A stretch of 35,181 nucleotides of DNA from a virus, in the IMG/VR virus record IMGVR_UViG_3300036768_000131, positions 1 to 35,181 of that record; one strand, 5' to 3'. This document shows positions 1 to 35,181 of the stretch, piece after piece. The notes under the pieces were generated by a model. It searched no databases, was not told where the DNA came from, and was given only the letters and a program-made list of their open reading frames with translations. How positions within the stretch are numbered: the stretch's first letter is position 1; the number at the start of each line of letters is the position of its first letter. The translations under genes and the position numbers were made by a program.

Positions 1-90
1 GAACAAGGTCAGGTGGAGGCCATCGGCGTTTACTGGCGCATCACCGCGCGCGGCGTGCTGGCCTTCCGCAAGGGGGCCGCGCATGGCTGA
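1..90 (+). CDS. C-terminal end of a small winged-helix-like phage protein (partial)
   Basis: The frame is open from base 1 to a TGA at 88-90, so only about 29 C-terminal residues are present. The tail contains YWRIT, then GVL, which matches the tail of the next gene (RWRIT, then GVL) with similar spacing. The two look like tandem paralogs. The pattern of a short helical protein ending in a W-R-I-T, Gly wing fits the small winged-helix proteins found in Mu-like phages, but this is inferred from a fragment. The stop overlaps the ATG of the next gene at 83, which suggests translational coupling. DNA binding is possible but not shown. Confidence 0.55.
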   Translation, partial: EQGQVEAIGVYWRITARGVLAFRKGAAHG

Positions 91-337
91 CTGGATCGAC
101 GAGAACCGCAAGGCGCGCCGGTATCTGTTGGAGCTGCTCTACGCCGAGCGCCACAAGGCGCGCAACCAGGAGGTCGGCGGCTACCTGTCGCGGCGCGATC
201 TGGGCGATGCCGTGCGTGATGCCGATTTCCATCTGACCGTGCTCGCCGAGCTGGGCTACCTCAAACAGGACGGCATGCGCTGGCGCATCACCGGCAGTGG
301 CGTGCTGTATCTCGAATCCCTCATTACCAAGGAGTAA
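83..337 (+). CDS. Small winged-helix-like phage protein (84 aa)
   Basis: This 84-residue basic protein has a helical N-terminal half (DENRKARRYLLELLYAERHK) and ends with a turn and strand pattern typical of a winged helix: LAELGYLKQDG, then RWRITGSGVLYLES. It resembles in size and shape the small wHTH proteins of Mu-like phages (the type annotated as VpaChn25_0724 family); that assignment is from memory and unproven. The ATG at 83 overlaps the upstream stop. The gene ends with AAGGAGTAA, so its stop codon lies in the ribosome binding site of gpT. In Mu-like phages such genes normally sit upstream of the terminase, not directly before the major head gene, so the placement is odd and may reflect a rearranged or chimeric left end. 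Confidence 0.6.
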   Translation: MADWIDENRKARRYLLELLYAERHKARNQEVGGYLSRRDLGDAVRDADFHLTVLAELGYLKQDGMRWRITGSGVLYLESLITKE

Positions 338-340
338 CAC

Positions 341-1246
341 ATGGCCATCATCACCCCCGCCCTCATCGCCAGCCTGCGCACTGGCTTTTCCAAAGCCTTC
401 CAGGATGCCCTGACCGCCACGCCCACCGACTGGCAGAAAGTCGCCACGCGCGTTCCGTCGTCGTCGGCGTCCAATACCTACGGCTGGCTGAACCAGTTCC
501 CCACCCTGCGCGAGTGGGTGGGCGACCGCGTTCTGAAGGACATGGCTGCGCAAGCCTACCAGTTGCAGAACAAGCTATATGAAGGCACGGTTGCAGTGCC
601 CCGCACCGACATCGAGGATGACAACGTGGGCGTCTATACCCCGCTGTTCTCCGAGATGGGCCGCGCCGCCGCAACCCACCCTGACCAGCTTGTGTTCAGC
701 CTGCTAAAGACTGCGCACACCACCACCTGCTACGACGGGCAGTTCTTCTTTGACACCGATCACCCGGTCTATCCGAACGTGGACGGCACCGGCGTTGCTG
801 CCACCGTCAGTAACGTGCAGGCGGGTGCTGGCGATGCGTGGTATCTGCTCGACACCAGCCGCGCGCTCAAGCCGTTCATCTTCCAGGAACGCACCACTCC
901 GGAGCTGGAGGCGCTGACTTCCTCCCAGGACGAGAGCTCCTTTATGAAAGACTTGTATAGGTATGGCATCCGCTACCGCTGCAACGCGGGCCTTGGATTC
1001 TGGCAGATGGCCTACAAGTCTCAGGCGACGCTGGACGCGACCAACTTCAACGCCGCGATGTCTGCGATGATGAGCATCAAGGCCGACGGAGGCCGCCCGA
1101 TGGGCATCAAGCCGACGGTGCTGGTAGTGCCGCCGTCGCTGCGCGCCAACGCCATCGAGATCGTGAAGAACGAACGGCTCGCCAACGGGGCCAGCAACCC
1201 CAACTTTGGCGTTGTCGATCTGATCGTCTCGCCGTGGCTGGTGTAA
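341..1246 (+). CDS. T: Major head (capsid) subunit, Mu gpT-like
   Basis: This 301-residue protein is close to the length of Mu gpT (about 305) and has the family's N-terminal features: an opening MAIITPALI, a helix with FSKAFQDAL, then the TPTDWQKVATRVPS and YGWLNQFPTLREW segments. Further in, DTDHPVYP and the C-terminal LVVPPSLR and VVDLIVSPWLV fit the HK97-type fold of the Mu-like major head subunit. It assembles the procapsid with the protease, scaffold and portal coded at the other end of the window. Start ATG 341 follows AAGGAG with good spacing. The three genes downstream match the Mu order (gp35, gp36, gp37). The first 169 bases recur at 35013 with 10 differences, all in the first 84 bases, two of them changing residues (A10T, A26S). 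Confidence 0.93.
   Translation: MAIITPALIASLRTGFSKAFQDALTATPTDWQKVATRVPSSSASNTYGWLNQFPTLREWVGDRVLKDMAAQAYQLQNKLYEGTVAVPRTDIEDDNVGVYTPLFSEMGRAAATHPDQLVFSLLKTAHTTTCYDGQFFFDTDHPVYPNVDGTGVAATVSNVQAGAGDAWYLLDTSRALKPFIFQERTTPELEALTSSQDESSFMKDLYRYGIRYRCNAGLGFWQMAYKSQATLDATNFNAAMSAMMSIKADGGRPMGIKPTVLVVPPSLRANAIEIVKNERLANGASNPNFGVVDLIVSPWLV
425..509 (+). repeat. 85-bp direct repeat shared by both gpT copies (left copy)
   Basis: Bases 425-509 are identical to 35097-35181 at the window end. The preceding 84 bases of the two gene copies differ at 10 positions, eight of which fall in or before codon 11. This is a terminal overlap that would close the molecule into a 34,672-bp circle if real. It could also be a recent recombination tract or a join made by the assembler between two related phages. 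Confidence 0.95.
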
Positions 1247-1256
1247 GGGGCTGACG

Positions 1257-1487
1257 ATGGCACGCGCAAAGACCGCCAATCTGGTGCTCGACGGCGTGGT
1301 GGACGTTCCACCCGCCGCAGCGCGCGTGCGGCTGTCCGTGCGCACTGCGCCAGCGCAAGGAGGCCTCCAGCGCTACCGCGCTGGCCTTGGCCCGTTCGGA
1401 CGCGATCCGGTGACGGTCGAGGCCACGCCTGCGCAGGCCGAGGCATTGCGTGCTGATCCGGTGCTGATCGTGACAGAGGCGGAGTGA
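1257..1487 (+). CDS. FluMu gp35-like (HI1506-type) small head protein
   Basis: This 76-residue protein lies between the major head subunit and the DUF1320 gene, exactly where Mu-like phages carry gp35. The C-terminal half shows the FluMu N-terminal/HI1506 pattern: an R-x-G-L-G-P-F-G-R-D segment, then VTVEATPAQAEALRADPVL and ending VTEAE. In those proteins the small domain precedes a DNA- or capsid-associated function that is poorly understood. The N-terminal third (VLDGVVDVPPAAARVRL) is not recognised. The start ATG follows AGGGG. A virion-completion or capsid-accessory role is inferred from position. Confidence 0.65.
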   Translation: MARAKTANLVLDGVVDVPPAAARVRLSVRTAPAQGGLQRYRAGLGPFGRDPVTVEATPAQAEALRADPVLIVTEAE

Positions 1488-1491
1488 CGCC

Positions 1492-1902
1492 ATGCCCTAC
1501 GCAACGCTCGCTGACCTGACCACCCGCTACGGCGAGGATGAAATCCGGCAGCGCAGCGATCACGCCGGCATCGGGTCGATTGACACGGCCGTTGTCAATC
1601 AGGCGCTCGCCGATGCCAGCGCCGAGATCGACGCCTATCTGTCCGGGCGCTTCACCTTGCCGCTGGCGACCGTGCCGCCGCACCTTGTGCGTATCTGCTG
1701 CGCCATCGCCCGCTATCGCCTCTGGGACGATGCCATGCCTGAGCGCGTGCGGGTCGAGTATCAGGACGCCGTTCGGCTGCTGGAGTCCATCGCCAAGGGG
1801 ATGGTGACGCTTGGCCTCTCGATCGAACCAGTAAGCGGTCTATCAGAGGCAAGGCCGGGGGATGACCGAGTGTTTTCGAGATCGGGCACCGGGGGCTACT
1901 GA
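1492..1902 (+). CDS. Head-tail adaptor, DUF1320 / Mu gp36-like
   Basis: This 136-residue protein is a clear DUF1320 member: it opens MPYATLADLTTRYG, followed by QALADASAEIDAYLSGRF, PLATVPPHLVRICCAIARYRLWDD and a helical tail with YQDAVRLLESIAKG. DUF1320 proteins are all-helical connectors that add to the portal ring after packaging (Mu gp36; comparable to gp6/gp15-type adaptors). It is flanked by gp35-like and gp37-like genes, as in Mu. A GGAG motif lies before the ATG. The stop TGA is directly followed by the GTG start of the next gene. Confidence 0.9.
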   Translation: MPYATLADLTTRYGEDEIRQRSDHAGIGSIDTAVVNQALADASAEIDAYLSGRFTLPLATVPPHLVRICCAIARYRLWDDAMPERVRVEYQDAVRLLESIAKGMVTLGLSIEPVSGLSEARPGDDRVFSRSGTGGY

Positions 1903-2313
1903 GTGGACTTGCAGCAGATCGTGGACCGCTTGCGCACGCAGTGCCCTGGGCTGCGGATGGTGGCCCTGGGTATCGAATACGACGATGCTGCCGTCGCCAT
2001 GCCTGCCGCCTACGTTGTCGCGGAGAAAGAACAGGCCGACCCGCCGGAGTTGCTTGGGTCACGCAGGCAGCGGGTCGAGCTGACATTCAGCGTATCGCTG
2101 GTGGTCGGATCGGCGCAGCGGCATGCCGGGATCGGTGCAGGTCTGCCAGCGGCCATTGAAGCCGTGCGCAGCGAGGTGTTGGACGCATTGCGCGGATGGC
2201 TGCCTGCTGGCGCCGACTGGCCGATTGAACACCGATCCGGGCAGCTTGTGCCCGTCGATATTGGGCGCGCGATCTGGACAGACCTATTCGCCGTTGGATT
2301 CTTGAGGGACTGA
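1903..2313 (+). CDS. Tail terminator / completion protein, gp37-like
   Basis: This 136-residue protein begins with GTG at 1903, immediately after the TGA of the DUF1320 gene (TGA-GTG), so it is probably translated by coupling. The sequence opens with LQQIVDRLRTQCPGLRMV and includes RQRVELTFSVSLVVG, then EAVRSEVLDALRGWLP and a late IWTDLFAVGFL strand. This alternating helix and strand layout fits the tail terminator/gp37-like family (FluMu gp37) that caps the tail tube and joins it to the head. Position between DUF1320 and tube genes supports this. The family call rests on layout and a general pattern rather than diagnostic residues. Confidence 0.65.
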   Translation: MDLQQIVDRLRTQCPGLRMVALGIEYDDAAVAMPAAYVVAEKEQADPPELLGSRRQRVELTFSVSLVVGSAQRHAGIGAGLPAAIEAVRSEVLDALRGWLPAGADWPIEHRSGQLVPVDIGRAIWTDLFAVGFLRD

Positions 2314-2314
2314 C

Positions 2315-2527
2315 ATGACTGACATTTACCCGGATACAGGTGGCCGCTGGATTCGCACGCAGGATGGCGGGATCGTCAGGGACGATGGCGAGGCCGCGCC
2401 CACTGAAGCCGACCCTTCCAATGCCGCCGCTGACGCTGCTGCTTCCGATGACGATGCAGACACATCGCTCGTAATGGCGGACGGCGACGCAGAAACCGAC
2501 TCTGCGCAAGACACACAGGAGAGCTAA
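2315..2527 (+). CDS. Small acidic protein of unknown function
   Basis: This 70-residue protein has a short folded-looking N-terminus (YPDTGGRWIRTQDGG) followed by a low-complexity acidic, alanine-rich tail rich in D, E, A and S. Genes of this kind often sit just before the tail tube gene in Mu/lambda hybrid phages, but no function is known to me. It starts one base after the stop of the terminator gene and ends three bases before the tube ATG, so it belongs to the same transcript. The reading frame has regular codon use and coupling on both sides, which argues that it is expressed. Confidence 0.6.
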   Translation: MTDIYPDTGGRWIRTQDGGIVRDDGEAAPTEADPSNAAADAAASDDDADTSLVMADGDAETDSAQDTQES

Positions 2528-2530
2528 CCC

Positions 2531-3493
2531 ATGTCCATGCTGATCCGCAATACCGTCATCCTGGCGAAGCTGGAAACGACCTACGGCACCGATGCGTCAC
2601 CGACTGGCGCCTCCAACGCCCTGCTGGTGAGCGATGCCAGCTTTGAGCTTTCGATTGACAACGTCAACCGCGACCTGCTCCGGTCATCCCTCGGAGGATC
2701 GGAACAGCTCGCCGGCACGCGTTACGTCAAATGCGAGTTCACCGTTGAGCTGTCCGGTTCCGGCACGGCTGGAACTGCGCCCGCATGGGGGCCGCTGCTG
2801 CGTGGCTGCGGCATGGCCGAGACGGTCAACGCAGGAAGCAACGTGTCCTACAACCCGGTATCGCAGGGGTTCGAGTCGTTGACCATCTACTACTACCTCG
2901 ATGGCGCCGTTCACAAGGCGCTCGGGTGCCGTGGCACGTGCGAAATCAGCGCCGAACTCGGCGGGCGCCCGACGCTGAAGTTCTCATTCATCGGCATCTA
3001 TGGCGGCATCTCCGCCAGCTCCAACCCTGCCGCAACGCTAACGGCGTGGAAGAAGCCGGTGGCGATCACCGATGCCAACGCTGGCGATATCACCATCGGG
3101 GCGACGTTCACCGCCGCAACGGCTGCGATCACTGGCGGCACCACCTATCCAAGCAAGGGGATCAACATCACGCTCGGCCAAAAGGTGGAGTTCGTGCCGC
3201 TGCTGGGCAGCGAAAGCGTGGAAATCACCGGGCGCGAAACGACAGGGAAGCTGGCGCTGGATGTCACCCCTGCGCAGGCCGCCACGATGTATGCCGATGT
3301 GCTCGCCAATGCCACCGTAAGCCTTGCGCTCGAGATTGGCACGGCGGCTGGAAGCAAGGTGCTGCTGTGGGCGCCGACCGTGCAGCGCATCAATCCCAAG
3401 TGGGAGGAATACAACGGCCTCGCCCTGCTCGGCATGGACTTGCGGCTTGTCCCGAATACAGGGAACGACGAACTCGTGATCGCCGCCAAGTAA
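2531..3493 (+). CDS. Major tail tube protein
   Basis: This 320-residue protein fits the siphovirus tail tube family (Phage_tube_2 type). The N-terminus has LAKLETTYGTDASPTG and a conserved region LLRSSLGGSEQLAGTRYVKCEFTVEL with an exposed-loop and beta pattern. A middle WGPLLRGCGMAETV motif and a later SLTIYYYLDGAVHKALGCRG strand pair are typical. The C-terminal third is a second beta domain, possibly an Ig-like decoration. It polymerises into the inner tube around the tape measure and is followed by the chaperone and tape measure genes. Start ATG follows GGAG. Confidence 0.85.
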   Translation: MSMLIRNTVILAKLETTYGTDASPTGASNALLVSDASFELSIDNVNRDLLRSSLGGSEQLAGTRYVKCEFTVELSGSGTAGTAPAWGPLLRGCGMAETVNAGSNVSYNPVSQGFESLTIYYYLDGAVHKALGCRGTCEISAELGGRPTLKFSFIGIYGGISASSNPAATLTAWKKPVAITDANAGDITIGATFTAATAAITGGTTYPSKGINITLGQKVEFVPLLGSESVEITGRETTGKLALDVTPAQAATMYADVLANATVSLALEIGTAAGSKVLLWAPTVQRINPKWEEYNGLALLGMDLRLVPNTGNDELVIAAK

Positions 3494-3503
3494 GGGATGA
3501 CAG

Positions 3504-3848
3504 ATGTTCAAGCTCGCGCCAAGTGACAGTTTCTGGTATCCGGTTTCCGTGCAGACCATCGGGCAGGACGGCAAGCGCTCCACAGAGCAGTTCCAGGCGC
3601 TGTTCAAGCGCTACAGCCGGACGCAGTTCGAGGCGCTGGTGGCGCGCCTGCAATCTGGCGAGCAGACCGATCTTTCGCTTGCGACCGATGTGCTGATCGG
3701 GTGGCGTGGTGTGCTGGATGCAGACGGCAAAGAGGTCGAGTTCAGCGAGCAGGCGCGCGATGCGCTGCTGGACATCTGGCCAGTGCTGCCCGCCGTCGTG
3801 GGGGCCTTCATCGAGGCGCACACGCCAGAGGGGCGCGCAAAAAACTGA
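3504..3848 (+). CDS. Tail assembly chaperone, gpG-like (0-frame product)
   Basis: This 114-residue protein lies between the tube and tape-measure genes, the place of lambda G. The helical sequence (FQALFKRYSRTQFEALVARL, then SEQARDALLDIWPVLPAVVGAFIEAH) fits tail assembly chaperones, which coat the tape measure before tube growth and are absent from the virion. The stop TGA at 3846 directly follows an A AAA AAC slippery heptamer, so a fraction of ribosomes should shift to the -1 frame and make a longer product. The start follows AAGGG. Confidence 0.85.
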   Translation: MFKLAPSDSFWYPVSVQTIGQDGKRSTEQFQALFKRYSRTQFEALVARLQSGEQTDLSLATDVLIGWRGVLDADGKEVEFSEQARDALLDIWPVLPAVVGAFIEAHTPEGRAKN

Positions 3849-4171
3849 TTGCCGCCGCCAGACGCTGGGCCTCTGGCGGCGGGCGCGACACCAGCAAAGA
3901 CGCGGCAGCGGCCTTCGGGCTGCTGCTCCAGCAAGAGCAGGAGGCGGAGATCGAGATATGGCCGGACTGTCTCGCCAGCGTGGAGGTGTTCCTATCCTGC
4001 GCCACGCAGTGGAGGATGGACGGCATGAACGGGCATGTGCTCGGGCTGGATTACGCCGCCGTGCGTGCCGTCATGGACATGCTCGACGTGGCCGACAAGG
4101 CGCAGACGTTCCGCGACGTGCGTATCATGGAGGCGGCGGCGCTGGAGGTGTTCAACGCTGCCACGCGATGA
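3504..4171 (+). CDS. Tail assembly chaperone fusion (gpGT-like) made by -1 frameshift
   Basis: After slippage at 3839-3845 the ribosome reads the -1 frame to the TGA at 4169-4171. This adds 108 residues to the 114 of the short form, about 222 in total. The extension (FGLLLQQEQEAEIEIWPDCL, then WRMDGMNGHVLGLDYAAVRAVMDML) has no good start of its own and matches what is expected of the T domain, which in lambda binds the tail tube and brings it to the tape measure. The frame of the extension continues just past the slippery site as KKLIAAARRW. The tape measure gene begins 20 bases downstream. Confidence 0.85.
3839..3882 (+). promoter_or_regulatory. Programmed -1 ribosomal frameshift signal
   Basis: A AAA AAC lies at 3839-3845 in the correct phase (third base of GCA, then AAA, AAC), directly before the 0-frame stop at 3846-3848. 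Six bases later a perfect 10-bp stem forms between 3852-3861 and 3873-3882 with an 11-base loop. Slippery site, spacer and hairpin together are the standard bacterial frameshift arrangement. Confidence 0.9.
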
Positions 4172-4191
4172 GCTGATCCAGGATTCCCCAC

Positions 4192-7100
4192 ATGGCCGCT
4201 TCCTCTTTCCAGCTTGGGATCAAGATCACCGCCGACAGCAAGCAAGCTGAGCAGGCGATGGCGCGCACGCGGGACGGCCTCGATGCCATTTCGAGGCAGT
4301 TGACCGTAGCGCGCAATGCCTTCCTTGCGCTGGGCGGCGTCATGGGGATGTCCGCAGGCGTTGCTGGGCTGGCGCGTGTGGCAGACGAGGTGCGGTCTGT
4401 CAATGCCCGTCTGCGGCAGGCGACCAGCAGTATGCAGGAGTTTGCCGCCGCGCAACGGCTGGCGCTTGATCTGTCCGCCAAGACCGGGGCCGGGTATGAG
4501 GCCATCGCCTCGATGTATGCGCGGCTGTCAATGGCAGCCAAGAGCTACGGCCTGAGCCAGCAGCAGGTCGCCTCGATCACTTCGGCCACCGCCAATGCGC
4601 TCAAGGTCAGCGGGGCCAGTGCTGGCGAAGCTGCCGCCGTCATCACGCAGCTATCGCAGGCGCTCGGCAGCGGCGTGCTGCGCGGGGATGAGTTCAATTC
4701 GATCATGGAGAATGGCGGCGCGCTGGCGAAGGCGCTGGCCGATGGGCTTGGGGTGCCAATTGGCAAGCTGCGCCAGCTTGCGGAACAGGGCCTGCTGACC
4801 ACGGACATTGTGGCCGCCGCGCTCGAATCGCAGCGCGAAAAGCTGGAGGCCGCGGCTGCGGCCATGCCGCGCACCATCGGGCAGAGTCTTGTCGCCATGC
4901 GCGATGCGTTCGGGCAGGCCGTGGTGCAGCTTGACCAGTCCATCGGTGCAAGCCAAGCCGCGATTCATGTGTTCGACGCGCTGGCGCGCAACATGCAGAG
5001 CATCGTGGCGGTTGGCCTTCCCACCGCGCTTGCCGGTGTCGCGGTCATGCTGGGCCGCGTTGCCGGTGCCGGGGCGTCCTACCTGGGCGGGGTGTATAAG
5101 CAGATCGTGGCAGACCAGCAGGCGCGTGCCAGCGCAATTTCGCTGGCTGCGGCGCGTCTGGACTACGCCAAGGCCGAGTTTGCCGCAGCGCAGGCGACGG
5201 TTGCGTCCACCACCGGGATGGCGCGTCTGACGGCTGTGGAAAACGTGCTGGTGCCTGCACAGCAGCGTCTGGCGGCTGCGCAGCAGGAGCTGAACGTGGC
5301 GCAGGCCGAAGGCGCCGTTGCTACCCGCGCGCTGAATCTTGCCATCGCAGGGCTGGGCGGCCCGCTTGGAATCGTGGTGACGCTGCTCACGGCGGGCATT
5401 TCGGCATGGGCGCTCTGGGGCGACAAGGCCGAAGAGGCAGGCAACAGGGCCAAGACCGCCGCAGAAAAGGCGCGGGATGCCATCGAGCAGGCCAATCAGG
5501 CCCGCGACCGTTTGCAGCGCGAAGCCAAATACGGCACCGGGGATGCCGGGACGCTGCGCGAGGGCATCGACGCGAGCGCAAGGCAGATCGAGGCCAAGAC
5601 CAGGGAGCTGATTGCAGCGCAGCGCGAGGCGGAGCGAGCACAGCAGCAAATCCGATACGCCCGCGAGGGTGGCGAGGTGGCCGCTGTTGCTGCGTATCAG
5701 CGCCAGCTCGACAGGGTGAAGGCCATCCGCGCAGAGCTTGCGCAGCTCCAGCGCGACCGCGAGGCGAACATCGCGCAGCTGAGCCGTGTTCAATCCGGCG
5801 ATGGGCAATCCGCGCCTGGCGCGCCTACCAAGGCCCAGCGGATGCTGGCGGAGCAGCAGTGGAACCAGTATCTGCAACAGTTCCGCAGCAACAAGCAGAA
5901 GCTGGCCGATGAGATCAAGCAGCTGCAAGAGCTTGCCAAGCAGCGCGGGCTGTCGCTCGACAGCAAGGAATACAAGGACGCCGAGGCCGCGATCCGCGCC
6001 AAGTTTGAAAAGAAGGAGGCAGGCGGCATTGCCAGCGCATCCGCGCGGGATTTTCTGGATGTCGCGCGCGCGCAATCCGAGGCGGAATACAGCCTGCTGA
6101 AAGATTCGCTTGACCGGCAACTGGCCGCGCTGGATGAGTCGTTGCAGGATCGCCTGCTGTCTGTCAGGGACTACTACGCGCGCAAGACGCAGATCGAGCT
6201 GCAAGAGAATGCCGCAGAGCAGGAAAGACAGCGTGCGCTGATTGCGGATCTGCAAAAGACGGCAGCCAATGCAAAACCTGGCGAGCGCGAGCGTGCTCTG
6301 GCCGACATCATCAATGCGCAGGCGCAGCTTGAGATTCTTGCGCGGAAGGCGAAGGACATCCCAAAGGCCGCCGCGCGCGCGCAGCTGAAGGATGAGCTGG
6401 CAAGCATCCAGGAGCAGATGCAGCGCGCGCAGGCAATCGTGCAGGCCGCAGAGCAGAGCGCGCAATCGCGTGTCGCCATTGGGCTGGAAACGCAGGCGCA
6501 GGCGCGCAGGCAGGTCACTGAGACGATCCGCGCACAGGGGCAGGCGCTGGCGCGCGACCTGATCCCGCAGATTGAGCGCCTGCTGGCCGTCGCCACCGAT
6601 CCGGTTGTCATTGCGCAGCTTGCCGCGACGCTCGACAAAATCCGGCAGATGCAGGCAGAGGGCAGCCGAACCGGCGCGTTCGATGGCATCAGCCAGGCCG
6701 TGCGCGACTACGCCGACAAGGCATCGGACGCCTTCCAGACGGCGCGCGATGCAGCCACACGCGCATTCCAGGGGATCGAGGATGCGCTGACCGACCTTGT
6801 TGTGAAGGGCAAGGCGGACTTCCGTGGGCTGGTGGTCAGCATCCTGGCCGATCTTGCGCGGCTGCAACTGCAAAAAGGCCTGAGCCGCCTGTTCGATGTG
6901 GTCGGGACGGCCATCGGGGTGAAAACGAACGCCGTCGGTGGTGTGTATTCATCGCCAAGCCTGTCTGCCTACTCTGGCGGGGTGTATGACAGCCCGCGCG
7001 TGTTTGCATTCGCCCATGGGATCGGCGTGTTCGGCGAAGCAGGCCCGGAGGCCATCATGCCGCTGAAGCGTGGCCGGGACGGCAAGCTCGGCGTCGTGGC

Positions 7101-7275
7101 GCAGGGTGGCACTGCGGGGAACATCACGGTCAATGTGCATGTTGACGCGACATCGCAGCCTGGGGACATTCGCGGCGATGCGCGAGGCATTGACCTTGGG
7201 CGGCGCATCCAGGCGGCAGTGCGCGCCGTGCTGGTCGATGAGCGCAGGCCTGGCGGATTGCTGGCGGGAGGCTGA
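4192..7275 (+). CDS. Tail tape measure protein
   Basis: This 1027-residue protein is the longest in the tail module after gpJ. Residues about 45-250 match the tape-measure N-terminal domain: ANALKVSGASAGEAAAVITQ, then LSQALGSGVLRGDEFNSIMENG and VPIGKLRQLAEQGLLTTDIV. A glycine-rich hydrophobic segment around residues 387-407 (GPLGIVVTLLTAGISAWAL) may insert into the host membrane. The middle is long, charged and Gln/Ala-rich, with coiled-coil character (about 420-800). The C-terminal region has the lambda gpH-like GVFGEAGPEAIMPLKRGRDG motif followed by a beta tail. At roughly 1.5 Angstrom per residue, the family rule, the tail would be about 150 nm. A weak AGGA precedes the ATG. Confidence 0.93.
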   Translation: MAASSFQLGIKITADSKQAEQAMARTRDGLDAISRQLTVARNAFLALGGVMGMSAGVAGLARVADEVRSVNARLRQATSSMQEFAAAQRLALDLSAKTGAGYEAIASMYARLSMAAKSYGLSQQQVASITSATANALKVSGASAGEAAAVITQLSQALGSGVLRGDEFNSIMENGGALAKALADGLGVPIGKLRQLAEQGLLTTDIVAAALESQREKLEAAAAAMPRTIGQSLVAMRDAFGQAVVQLDQSIGASQAAIHVFDALARNMQSIVAVGLPTALAGVAVMLGRVAGAGASYLGGVYKQIVADQQARASAISLAAARLDYAKAEFAAAQATVASTTGMARLTAVENVLVPAQQRLAAAQQELNVAQAEGAVATRALNLAIAGLGGPLGIVVTLLTAGISAWALWGDKAEEAGNRAKTAAEKARDAIEQANQARDRLQREAKYGTGDAGTLREGIDASARQIEAKTRELIAAQREAERAQQQIRYAREGGEVAAVAAYQRQLDRVKAIRAELAQLQRDREANIAQLSRVQSGDGQSAPGAPTKAQRMLAEQQWNQYLQQFRSNKQKLADEIKQLQELAKQRGLSLDSKEYKDAEAAIRAKFEKKEAGGIASASARDFLDVARAQSEAEYSLLKDSLDRQLAALDESLQDRLLSVRDYYARKTQIELQENAAEQERQRALIADLQKTAANAKPGERERALADIINAQAQLEILARKAKDIPKAAARAQLKDELASIQEQMQRAQAIVQAAEQSAQSRVAIGLETQAQARRQVTETIRAQGQALARDLIPQIERLLAVATDPVVIAQLAATLDKIRQMQAEGSRTGAFDGISQAVRDYADKASDAFQTARDAATRAFQGIEDALTDLVVKGKADFRGLVVSILADLARLQLQKGLSRLFDVVGTAIGVKTNAVGGVYSSPSLSAYSGGVYDSPRVFAFAHGIGVFGEAGPEAIMPLKRGRDGKLGVVAQGGTAGNITVNVHVDATSQPGDIRGDARGIDLGRRIQAAVRAVLVDERRPGGLLAGG

Positions 7276-7280
7276 GCAGC

Positions 7281-7613
7281 ATGGCGACGTTCACGTGGGC
7301 ACCGAGCTATAGCGCAAGCATGGAGGTGTCGCCGCGCGTGCGGCGTGTCGCCTTCGGCGATGGCTATGAGCAGCGAGTGGCGGATGGCATCAACACGATG
7401 CCTGCAAAATGGTCACTGCGGTTCGTCCGCTACAACGCCGATCTTGCCGCAATTGCCGCGTTTCTGTCCGCCCGCGCCGGGGTGGAAGCCTTCGACTGGA
7501 CGGCGCCTGACGGGACATCCGGGAAATACGTGTGCAGGCAGTGGACGCGATCCTATACCGGCCCGCAGATCGGCGAAATCTCGGCCACGTTCGAGCAGGT
7601 GTTTGGGGAGTAA
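7281..7613 (+). CDS. M: Minor tail protein, lambda gpM-like
   Basis: This 110-residue protein belongs to the phage minor tail family (lambda gpM; Phage_min_tail). Visible family features are the opening FTWAPSYSASMEVSPRVRRV, the FGDGYEQR motif, then SLRFVRYN and FDWTAPDG, ending with EISATFEQVF. gpM links the distal tube to the tip complex. It is followed by gpL, gpK, gpI and gpJ in the lambda order. GGAGG precedes the ATG, six bases after the tape-measure stop. Confidence 0.92.
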   Translation: MATFTWAPSYSASMEVSPRVRRVAFGDGYEQRVADGINTMPAKWSLRFVRYNADLAAIAAFLSARAGVEAFDWTAPDGTSGKYVCRQWTRSYTGPQIGEISATFEQVFGE

Positions 7614-7616
7614 CCG

Positions 7617-9284
7617 ATGGCGATTCGCTCTGATATTCAGCAGGCAGCGCCTGGGGCCATCATCGAGCTGTTCGAGCTGGACGCGACGCCGCAGGGCGCG
7701 CCGTCCGTGTATCGGTTCGTCAACTGGGCGAACCCGGTTGGCGGGGATGTTGTGTGGCGCGGCCAGACATACACACGCTATCCGGTGGAGGCGGAAGGGT
7801 TCGAGCTGTCCGGGCGCGGTGCGTTGCCGCGTCCGAAGCTGCGTGTCGCCAACGCCAACGGCTTGATGGGCGCGCTGGCCGTGGCGATGGATGACCTGCT
7901 GGGGGCCAAGGTCACGCGCTGGCGCACCTTCGTCAAGTATCTGGACTCTGCCAACTTCCCGCCTTCCGTGCAGCCTGTCACCAATGGACTGACGCTTACC
8001 CGCAGCAGCACGGCAACCCGCGTGCGTTCGGATCGCGTCATCGAAACAGTGGCAGCGAATACGGCCCGCGTTACGCATGACATTGCGACAGGGGCCGTGC
8101 AGGGTCTGCTGGTGGAACCGCAGGCCACGAACATCATGCCGAAATCGGAGTCCGGCTTTTCAGGCACGAGTGGATACACTCCGACCTATGTCACCATCGC
8201 AGACGCGCCAGGCGCTGGCCCGTTCGGTGGGACGGCTACGAAGATCACGGAGACAACGGCCAACAATTACCACTATCTCATCATGACCGCGCCGAAGCCT
8301 GCTGCGGCTGGCACGTATTCGGTGCGGCTCTATATGAAGGCCGCTGGTAGAACTGTCGGAGGCGTTCAGGTGCGTGCGCCTTCCGGCTTTTCGAGCTACG
8401 GGCAGTTTTCGGTAGACCTTACCACTGGCGCCACCAGCAATTACCTGAACGGTGGAGCGTATTTCAACGTCTCACCGTCTATGGTGACGGTGCGCCCCGT
8501 GCTGAATGGATATTGGGAAATCAGCGTTTCAGGTTTCTCCGCCAACGCCGAATCCGGGATAATCGTCGAGGCGATTGTTTCAAACTCAACTACGATTGCA
8601 GCATACACCGGCGATGGTGTCAGCGGAATCTACGTGTGGGGCGTGCAGGTCGAGCAGGGCGCTGCGCCTAGCAGCTATATCCCAACGGCAGGAAGCGCGG
8701 TCACGCGCGCAGCGGATGTGGCGACCTTCACGGTTCCGCCTCGCGTGATTCAGATGGTCACGACGTATGCGGACGGCAGCACGCGCACCGATACGGTGAC
8801 GCCTGGCAGCACATACACGATTCCGCAGACGATCAAGCCGATCGCCAGCATCGACGGCGGGACGGCCACAGCTGGCGAGGTGTTGCCAGTGCTCAGGACA
8901 GATACCGGATCGGCGGTGCTGTATGCGGAGCAGACATACAACCCGACCGCTGACCCCAACCAATACCTGAGCCGCGATGTGTGGGTGGTGGATCGCAAGT
9001 CCGCCGAGAATCCTGCGGTCGTGGAGTTCGAGCTTGCCGCGCCCATCGACGTGGCAGGCGTCATGCTCCCGCGTCGGCAGGTGGTGGCGAATGTCTGCGC
9101 ATGGCAGTATCGCAGCGCTGAATGCGGGTATGCAGGGCGGCCCGTTGCCGATGCCAACGACCAGCCGACCAACGACCCGGCGCAGGATCGCTGCGGAAAG
9201 CGCCTATCAAGCTGCAAGCTGCGGTTTGGCAATACCGGCGTTCTTCCCTATGGTGGGTTCCCCGGCGCGCGGAGGATCGGATGA
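7617..9284 (+). CDS. L: Minor tail protein gpL with large internal insertion
   Basis: Lambda gpL has about 232 residues; this protein has 555. Residues 1-115 match the gpL N-terminal domain (IELFELDA, EGFELSGRGALPRPKLRVAN, then KYLDSANFP). The gpL sequence resumes at residue 442 with NPTADPNQYL, VWVVDRKSAENPAVVEFELA and the C-terminal cysteine domain. Cysteines 494, 503, 526 and 533 have spacings of 9, 23 and 7, which equal those I recall for the iron-sulfur cluster ligands of lambda gpL. The inserted residues (about 116-441) include LLVEPQATNI and GIYVWGVQVEQG, which occur in jelly-roll or carbohydrate-binding-like modules of phage tail proteins. The insert is thus likely an exposed sugar-binding module on the tail tip. 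Confidence 0.9.
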   Translation: MAIRSDIQQAAPGAIIELFELDATPQGAPSVYRFVNWANPVGGDVVWRGQTYTRYPVEAEGFELSGRGALPRPKLRVANANGLMGALAVAMDDLLGAKVTRWRTFVKYLDSANFPPSVQPVTNGLTLTRSSTATRVRSDRVIETVAANTARVTHDIATGAVQGLLVEPQATNIMPKSESGFSGTSGYTPTYVTIADAPGAGPFGGTATKITETTANNYHYLIMTAPKPAAAGTYSVRLYMKAAGRTVGGVQVRAPSGFSSYGQFSVDLTTGATSNYLNGGAYFNVSPSMVTVRPVLNGYWEISVSGFSANAESGIIVEAIVSNSTTIAAYTGDGVSGIYVWGVQVEQGAAPSSYIPTAGSAVTRAADVATFTVPPRVIQMVTTYADGSTRTDTVTPGSTYTIPQTIKPIASIDGGTATAGEVLPVLRTDTGSAVLYAEQTYNPTADPNQYLSRDVWVVDRKSAENPAVVEFELAAPIDVAGVMLPRRQVVANVCAWQYRSAECGYAGRPVADANDQPTNDPAQDRCGKRLSSCKLRFGNTGVLPYGGFPGARRIG

Positions 9285-10033
9285 GCGAAAATCACCCGCT
9301 GCTGGCGCTGGTGGATGATGTTATGCAGCACGCCAGCAAAACTGCGCCGCAAGAGTGCTGCGGCCTGGCCGTCCGAAAGGACGGCGTTCTGATCTACTGG
9401 CCCGCGCGCAACATCGCCACCGGAAATGATGCGTTCGAGATCGCGCCGGAGGATTGGGCGGCTGCTGAAGATACCGGCGAGATCGTCGGCGTCTGCCACG
9501 CGCACATGTATCTGCCGCCCGTGCCGAGCATGGCCGATCGGGTATCTGCCGCGCGCAGCGGGCTGCCGTGGCTGATCGTTGGCTATCCCACCGGCGATGC
9601 GCAGGTGCTTGCGCCTGATCCCTACGACCCGCCGCTGATCGGTCGCCCATTCGTGCATGGCGTGCTGGATTGCTTCAGCCTGATCCGCGACTACTACCGG
9701 ATGGAGCTTGGGATCGCGCTGCCTGACTTTGCGCGCAGCGATGAGTGGTGGCTGAAAGGCGGCGACCTCTACCGCCAGCACTTCGCGGAGGCCGGGTTCG
9801 TGCAGGTCGCTGGAAGCGAGTTCGACATGCGCGATCTGCGCGAGCACGATGTGCTATTGATGCAGGTGGCAAGCCCTGTGCTCAACCACGGGGCCGTCTA
9901 TCTCGGCGGCCAGGTCATCCTGCATCATTGCCAGAATCAACTGTCCGGGCGCAGCGTGTATGGTGGATTCTGGCGGCGCGCGACCGGGCTGGTTGTCAGG
10001 CATCGCTCGCTGCTGGAGAATCAGCAGCCATGA
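9281..10033 (+). CDS. K: Tail tip protein gpK: JAB/MPN plus NlpC/P60 peptidase
   Basis: This 250-residue protein has two domains. The N-terminal JAMM domain shows E25 followed by the full H-x-H-x7-S-x2-D signature (H73, H75, S83, D86). The C-terminal NlpC/P60 domain has C131 in VLDCFSL, H203 in NHGAVY and H215 or H216 as the third polar residue. Lambda gpK has the same architecture and assembles the tail tip; the peptidase may cut peptidoglycan peptides during entry. The start ATG at 9281 has a GGAGG at 9271 and overlaps the gpL stop by four bases. An upstream in-frame open stretch exists but lacks a better ribosome binding site. Confidence 0.92.
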   Translation: MSENHPLLALVDDVMQHASKTAPQECCGLAVRKDGVLIYWPARNIATGNDAFEIAPEDWAAAEDTGEIVGVCHAHMYLPPVPSMADRVSAARSGLPWLIVGYPTGDAQVLAPDPYDPPLIGRPFVHGVLDCFSLIRDYYRMELGIALPDFARSDEWWLKGGDLYRQHFAEAGFVQVAGSEFDMRDLREHDVLLMQVASPVLNHGAVYLGGQVILHHCQNQLSGRSVYGGFWRRATGLVVRHRSLLENQQP

Positions 10034-10704
10034 TGACCGTTCTGCTGTATGGGCACCTGCGCGCAAAGTTCGGGCTGCGCTACCGCTACGACGTGCGCGA
10101 CCCAGCCGAGGCCGTGCGCGCATTGTGCGCGACGGTTCCGGGGTTCCAGGCGCATGTGCTGGCGCACAACCGGCCTGGCTACCGCGTGCTGGTGGGCGAT
10201 GAACCGCGCGACAGCGAGACGCTGGCACTCCCAGCCGATCGCGGCAGCGTCATCAAGATCATCCCTGTCGTTTCCGGGCAGGGGCGCGGGTTCGGGCAGG
10301 TGTTGCTTGGCGCGGCCCTGATCGGCCTGGCCTTTGCCACTGCTGGCGCTGGTGTCGGCTTCAGTAGCCTGTTCACCGGGGCCGGGTTCACCACCACCGG
10401 GCTGATTGCCGCGAAGTTCGGCACGGCGCTGATTCTTGGCGGCATTGCGCAGATGCTTTCGCCCACGCCGAAGTCGCCTGGCGGTGGCGGCGAGAAAAAG
10501 GCATCCGACATCTTCAGTGGCCCCGTCAACACCACGCAGCAGGGCAACCCGGTGCCGATTGGATACGGTCGGCTGATCGTCGGATCGCAGGTAATCTCTG
10601 CTGGCCTGTCTGCGGCATCCGTGACAGATGGGCAGGCGGCCAGCAGCGGAAGTGGTGACGGTGCATCCGGGTGGAGCAAATACGGGGACGAGGACACTCC
10701 ATGA
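10030..10704 (+). CDS. I: Tail assembly protein gpI
   Basis: This 224-residue protein has the gpI layout: an N-terminal beta-grasp-like domain (VLLYGHLRAKFGLRYRYDV, then DPAEAVRALCATVPGFQ) and a central Gly/Ala hydrophobic stretch (LLGAALIGLAFATAGAGVG) that looks like a membrane-active segment. A C-terminal NPVPIGYGRLIVGSQVIS motif is also present in many gpI proteins. It helps build the tail tip and is not always in the mature virion. ATG 10030 overlaps the gpK stop (ATGA). The tail end overlaps the gpJ start in the same way. A second ATG at 10033 could also serve. Confidence 0.88.
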   Translation: MMTVLLYGHLRAKFGLRYRYDVRDPAEAVRALCATVPGFQAHVLAHNRPGYRVLVGDEPRDSETLALPADRGSVIKIIPVVSGQGRGFGQVLLGAALIGLAFATAGAGVGFSSLFTGAGFTTTGLIAAKFGTALILGGIAQMLSPTPKSPGGGGEKKASDIFSGPVNTTQQGNPVPIGYGRLIVGSQVISAGLSAASVTDGQAASSGSGDGASGWSKYGDEDTP

Positions 10705-13700
10705 CCGCGAATCAGTGGCCGATCATCGGCGCAGGTGGCGGCGGCAAGGGCGGCGGCGGCAGCGCAGGATCGCCAAGCGAAGACCCTGACAGCCTGCGCT
10801 CGCGCCAGTATGCGCGCGTGCTCGACCTGATCAGCGAAGGCCCCATCGTCGGGCTGGTCAACGGTCTGAAGTCGATCTATCTGGACGATACGCCGATCCA
10901 GGCATCCGACGGTTCCTTCAATTTCAGCGGGGTGTCTGCGACCTGGCGCACAGGAGAACAGTCGCAGCCGCATATCCCCGGATTCGACGAAATCGAGAGC
11001 GAGATTGCGGTGGGTGCCGAGGTCAAGGCGTCCGCGCCCGTTGTTCGCAGTATCACCGGCGACGCCGATGCCGTGCGCGTGACGGTGAGCCTTCCGCAAC
11101 TGGCCTATCAAGACTACTCGGCCAACAAACTCACCGGGGCATCGGTCAGCATCGCCATCGACATCAACAATGCCGGTGGCGGGTGGCAGACTGTTGTTAC
11201 CGACACAATCAGCGGCAAGACCACCAGCCGCTACCAGCGCAGCTATCGTGTCGCGCTGCCGGCCCCTGGCCCATGGGATATCCGGGTGCGCAGGATCACG
11301 CCTGACAGCACCAGCAGCGCGCTGCAAGACAAGACCTATTGGGACAGCTACACCCGCATCATCGAGGCCAAGCTGTCCTACCCCAACAGCGCGCTGGTCG
11401 CGCTCGAACTGGACGCCTCGCAGTTCCAGGCCGTGCCGACGCGGGCATACGATGTTCGCCTGCGCGTGGTGCAGGTGCCTAGCAACTACAACCCGGAGAC
11501 GCGTACCTACACCGGGACATGGAACGGCACGTTCAAGCTGGCGTGGACGGACAACCCGGCATGGGTGTTCTACGACCTGCTGACCAACACGCGCTACGGC
11601 CTTGGCCAGTTCGTGGACGCCGCCCATGTGGACAAGTGGACGCTGTATCAGATCGCGCAGTATTGCGACCAGCTCGTTCCAGACGGGTTCGGCGGGATGG
11701 AGCCGCGATTCACGTGCAACCTGTATTTGCAGACGCGGCAGGAAGCGTTCACCGTGCTGCAACAGCTGGCGAGCGTTTTCCGCGCCATGATCTCATGGCA
11801 GAACGGGACGATCGTTGCCGTGCAGGATGCGCCATCCGATCCCGTGGCCCTGTTCACCGCAGCAAACGTGGTGGACGGTGCCTTTCACTACGAAGGGGCC
11901 GGACTCAAGGCGCGGCATACCGTGGCGCTGGTGCAGTGGTCTGATCCGTCGGACATGTATCGCCCGGCCATCGAGTACGTGGCCGACGATGAAGGCATCG
12001 CCAAGTATGGCGTGATCGAAACCAACGTCGTTGCGGTCGGCTGCACGTCGCGCGGTCAGGCGCACCGGCTTGGGCGCTGGATGCTCTACAGCGAGCGCAT
12101 GGAATCGGAGACGGTCACATTCAAGGCTGCGCTGGACGCGGCCTACGTCACGCCTGGGTGCGTCATCTCCATCCAAGACCCTGTGCGGTCTGGCCGCAGG
12201 CTTGGGGGGCGCGTGCTGTCGGCCACAACGACGCAACTGACCATTGACGCGCCTGTGCTGCTGGAGGTCGGCAAGACCTATTCGATGTCGGTTGTGCTGC
12301 CGGACGGCAGCATCGGCACGTCTGGCGTGTCCGTCTCATCGACGGGCGAAACGTCAACGGTCACGCTGTCATCCGCGCTGGCGCAGGCGCCGCAGGCTGG
12401 CGCTATTTGGGTGTTGTCAACCTATGACCTGGTGCCCACGCTGTGGCGCGTCCTGAGCGTGCAGGAAACCGGCGAAGGAACCGTCGAGATTGCCGCCGTT
12501 GCGCACAATCCCAGCAAGTATGCGGCCATCGAGCAGGGGTTACAGCTCGAAACGCCGCCCGTGACCGCGCTGGATCGCGGGCAGGCGCCGCAGCCGCCAA
12601 GCGGCATTACGACCGCTGAATCCATCTATCGTGCTGGGCCGTCCACGCTGGCGACGCGCGTGAGCGTGAGCTGGCATCAGGTGCCGTTTGCGGCAGAGTA
12701 TGAGTGCGAGCTGCGCGGGCGCGGGGCGTCGGTCGGCACGGGATATGCCTGGCGCGGGCGCGGAACCAGCTGCGACATTGCGCCGGTCGAGCCGGGGGAC
12801 TACACCGTATTCGTGCGTGCTATCAGCGCCCTCGGCGTGCCAGGGCAGCGTGCATCTCAGGACGTGACCGTGCTTGGGCTGGCCGCCCCGCCGTCGGATG
12901 TGTCCGGCCTGACATGGGCGACGGAAGGCTATGGCATCCGCCTGCGCTGGGAGCCGGTGCCTGACATCGACCTGGCCGATTATGAGCTGCGCGTAGGTGC
13001 GTCATGGGCAACTGCCGCTGTCATCGCGCGGGTGTCCGCGACCACCTATCTCTGGCAGGCGCAGGCCACTGGCGCGCAGACGGTCTGGATAGCCGCGCGC
13101 GACACCAGCGGGAACTACAGCGTGAATCCCGCATCGGTTGCGGTGTCCGTGCAGGCACCAGCAGCGCCGACCGTGACATGGGCGCTGGACGGCGCGGATG
13201 AGCTGCTGACATGGACGGCTCCGACCAGCACATTCGCCATCGACCGCTACGAGGTGCGCTACGGTTCCAGCTTCGCAGCGGGAACGCCCGTGGCGCAGCT
13301 TTCTGCGCAACTGCTGCGCCGACGCGCCGACTACGGCGGGAGCCGCACATGGTGGGTGGCGGCGGTCGATATCGCTGGCAACGTCGGCACACCGGGCCGC
13401 GTCGATGCCGCCATCTCCGCACCGGCAACGCCGCAGCAGCCAACCGCCGAAGTGATCGACAACAACGTGCTTCTGCGCTGGCAGCCTGGAACGGCAACGC
13501 CATCCAGCCTGCCGGTCTCGCATTACATCGTGCGCAAGGGCGCAACCTGGGCATCGGGCGATCCGAATGCCGACCTGACGGTCTCCGGGACGTTCGCGGC
13601 CATCTTCGAGCAGGTGTCCGGCCTATACACCTACCACGTCGCGGCAGTGGATACTGCCGGAACAGTCGGCACGCCGCGCGCCGTCTCCGCGCAGGTGGCG

Positions 13701-14429
13701 CAGCCGCCTGATTACGTGCTGCGGACTCAGGTCGATGTCGATCTTGCCGCGTCTGGCGTGCGCACCAATGCGCTTGCCGTCGATTCCGGCCTGCTGCTGC
13801 CTGTCGATCTCACCGAAACATGGCAGTCGCACTTCACGGCGCGCTCATGGGCAACGCCGCAGCAGCAGATCGACGCTGGCTACCCGATCTATTTGCAGCC
13901 GACGCCCTCATCGGCCAGCTACCAGTACGAGTATGACTACGGGGCCACGCTCTCCGGCACGATGGCGACGGTCTCTTGGGTCGAGACGGCCATCTCAGGC
14001 AGTGCCACGCTGACATGCCAAATCGACTACCGCGCGTCCACATCCGACCCGTGGACATCCGGCCCGTCTGGTGCGCGGCAGGTCATGCTCACCAATGCGC
14101 GCTACGTGCGCGTCACGCTGTCCATCTCTAGCGCGCCAGCAGGAACGCTGATCCGCGTCGATGCGCTCACCCTGAAGCTCAGCAGCAAGCTGCGCACGGA
14201 CTCTGGCAGCGGCACGGTGACGGACGCCAACAACGGCGTGTGGGTGTCGTTCGGAATCCCGTTCGTCGATGCCGACACCCCTGTCGTGCAGCCCGTCGGC
14301 ACAACCCCGCTCATCCCGGTGGTGGACTTCACCGACACCCCGAACCCGACTGGGTTCCGCGTGTATCTGTATACACTGGCCGGTGCAAAGACCACCGGGT
14401 CATTCTCATGGACAGCTCGAGGCTACTGA
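10701..14429 (+). CDS. J: Host-specificity / central tail fibre protein gpJ
   Basis: This 1242-residue protein resembles lambda gpJ (1132). It opens with a glycine-rich segment (GAGGGGKGGGG), followed by the conserved SLRSRQYARVLDLISEGPI and GLVNGLKSIYLDDTPI. Middle sections contain AWTDNPAWVFYDLLTNTRYG and the conserved FTVLQQLASVFRAMISWQNG. From about residue 640 come roughly four fibronectin-III-like repeats, for example LTWATEGYGIRLRWEPVPD and VTWALDGADELLTWTAP. The end is a beta-rich receptor-binding part. ATG 10701 is chosen over the upstream in-frame ATG at 10671 because it has GAGGA at the right distance and the ATGA overlap with gpI. Confidence 0.93.
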   Translation: MTANQWPIIGAGGGGKGGGGSAGSPSEDPDSLRSRQYARVLDLISEGPIVGLVNGLKSIYLDDTPIQASDGSFNFSGVSATWRTGEQSQPHIPGFDEIESEIAVGAEVKASAPVVRSITGDADAVRVTVSLPQLAYQDYSANKLTGASVSIAIDINNAGGGWQTVVTDTISGKTTSRYQRSYRVALPAPGPWDIRVRRITPDSTSSALQDKTYWDSYTRIIEAKLSYPNSALVALELDASQFQAVPTRAYDVRLRVVQVPSNYNPETRTYTGTWNGTFKLAWTDNPAWVFYDLLTNTRYGLGQFVDAAHVDKWTLYQIAQYCDQLVPDGFGGMEPRFTCNLYLQTRQEAFTVLQQLASVFRAMISWQNGTIVAVQDAPSDPVALFTAANVVDGAFHYEGAGLKARHTVALVQWSDPSDMYRPAIEYVADDEGIAKYGVIETNVVAVGCTSRGQAHRLGRWMLYSERMESETVTFKAALDAAYVTPGCVISIQDPVRSGRRLGGRVLSATTTQLTIDAPVLLEVGKTYSMSVVLPDGSIGTSGVSVSSTGETSTVTLSSALAQAPQAGAIWVLSTYDLVPTLWRVLSVQETGEGTVEIAAVAHNPSKYAAIEQGLQLETPPVTALDRGQAPQPPSGITTAESIYRAGPSTLATRVSVSWHQVPFAAEYECELRGRGASVGTGYAWRGRGTSCDIAPVEPGDYTVFVRAISALGVPGQRASQDVTVLGLAAPPSDVSGLTWATEGYGIRLRWEPVPDIDLADYELRVGASWATAAVIARVSATTYLWQAQATGAQTVWIAARDTSGNYSVNPASVAVSVQAPAAPTVTWALDGADELLTWTAPTSTFAIDRYEVRYGSSFAAGTPVAQLSAQLLRRRADYGGSRTWWVAAVDIAGNVGTPGRVDAAISAPATPQQPTAEVIDNNVLLRWQPGTATPSSLPVSHYIVRKGATWASGDPNADLTVSGTFAAIFEQVSGLYTYHVAAVDTAGTVGTPRAVSAQVAQPPDYVLRTQVDVDLAASGVRTNALAVDSGLLLPVDLTETWQSHFTARSWATPQQQIDAGYPIYLQPTPSSASYQYEYDYGATLSGTMATVSWVETAISGSATLTCQIDYRASTSDPWTSGPSGARQVMLTNARYVRVTLSISSAPAGTLIRVDALTLKLSSKLRTDSGSGTVTDANNGVWVSFGIPFVDADTPVVQPVGTTPLIPVVDFTDTPNPTGFRVYLYTLAGAKTTGSFSWTARGY

Positions 14430-14430
14430 C

Positions 14431-15252
14431 ATGGCAGATTTCTCGAAACCGGCACTGACCGATACCTACACAAGCTGGCAATCCACGCTCACAGGGAACC
14501 TGACCGCAGCCCTGCGCTGGCTCGATCCGGCCACATCGGGGACGCACAGCAACATCCCATCCGGGGCATACAGGCTCAACGCGGGCACGCTGGAGACCTA
14601 CAGCAGCGGCACATGGACTGCCGCGACCCTGAAGGCGACGCAACTGACCGCAGCCCGCACGATTGCAGCAACCGGCGACGTGGCATGGTCTGTGTCGTTC
14701 GATGGATCGTCGAACGTGACCGCCTCGGCGAGCCTTTCCACTACCGGCGTATCCCCCGGCACGTATCGCAGCGTGACCGTGGACGCCAAGGGGCGCGTCA
14801 CCGCAGGCAGCAACCCCACCACACTGTCCGGCTACGGGATCACCGATGCCGTGGCGACCAGCGGCGACCAGTCCATCGCAGGCGTCAAGACGTTCACCGG
14901 GACGCTGGCCGATAGCGCAGGGCACGTGCGCGACCTTGCCCTCAACACGCAGAATGCCAACTATACGCTGGCGCTGTCAGATCGCGGCAAGTGCATCATC
15001 AAGACGGACGGCGGCACATATACGTGGACGATCCCGACGAACGCAACCGTCGCACTCCCTGTCGGCGCGATGATCACGGTGCGCTGCGCCAATTCCTCAG
15101 GTTCGGTGACGATTGCAAGGGCATCGGGCGTTGCGCTGCGCAAGGCCGGAAGCGGGACAGACGCCAACGTCACGCTCGCGGCCTGGGGAATGGCGACACT
15201 GCTGAAAGAAGGCACCGATAGCTGGGTGATTAGCGGAACGGGGGTCAGCTAA
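14431..15252 (+). CDS. Tail fibre protein with fibre-shaft repeat and C-terminal beta domain
   Basis: This 273-residue protein opens with a segment typical of proteins attached to the tail tip (LTDTYTSWQSTLTGNLTAAL). The middle contains the common fibre shaft pattern GVSPGTYRSVTVDAKGRVTA followed by SGYGITDAVATSGDQSIAGV. The C-terminal third (CIIKTDGGTYTWTIPTNA, then VRCANSSGSVTIARASG) looks like the small beta domain that closes many fibre proteins. It is likely an accessory side or tip fibre that attaches to gpJ. The start at 14431 follows a gagg and lies one base after the gpJ stop. The C-terminal half is where host-range variation would be expected. Confidence 0.82.
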   Translation: MADFSKPALTDTYTSWQSTLTGNLTAALRWLDPATSGTHSNIPSGAYRLNAGTLETYSSGTWTAATLKATQLTAARTIAATGDVAWSVSFDGSSNVTASASLSTTGVSPGTYRSVTVDAKGRVTAGSNPTTLSGYGITDAVATSGDQSIAGVKTFTGTLADSAGHVRDLALNTQNANYTLALSDRGKCIIKTDGGTYTWTIPTNATVALPVGAMITVRCANSSGSVTIARASGVALRKAGSGTDANVTLAAWGMATLLKEGTDSWVISGTGVS

Positions 15253-15797
15253 TGACGCTCCAGCAGATTCTGGCAACCTGCACCGACGCCGCGCCAGCGT
15301 TCGCGCCCATCTTGCGCGATTACACCACGCCCGTCGCCAGCGCCACGGATACTGCGCCAAACGGCGCGACCCAAGTACGCATCTGCGTGTGGGGTGGTGG
15401 CAATGCCGGATATGGTGGCGATGGCGTGTTTGGAGGAAGCGGAGGCGACAGCAGCGGCTACGCCGAGTCGGTCTACCAAATCACTGGCGGGCAGACGCTG
15501 GTTTATACCGTTGGTGCTGGCGGGAGTGGCGGTGCTGGGGCGGCATCGCAGGTGACAAGCGGGAGCAAGACAATAACGGCGATCACGGCATCGTCGGCAA
15601 CGCAAAGCGGCGGCAACGTGCTCAATGCGCCAGGGAATCCAGGCGCGCAATCATACGATACATCTGGCGGCGCTGGCGGCGCTGCCGTCGTCGGGTGGGG
15701 CGGCTACAGCGCAGGCGCTGGTGGCGCTGGTGGGTCAGCGTTTTCTGTAAACGGAAGCCCAGGACAAAACGGGCGCGTCATCTTCTACTACACATGA
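15252..15797 (+). CDS. Glycine-rich tail adhesin
   Basis: This 181-residue protein begins MTLQQILATC and then has a glycine-rich domain from about residue 47 to 165, with runs such as VWGGGNAGYGGDGVFGGSGG and VGAGGSGGAGA, ending in NGSPGQNGRVIFYYT. This is the pattern of glycine-rich receptor-recognising domains of phage fibre tips (polyglycine-helix sandwiches as in T-even gp38-like adhesins, or Gly_rich domains). It overlaps the fibre gene stop by one base, so the two are probably made together and the adhesin caps the fibre. Binding specificity cannot be read from the sequence. Confidence 0.75.
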   Translation: MTLQQILATCTDAAPAFAPILRDYTTPVASATDTAPNGATQVRICVWGGGNAGYGGDGVFGGSGGDSSGYAESVYQITGGQTLVYTVGAGGSGGAGAASQVTSGSKTITAITASSATQSGGNVLNAPGNPGAQSYDTSGGAGGAAVVGWGGYSAGAGGAGGSAFSVNGSPGQNGRVIFYYT

Positions 15798-15838
15798 CGA
15801 TGCGATATCCTCGGCAAAATCTTGATACGGGTTCGGCG

Positions 15839-16153
15839 ATGAGCGAAGAGCAGATCACAGCACTTGCACGCGACATCCACCACATCCGCGCAAGCCAAGA
15901 ATCGATGCGCGCGGCCATCGAGCGCATGAGCGAGGCCGTGACGCGCCTTGCAGTCGTTGAAGAACGACAGGCGGCCACTTCGCAGGCCATTGATCGCGTC
16001 ATGACATGCGTCGAAAAGATCGACGAACGCGTGCGCGCGCTGGAGGTGGCCGAGCCTGTGCAGTCCATGGCGGCGGGTTGGGTGACGCGGGCGATGTGGG
16101 CGGCTGCAAGCGCTGCTGCGATGTATGCCGCCGCCAAGATCGGCCTCCTATGA
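15839..16153 (+). CDS. Small membrane-anchored coiled-coil protein, possible holin-like
   Basis: This 104-residue protein has an N-terminal helical coiled-coil part (HHIRASQESMRAAIERMSEA, then ERQAATSQAIDRVMTCVEKI) and one C-terminal hydrophobic helix (AMWAAASAAAMYAAAKIGLL). The arrangement resembles XhlA/hemolysin-type holin accessory proteins. Since it comes right before the lysozyme and spanin genes, a holin or holin-regulating role is plausible, but a single short Ala-rich segment is a weak basis. Upstream in-frame ATGs at 15794 (overlapping the adhesin stop) and 15800 could add 15 or 13 residues; I prefer 15839 (MSEEQITAL), which leaves the protein in a compact form. None of the starts has a good ribosome binding site. 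Confidence 0.55.
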   Translation: MSEEQITALARDIHHIRASQESMRAAIERMSEAVTRLAVVEERQAATSQAIDRVMTCVEKIDERVRALEVAEPVQSMAAGWVTRAMWAAASAAAMYAAAKIGLL

Positions 16154-16163
16154 GCATCGTGCC

Positions 16164-16673
16164 ATGCTGAAGAATCTTCCTGCCAGACCATCGAGGCGCA
16201 CAGTCATGACCGGACTTGGCGCATCGGCCCTCGCCGTTGCCCTGATCGCCAGCTTCGAGGGCTATTCTCCGCGCGCCTACGATGACGGCGTTGGCGTGCA
16301 GACCGTGGGCTTTGGCTCCACGCGCAATCCGGACGGCACCCAGGTCAAGGCGGGCGATACCGTCACCCCGCAGCGCGCGGTGGTCATGCTCGCGCATGAT
16401 GCCGACAGGATCGCAAGGGAGCTTGCCGACTGCATCGGCCCTGTTCCTCTCTACCAGAGCGAGTGGGACGCCTACGTCTCCTGGGCCTACAACATCGGCA
16501 GCGCCGCCGCCTGCAAATCGACGCTGGTCAAGAAGCTGCACCAGACCCCGCCCGACTACGAAGGCGCATGTCTTGAGTTGCTGCGCTGGAACCGCGCCGG
16601 TGGCCGTGTGCTGCCTGGGCTGACCAAACGCCGCGAATCCGAATACCGCCTGTGCATGGGAGATGCGCCATGA
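16164..16673 (+). CDS. Phage lysozyme (GH24), probable SAR endolysin
   Basis: This 169-residue muramidase has the T4-type catalytic triad: E32, D41 and T47 (spacing 9 and 6), with the surrounding FEGYSPRAYDDGVGVQTVGF and later AYNIG segments. The N-terminus is basic (KNLPARPSRRT) and then weakly hydrophobic and Gly/Ala-rich (GLGASALAVALIAS). That is the form of a signal-anchor-release segment, which first holds the enzyme in the inner membrane and later lets it go to cut peptidoglycan. The start at 16164 keeps the basic stretch; ATG 16206 (with gagg upstream) would make a shorter version without it. The stop overlaps the Rz start. Confidence 0.88.
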   Translation: MLKNLPARPSRRTVMTGLGASALAVALIASFEGYSPRAYDDGVGVQTVGFGSTRNPDGTQVKAGDTVTPQRAVVMLAHDADRIARELADCIGPVPLYQSEWDAYVSWAYNIGSAAACKSTLVKKLHQTPPDYEGACLELLRWNRAGGRVLPGLTKRRESEYRLCMGDAP

Positions 16674-17206
16674 TCGCGTTGCCGTCTTTCTGGCCTTGGG
16701 CGCTGGTGGCAATCGTATCCGCTGCCGCTGGTGCAACGGTTGGCTACTCATGGGAACACCGCGCCCGCGTTGCCGAAGTCGCCCAGATTCGCGCCGAAGT
16801 TGCCCGCCGCGAAGCCGCCGCCGCTGAGGAATCCCGCCGCCGCATCGAGGCAGCCAGCCGCGCCGCCGATGCCGTCATCGCCCAACGCGACGCCCGCATT
16901 GCCGAACTCGACGCCGCCACCCGGAGACTTCGCCATGATCTCGCAACCGTCACGACTGGCCGCGCCTGCCTGTCTGCTGCTGCTCGCCGCGTGCTCCACG
17001 ATGCACCGGCCTTTGCAGGCCCCGACGTGCCCGCGCCCGCCAGCAGCACTGCTGGCGCCACTGCCGCCTCTGCCGCCGATTCCGGCGACAGCACAGACGC
17101 AGACGTTGCCGGGTGGATCATCGACGCCGCAAGCCTATACGAAGCCTGCCGCGCCCGCATCGACGCGCTCCGGCAGTGGGACGCCCAGGTGAACCCTGGG
17201 CGCTGA
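16670..17206 (+). CDS. Rz: Inner-membrane spanin subunit Rz
   Basis: This 178-residue protein has one N-terminal membrane helix (FWPWALVAIVSAAAGATVGY) followed by a long Ala/Glu/Arg-rich coiled-coil region (about residues 30-90, for example RREAAAAEESRRRIEAASRA) and a C-terminal helix with EACRARIDALRQWD. It fits Rz, the i-spanin that crosses the periplasm and pairs with Rz1 to fuse the membranes at the end of lysis. The ATG overlaps the lysozyme stop. The Rz1 gene lies wholly within it in another frame, as in lambda. Confidence 0.88.
   Translation: MIALPSFWPWALVAIVSAAAGATVGYSWEHRARVAEVAQIRAEVARREAAAAEESRRRIEAASRAADAVIAQRDARIAELDAATRRLRHDLATVTTGRACLSAAARRVLHDAPAFAGPDVPAPASSTAGATAASAADSGDSTDADVAGWIIDAASLYEACRARIDALRQWDAQVNPGR
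16935..17192 (+). CDS. Rz1: Outer-membrane spanin lipoprotein Rz1, embedded in Rz
   Basis: This 85-residue reading frame starts at ATG 16935 with GGAG at 16923-16926. It has a short signal peptide with a lipobox L-A-A-C (C20) and a proline-rich mature part (PRPPAALLAPLPPLPPIPA). These are the marks of Rz1, the outer-membrane half of the spanin. It is embedded out of frame inside Rz. The start nearer to 16731 in the same frame would put the lipobox internally and is rejected. Confidence 0.9.
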   Translation: MISQPSRLAAPACLLLLAACSTMHRPLQAPTCPRPPAALLAPLPPLPPIPATAQTQTLPGGSSTPQAYTKPAAPASTRSGSGTPR

Positions 17207-17221
17207 CCACTGCCGCACAGA

Positions 17222-17446
17222 TCACCATCCGCCCATCCACTCCCGCATCAGGCGCGCAATCTCAGGCAGCTCTTCCAGCCTCGCGATCCCGCCACCTGGA
17301 AGCGCATACACGCCGGGTATCGGCTCATAGACCCTCAGCCCGGCGCGATTACGCCTCACCGTGATCGCCGGGGTGAACCTGAACCCGCCGACGGACACGA
17401 TGCCGATGTCATCCTGCGGTTGTGGATTGCTTTTGATTCTCTTCAT
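17222..17446 (-). CDS. Hypothetical small protein, last gene of the leftward operon
   Basis: This 74-residue protein begins MKRIKSNPQPQDD, then has GGFRFTPAITVRRNRAGLRV and PIPGVYALPGGGIARLEELP. ATG at 17446 follows GAGG at six bases. I do not recognise the family. The beta-rich pattern suggests a small folded domain. It ends only 15 bases from the convergent Rz gene, and no hairpin terminator is visible between them, so transcripts may run into each other. Confidence 0.55.
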   Translation of the reverse strand: MKRIKSNPQPQDDIGIVSVGGFRFTPAITVRRNRAGLRVYEPIPGVYALPGGGIARLEELPEIARLMREWMGGW

Positions 17447-17463
17447 GCCTACCTCGCAACTCA

Positions 17464-17943
17464 TCATTTGAAAACCACCGTCACGCCATCGTCGGCGCGG
17501 CGCACTTCGGCAATGCCGCGCCACTCCAGATGATCGAAGGCGTCACGCAAATACGGATCGGCCTCGACCTGCTCGCTGGTGAGCTTCCAGTGCCCATGCT
17601 CTAGCGGCTGACCTTCTGTGCAGACGACAGACTGAGCCGCATCGTCGGCAATGCGCAGGGCGCGGCTCAAGTCGGCCCCGTGATCGCATCCGCACTCGCC
17701 AGCAGCAACGCACTCCATCGCAAGGAAGTTCTCAGGCCGTCCAGCCGCAGGGCGCGGGCACAGAGGTTGCCTGAACAGCGGCACCACGCGGCCCTCAAGC
17801 CCGCGATTGCACACGCGCAATCCGCTTGCTGCGGCGCGCTCTGTGTCATACACGCCATAGACGCGCCAGCCAGAAACAGGCAAGCCGAACTCGCCTGTCC
17901 CCCTCACCTCAAAAACCCATGCGTCCGGCTTCAGGTCTTTCAT
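17464..17943 (-). CDS. Hypothetical protein with a Cys-rich loop (159 aa)
   Basis: This 159-residue protein has a first part with VFEVRGTGEFGLPVSGWRVY and YDTERAAASGLRVCNRGLEG, and a middle that carries MECVAAGECGCDHGADL, which holds cysteines and a histidine at close spacing and may bind metal. The last 40 residues (YLRDAFDHLEWRGIAEVRRA) look like a helix then strands. ATG at 17943 overlaps the stop of the upstream gene. No family is recognised; role unknown. It belongs to a group of small leftward genes that may act early against the host. Confidence 0.55.
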   Translation of the reverse strand: MKDLKPDAWVFEVRGTGEFGLPVSGWRVYGVYDTERAAASGLRVCNRGLEGRVVPLFRQPLCPRPAAGRPENFLAMECVAAGECGCDHGADLSRALRIADDAAQSVVCTEGQPLEHGHWKLTSEQVEADPYLRDAFDHLEWRGIAEVRRADDGVTVVFK

Positions 17944-18782
17944 GCCACCGGACCCCTCACAGAGAACCTCGTTCCATCCATCACTACTTCGCGCACGCCG
18001 CGCATGAACGGCTCAATGTCGATCTCGTGGCCTTCCTTCATCCTCCTCCGATGGGATGCGACTAGATGCAGGATCGGGCGCTTTCGGCCCGTCGCAGTCA
18101 CCGGAAGTTCGCGGGCGTATAGCAGGCTCTTGACTTCTTCGGCGGTGCATCCGATGGACGCCTTGCCACCTCCAGTCCCTTCATCCGCCGTGATCTCCCA
18201 GCAGAAGCGGCGGTCTGCATGGGCTTGAAGCGCTGTACAGATCATTTCTAGCACGGCTTCGCGATCTCGCGTGATAGACCAGTCGATGCCTGGAGAATTG
18301 GACAAGCGCACTTGTCCTGCGGCGTCGATCCAACACCAGACCGTCATTCCGATCAGCAGGCCGCGCGGGTGTTTCCAGTCCTGCGAAACCCACGTCGCCC
18401 GGTATTGCGGCATGTCGGCTGGCATGGCCTTGACGCCAAGAGCGCGCAGGTCGGATGCCGAGACATGGCCGTTGATGCGGCGCAGGTAGCAGGCGTGTGG
18501 CGACTTCCGTTCGTCGGTCGGCACGCAGAAGATGCAGGTGCGAGTTTCTGGAAGAGGGTCGTTCGTCAGGTCGAAGCCGTATTGGTGCGGAAGCACGAGG
18601 CGGTCCTTGCCTGGCATGTGCGGTATCGTCTCGCGGATACCCCGCATGATTCCCGGCGTCACGCGGGATGCGCGCACCTTCATGTTCGATACGGATCGCT
18701 TGACCGGCTTGATGTAGCAGGTCTCGATCATGTTGGCGATTTCGTCCTCGAACTCTTCTTTTATCCAGCGGTCGTCGGTCAT
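17940..18782 (-). CDS. Unrecognised 280-aa protein in the leftward early operon
   Basis: This 280-residue protein starts at ATG 18782 (MTDDRWIKEEFEDEI), which avoids overlap with the HNH gene; an upstream in-frame ATG at 18866 would add 28 residues but overlaps HNH by 70 bases. Visible parts include RTCIFCVPTDERKSPHACYL (a C-x2-C and later Cys, possibly a metal site), GHVSASDLRALGVKAMPADM, GIDWSITRDREAVLEMICTA and a basic region with ASHRRRMKEGHEIDIEPFMR. It is not a known family to me. The gene is coupled to the next by ATGA. The layout suggests a globular cytoplasmic protein. Confidence 0.6.
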   Translation of the reverse strand: MTDDRWIKEEFEDEIANMIETCYIKPVKRSVSNMKVRASRVTPGIMRGIRETIPHMPGKDRLVLPHQYGFDLTNDPLPETRTCIFCVPTDERKSPHACYLRRINGHVSASDLRALGVKAMPADMPQYRATWVSQDWKHPRGLLIGMTVWCWIDAAGQVRLSNSPGIDWSITRDREAVLEMICTALQAHADRRFCWEITADEGTGGGKASIGCTAEEVKSLLYARELPVTATGRKRPILHLVASHRRRMKEGHEIDIEPFMRGVREVVMDGTRFSVRGPVA

Positions 18783-18796
18783 TCCGTACTGCCTCA

Positions 18797-19261
18797 CTAT
18801 TTCTGTCGTTGCTGGCGCCGAGGCCCGAAGTTCTTGCGAGCGCGCGCCCATGAACCACCGCGCCAAATGTCCCTAATGGTCTGCTCGCTGACACCATAGC
18901 GTTCGGCCAGCATGCGGGCGGTGTGCGCGTTGCGCGTGTCTTTCTCCGCCTTGATTTCGGCAACGTCCGCTGGCAGCAGCTTGGTCTGAATGCTTGAGCG
19001 GTTGGCGTCTGCCTGCGTCCCGCAGGCGAGATGGTGCGGGTTGACGCATGCCTTCTTGTCGCATGTGCTGTAAACGACCAGCCCGCGCGGGATCGGTCCG
19101 AACAGCATTTCCCACATCCAGCGGTGCGCGAGCGTGTCCCTGCCGCAGAAAGTCAGCTTGCCGTGGCCGCACTCCGTCATGTGCCCAAGCCACTCCCAGC
19201 AGTCATCCGGGCGCTTGCCGAGCTTCACTCGCGGCTTGATTGCTTGCCCATGATTAGGCAT
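18797..19261 (-). CDS. HNH endonuclease-like protein with C-terminal HTH
   Basis: This 154-residue protein has an HNH/treble-clef core: CWEWLGH, then AHRWMWEMLFGPIPRG and CDKKACVNPHHL, with the Cys pair and N-P-x-H-L all present. The C-terminal half (AEIKAEKDTRNAHTARMLAE, RYGVSEQTIRDIWRG) is a helix-turn-helix used to recognise DNA in phage HNH proteins. At the place where the usual first catalytic His of the motif stands (V-x-H-x-C-D), this protein reads VVYSTCD. The His is therefore replaced by Ser, so the nuclease may be weak or inactive. This could be a homing nuclease or a relic of one. Confidence 0.82.
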   Translation of the reverse strand: MPNHGQAIKPRVKLGKRPDDCWEWLGHMTECGHGKLTFCGRDTLAHRWMWEMLFGPIPRGLVVYSTCDKKACVNPHHLACGTQADANRSSIQTKLLPADVAEIKAEKDTRNAHTARMLAERYGVSEQTIRDIWRGGSWARARKNFGPRRQQRQK

Positions 19262-19279
19262 GGCTCACCATCCTTGTGG

Positions 19280-19495
19280 TCACACAGAACAAGGGGACAC
19301 CCCGGCGTCTGTGTGCGCAAGTTCACCGGCGCGATTCTTTCCGCACCCTTTACACCGCATAGCCGGTATTACGCGAGTGTGGTAATAGACGTCGTTGTAA
19401 CCACTCGTCAGTTTTGCCGTGCGACCACAATGCTCGCACTCCATTTCAGCACTGAAGTCATTACCATACCTGCTCAAGATTTTCACGATCTTCAT
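19280..19495 (-). CDS. Small zinc-ribbon protein (71 aa)
   Basis: This 71-residue protein starts at 19495, directly after a GGAGG on the minus strand. It has two CxxC knuckles, in CEHCGR and CKGCGK, about 29 residues apart, which is a zinc ribbon. Between them TSGYNDVYYHTRVIPAM is a beta hairpin. Proteins of this sort can bind DNA or other proteins; this one is unassigned. Its start lies four bases upstream of the stop of the preceding gene in transcription order. Confidence 0.7.
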   Translation of the reverse strand: MKIVKILSRYGNDFSAEMECEHCGRTAKLTSGYNDVYYHTRVIPAMRCKGCGKNRAGELAHTDAGVSPCSV

Positions 19496-19496
19496 T

Positions 19497-19823
19497 TCAT
19501 CCTCCGCAAATTGGATTTCCAGCGGCACCGCAGTATCCCCTGCGCCGCATGTGCGCAGACGATAGCGGCTCGATCCACCCAGCCGGGTTCCAGCCGTCCA
19601 GGTCGCCGTCAAACGGCCGGAATTGCCAGTCGTCTATGCCGACAGGCTTCTTCCCGGCTTCGCTCTCGCTGAGCGCGCTTGGGTTGTCAGCAACCCAGAA
19701 CCTTTGCGCACCATCGGATGGGCCGGTGATTTCCGCCCACCGCCAGAATGCTCAGCCACTCGCCATGCACAAACGCTTGATAATCGGGCACAGCTTGTTC
19801 CTTGCTTCGCTGTCTGTAAGCAT
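19497..19823 (-). pseudogene. Small Cys-rich phage protein interrupted by an in-frame TGA at a conserved Cys codon
   Basis: Read from ATG 19823 on the minus strand (GAGGAAG upstream), the frame begins MLTDSEARNKLCPIIKRL, then CMASG, then a TGA at 19752-19754 (codon 24), then AFWRWAEITG and on to a natural stop at 19497-19499. The frame is open for 84 more codons, with ordinary codon use, and includes RRRGYCGAAGNP near its end. Phage proteins of this type, as I recall, read C-P, then C-x-x-S-x-C followed by a W-R-W segment, and later G-Y-C-G-x-A-G. The TGA stands precisely at the second Cys of C-x4-C. It is most simply a point mutation TGC or TGT to TGA. The ribosome binding site and both flanks are intact. 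Confidence 0.75.
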
Positions 19824-19834
19824 GTCTGCCTTCC

Positions 19835-20020
19835 TCAAATCACCAACCAAATGACAATTGCCGCGACGCTTGCGCACAGAATGACCGCAGCCCGCATCCT
19901 GCGGCGCAGGCGCGCCTCAACCCACCGCTCCGACGGCTTCATCTCGTGGCTGCGCGTCGGGTCGCACATGTCGAACGCATCCCACAGCCCTTTGACGATG
20001 ATTGGAACATCCCGGCTCAT
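19835..20020 (-). CDS. Small protein with C-terminal membrane helix (61 aa)
   Basis: This 61-residue protein has a soluble charged N-terminal part (VKGLWDAFDMCDPTRS and RWVEARLRRRMR) and a C-terminal hydrophobic helix (AAVILCASVAAIVIWLVI). It is probably tail-anchored in the inner membrane with the N-terminus in the cytoplasm, as the Arg cluster sits just before the helix. GGAGG precedes the ATG with good spacing. It overlaps the stop of the upstream gene by four bases. The function is unknown. Confidence 0.6.
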   Translation of the reverse strand: MSRDVPIIVKGLWDAFDMCDPTRSHEMKPSERWVEARLRRRMRAAVILCASVAAIVIWLVI

Positions 20021-20334
20021 TTCCGATCCTCCACATACAGCTTGTGCAGATACTCCATCGCCTGCTGCACGCCAGCGCCAGACCTGGCACGGTATGACTC
20101 GACGTGCTCATCCAGCATCCGAGACAGCACCGACCGGACAACGGCACCGATTGCGGCATCGTCCCCGGCTTCGATTGCCTCCGATATCGCCGCCGCTTCA
20201 TGTCCGTTGGGCGCAAGATCGCCTATGAAGTCTGGAGACCGCATGACTTCCTCGCGCATCTGAACCAGATCTTCCGGCTCATCCGGCCCCATGCACTCAC
20301 GACATCCGCAGTAGGTCATGTCTGAGTAGTTCAT
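20017..20334 (-). CDS. Hypothetical acidic protein with CxCxxC motif (105 aa)
   Basis: This 105-residue protein begins MNYSDMTYCGCRECMG, with a C-x-C-x2-C cluster that could bind metal, followed by acidic helices (PDEPEDLVQMREEVMRSP, then SEAIEAGDDAAIGAVVRSVL). The C-terminal part (QQAMEYLHKLYVED) is helical. It is coupled to RecT by an ATGA overlap and has a GGAGG. It is not recognised. Being next to RecT suggests early expression. Confidence 0.6.
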   Translation of the reverse strand: MNYSDMTYCGCRECMGPDEPEDLVQMREEVMRSPDFIGDLAPNGHEAAAISEAIEAGDDAAIGAVVRSVLSRMLDEHVESYRARSGAGVQQAMEYLHKLYVEDRK

Positions 20335-21233
20335 GGCGTGGCCTCCCCATCCTCGCTATCGACCAACGCCAGCAGGTCATCGCTTGGCGCGCCTTCGCTC
20401 TGCGGCTCAGCATCATGCTGCGGCTCTTGCGGCTGCTGTGGCTCCAGGATTTCGCCCGTCTCCGCGTCGATCACCAGCGGGTTGTCCTGCGGCAGGCCCA
20501 GCTCCGCGCGTTCGTCTGCCTCGATGGCCGCGGCAAGCTCTACGCTGATTGGCAGCCACTTGAACAGCCGCCGAACCACGGTCTTGAGCGCCATCGCCTC
20601 GAAGTGCGTCACCCATGGGCCGGAGTTGCCAGCGCGCGATTGCGCACGCACCGCCTCGATCTCGCGGCGGCTCATGACGTCGAACTGGATGCCGCCGTCC
20701 TTCAGCTTTGCGACGGCATACACAAACCGCAGCTTGTCCGGCTGCGAACGGTTCGGGTTGTCGAAGTCAGGGACGTGGCGCAGGTTGCTGTCAAGCCCCA
20801 AGGTCACCTCGAACGTGTCGCCCTCATACACAGGGCGGGCCTCGATGCTGGCGATCTGCCCGCTGCGGCGTGCCAGGTCGATCATGCCGCGATAGCCGAC
20901 GATGAACTGGACTTCGGTGCGGTTGGCCCTGCGATTCTCGAACGGAATCAGGTAGGCATGCCCCAGCGGGCCTCCCGGCTCAAGGCCAAGCTGGGCGCAG
21001 GTCATGAGCGCGCCCATGAAGCTGTGCTGGTCGCAGCGCGCCAGCGCCGGGTTCTTGCGCACCTCCGTCAGCGCGACGCGCGCAAGACGGTCTGCGGTGA
21101 CGTGCTTGGGCAAAGCCAACGCCATTTGCGCCTTGATGCGCGGATCGGTCAGCAGCGCGGCGATGTCGCCGCCTGCCTGCTTGCGGGTGGTTGGGGCTTT
21201 GCCAGTGACTGCTGCCTTCAGTGAAGTTGCCAT
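20331..21233 (-). CDS. recT: RecT single-strand annealing protein
   Basis: This 300-residue protein is a standard RecT. Family features: AALALPKHVTADRLARVALT, then LTEVRKNPALARCDQHSFMG, ALMTCAQLGLEPGGPLGHAY, FIVGYRGMIDLARRSG, YEGDTFEV, and MSRREIEAVRAQS followed by GPWVTHFEAMALKTVVRRLF. The C-terminus is a low-complexity acidic, Gln/Pro-rich tail. RecT anneals DNA in recombination with the YqaJ exonuclease encoded just upstream; together they could circularise or concatemerise phage DNA. AAGGAG precedes the start. The downstream gene overlaps its stop. Confidence 0.96.
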   Translation of the reverse strand: MATSLKAAVTGKAPTTRKQAGGDIAALLTDPRIKAQMALALPKHVTADRLARVALTEVRKNPALARCDQHSFMGALMTCAQLGLEPGGPLGHAYLIPFENRRANRTEVQFIVGYRGMIDLARRSGQIASIEARPVYEGDTFEVTLGLDSNLRHVPDFDNPNRSQPDKLRFVYAVAKLKDGGIQFDVMSRREIEAVRAQSRAGNSGPWVTHFEAMALKTVVRRLFKWLPISVELAAAIEADERAELGLPQDNPLVIDAETGEILEPQQPQEPQHDAEPQSEGAPSDDLLALVDSEDGEATP

Positions 21234-21234
21234 G

Positions 21235-22212
21235 TCAAATCTCCTTCAGGATGAACCGGCGCGAGCCGGGGGTTTCGGTGGTGTGCGCTGCGATTACGTC
21301 ATCTGGCGCGTGCAGCGCTGCCGCGACCTCTTTCCAATCCGTGCGGCGGGTCGGCTTGGCAGCCCTCCAGGTCACCAGCGGTTGGCCGTTGAGCGTGAGC
21401 GCCGACCGCTCGCCAAGGGCAAGCTTGATCCGATCAATTGCGTTTTGGAAACAGACCTCTGCCTGCTCCAGGCGAGCCTTCGCGATTCGTGCGGCGTTGT
21501 AGGCGGCCAGCAGGGAATCATCAGCCTCGACGGCATCGCCGTTGTCGGACGGGAACAACCGCTCAACGTCCTTTGCCGTGGTCGGCTCCGGTGGCTGCCG
21601 CGTCAGCACGTGCCGGTGCCAAAAGTCATGCGCACGCTCCAGCATCGCCGCGATGGTCTCATCGTCCCGGTGGATGCGGCGGATCACCATCCGCTGCCCG
21701 CCGATCAGCGCGGCAACGTCGGCCCACTGCTGGCCAGTGATTGCCAGATACCACATGACCTGCGCCTGGTAATGCACCGGCACAGCGTCATCATCGCCGT
21801 CGCGGCCCCAGTCTCCAGCCTTGTAGGCGCTGGTGGTCTTGACCTCCAGCAGTCCAGCCGCGCCCAGCAGCGTGCCGCCGTCATCGGCCACACGCACGCG
21901 GCTACCTGGCGCGACAATGGCGCGGTCGATGTTGCCGATTGCCCACTCATGATCCGGGTGGCGCAGGATGCGATTGACGCGCTGCACAGAGCTTCCGGTT
22001 CGCCGTCCGTACTCGCGCGCAATCTCCCCCTCGAACAAGGTTCCCCAGTATGCGGCTTCGGCGTTGCCGATTTCTTCGGTCGATTGGCCGGTCTTGTCCA
22101 GCCAGACATCGAGGGCAGTTTTCCAGCCCTTCGGCGTCAGGCCGAGGATGGCGGCAATGTCAGAGCCGCCGATTCCGCTGCGGCGTTCAGCGAGCCATTG
22201 CTCACGGTTCAT
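21235..22212 (-). CDS. YqaJ-like viral exonuclease
   Basis: This 325-residue protein has the lambda-exonuclease/YqaJ fold signature: GIGGSDIA at 14-21, E61 in WGTLFEGEI, D96 in GNIDRAIV, and E123-x-K125 in LLEVKTT. The later HYQAQVMWYLAITG is also typical. It digests one strand of double-stranded DNA ends, giving single strands for RecT. The C-terminal third, with ALGERSALTLNGQPLVTWRA, is the helix-strand extension seen in many phage members. The gene pair is transcribed leftward and the start has a strong AAGGAGG. Confidence 0.94.
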   Translation of the reverse strand: MNREQWLAERRSGIGGSDIAAILGLTPKGWKTALDVWLDKTGQSTEEIGNAEAAYWGTLFEGEIAREYGRRTGSSVQRVNRILRHPDHEWAIGNIDRAIVAPGSRVRVADDGGTLLGAAGLLEVKTTSAYKAGDWGRDGDDDAVPVHYQAQVMWYLAITGQQWADVAALIGGQRMVIRRIHRDDETIAAMLERAHDFWHRHVLTRQPPEPTTAKDVERLFPSDNGDAVEADDSLLAAYNAARIAKARLEQAEVCFQNAIDRIKLALGERSALTLNGQPLVTWRAAKPTRRTDWKEVAAALHAPDDVIAAHTTETPGSRRFILKEI

Positions 22213-22414
22213 TTACGGCCTCCTTGACAGGCTCAACCGAGACTTTCACCCGCGACAGCGGGTGCACCGAAGAGCTCACCAGGGGCGAGAGCACGATCTT
22301 GATGGCGCGGCGCAGGGCCGCGCAGCTGGATGTGTCGAGCAGGTTGAGGTGCTCGACGGCATCGTTGACCGAAATGGTCACACGGTAGAGCTTCTTGGGC
22401 TTGTCTGTGTTCAT
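22202..22414 (-). CDS. Small hypothetical protein, first gene of the leftward operon
   Basis: This 70-residue protein starts at 22414 (MNTDKPKKLYRVTISVND), downstream of an AGAGG. The sequence has two beta strands around a helix (SCAALRRAIKIVL), a compact small domain. The upstream in-frame ATG at 22450 overlaps the operator and is less likely. The gene overlaps the YqaJ start by 11 bases. The position as first gene after the leftward promoter suggests immediate-early expression. Unknown function. Confidence 0.6.
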   Translation of the reverse strand: MNTDKPKKLYRVTISVNDAVEHLNLLDTSSCAALRRAIKIVLSPLVSSSVHPLSRVKVSVEPVKEAVNEP

Positions 22415-22416
22415 GG

Positions 22417-22446
22417 TTGCCTCTTGGGTTTGGCCTTGCGTATAAT
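22417..22446 (+). promoter_or_regulatory. Possible rightward promoter facing the Cro-like gene
   Basis: A perfect TATAAT at 22441-22446 on the plus strand is preceded 18 bases upstream by TTGCCT at 22417-22422. It would transcribe toward the gene at 22541. The -10 again lies within the dyad, which fits divergent promoters sharing one operator. The spacing is a little long. Confidence 0.4.
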
Positions 22447-22453
22447 ACACAAG
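22435..22453. promoter_or_regulatory. 19-bp dyad operator over divergent promoters
   Basis: Bases 22435-22453 form an inverted repeat with arms CTTGCGTAT and (reverse strand) CTTGTGTAT around a central A; eight of nine arm positions pair. It covers the -10 boxes in both directions. A TTTGTGTAT half-site at 23211-23219 is 8 of 9 identical to the right arm. The likely ligands are the small Cro/YdaS-like proteins at 22541 and 23249. Confidence 0.65.
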
Positions 22454-22469
22454 ACATCGCCAGATGCAA
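22442..22469 (-). promoter_or_regulatory. Leftward early promoter
   Basis: On the minus strand TTGCAT (plus 22464-22469) and TATTAT (22442-22447) are separated by 16 bases. It reads toward the 22414-17222 operon. The -10 box lies inside the dyad at 22435-22453, so a bound regulator would block it. Confidence 0.6.
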
Positions 22470-22540
22470 CAGCACGTCAGATGCCGTTCAGCGCGCGTTC
22501 ATGATATGAGCGCATGACCACAACCGGAAAGGAGGAACCC

Positions 22541-22741
22541 ATGACCATCATCCCCGAAGACGTCAAGCTGCTCGAAGAAGCCATTTCCCGCTGCGGCGGA
22601 ACCGTGATCGCGCTCGCGGAGACGCTCCGCGTAAAGCAATCCACGGCGTACCAGTGGAAGCGCAGGAAGAGCCTTCCGCATGGCTGGCGCAGGTATTTTG
22701 CAGAGGTTCTACGCGATCCAAACTGGCCTGCGAAGGCATGA
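22541..22741 (+). CDS. Cro/YdaS-like small HTH regulator
   Basis: This 66-residue protein has a compact HTH: LEEAISRCGGTVIALAETLR, then VKQSTAYQWKRRKSLPHGWR. It opens at ATG 22541 with AAAGGAGGAACCC just upstream, far better than the earlier ATG at 22514. It fits the Cro/YdaS group (short, dimeric, phage control region). It lies to the right of the divergent promoters and the operator, where Cro is in lambda. The recognition helix reads QSTAYQWKRRK. No CI-type partner is present nearby. Confidence 0.78.
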   Translation: MTIIPEDVKLLEEAISRCGGTVIALAETLRVKQSTAYQWKRRKSLPHGWRRYFAEVLRDPNWPAKA

Positions 22742-22763
22742 CCAGCAGCCGCCCGTGGGCGAC

Positions 22764-23156
22764 CTAGAACGGGATGTCCGGATCTTCCGGCTCTTGCGCA
22801 TCTTGCGGCGCCTGCTCGCCGCGACGCTCGCCCTTGGGCGACAGAATCCGCAGCTCCGACGCGACGATGCCGGTGGCGTAGCGCTCTACGCCATCTTTCT
22901 CGTATTTGCGCGTCTCGATCTTCCCCTCGACATACACCAGCGCGCCCTTGTGGACGTATTCGCCCACGATCTCGGCCAGCCGACCAAAGGCCGTGACGCT
23001 GTGCCACTCGGTCTTTTCGACGATCTCGCCGCCGTTGCGCTTGTCGCGGTAGCGCTCAGACGTGGCGACAGAAAGCCTGGCGACAGCACCGCTGCCAGTG
23101 GTGCGCATGTCAGGGTCTTTCCCGACCCTGCCGATGAGGATGGCCTTGTTGAGCAT
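22764..23156 (-). CDS. ssb: Single-stranded DNA-binding protein
   Basis: This 130-residue SSB has the OB fold: MLNKAILIGRVGKDPDMRTT, LSVATSERYRDKRNGGE, EKTEWHSVTAFGRLAEI, EYVHKGALVYVEGKI, and ATGIVASELRIL. The acidic C-terminal tip is EPEDPDIPF, like the DIPF tail of bacterial SSB which recruits host replication proteins. It reads leftward, opposite to its replication neighbours. ATG 23156 is chosen on family grounds; the ribosome binding site is weak. It ends 22 bases from the convergent Cro-like gene; a small CGCC-CGTG-GGCG hairpin lies between them. Confidence 0.95.
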   Translation of the reverse strand: MLNKAILIGRVGKDPDMRTTGSGAVARLSVATSERYRDKRNGGEIVEKTEWHSVTAFGRLAEIVGEYVHKGALVYVEGKIETRKYEKDGVERYATGIVASELRILSPKGERRGEQAPQDAQEPEDPDIPF

Positions 23157-23193
23157 GGGCGAAGCATACACCGTGGAACTGGCGCGTGCATGC

Positions 23194-23222
23194 TTGCTTC
23201 GCTGTTCGCGTTTGTGTATACA
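23194..23222 (+). promoter_or_regulatory. Rightward promoter for the replication operon
   Basis: TTGCTT (23194-23199) and TATACA (23217-23222) are 17 bases apart and lie about 26 bases before the start at 23249. A TTGT-GTAT-ACAA dyad at 23212-23223 and an operator half-site TTTGTGTAT overlap the -10, so the same regulator as at 22435 may act here. Confidence 0.55.
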
Positions 23223-23248
23223 ATTTGGCACCACAACCAGGAGGCCGT

Positions 23249-23530
23249 ATGGACAAAGCGCAAGGGATACACAGAGCAATCAGAGCCGCTGGCGGGCTCA
23301 CGAAGCTTGCCAGCACCATAGGCTGCACGAAGCAAACCGTGTGGATGTGGGCGAATCGCCGCCGGGTGCCAGTGAAGCACTGCCCGAAGATCGAGGCCGC
23401 CACAGGCGTCCAATGCGAGGACCTGCGCCCGGATGTCAACTGGGCGTATGTGCGGCAGCACATGCAATCGCTCAACGAACGCTCAGCGAACGCTCAACGG
23501 ACGTTCAACAGCGGAGACGGTAAACGATGA
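23249..23530 (+). CDS. Second YdaS/Cro-like HTH protein
   Basis: This 93-residue protein has the YdaS pattern: GIHRAIRAAGGLTKLASTIG, CTKQTVWMWANRRRVPVKHC, then IEAATGVQCEDLRPDVNW. Its ATG at 23249 has AGGAGG. It is the first gene of the replication operon and probably controls early transcription or is part of a regulatory pair with the gene at 22541. The last 20 residues (SLNERSANAQRTFNSGDGKR) are encoded by 11-bp DNA iterons and are likely selected as DNA rather than as protein. It overlaps the next gene start by four bases. Confidence 0.85.
   Translation: MDKAQGIHRAIRAAGGLTKLASTIGCTKQTVWMWANRRRVPVKHCPKIEAATGVQCEDLRPDVNWAYVRQHMQSLNERSANAQRTFNSGDGKR
23474..23506. repeat. Iteron cluster 1: three tandem 11-bp repeats
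   Basis: Units AACGAACGCTC, AGCGAACGCTC and AACGGACGTTC follow each other without gaps. They match the seven units in the next gene (consensus ARCGAACGCTM). The cluster lies at the end of the YdaS-like gene, about 20 bases before the replication gene. Confidence 0.85.
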
Positions 23531-24300
23531 ACTACTACCCATTTCACATAGGCGACTACGCTGCACACACCGCGCACCTCGACCCGCTGGAAGACATCGC
23601 ATACCGCCGCCTGCTCGACTTCTACTACCTTCGCGAGGCCCCAATCCCAGCCGACGTTCAGGAGGCCGCGCGTCTTGTGAGGATGCGCCAGCACGCAGAG
23701 TGCGTGGAAACAGTGCTGCGCGAGTTCTTTTCCCTCTCGCCTGAAGGATGGCGACATGCGCGGTGCGACGCCGAAATTGAGCGCATGCGGGACAAGCAGG
23801 CCAAGGCCCGCGCATCCGCTGAAGCGTCCGTCAAAGCTCGCAGAGCGAACGCTAAGCGAACGCTCAACGAACGCTCAGCGAACGCTAAACGGACGCCAAG
23901 CGATCGTCTAACGGACGTTGAGCTACCAACACCAACACCAACACCAACACCAACACCAAAAGAAGATATACGCACGCTTTGCGTGCGTAATAGCGCGCGC
24001 GCGAGGCGCGCTGTTGGTTGTCCACCAGACGTTGCTCCGAAGGTGTTTGGCGACTGGCTCGAAGTCCGCAAGGCGAAGCGCGCTGGCCCGGTCACGCAGA
24101 CCGTCCTTGACGGAATCCGGCGCGAGGCCGAGAAGGCAGGAATCACCCTGCAATCCGCAATCGAACACTGCTGCGTCTCAGGCTGGCAGGGCTTCAGGGC
24201 CGACTGGTATCACGGCAGCAGAAACGGCGTCAGCGCCGCCCGGCGATTGCCACCGCCGGAGGATTTCTCAAAGAAGGTCTACAAGAGTGAGTTCCTATGA
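23527..24300 (+). CDS. Replication protein with DUF1376 domain (YdaU-like)
   Basis: This 257-residue protein begins MNYYPFHIGDYAAHTAHLDP, then LEDIAYRRLLDFYYLREAPI, the hallmark of DUF1376. A helical middle (WRHARCDAEIERMRDKQA) is followed by a low-complexity Arg/Asn/Ser linker coded by the iterons, a Thr-Pro repeat coded by CCAACA units, and a C-terminal domain with FGDWLEVRKAKRAGPVTQTV and HCCVSGWQGFRADWY. In Rac-like prophages this protein pairs with a DnaC-like loader to start replication, as lambda O does with P. The N-terminal winged-helix part could bind the iterons it contains. It overlaps the loader gene by four bases. Confidence 0.88.
   Translation: MNYYPFHIGDYAAHTAHLDPLEDIAYRRLLDFYYLREAPIPADVQEAARLVRMRQHAECVETVLREFFSLSPEGWRHARCDAEIERMRDKQAKARASAEASVKARRANAKRTLNERSANAKRTPSDRLTDVELPTPTPTPTPTPKEDIRTLCVRNSARARRAVGCPPDVAPKVFGDWLEVRKAKRAGPVTQTVLDGIRREAEKAGITLQSAIEHCCVSGWQGFRADWYHGSRNGVSAARRLPPPEDFSKKVYKSEFL
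23844..23920. repeat. Iteron cluster 2: seven tandem 11-bp repeats inside the replication gene (probable origin)
   Basis: Seven units of exactly 11 bp run from 23844: AGCGAACGCTA, AGCGAACGCTC, AACGAACGCTC, AGCGAACGCTA, AACGGACGCCA, AGCGATCGTCT and AACGGACGTTG. The unit is not a multiple of three, so it is conserved as DNA and not as protein. Lambda carries iterons in gene O in the same way. Units 1-4 are nearly perfect and 5-7 are degenerate. Confidence 0.85.
23926..23961. repeat. CCAACA hexanucleotide repeat (five full units and one degenerate)
   Basis: Five CCAACA units and a final CCAAAA code for an alternating Thr-Pro run in the replication protein. It lies directly after the iterons. 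A hinge in the protein or an asymmetric single-strand-forming tract of the origin are both possible. Confidence 0.9.
23969..23989. other. Perfect 9-bp hairpin with TTT loop beside the iterons
   Basis: TACGCACGC (23969-23977), TTT, and GCGTGCGTA (23981-23989) form a perfect inverted repeat. It follows a short AT-rich piece (AAAAGAAGATATA). In-frame within the replication gene it has no obvious protein reason. An origin element or an attenuator are possible. Confidence 0.8.
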
Positions 24301-25070
24301 TCACCGCAGACATGACAGACACCCAGCCGCAGACGCGCACAGCGACCTGCGAAGCTCATGGCGAGTTCGAGTCCAGGCACATCGTCGGCAAGGTGTGGAC
24401 GCGCTGCCCAGCCTGCGCACGCGAAAAGGCCGACAGAGAGGCACGCGAGGAAGCCGCCAGAGCACGCGCAAAGCGCAGAGAGGATTGGGAGCGCAAGCTA
24501 GGCCACGCCTGCATCCCTGAGCGATTCAGAACGCGCACGCTCGACCGCTTCATCGCGTCCACACCAGAGCAGCGCGAGGCACTCGAAATCGCCAAGGACT
24601 ACGCCGCCAACTTCCAGGATGTCATGAAGACCGGGCGGTGCCTCATCTTCCTTGGCAAGCCAGGCACAGGCAAAACCCACCTCGCCGTCGGCATCGGCCT
24701 GCGCATCATGGGCGCATTCGGCCACACCGTGCTTTTCACCACGGTCATGCGCGCCGTCCGGCGCGTCAAGGACTCATGGTCACGGGAGACGATGCAAACG
24801 GAATCGGACGCCATCGAAACGCTTACGTCACCCGACCTGCTCATCCTCGACGAAGTCGGCATCCAGACGGGCAGCGAGTTCGAGCGGAACATCCTGTTCG
24901 ACATCCTCAACGAGCGCTATCAGCGGCGGCGCCCAACCATCGTCATGTCCAACCTCTCGAAAGACGAACTGGCCCTGTTCCTCGGCGAACGCGTGCTCGA
25001 CCGCCTACGCGAAGACGGCGGGCGGATCGTCGCGTTCACCTGGGACTCCTACCGGGCGCGGAAGGACTGA
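24297..25070 (+). CDS. DnaC-like helicase loader (AAA+)
   Basis: This 257-residue protein has an N-terminal zinc site (C18, H21, C37, C40), an AAA+ Walker A GKPGTGKT at 120-127, Walker B LLILDEVG at 181-188, a sensor SNLS near 218-221, and Arg residues at 232 and 236 (GERVLDRLRE), where the arginine finger is expected. It matches phage DnaC/YdaV proteins, which load the host DnaB helicase at the origin opened by the replication protein. The start overlaps the preceding stop by four bases; a later ATG at 24312 would remove five residues. A helical, very charged linker sits at about 42-65. Confidence 0.95.
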   Translation: MITADMTDTQPQTRTATCEAHGEFESRHIVGKVWTRCPACAREKADREAREEAARARAKRREDWERKLGHACIPERFRTRTLDRFIASTPEQREALEIAKDYAANFQDVMKTGRCLIFLGKPGTGKTHLAVGIGLRIMGAFGHTVLFTTVMRAVRRVKDSWSRETMQTESDAIETLTSPDLLILDEVGIQTGSEFERNILFDILNERYQRRRPTIVMSNLSKDELALFLGERVLDRLREDGGRIVAFTWDSYRARKD

Positions 25071-25073
25071 GGC

Positions 25074-25325
25074 ATGGTGTGCGAAGGATGCAAGCGCGAC
25101 AAGACCGCGCAGCTTTCAGACGGCCGCGCGGTCTGCACGTGGTGCTGGGACTGGCTTGTGGAATGCGAGGCACGCCACCTGCTGGCAATGCCTCTACGCG
25201 AACGCCGCGCCGCCCTGCAAGCTCGCGAGCAGCAGCGCAGCGAGGATCAGATGCGGACGCTCAAGACCGCAATGGCGCGCATCCATGCGCAGCGTCGCGG
25301 TCAGATGACGACCGCGACCAGGTAG
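25074..25325 (+). CDS. Small zinc-knuckle protein (83 aa)
   Basis: This 83-residue protein begins with VCEGCKRDK and then AVCTWCWDWLVECEARH, giving two CxxC knuckles of a zinc finger, followed by an Arg/Gln-rich helical tail. It starts three bases after the loader stop. The last 25 bases overlap the leftward gene at 25301-25573 tail to tail. This kind of short Cys-rich protein after the helicase loader occurs in many lambdoid phages; the specific function is unknown. Confidence 0.7.
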   Translation: MVCEGCKRDKTAQLSDGRAVCTWCWDWLVECEARHLLAMPLRERRAALQAREQQRSEDQMRTLKTAMARIHAQRRGQMTTATR

Positions 25326-25573
25326 CCCTTTATGAGCGTAGGCTTTAGCGAAGTCCCCTTGTTGTGCTTGGCCTCCCACGCAGACTGCGCGATGACCGGG
25401 GCCTTGCCCGCGACCTGGGCGAGCATGGCCGCCCATTTCTGGGCCGTGTCGCTGCTGAGGCAGCGCACGTGGACATTCACGCGCGCGCGCCCAAAGACGC
25501 TGATTGACTCGCGCGGAAGCGCCACGCTCTCCAGCTTGGCGGTAAGGCTTGCCTTGAGTGCATCGAAGTCCAT
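25301..25573 (-). CDS. Single leftward gene, 90-aa hypothetical protein
   Basis: This 90-residue protein starts at ATG 25573 (MDFDALKASLTAKLES) with an AGGAG seven bases before. Internal segments include SVFGRARVNVHVRCLSSDTA, QKWAAMLAQVAGKAPVI and a basic PTLIKGYLVAVVI end. It has its own promoter and is the only leftward gene within a rightward region. The gene may be expressed at a different time from its neighbours, or in a host cell when others are silent. Not recognised as a family; no motif of a known toxin or anti-defence protein is seen. Confidence 0.65.
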   Translation of the reverse strand: MDFDALKASLTAKLESVALPRESISVFGRARVNVHVRCLSSDTAQKWAAMLAQVAGKAPVIAQSAWEAKHNKGTSLKPTLIKGYLVAVVI

Positions 25574-25603
25574 TGGCACGCTCCTGTCTGTTGGATGTGG
25601 ACA

Positions 25604-25632
25604 ATTGTATAACAGATTTTTGCAGGATGCAA
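25604..25632 (-). promoter_or_regulatory. Promoter of the single leftward gene
   Basis: On the minus strand TTGCAT (plus 25627-25632) and TACAAT (25604-25609) are 17 bases apart. The -35 context GTTGCATC is the same as that of the leftward early promoter at 22464. ACAATTGT at 25601-25608 is a perfect 8-bp palindrome over the -10. Confidence 0.55.
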
Positions 25633-25684
25633 CACCCCCCCAAGCATGGGAAATCGCCACCATCCCCAAGCCTGAGTTTTCCAG

Positions 25685-26068
25685 ATGTCCTACAATGCCG
25701 ACATGATCGTCTCCCTACCCTGGCCCCCCAAGGCCGCCAGCCCCAACGCCCGCGCCCACTGGGCCGCCGTCCACCGCGCACGCTCGCGCTATCGCGCAGA
25801 TGCCCGCATCCTGGCGCTCGCAGCAGGCGCACGGGACACCGGAAAGACCCTGCCACCCAACGCCGCCCTGCACGTCACGCTGCGTGTCTGCCCACCTGAC
25901 AAGCGCAGGCGCGATTGGGATAACATCATCGCGTCTCTCAAGTCGGGACTGGACGGCATCGCCGACGCGCTGGGCGTTGACGACTCACGCTTCCGGCTCT
26001 CCATCGAAATGGCAGAGCCGGTGGCCGGCGGAAGGATTGATGTGCAGGTGAAACCATGCCAAGACTGA
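25685..26068 (+). CDS. rusA: RusA-like Holliday junction resolvase
   Basis: This 127-residue protein has the RusA signature. The catalytic carboxylates sit in RRDWDN (D77, D79), at D90 in SLKSGLDGIADAL, and in GVDD (D99, D100), with K86 between. RusA dimers cut four-way junctions made by recombination, clearing DNA for packaging. It is followed by terminase. Start ATG 25685 is used; ATG 25703 would remove six residues. No ribosome binding site is strong. The last 13 bases overlap the next gene. Confidence 0.92.
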   Translation: MSYNADMIVSLPWPPKAASPNARAHWAAVHRARSRYRADARILALAAGARDTGKTLPPNAALHVTLRVCPPDKRRRDWDNIIASLKSGLDGIADALGVDDSRFRLSIEMAEPVAGGRIDVQVKPCQD

Positions 26069-26523
26069 GCAAAGACACATGGGCAGACGTGCGCGCAGAG
26101 CGTGAGGCGGGGGCGTCGTTCCCTGAGCTTGCCGCCAAGTATGGCGTCTCTCACCAGGCGATCCAGAAACGCGCCAAGACCGAAGGCTGGGGCGACGGCA
26201 CCAATGTTGCAGAGGTGATCCGACGCAAGGTTGCAGAAAAGATTGCACGAGTAGTTGCAGGTTCCAACCCGCAAAAACGCGCCGAGGCCATAGACGCAGC
26301 CGCCGAAAGAAGGGCAGCAGTGGTGCGCATGCACCAGGCCGAATGGGAAGACCACCGGGCGCGCTTCGGATCGGTTCCAGAGGATTTCGAGGCCGGGAAG
26401 CTCGCCAAGATCAGCGCGGAGATGTTGCGCATCCGGCAGGACGGAGAGCGCAAGGCATGGGGGCTGGATGAGGCTTCCGCGCAGCCGACCATCGTGATTG
26501 AGCGAAGCTACGGCTCCAAATGA
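26056..26523 (+). CDS. Terminase small subunit-like DNA-binding protein
   Basis: This 155-residue protein starts with an HTH (TWADVRAEREAGASFPELAA, then KYGVSHQAIQKRAKTEGW), followed by a helical region with KVAEKIARVVAGSNPQKRAE and FEAGKLAKISAEMLRIRQDG. It is directly upstream of the large terminase and overlaps it by four bases (ATGA), so it probably acts as the small terminase, recognising the packaging site. Sequence similarity to a defined TerS family is not clear by eye, so the function is inferred from HTH, size and position. Confidence 0.75.
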   Translation: MPRLSKDTWADVRAEREAGASFPELAAKYGVSHQAIQKRAKTEGWGDGTNVAEVIRRKVAEKIARVVAGSNPQKRAEAIDAAAERRAAVVRMHQAEWEDHRARFGSVPEDFEAGKLAKISAEMLRIRQDGERKAWGLDEASAQPTIVIERSYGSK

Positions 26524-27776
26524 CCCGCATCATCATCCCCCCAATCGACCTGCACCCCGGCCAGCGCCGCGTGCTCGAGACACCGGCGCGGTTCAAGGTC
26601 ATCAGCGCCGGGCGCCGGTTCGGGAAAACCCTGCTGGCGGTGGAGTGGCTGGCGCTCATGGATGGCGGCGCTATTGACGGCAGGCCGGTGGCGTTCTTTT
26701 CCCCGACCTACAAGCTGCTGCTGGACGTATGGGCCGACATGGAGCGCACGCTGAAGATGGTGACGCGCAAGGCCAACCGGACGGAGATGCGCATCGAGCT
26801 GATCACGGGCGGCGTGATCGATTTCTGGACGCTTGAAGACAAGGACGCTGGCCGTGGCCGCAAGTATTCCCGCCTGGTGATCGACGAAGCCGCGCATGCC
26901 CGCTACCTCAAGGACGCATGGGAGCGAGCGATCAGCCCGACGCTGACGGACTACAGCGGAGATGCGTGGTTTATCAGCACGCCGAACGGGATGAACTACT
27001 TCCACGAGATGTTCAATCGCGGCGGCAATCCGGAGTATCCGGACTGGGCGAGCTTCCACATGCCAACCAGCGCCAATCCGCACATTGCCGCGGAGGAGAT
27101 CGAGCAGAAACGCCGCGAGCTTCCCGATCTGGTGTTCCGGCAGGAATACCTGGCCGAGTTCGTCACCTTCGGCGGCTGGCTGGTGAAGCCGGAGATGCTG
27201 GCAGACGCGCCTTGCCCGCCCGGATTGCCCGTGGCGATAGGCGTTGACCTTGCAATCAGCGAGCGCGCAGGTGCGGACTACACCGCCATCGTTGCGATTG
27301 CGCGCGATCCTGAAACCGGCATCGTGTATGTGAAGGAGGCCGAACGGCACCGCTGCGGGTTCCACGATGTCATCCAGCGCATCAAGGCTGCGGCAGAGCG
27401 GCACCGCCCGGCGCTCATTGCGGTCGAGCAAACGCAGTATCAGGCCGCCGTTGTGCAGGAACTGGCGCGCACCACGAACCTGCCTGTGCGTGGCATTCGC
27501 CCTGACAAGGACAAGGTGACGCGGTTCCTGCCGATGCTCACGCGATACGAGCAGCGCATGGTGCGCCATGACCCGGCTGGCATCCCGGCGTGGTTCCGCG
27601 ACGAATTGCTGTCCTTCCCGGAATGCGAGCATGATGACGGCGTGGACGCGCTGAGCTACGCTTTCGTCGGGCTCACGTCTGCGATGCAGGAATACAGGTA
27701 TGATCCTGTAGGGGAGCGCACTTGGTCAGGCCGTGGTGCGCATGGCGGCGATGCAGAGAGGTGGAGCGCATACTAA
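26520..27776 (+). CDS. terL: Terminase large subunit
   Basis: This 418-residue protein has the ATPase domain with Walker A SAGRRFGKT (29-37), Walker B LVIDEA (119-124, D122 and E123), and motif III FISTPNG (151-157). The nuclease domain has D243 in GVDLAISE, E303 in LIAVEQTQ, and D372, D373 and D376 in HDDGVDALSYA. This is complete for both ATPase and nuclease. It drives DNA translocation through the portal. The overall length is short but typical of the FluMu-like and Terminase_6 groups. It is followed by a small gene, then the portal. Confidence 0.95.
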   Translation: MTRIIIPPIDLHPGQRRVLETPARFKVISAGRRFGKTLLAVEWLALMDGGAIDGRPVAFFSPTYKLLLDVWADMERTLKMVTRKANRTEMRIELITGGVIDFWTLEDKDAGRGRKYSRLVIDEAAHARYLKDAWERAISPTLTDYSGDAWFISTPNGMNYFHEMFNRGGNPEYPDWASFHMPTSANPHIAAEEIEQKRRELPDLVFRQEYLAEFVTFGGWLVKPEMLADAPCPPGLPVAIGVDLAISERAGADYTAIVAIARDPETGIVYVKEAERHRCGFHDVIQRIKAAAERHRPALIAVEQTQYQAAVVQELARTTNLPVRGIRPDKDKVTRFLPMLTRYEQRMVRHDPAGIPAWFRDELLSFPECEHDDGVDALSYAFVGLTSAMQEYRYDPVGERTWSGRGAHGGDAERWSAY

Positions 27777-27994
27777 TGGCACGTTACTACATCATTGCCG
27801 AACAGGACGAACATGGGCTTTGTCCGATCATGCTGCGGAACCTGTCTTTGATCGAAGCGCTGCGCATCGGCTGGCGGATGTGGCGCGATCCGATGCGCTA
27901 TGGCGTGTTCATCAAGGCACGGCGTGAATGGGTCGAGCGCCACTGCAAGCCGGTGACTGCTGGGCGTGTGTTCAGAGCGCCACTTGGGAAATGA
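27776..27994 (+). CDS. Small hypothetical protein between terminase and portal (72 aa)
   Basis: This 72-residue protein starts at ATG 27776 (MARYYIIAEQDEHGLCPIML), overlapping the terminase stop by one base. It contains RIGWRMWRDPMRYGVFIKA, rich in aromatic and basic residues. No family is recognised. It overlaps the portal start by four bases. It could be a packaging accessory protein or a simple linker gene; nothing in the sequence decides. Confidence 0.6.
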   Translation: MARYYIIAEQDEHGLCPIMLRNLSLIEALRIGWRMWRDPMRYGVFIKARREWVERHCKPVTAGRVFRAPLGK

Positions 27995-29910
27995 CCATGG
28001 ACACCAAAGCACTCAAGTCCGAGATTGCGGCCCCGGCGCTGACCGGCTTCCGGCAGGCGTGGGTGTGGCGACCGCTGGCAAGCCTCACGCCCGCGCAGGT
28101 GGCAGAAATCCTGCGCCGCGCGGCCCTTGGCGATGCGCATGACTTCCTCATTGCCGCCGCCGACATCGAGGAAAAGGATCTGCACTACAGGGCGGTGCTG
28201 CAAACCCGCAAGCTCGCGGTGGCGGGCCTGCCGTGGGATGTGCAGCCAGCGGACGAATCGCGTGCGGCGAAGAAGGCCGCCGACCTGACGCGCCGTGTGC
28301 TCGAGTCCATCGACCTGCCGGAGCTGGCCGTGCAGATGCTCGATGCGCTCTCCAAGGGCTACGCGGTGGCGGAAATCATCTGGCAGACCGACGGACCAAC
28401 ATGGACGCCAGCCGCCATCCTGCCGCGCGAGCCGCACTGGTTCCGCTTCGACAGCGAGACCGGGCGTGAGCTTCGCCTGTTCGACGGCACGCCGGACGGT
28501 GCGGAGCTGCCGCCCTACAAGTTCCTGTGCCACACGCCACGCATCCTTGCCGGAATCCCAATCATGGGCGGGCTGGCCCGCTCGGCGCTGTGGGCGTGGG
28601 TGTTCAAGTCCTACGCGCTGCGCGACTGGGCGGCCTTTGCCGAGCTCTACGGCCAGCCGATCCGCCTTGGCAAGTATGGCCCAGGCGCGACGCGCGAAGA
28701 CATCGCCGTCCTGAAGCGCGCGGTGTTCGAGCTTGGAAGCGACGCCGGGGCGGTCATCCCTGAGAGCATGGCGCTGGAGATCGTCGAGAGCGGGGCCAAG
28801 AGTGCATCCGCCGACCTCTACCAGCGGCTGATCGAATACCTCGACCGGCAGGTGAGCAAGGCCGTGCTTGGGCAGACGCTCACCACCGACCAGGGCAGCA
28901 GTGGCAGCCTCGCGCAGGCCCGCGTGCATGACGAAGTGCGCGCCGACCTGATCCGCGCCGACGCCCGCGCGCTCGCCGCCACGCTCACACGCGACCTGAT
29001 CGAGTCGCTCATCGCGCTCAACATGCCCGATGCGCCGCTGCCGAAGCTGCGTCTTGTGGTGGAGGAACCGGAGGATATGGCCGCGCTGGCCGACCAGCTT
29101 TCCAAGCTGGTGCCGCTGGGCATGCCAATTCCGCAGAGCTGGGTGCGCGAAAAGTGGGGAATCCCGGAGGCAGCGCCGGATGAGCCGGTGCTGGGCGCGA
29201 CTGCCAAGACTGGCGAACCCAATGGCGAACCATTGGCGAACCAGGGCGGAACTTCAGGTTCGCCATCGGCGCAGGCCGCGCATGCCGCCGCTGACGTGGC
29301 AGACCCAACGCCCATCGATCCGCAGACCGACCGCATGGACGCCGAGGCCGCGCCCGCATGGGCCGAGATCATGGACGGCATCAAGCGCATCGTGGACGAA
29401 GCGCAGAGCATGGAGCAACTGCGCGATGCGTTGCTCGCGGCCTACGGCGACCTGTCCACCGACCGGCTCACCGAAGTCATGGCGATGGGCTTTGCCGCCG
29501 CCGACCTCGCAGGGCGCTTTGACGTGCGGCAGGAATCGGCACCCGCAGCTGCCCACGCAGCGCGTCCAGAGCAGCACATCCACCTGCACGCCACCCTGGC
29601 CCTGCCGGAAGGGCTGGCTGCAATGGCGGCCAGCGCGCCGCCGCCGGTCATCGAGAATCACATCCACGTCCCGGAATCTGCGCCGCCCGTTGTGAACGTT
29701 GACGTGGCAGCGCCAGCCGTCACGGTCACACCGCCAGCCGTGCAGGTGGACGTTGCCGCGCCCGCCGTCACCGTCCAGGCCGAAGTTCCGCCCGCGCAGG
29801 TGGTCGTTGCGCATCCAGACCGCGCCATCCAGACGGTCGAGCGCGACCCGGACACCTTGGAAGTCACCCGCACCGTCACGACCTACGAAACCGATCAACC
29901 CAAGGAGTAA
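27991..29910 (+). CDS. Portal protein, DUF935 / Mu gp29-like, with C-terminal extension
   Basis: This protein has 639 residues from ATG 27991 (Mu gp29 about 510). The core (residues 10-400) shows DUF935 features: SLTPAQVAEILRRAALGD, DIEEKDLHYRAVLQTRKLAV, SKGYAVAEIIW, WFRFDSETG, AFAELYGQPIRLGKYGPG, then SKAVLGQTLTTDQGSSGSLA and ARVHDEVRADLIRADARAL. The extension after about 450 has a helical part, then HIHLHATLALPEG and NHIHVPES, and, from about 565, repeats of VDVAAPAVTV and VAAPAVTVQ. This Val/Pro repeat tail resembles those in some phage head proteins and could project into the capsid. The next gene begins six bases after its stop. Confidence 0.92.
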   Translation: MTMDTKALKSEIAAPALTGFRQAWVWRPLASLTPAQVAEILRRAALGDAHDFLIAAADIEEKDLHYRAVLQTRKLAVAGLPWDVQPADESRAAKKAADLTRRVLESIDLPELAVQMLDALSKGYAVAEIIWQTDGPTWTPAAILPREPHWFRFDSETGRELRLFDGTPDGAELPPYKFLCHTPRILAGIPIMGGLARSALWAWVFKSYALRDWAAFAELYGQPIRLGKYGPGATREDIAVLKRAVFELGSDAGAVIPESMALEIVESGAKSASADLYQRLIEYLDRQVSKAVLGQTLTTDQGSSGSLAQARVHDEVRADLIRADARALAATLTRDLIESLIALNMPDAPLPKLRLVVEEPEDMAALADQLSKLVPLGMPIPQSWVREKWGIPEAAPDEPVLGATAKTGEPNGEPLANQGGTSGSPSAQAAHAAADVADPTPIDPQTDRMDAEAAPAWAEIMDGIKRIVDEAQSMEQLRDALLAAYGDLSTDRLTEVMAMGFAAADLAGRFDVRQESAPAAAHAARPEQHIHLHATLALPEGLAAMAASAPPPVIENHIHVPESAPPVVNVDVAAPAVTVTPPAVQVDVAAPAVTVQAEVPPAQVVVAHPDRAIQTVERDPDTLEVTRTVTTYETDQPKE

Positions 29911-29916
29911 CCCACC

Positions 29917-30324
29917 ATGGCTATCCAGTTTTCCGTCGCCGTCCGCAATGCCCGCCTCGACGCCATCGAAACAGCAATCGGCGCGTCCGCCATCATGAAA
30001 ATCCGCACCGGCGCGGCCCCGGCATCGTGCGCCACGGCAGACTCCGGCACCGTGCTTGCCACCATCAATCTGCCAGTTGACTGGATGGCAAACGCAGCCT
30101 CTGGCAGCAAGAGCATGTCAGGCACGTGGCAAGACACCAGCGCAGATGCCTCCGGCACCGCTGGGCACTTCCGCATCTACGACTCGACCGGCACCACCTG
30201 CCACATGCAGGGCACGGTCACGGCAACGGGTGGCGGTGGCGACCTGCAAGTCGATAACGTCAACTTCGCCACCGGCCAGAGCTTCACCGTGACCAGCTTC
30301 ACTCTGACCGACGGCAACGCATAA
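29917..30324 (+). CDS. Conserved virion protein of unknown function (135 aa)
   Basis: This 135-residue protein begins MAIQFSVAVRNARLDAIETA, with IRTGAAPASCATADSGTVLA, LPVDWMANA, GHFRIYDSTGTTCHMQGTVT and a DNVNFATGQSFTVTSFTLTD end. This is a familiar conserved phage protein found near structural genes; it is beta-rich and may be a small capsid decoration or head-fibre component, but I know no experiment. AAGGAGTAA before it is the usual ribosome binding site. Confidence 0.7.
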   Translation: MAIQFSVAVRNARLDAIETAIGASAIMKIRTGAAPASCATADSGTVLATINLPVDWMANAASGSKSMSGTWQDTSADASGTAGHFRIYDSTGTTCHMQGTVTATGGGGDLQVDNVNFATGQSFTVTSFTLTDGNA

Positions 30325-30336
30325 CCGGGGCCGATC

Positions 30337-31143
30337 ATGGCAATCACCACGCTCGATCAACTGCTGGCCGGGATGCTGCCGCCGGTGTCCATCGCCAAGG
30401 CCGCAACGCCGACGCTGGTCGCTGGCCGCCCGCAGAGCCTGTTTTACCTCGCAGGCGCGCCGGGTGCAGCCGCTGCGCCGTCTCCCGGCCTTGCAGGTGC
30501 CGCGCTCACCAGCTACGCGGGGCAAATCCCGTTCCCCGCCGCCGTCACCGGCAAGAACATCCATCTGGCGCGCTTCCAGGCACAGGCCACCATCGCGGGC
30601 ACGCTCATCCTGTGCGACCGGCTCTGGCACAACTCCGGCCTGAACCTGACTCTGACATCCGCGCAGACCATCAACTCCGTCGCATGGCCCGCGCGCGACG
30701 CCAACGGCAGCAGCAACGGCGACCAGGTGCTGATCGGCCTCGAAGTCACGACGGCGACCGGCTCCGGCACGCCGACGTTCACCATGAGCTACACCAATCA
30801 GGCCGGGACGGCAGGCCAGACAGGCGCAGGCATTCTTGCCGGCGTTGCAACGTCTGCCATTGGCGCGTTCTACCCAATGGGGCTGGCCGCTGGCGATACC
30901 GGCGTGCGATCGGTGCAGAGCTTCACGCTCTCGGCCTCGTGGACATCCGGCGCTGCATCTCTGGTCGCCTACCGCGAGATTGCGCGGCTGGAACTGACGT
31001 CTGCCAACGTCCCCGCCGCCATCGACGCGATCACGTCCGGCATGCCGCGAATGTATGACGGCACGGTGCCGTTCCTGCTGTTCGTTCCGTCCACCACGAC
31101 GGCGAGCAATATCAGCGGGCAGGTGGTTTACTCGCAGGGCTGA
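30337..31143 (+). CDS. Putative virion structural protein (268 aa)
   Basis: This 268-residue protein starts MAITTLDQLLAGMLPPVSIA, then QSLFYLAGAPGAAAAPSPGL, and later CDRLWHNSGLNLTLTSAQTI and NSVAWPARDANGSSNGDQVL. It is rich in Ala, Gly, Thr and beta strands. Such proteins occur in the head-gene cluster of related siphophages and are often listed as structural, perhaps a capsid-surface protein. It is followed three bases later by the repeat protein. No catalytic motif is visible. Confidence 0.65.
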   Translation: MAITTLDQLLAGMLPPVSIAKAATPTLVAGRPQSLFYLAGAPGAAAAPSPGLAGAALTSYAGQIPFPAAVTGKNIHLARFQAQATIAGTLILCDRLWHNSGLNLTLTSAQTINSVAWPARDANGSSNGDQVLIGLEVTTATGSGTPTFTMSYTNQAGTAGQTGAGILAGVATSAIGAFYPMGLAAGDTGVRSVQSFTLSASWTSGAASLVAYREIARLELTSANVPAAIDAITSGMPRMYDGTVPFLLFVPSTTTASNISGQVVYSQG

Positions 31144-31146
31144 TCC

Positions 31147-32304
31147 ATGACCGCCGCCGCGCAGATCAACGGCTGGCTGAAGGCGCGGCACATCAAGCGC
31201 AGCGCAGCGCAGACCTATGCGCGCATCGCATTCGGCGACCGGGATGACGCCGAGGCCAAGACCTGGGGCGCGTGGATATTCGGCGCGGCATCAAGCAGCA
31301 GCGCAAGCGTTGGCACGCTGGCGGCGACCCTGGGCGCTGCATCGGTATCCGCAACGGGCGGCCTTGCGATCAAGGGCAGCGCCAGCGTGTTGCTGGCGAC
31401 CCTGACCGCATCGGGCAGTGCTGCGCTGGCTCTCAAGGCGCAGGGCGCGGCCATTCTCGATGCGGCCCTGCTGTCTGCGTCTGGATCGGTTGGAGCCGCA
31501 GGAATCAACGGCACGCTTGCCGTCACGCTGGAACAGGCCACCGCCACCGCAGCAGGTGCGCTGGCGATCCTGGGCCAAGGCGCGGCGACTCTGGCCGGGT
31601 GCGCCCTGTCTGCATCCGGCGCGGTTGCCATCAAGGGGCAAGGTGCCGCCACGCTTGCAGCCGCGACAGCAGCATCCACTGGCGCGGTTGCCATCCGCGC
31701 GCAGGCGGCTGTGGTGCTCGATAACGCCACGGCAGGCGGCACCGGGCAGCTTGCCATTGGTGCGCAGGCCTCGCCCGTGCTGGACTCAGCAGCGCTTTCT
31801 GCGACAGGCGCGCTGGCCGTCAAGGGGCAGGGTGCAGCCACACTCTCCGGCGCGACGCTCGCGGCCACGGGCACCCTGCCAATCACCGCTCAGGCAGCGG
31901 TGACTCTTGCGGACGCCAGCATGTCTGGCGCTGGTGCGCTGCTCATCCGCGCGCAAGGCGCCGCGACGCTTGGCAACGCAGTATCCGCAGGCGATGCGGC
32001 CCTGGCCCTGGCCGCGCAGATGACCGCAGGGCAGCTTGGGGCCGCCGTCTGCGCCGCAAGCGGCAAGCTAGCGATCCGTGCGCAGGGCTCCGCAACGCTC
32101 GCTGACGCAACGTGCATGGCCTCTGGCGCATTCGTCACCCCGGCGCTTTCGCTCGCCACCATCGAGGCACTTGCCGACGCAGTGTGGGCGCAGCCGCTGC
32201 CGCTGCCTGACTCGCCGCCCGCATACACGCCCGGAGCTGGCACGCTGTCCGCAGCAGAAATTGCCCGCGCCGCGCATGCGGTCTGGGCGCGGAGTCTGCC
32301 ATGA
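31147..32304 (+). CDS. Structural protein with thirteen 21-residue Ala/Gly-rich repeats
   Basis: This 385-residue protein has an N-terminal part (AAAQINGWLKARHIKRSAAQ, then WGAWIFGAAS) and from about residue 56 a run of about 13 repeats, mostly 21 residues (two are 22-24). The pattern is A-L-A-I-K-x-Q-G-A-A-T-L followed by A-x-x-x-x-x-A-S/T-G. Alternating hydrophobic residues suggest a beta-solenoid or stacked sheet. The last 30 residues are different (SLATIEALADAVWAQ, SAAEIARAAHAVWARSLP), carrying two A-V-W-A motifs. Its location among head genes suggests a head fibre or decoration. The next gene overlaps its stop. Confidence 0.7.
   Translation: MTAAAQINGWLKARHIKRSAAQTYARIAFGDRDDAEAKTWGAWIFGAASSSSASVGTLAATLGAASVSATGGLAIKGSASVLLATLTASGSAALALKAQGAAILDAALLSASGSVGAAGINGTLAVTLEQATATAAGALAILGQGAATLAGCALSASGAVAIKGQGAATLAAATAASTGAVAIRAQAAVVLDNATAGGTGQLAIGAQASPVLDSAALSATGALAVKGQGAATLSGATLAATGTLPITAQAAVTLADASMSGAGALLIRAQGAATLGNAVSAGDAALALAAQMTAGQLGAAVCAASGKLAIRAQGSATLADATCMASGAFVTPALSLATIEALADAVWAQPLPLPDSPPAYTPGAGTLSAAEIARAAHAVWARSLP
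31312..32128 (+). repeat. 63-bp coding repeats (about 13 units)
   Basis: The repeats in the protein above correspond to 63-bp units at DNA level, diverged but with conserved codons such as GGG/GGC-CAA/CAG-GGC/GGT-GCG/GCC around the Q-G-A-A. This could allow unit gain or loss by slippage or recombination, giving length variation between strains. Confidence 0.75.
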
Positions 32305-32579
32305 CCACAGCGGGCGCAAGGCTTCGGTCACTGGCTGGGCAGGACGGCGCCGCTGGCGTGCTGCTGCTGCTGATTGGCAGCGGTGCGACCGCTGGCGCTG
32401 CGCTGGTCAACTATTCCGGCCTGCCAACCGGATCGGCGGCAACGCACCTGCTCGCTGATCATTCCGTCTCGCCGTCGCCGACTTTGGGCGGATTCGGCAT
32501 GTATTCCGAGCCAACGCACAGACTGCGCGAGCGCACACGCCGCGACGAAGAGCTGATCTTGCTGAGAGGGGCCGTATGA
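32301..32579 (+). CDS. Hypothetical small protein with hydrophobic segment (92 aa)
   Basis: This 92-residue protein has AGVLLLLIGSGATAGAALVN near the N-terminus, which may be a membrane or buried helix, then GGFGMYSEPTHRLRERTRRD and EELILLRGAV. It overlaps the repeat-protein stop by four bases and its own stop overlaps the next ATG by four. It is likely cotranslated with its neighbours and may be a virion component. Not recognised. Confidence 0.6.
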   Translation: MTTAGARLRSLAGQDGAAGVLLLLIGSGATAGAALVNYSGLPTGSAATHLLADHSVSPSPTLGGFGMYSEPTHRLRERTRRDEELILLRGAV

Positions 32580-32776
32580 CGGACGATGCCGACCGCGCCA
32601 GCGCTTACATGGACGCAATGCTGAACGCTGCGCTGACGATGCGACGGCAAGAAGGCCCACACGCAACGGGCCGCTGCCTGTGGTGCGGAGAGCCGCTGGC
32701 GGATGGACGCCGCTGGTGCGGGCCTGACTGCCGCGACGATTGGGAGAGCCGCAATGCCGCAAACAGCCGCCGCTGA
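32576..32776 (+). CDS. DksA/TraR-like zinc-finger protein (66 aa)
   Basis: This 66-residue protein has a helical start (SAYMDAMLNAALTMRRQEG) and a zinc finger: RCLWCGEPLADGRRWCGPDC, where C-x2-C and, 13 residues on, C-x3-C give the metal ligands. Small TraR/DksA-like zinc proteins in phages can act on RNA polymerase, but the lack of the longer coiled-coil makes this uncertain. The gene overlaps the start of the following gene by 23 bases. Confidence 0.65.
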   Translation: MTDDADRASAYMDAMLNAALTMRRQEGPHATGRCLWCGEPLADGRRWCGPDCRDDWESRNAANSRR

Positions 32777-33542
32777 TCCGCAGCTTGCCTTCATCTTCCT
32801 CCGCCCGTTCGCGGAGCAGGTGGCGTTCTTTCGCGGCAAGCTTGGCAACCTCATCCCGACATCGCGCTGGGACGAAATACTGAAAGAGGCCCACGATCGC
32901 GCATTCATGGTCGCGGGCGCGGCCAAGGCCGACCTGCTGGCAGACCTGGCCTCCGCCGTGGACAAGGCGATTGCAGACGGCGAGACGCTCGACGCCTTCC
33001 GCGAGCGCTTTGCCGACATCGTGCAAAAGCACGGCTGGCACGGCTGGACTGGCGAGGACACACCAGCAGGCCGCGCATGGAGAACCCGCGTCATCTACCA
33101 GACCAACCTTGCCACCAGCTACGCCGCAGGGCGGCTGGCGCAGCTCAAGGATGCCGGGTTCCGCTACTGGATTTATCGCCACACTCCAAACGAACATCCG
33201 CGCCTGCACCATCTTGCATGGGACAGGATGACCCTGCCAGCCGATCATCCTTTCTGGCAGACGCACTACCCGCCCAATGGATGGGGATGCAAATGCCGCG
33301 TGGTCGGGGCAAACGGGCCTGAGTCTGCAAGGTTGCTTGGAGGCAATCCCGACTACGACCAGCCGCCTGCCGGGTGGAATGCCATCGACCCAAAGACCGG
33401 AGAGCCGGTGGGGATCGACAAGGGATGGGGATACATGCCTGGAAAGGCGTCCGATCTGGTGCAGGAAATCGAGCGCAAGGCGGCAAATCTCCCGCAGCCT
33501 CTTGGGGATGCGCTGCGCGCGGACATTAGGGGAAAGAAGTGA
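32754..33542 (+). CDS. Head morphogenesis protein, Mu gpF / SPP1 gp7-like
   Basis: This 262-residue protein starts at ATG 32754 with GGGAG eight bases upstream, rather than the earlier in-frame ATG at 32703. Features: LRPFAEQVAFFRGKLGNLIP, IVQKHGWHGWTGEDTPAGRA, RTRVIYQTNLATSYAAGR, HTPNEHPRLHHLAWDRMTLP and HYPPNGWGCKCRV. This matches the phage Mu F-like head morphogenesis family, a minor head protein that binds the portal and may be injected. The N-terminal part is helical. The stop overlaps the next GTG start. Confidence 0.92.
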   Translation: MPQTAAADPQLAFIFLRPFAEQVAFFRGKLGNLIPTSRWDEILKEAHDRAFMVAGAAKADLLADLASAVDKAIADGETLDAFRERFADIVQKHGWHGWTGEDTPAGRAWRTRVIYQTNLATSYAAGRLAQLKDAGFRYWIYRHTPNEHPRLHHLAWDRMTLPADHPFWQTHYPPNGWGCKCRVVGANGPESARLLGGNPDYDQPPAGWNAIDPKTGEPVGIDKGWGYMPGKASDLVQEIERKAANLPQPLGDALRADIRGKK

Positions 33543-34033
33543 TCCGCATCGAAGTTGACGCCCGCGAAGTGCGCAAGGCGCTGGAAAGACTGAGCAGCCG
33601 CACATCGAACATGAAACCTGCCATGCACGCCATCGGGCAGGCGCTGGTGGAAGGCACACGGGAGCGCATCCTTGAAGGCCGCGACTGGACGGGAAGGGCA
33701 TTCGCGCCCAACAGCCCGGCTACACTGGCGCGAAAGAAGGGCAACAAGCCGCTGATTGATACGATGTCATTCGTCACCAGCCGCCTGCACTACCAGGCCA
33801 GCGCCGACAGCGTGATCGTCGGATCGCCAGCCGCGCAGGCTGCCGTGCTGCAATTCGGGGCTAGGAAAGGCGCATTCGGCGCGACAAGGCGCGGGGCCAA
33901 GATTCCATGGGGCAACATCCCGGCGCGCAGGTATTTCCCGGTCACGCAATCTGGTCAACTGGACGCCGCCGCCAGCAATCTGATCCTCGACGCAATACAC
34001 GCACATATTGCAGGGGCCGAAAATGTGGTATAA
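33539..34033 (+). CDS. Phage virion morphogenesis protein, Mu gpG-like
   Basis: This 164-residue protein begins with GTG at 33539, overlapping the stop of gpF, with GGGGAAAGAA just upstream. It contains VRKALERLSSRTSNMKPAMH, GQALVEGTRERILEGRDWTG, and FAPNSPATLARKKGNKPLI, then SADSVIVGSPAAQAAVLQFG and PARRYFPVT. This is the Mu gpG/P2 gpS tail-completion or virion-morphogenesis family. It lies between gpF and the protease, as in Mu. The product probably acts in head-tail joining. Confidence 0.9.
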   Translation: MIRIEVDAREVRKALERLSSRTSNMKPAMHAIGQALVEGTRERILEGRDWTGRAFAPNSPATLARKKGNKPLIDTMSFVTSRLHYQASADSVIVGSPAAQAAVLQFGARKGAFGATRRGAKIPWGNIPARRYFPVTQSGQLDAAASNLILDAIHAHIAGAENVV

Positions 34034-34040
34034 GGCCGCC

Positions 34041-35006
34041 ATGATCCGCCTAGCCCGCCACGCGATATCCATGCCGGTGCCGGTGCCGGATGCAAAGGAG
34101 TCCCCAGAGGGAGGCCTGGCCCCGCCGGAGTGGGTGCATCTCATTCCTGCGGGGACTTTTTCCGGGCGCGACGGGCGCGGGCCATACACGCTCGACGCCA
34201 AGGCCGTGCTGGACGCATTCGCCGCCAACGGGGCAGATTTGCCGGTCGATTACGACCACCAGAGCCTGACCGCCGAGGAAAAGGCCGGGCCTGTGCCAGC
34301 AGCCGGGTGGATCAAGGAATTGCAAGCCCGCGAGGATGGAATCTGGGCGCGGGTGGACTGGACGCCGCGCGCTGCCGAACTGCTCACCCACAAGGAATAC
34401 CGCTACCTGTCGCCTGTTTTCCGCTATCAGGCCAAGAACGGCCGAGTAGTTGCGCTGACCGGCGCGGGCCTGACCCACAACCCCAACCTCTACCTGCAAG
34501 CTGCCGCCTCACGAAAGGAGAGCCACGCCATGACGCTACCCGAAAAGATCGCCGCCCTGCTGGGCGTGCCTGCCGACTGCACCGAGGATGAGGCAGTCGC
34601 CGCCTGCCAGCGCCTGATTGATGAGCGCGAGGCGGCCCATGCCCGCCAGCCCGACCCGTCCCAATACGTGCCAATTGCCATGCACAAGCATGTCTCCGAC
34701 CAGCTCGCCGCATTGCAGGCGGAGATCGCCCGCCGCGAGGCCGAGGCCGCTGTTGATGCCGCCATGAGCGCGCGCAAGGTCTCGCCGGGCATGCGCGAAT
34801 GGGCGCTGGCCTACGCAAGCCGCGATCTCGAAGGCTTCCGCGCCTTCGTCAGCGCCGCGCCGGAGATCGTGGCCGAAGGCGCGCATCGTCGCACCGAATC
34901 CGCGCACGGCGCGATCCTCACCGATGAAGATCGCCTTGCCGCGAAGCTGCTCGGCATGACCGAAGAAGCGTTCGCGCAGGCCAAGCAATCCACCCACAAG
35001 GAGTAA
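34041..35006 (+). CDS. Prohead protease with C-terminal scaffold, Mu gpI-like
   Basis: This 321-residue protein matches Mu gpI. The N-terminal protease part has WVHLIPAGTFSGRDGRGPYT, DLPVDYDHQSLTAEEK, AAGWIKELQAREDGIWARVD and YRYLSPVFRYQAKNG, with LTGAGLTHNPNLYL. The C-terminal part is a helical scaffold (QLAALQAEIARREAEAAVDA). The protease cuts the scaffold and head proteins during maturation. ATG 34041 follows AAGG; ATGs at 34023 (AGGGG upstream) and 34008 are possible, adding 6 or 11 residues. The stop is in the AAGGAG of gpT. Confidence 0.9.
   Translation: MIRLARHAISMPVPVPDAKESPEGGLAPPEWVHLIPAGTFSGRDGRGPYTLDAKAVLDAFAANGADLPVDYDHQSLTAEEKAGPVPAAGWIKELQAREDGIWARVDWTPRAAELLTHKEYRYLSPVFRYQAKNGRVVALTGAGLTHNPNLYLQAAASRKESHAMTLPEKIAALLGVPADCTEDEAVAACQRLIDEREAAHARQPDPSQYVPIAMHKHVSDQLAALQAEIARREAEAAVDAAMSARKVSPGMREWALAYASRDLEGFRAFVSAAPEIVAEGAHRRTESAHGAILTDEDRLAAKLLGMTEEAFAQAKQSTHKE
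34530..35006 (+). CDS. Scaffold protein from internal start in the protease gene, Mu gpZ-like
   Basis: A strong AAGGAG at 34515-34520 precedes an in-frame ATG at 34530 (MTLPEKIAALLGV). Initiation here would make a 158-residue protein of the C-terminal half only: PEKIAALLG, CTEDEAVAACQRLIDERE, then the long helices and LAAKLLGMTEEAFAQAK. In Mu the scaffold Z is the C-terminal part of gpI, made from an internal start in the same frame. The same design is seen here. Confidence 0.78.
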   Translation: MTLPEKIAALLGVPADCTEDEAVAACQRLIDEREAAHARQPDPSQYVPIAMHKHVSDQLAALQAEIARREAEAAVDAAMSARKVSPGMREWALAYASRDLEGFRAFVSAAPEIVAEGAHRRTESAHGAILTDEDRLAAKLLGMTEEAFAQAKQSTHKE

Positions 35007-35012
35007 GCCAGC

Positions 35013-35181
35013 ATGGCAATTATCACCCCCGCACTGATCACTTCCCTGCGCACTGGCTTTTCCAAAGCCTTCCAGGATGCCCTGACCTCCACGCCAACCG
35101 ACTGGCAGAAAGTCGCCACGCGCGTTCCGTCGTCGTCGGCGTCCAATACCTACGGCTGGCTGAACCAGTTCCCCACCCTGC
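35013..35181 (+). CDS. T: Major head subunit gpT, second copy, 5' end only (partial)
   Basis: The first 56 codons of a gpT gene follow the protease, as expected in Mu, with AAGGAG before ATG 35013. Compared with the copy at 341, the protein has Thr10 and Ser26 in place of Ala at both positions, and eight other base differences are silent or at the same codons; the last 85 bases are identical. The gene is cut by the end of the window. The two copies could be one gene (circular molecule plus an allele at the left end) or two genes. Confidence 0.92.
   Translation, partial: MAIITPALITSLRTGFSKAFQDALTSTPTDWQKVATRVPSSSASNTYGWLNQFPTL

Follow-up and report, generated by a model that had tools for sequence, protein, structure and literature searches.

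The interrupted gene and its surroundings

The window (the whole stretch of DNA that was analysed, 35,181 bases with a G+C content of 64.6%) is an IMG/VR virus record. It carries head, portal and lambda-like tail module genes on the plus strand, and a leftward gene block which includes genes for RecT, a YqaJ-like exonuclease and SSB. Within a block of small accessory genes on the minus strand (Table 1) lies a gene which, when translated from 19823 to 19497, gives 108 residues with a single internal TGA at codon 24; it reads MLTDSEARNKLCPIIKRLCMASG, then the stop, then AFWRWAEITG...RRRGYCGAAGNPICGG and a terminal stop, which is also TGA. A good Shine-Dalgarno-like sequence, GAGGAAGG, is found 5′ of the ATG; translation thus confirmed a preliminary description of this DNA, made from the sequence, which had reported a 108-codon frame with a ribosome binding site and one TGA at 19754-19752. 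After codon 24 a further 84 codons are open, up to the gene's own TGA; there is no frameshift and only the one stop, and the residues after it match relatives (see below) up to GYCGxAGxP. Because the sequence 3′ of the TGA still aligns with relatives through this GYCG end, the gene appears to have been intact recently and, its second half being recognisable, it would either not have been dead for long or would still be read. An Rfam search found no RNA at the TGA site.

Table 1. Features of the window at and around the interrupted gene
Positions	Strand	Feature	Evidence or measurement
17222..20334	-	Block of small accessory genes holding the interrupted gene, including an HNH endonuclease gene (18797-19261)	
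19497..19823	-	Interrupted four-cysteine family gene, 108 codons, one internal TGA	Translation; UOF76820.1 match; alignment
19752..19754	-	Codon 24, an in-frame TGA where the family has an invariant Cys	Translation and alignment
19497..19751	-	Part 3′ of the TGA, still protein-like (AFWRW, DDWQF..PAGWIEP and RRRGYCGAAGNP align with relatives)	Alignment with MW202426 and L122
19724..19742	-	Hairpin CGGUGG-GCGGAAA-UCACCG, considered as SECIS and rejected	Loop starts 15 nt after the UGA; -6.5 kcal/mol
20331..22212	-	Genes for a RecT-like annealing protein and a YqaJ-like exonuclease, just upstream; used to find close phage relatives	

The accessory block has RecT on one side and the lysis genes on the other and, besides the HNH endonuclease, it encodes a Cys-rich protein of phrog_14808 and several orphans. 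None of its genes was detected in the examined flanks of contigs that are 79-82% alike in the RecT/exonuclease region, and in L151 the RecT gene and the Rz-like gene are only about 1 kb apart, compared with about 3 kb in the window. This suggests that the interrupted gene is a dispensable accessory gene and, as its block is missing from close phage relatives, its loss was probably tolerated. TGA is the stop codon of most long ORFs of the phage and of the interrupted gene itself, and a genome-wide recoding of TGA (code 4 or 25) was rejected on that account.

A four-cysteine family of small phage proteins

When phage records were searched by tblastn, a single relative was found: UOF76820.1, a hypothetical protein of Myoviridae sp. 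ctsTn925 (MW202426.1), with 33% identity to the window protein over 96% of the length. The ctsTn925 gene is intact and has a Cys codon at the place of the window's TGA: its CCASGCMAWR aligns with CMASG-stop-AFWRW of the window, and a second half of the form W-Q-F...W-V-x-P...GYCGLAG is common to both. The window, ctsTn925 and the family member L122 all have this longer second half (W-[QE]-F-x-P ... W-[IV]-x-P). No full-length relative closer than about 33-36% identity was found; a protein scan of IMG/VR and genome contigs gave no close relatives of the window protein, and plasmids gave none. The contigs sharing RecT/exonuclease were also considered as a source of a close copy of the gene, and none was present in the flanks examined.

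For the wider family, IMG/VR was searched at the DNA level for C-x-[GA]-[ST]-x-C-M-A-W-R-W, which is present in at least 120 stretches, mostly encoding small phage proteins; most of these start with T-E-x-E-A-x-x-K-x-C-P and finish with G-Y-C-G-L-A-G-x-P. The window protein has the N-terminal feature (MLTDSEARNKLCP, with T3, A7 and C12 conserved) and the C-terminal feature G-[YF]-C-G-x-A-G-x-P (as GYCGAAGNP), and between them everything in C-x-[GA]-S-x-C followed by x-x-W-R-W, except for the second Cys, which is the TGA. In an alignment of 54 rows, ten columns are invariant (A7, C12, C19, S22, C24, W27, R28, G96, C98 and G99), four of them Cys, so that the family pattern given in the preliminary description (C-P, C-x-x-S-x-C, W-R-W, G-Y-C-G) proved right. 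So did its placing of the TGA at the second Cys of C-x4-C, as codon 24 is aligned to Cys in all other rows; rows picked by the search pattern are biased towards Cys at this place, and the Cys is also present in relatives found without that bias, namely MW202426, Dolphis, Ssp-JY42 and 11 genes from whole genomes.

Beside the stop, the window has A-F where the pattern has M-A. We rejected decay or a double frameshift as the cause: the C-A-M-W-R-W of Pseudomonas phage Dolphis at this place shows the A-F to be natural variation. In the region of Dolphis gp111 (L267:1501-1740) the annotated start is at 1534 and the family frame stays open 5′ of it; the annotated gene therefore appears to begin too late, without the C-P part.

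Neither Pfam nor PHROGs has a family for the window protein or for the typical four-cysteine members tried, and we regard these proteins as an apparently unnamed, widespread family of phages and prophages (L002-L121, L122, L166, L169-L177, L267 and L268). The product would probably be a small protein that binds metal or is stabilised by disulfides. A structural search with the predicted model of the window protein (pLDDT 77, pTM 0.54) gave nothing significant, and a search of PDB sequences gave no match either.

Codon use at the second cysteine in relatives

Among 106 distinct viral copies in the matches listed, the second Cys is encoded by TGC in 88 and by TGT in 18. The strict family motif with TGA for this Cys had no match in IMG/VR, whereas the TGY form had at least 120. 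With two more relaxed TGA patterns, 85 stretches were recovered; when translated they had neither the N-terminal nor the C-terminal parts of the family, and they are unrelated sequence. The weak HMM scores seen among them are a product of the motif that the pattern itself imposes. A profile search of genomes, with stops read through, gave 11 genuine family members, each of which has the Cys and is free of stops, from some 770 genome slots (two overlapping draws of 369 and 398 genomes), with scoring limited to the top 15-16 candidates of each genome. Three genome matches with internal stops (L167, L168 and L179) were considered as interrupted relatives and set aside as chance matches outside the family. 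All of these searches covered records other than the window's own and those very near to it. A look at relatives for TGC, TGT or TGA at codon 24, as had been proposed, thus found TGC and TGT only, and no TGA relative; genes for bacterial selenoproteins usually, though not always, have further homologues with a TGA there.

The hairpin after the TGA and the candidate hosts

Selenoprotein genes are classically recognised by a TGA that aligns with a conserved Cys and has conserved sequence on both flanks (PMC1088965). The only good hairpin downstream of the window's TGA corresponds to the 5-bp stem noticed earlier (CGGTG with CACCG) plus one G-U pair, and one of its arms consists of the codons CGG TGG of the conserved R-W. 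The bacterial SECIS model has 3-9 nt in the loop, 4-16 bp in the stem and a G in the first two loop positions, at 16-37 nt from the UGA, with a minimum free energy of at most -7.5 kcal/mol and usually GG or GU in the loop (PMC13188914). The window hairpin agrees with this in loop length, stem length and G, and misses it in spacing (15), energy (-6.5 kcal/mol) and loop pattern (GC), which bears out the earlier remark that the stem does not clearly look like a bacterial SECIS. The minimum-free-energy fold after the TGA has the loop AAAUCA, without a G; folds of 45-81 nt after the TGA do not surpass those of shuffled sequence (z between -1.4 and 0). When 5,294 codons of the phage's other genes were used as controls, 17.5% had a hairpin as good, as did 7.5% of TGY relatives. 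Our scan demanded an unbroken stem, without bulges, and for E. coli fdhF it found the geometry (spacing 18, loop GGUC) with a score of only -2.0; the energy criterion is therefore weak, and the SECIS test is best taken as a narrow miss, not as a firm rejection. The absence of TGA relatives weighs more against selenocysteine than this test does.

Relatives of the portal protein (54-67% identity) are encoded in genomes of Thermomonas, Xanthomonadaceae, Porticoccaceae and Burkholderiaceae, and in one alphaproteobacterial and one deltaproteobacterial genome, with weaker relatives in Pseudomonas. SelA was found in two of eight genomes with related portal genes (the deltaproteobacterial genome and one Pseudomonas), all eight being candidate hosts only; the six in which it was not found, several of them MAGs and so incomplete, include those of Thermomonas, Xanthomonadaceae, Porticoccaceae, Burkholderiaceae and Alphaproteobacteria. 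A tRNA search of the phage contig found no tRNA, and so no tRNA-Sec. A covariance model for tRNA-Sec was uninformative as a test, since it also matched ordinary tRNAs in control genomes.

Origin of the interruption

We propose, with a probability of roughly 0.68, that the TGA is an ordinary, lone nonsense mutation in an accessory gene that was intact until recently. The ancestral gene would have encoded a four-cysteine phage accessory protein of roughly 108 residues, and a nonsense change in the window phage would have made a TGA of the codon for the second Cys in C-x4-C. Ribosomes would then stop after 23 residues and the protein would be lost, with the remaining frame not yet decayed; this loss would probably be tolerated, the gene being in a variable accessory block. 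A one-base change of a Cys codon had been put forward as the simplest account and it is also the best supported, the relatives examined having TGC or TGT and none TGA.

What counts against this proposal is the position of the stop, precisely at a conserved Cys, for which the chance is about 11% if any of the four is allowed. With codon 24 restored to Cys, 36 single-base changes make a stop in the gene; four of these (11%) are at the four conserved Cys, and 12 are at Trp. About one in nine random nonsense changes would therefore strike a conserved Cys, and the coincidence is weak. The view in the preliminary description that a chance stop would seldom fall on this codon holds for codon 24 alone (1/36) and was overstated for the pattern of a TGA at a conserved Cys (4/36). 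Such cases will be common when many windows are scanned, and we would caution against claiming a selenoprotein only from the alignment of a TGA to a conserved Cys, because in such a Cys-containing gene about 1/9 of random nonsense changes land on one.

Alternatively, the TGA could be an error that arose in sequencing, amplification or assembly, or it could be a minority allele fixed in the consensus, the population having a Cys codon and an intact gene. That the TGA is the single difference within an otherwise intact frame, and that no other contig supports it, would fit with this. However, all of the long genes of the contig that we looked at are intact, so its error rate is low, and a single substitution error exactly at codon 24 is no likelier than a mutation. 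We therefore consider an error unlikely, and less likely than a real nonsense mutation.

UGA is the leakiest stop in bacteria, and the frame after the TGA is still protein-like; low-level readthrough by a near-cognate tRNA (Trp or Cys) might thus give some full-length protein and leave the gene partly functional. Against this, the next base is G (UGAG), which is not a noted leaky context, no relative has the same arrangement, and the product would usually have Trp replacing the conserved Cys. Readthrough had been offered as an alternative to the nonsense change; nothing positive was found for it and we regard it as improbable.

Most improbable is that the UGA is recoded as selenocysteine at the second Cys, with host machinery and a slightly non-canonical SECIS: the TGA/Cys pair with conserved flanks (Cys being read in relatives) and a downstream hairpin with G in its loop point towards it, but this earlier suggestion is left unsupported by the lack of a TGA relative anywhere searched, of a SECIS fitting the model, of SelA in most of the candidate hosts and of a tRNA-Sec in the contig, and the motif does not appear to be a known thiol redox motif. 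If true, it would make this a phage selenoprotein, of which we found no report in the open-access literature.

Comparison with known systems

The locus resembles bacterial selenoprotein genes of the E. coli fdhF type in having an in-frame TGA at the place of its homologues' Cys, followed by a downstream hairpin; unlike them, it is without a TGA homologue, its hairpin falls outside the SECIS model, and most candidate hosts are without SelA. The lone nonsense mutation that we favour would instead place it with nonsense-interrupted phage accessory genes, which likewise have one premature stop in a gene of a variable block, with the rest of the frame still recognisable; what sets the window apart from these is that its stop happens to fall on a conserved Cys.
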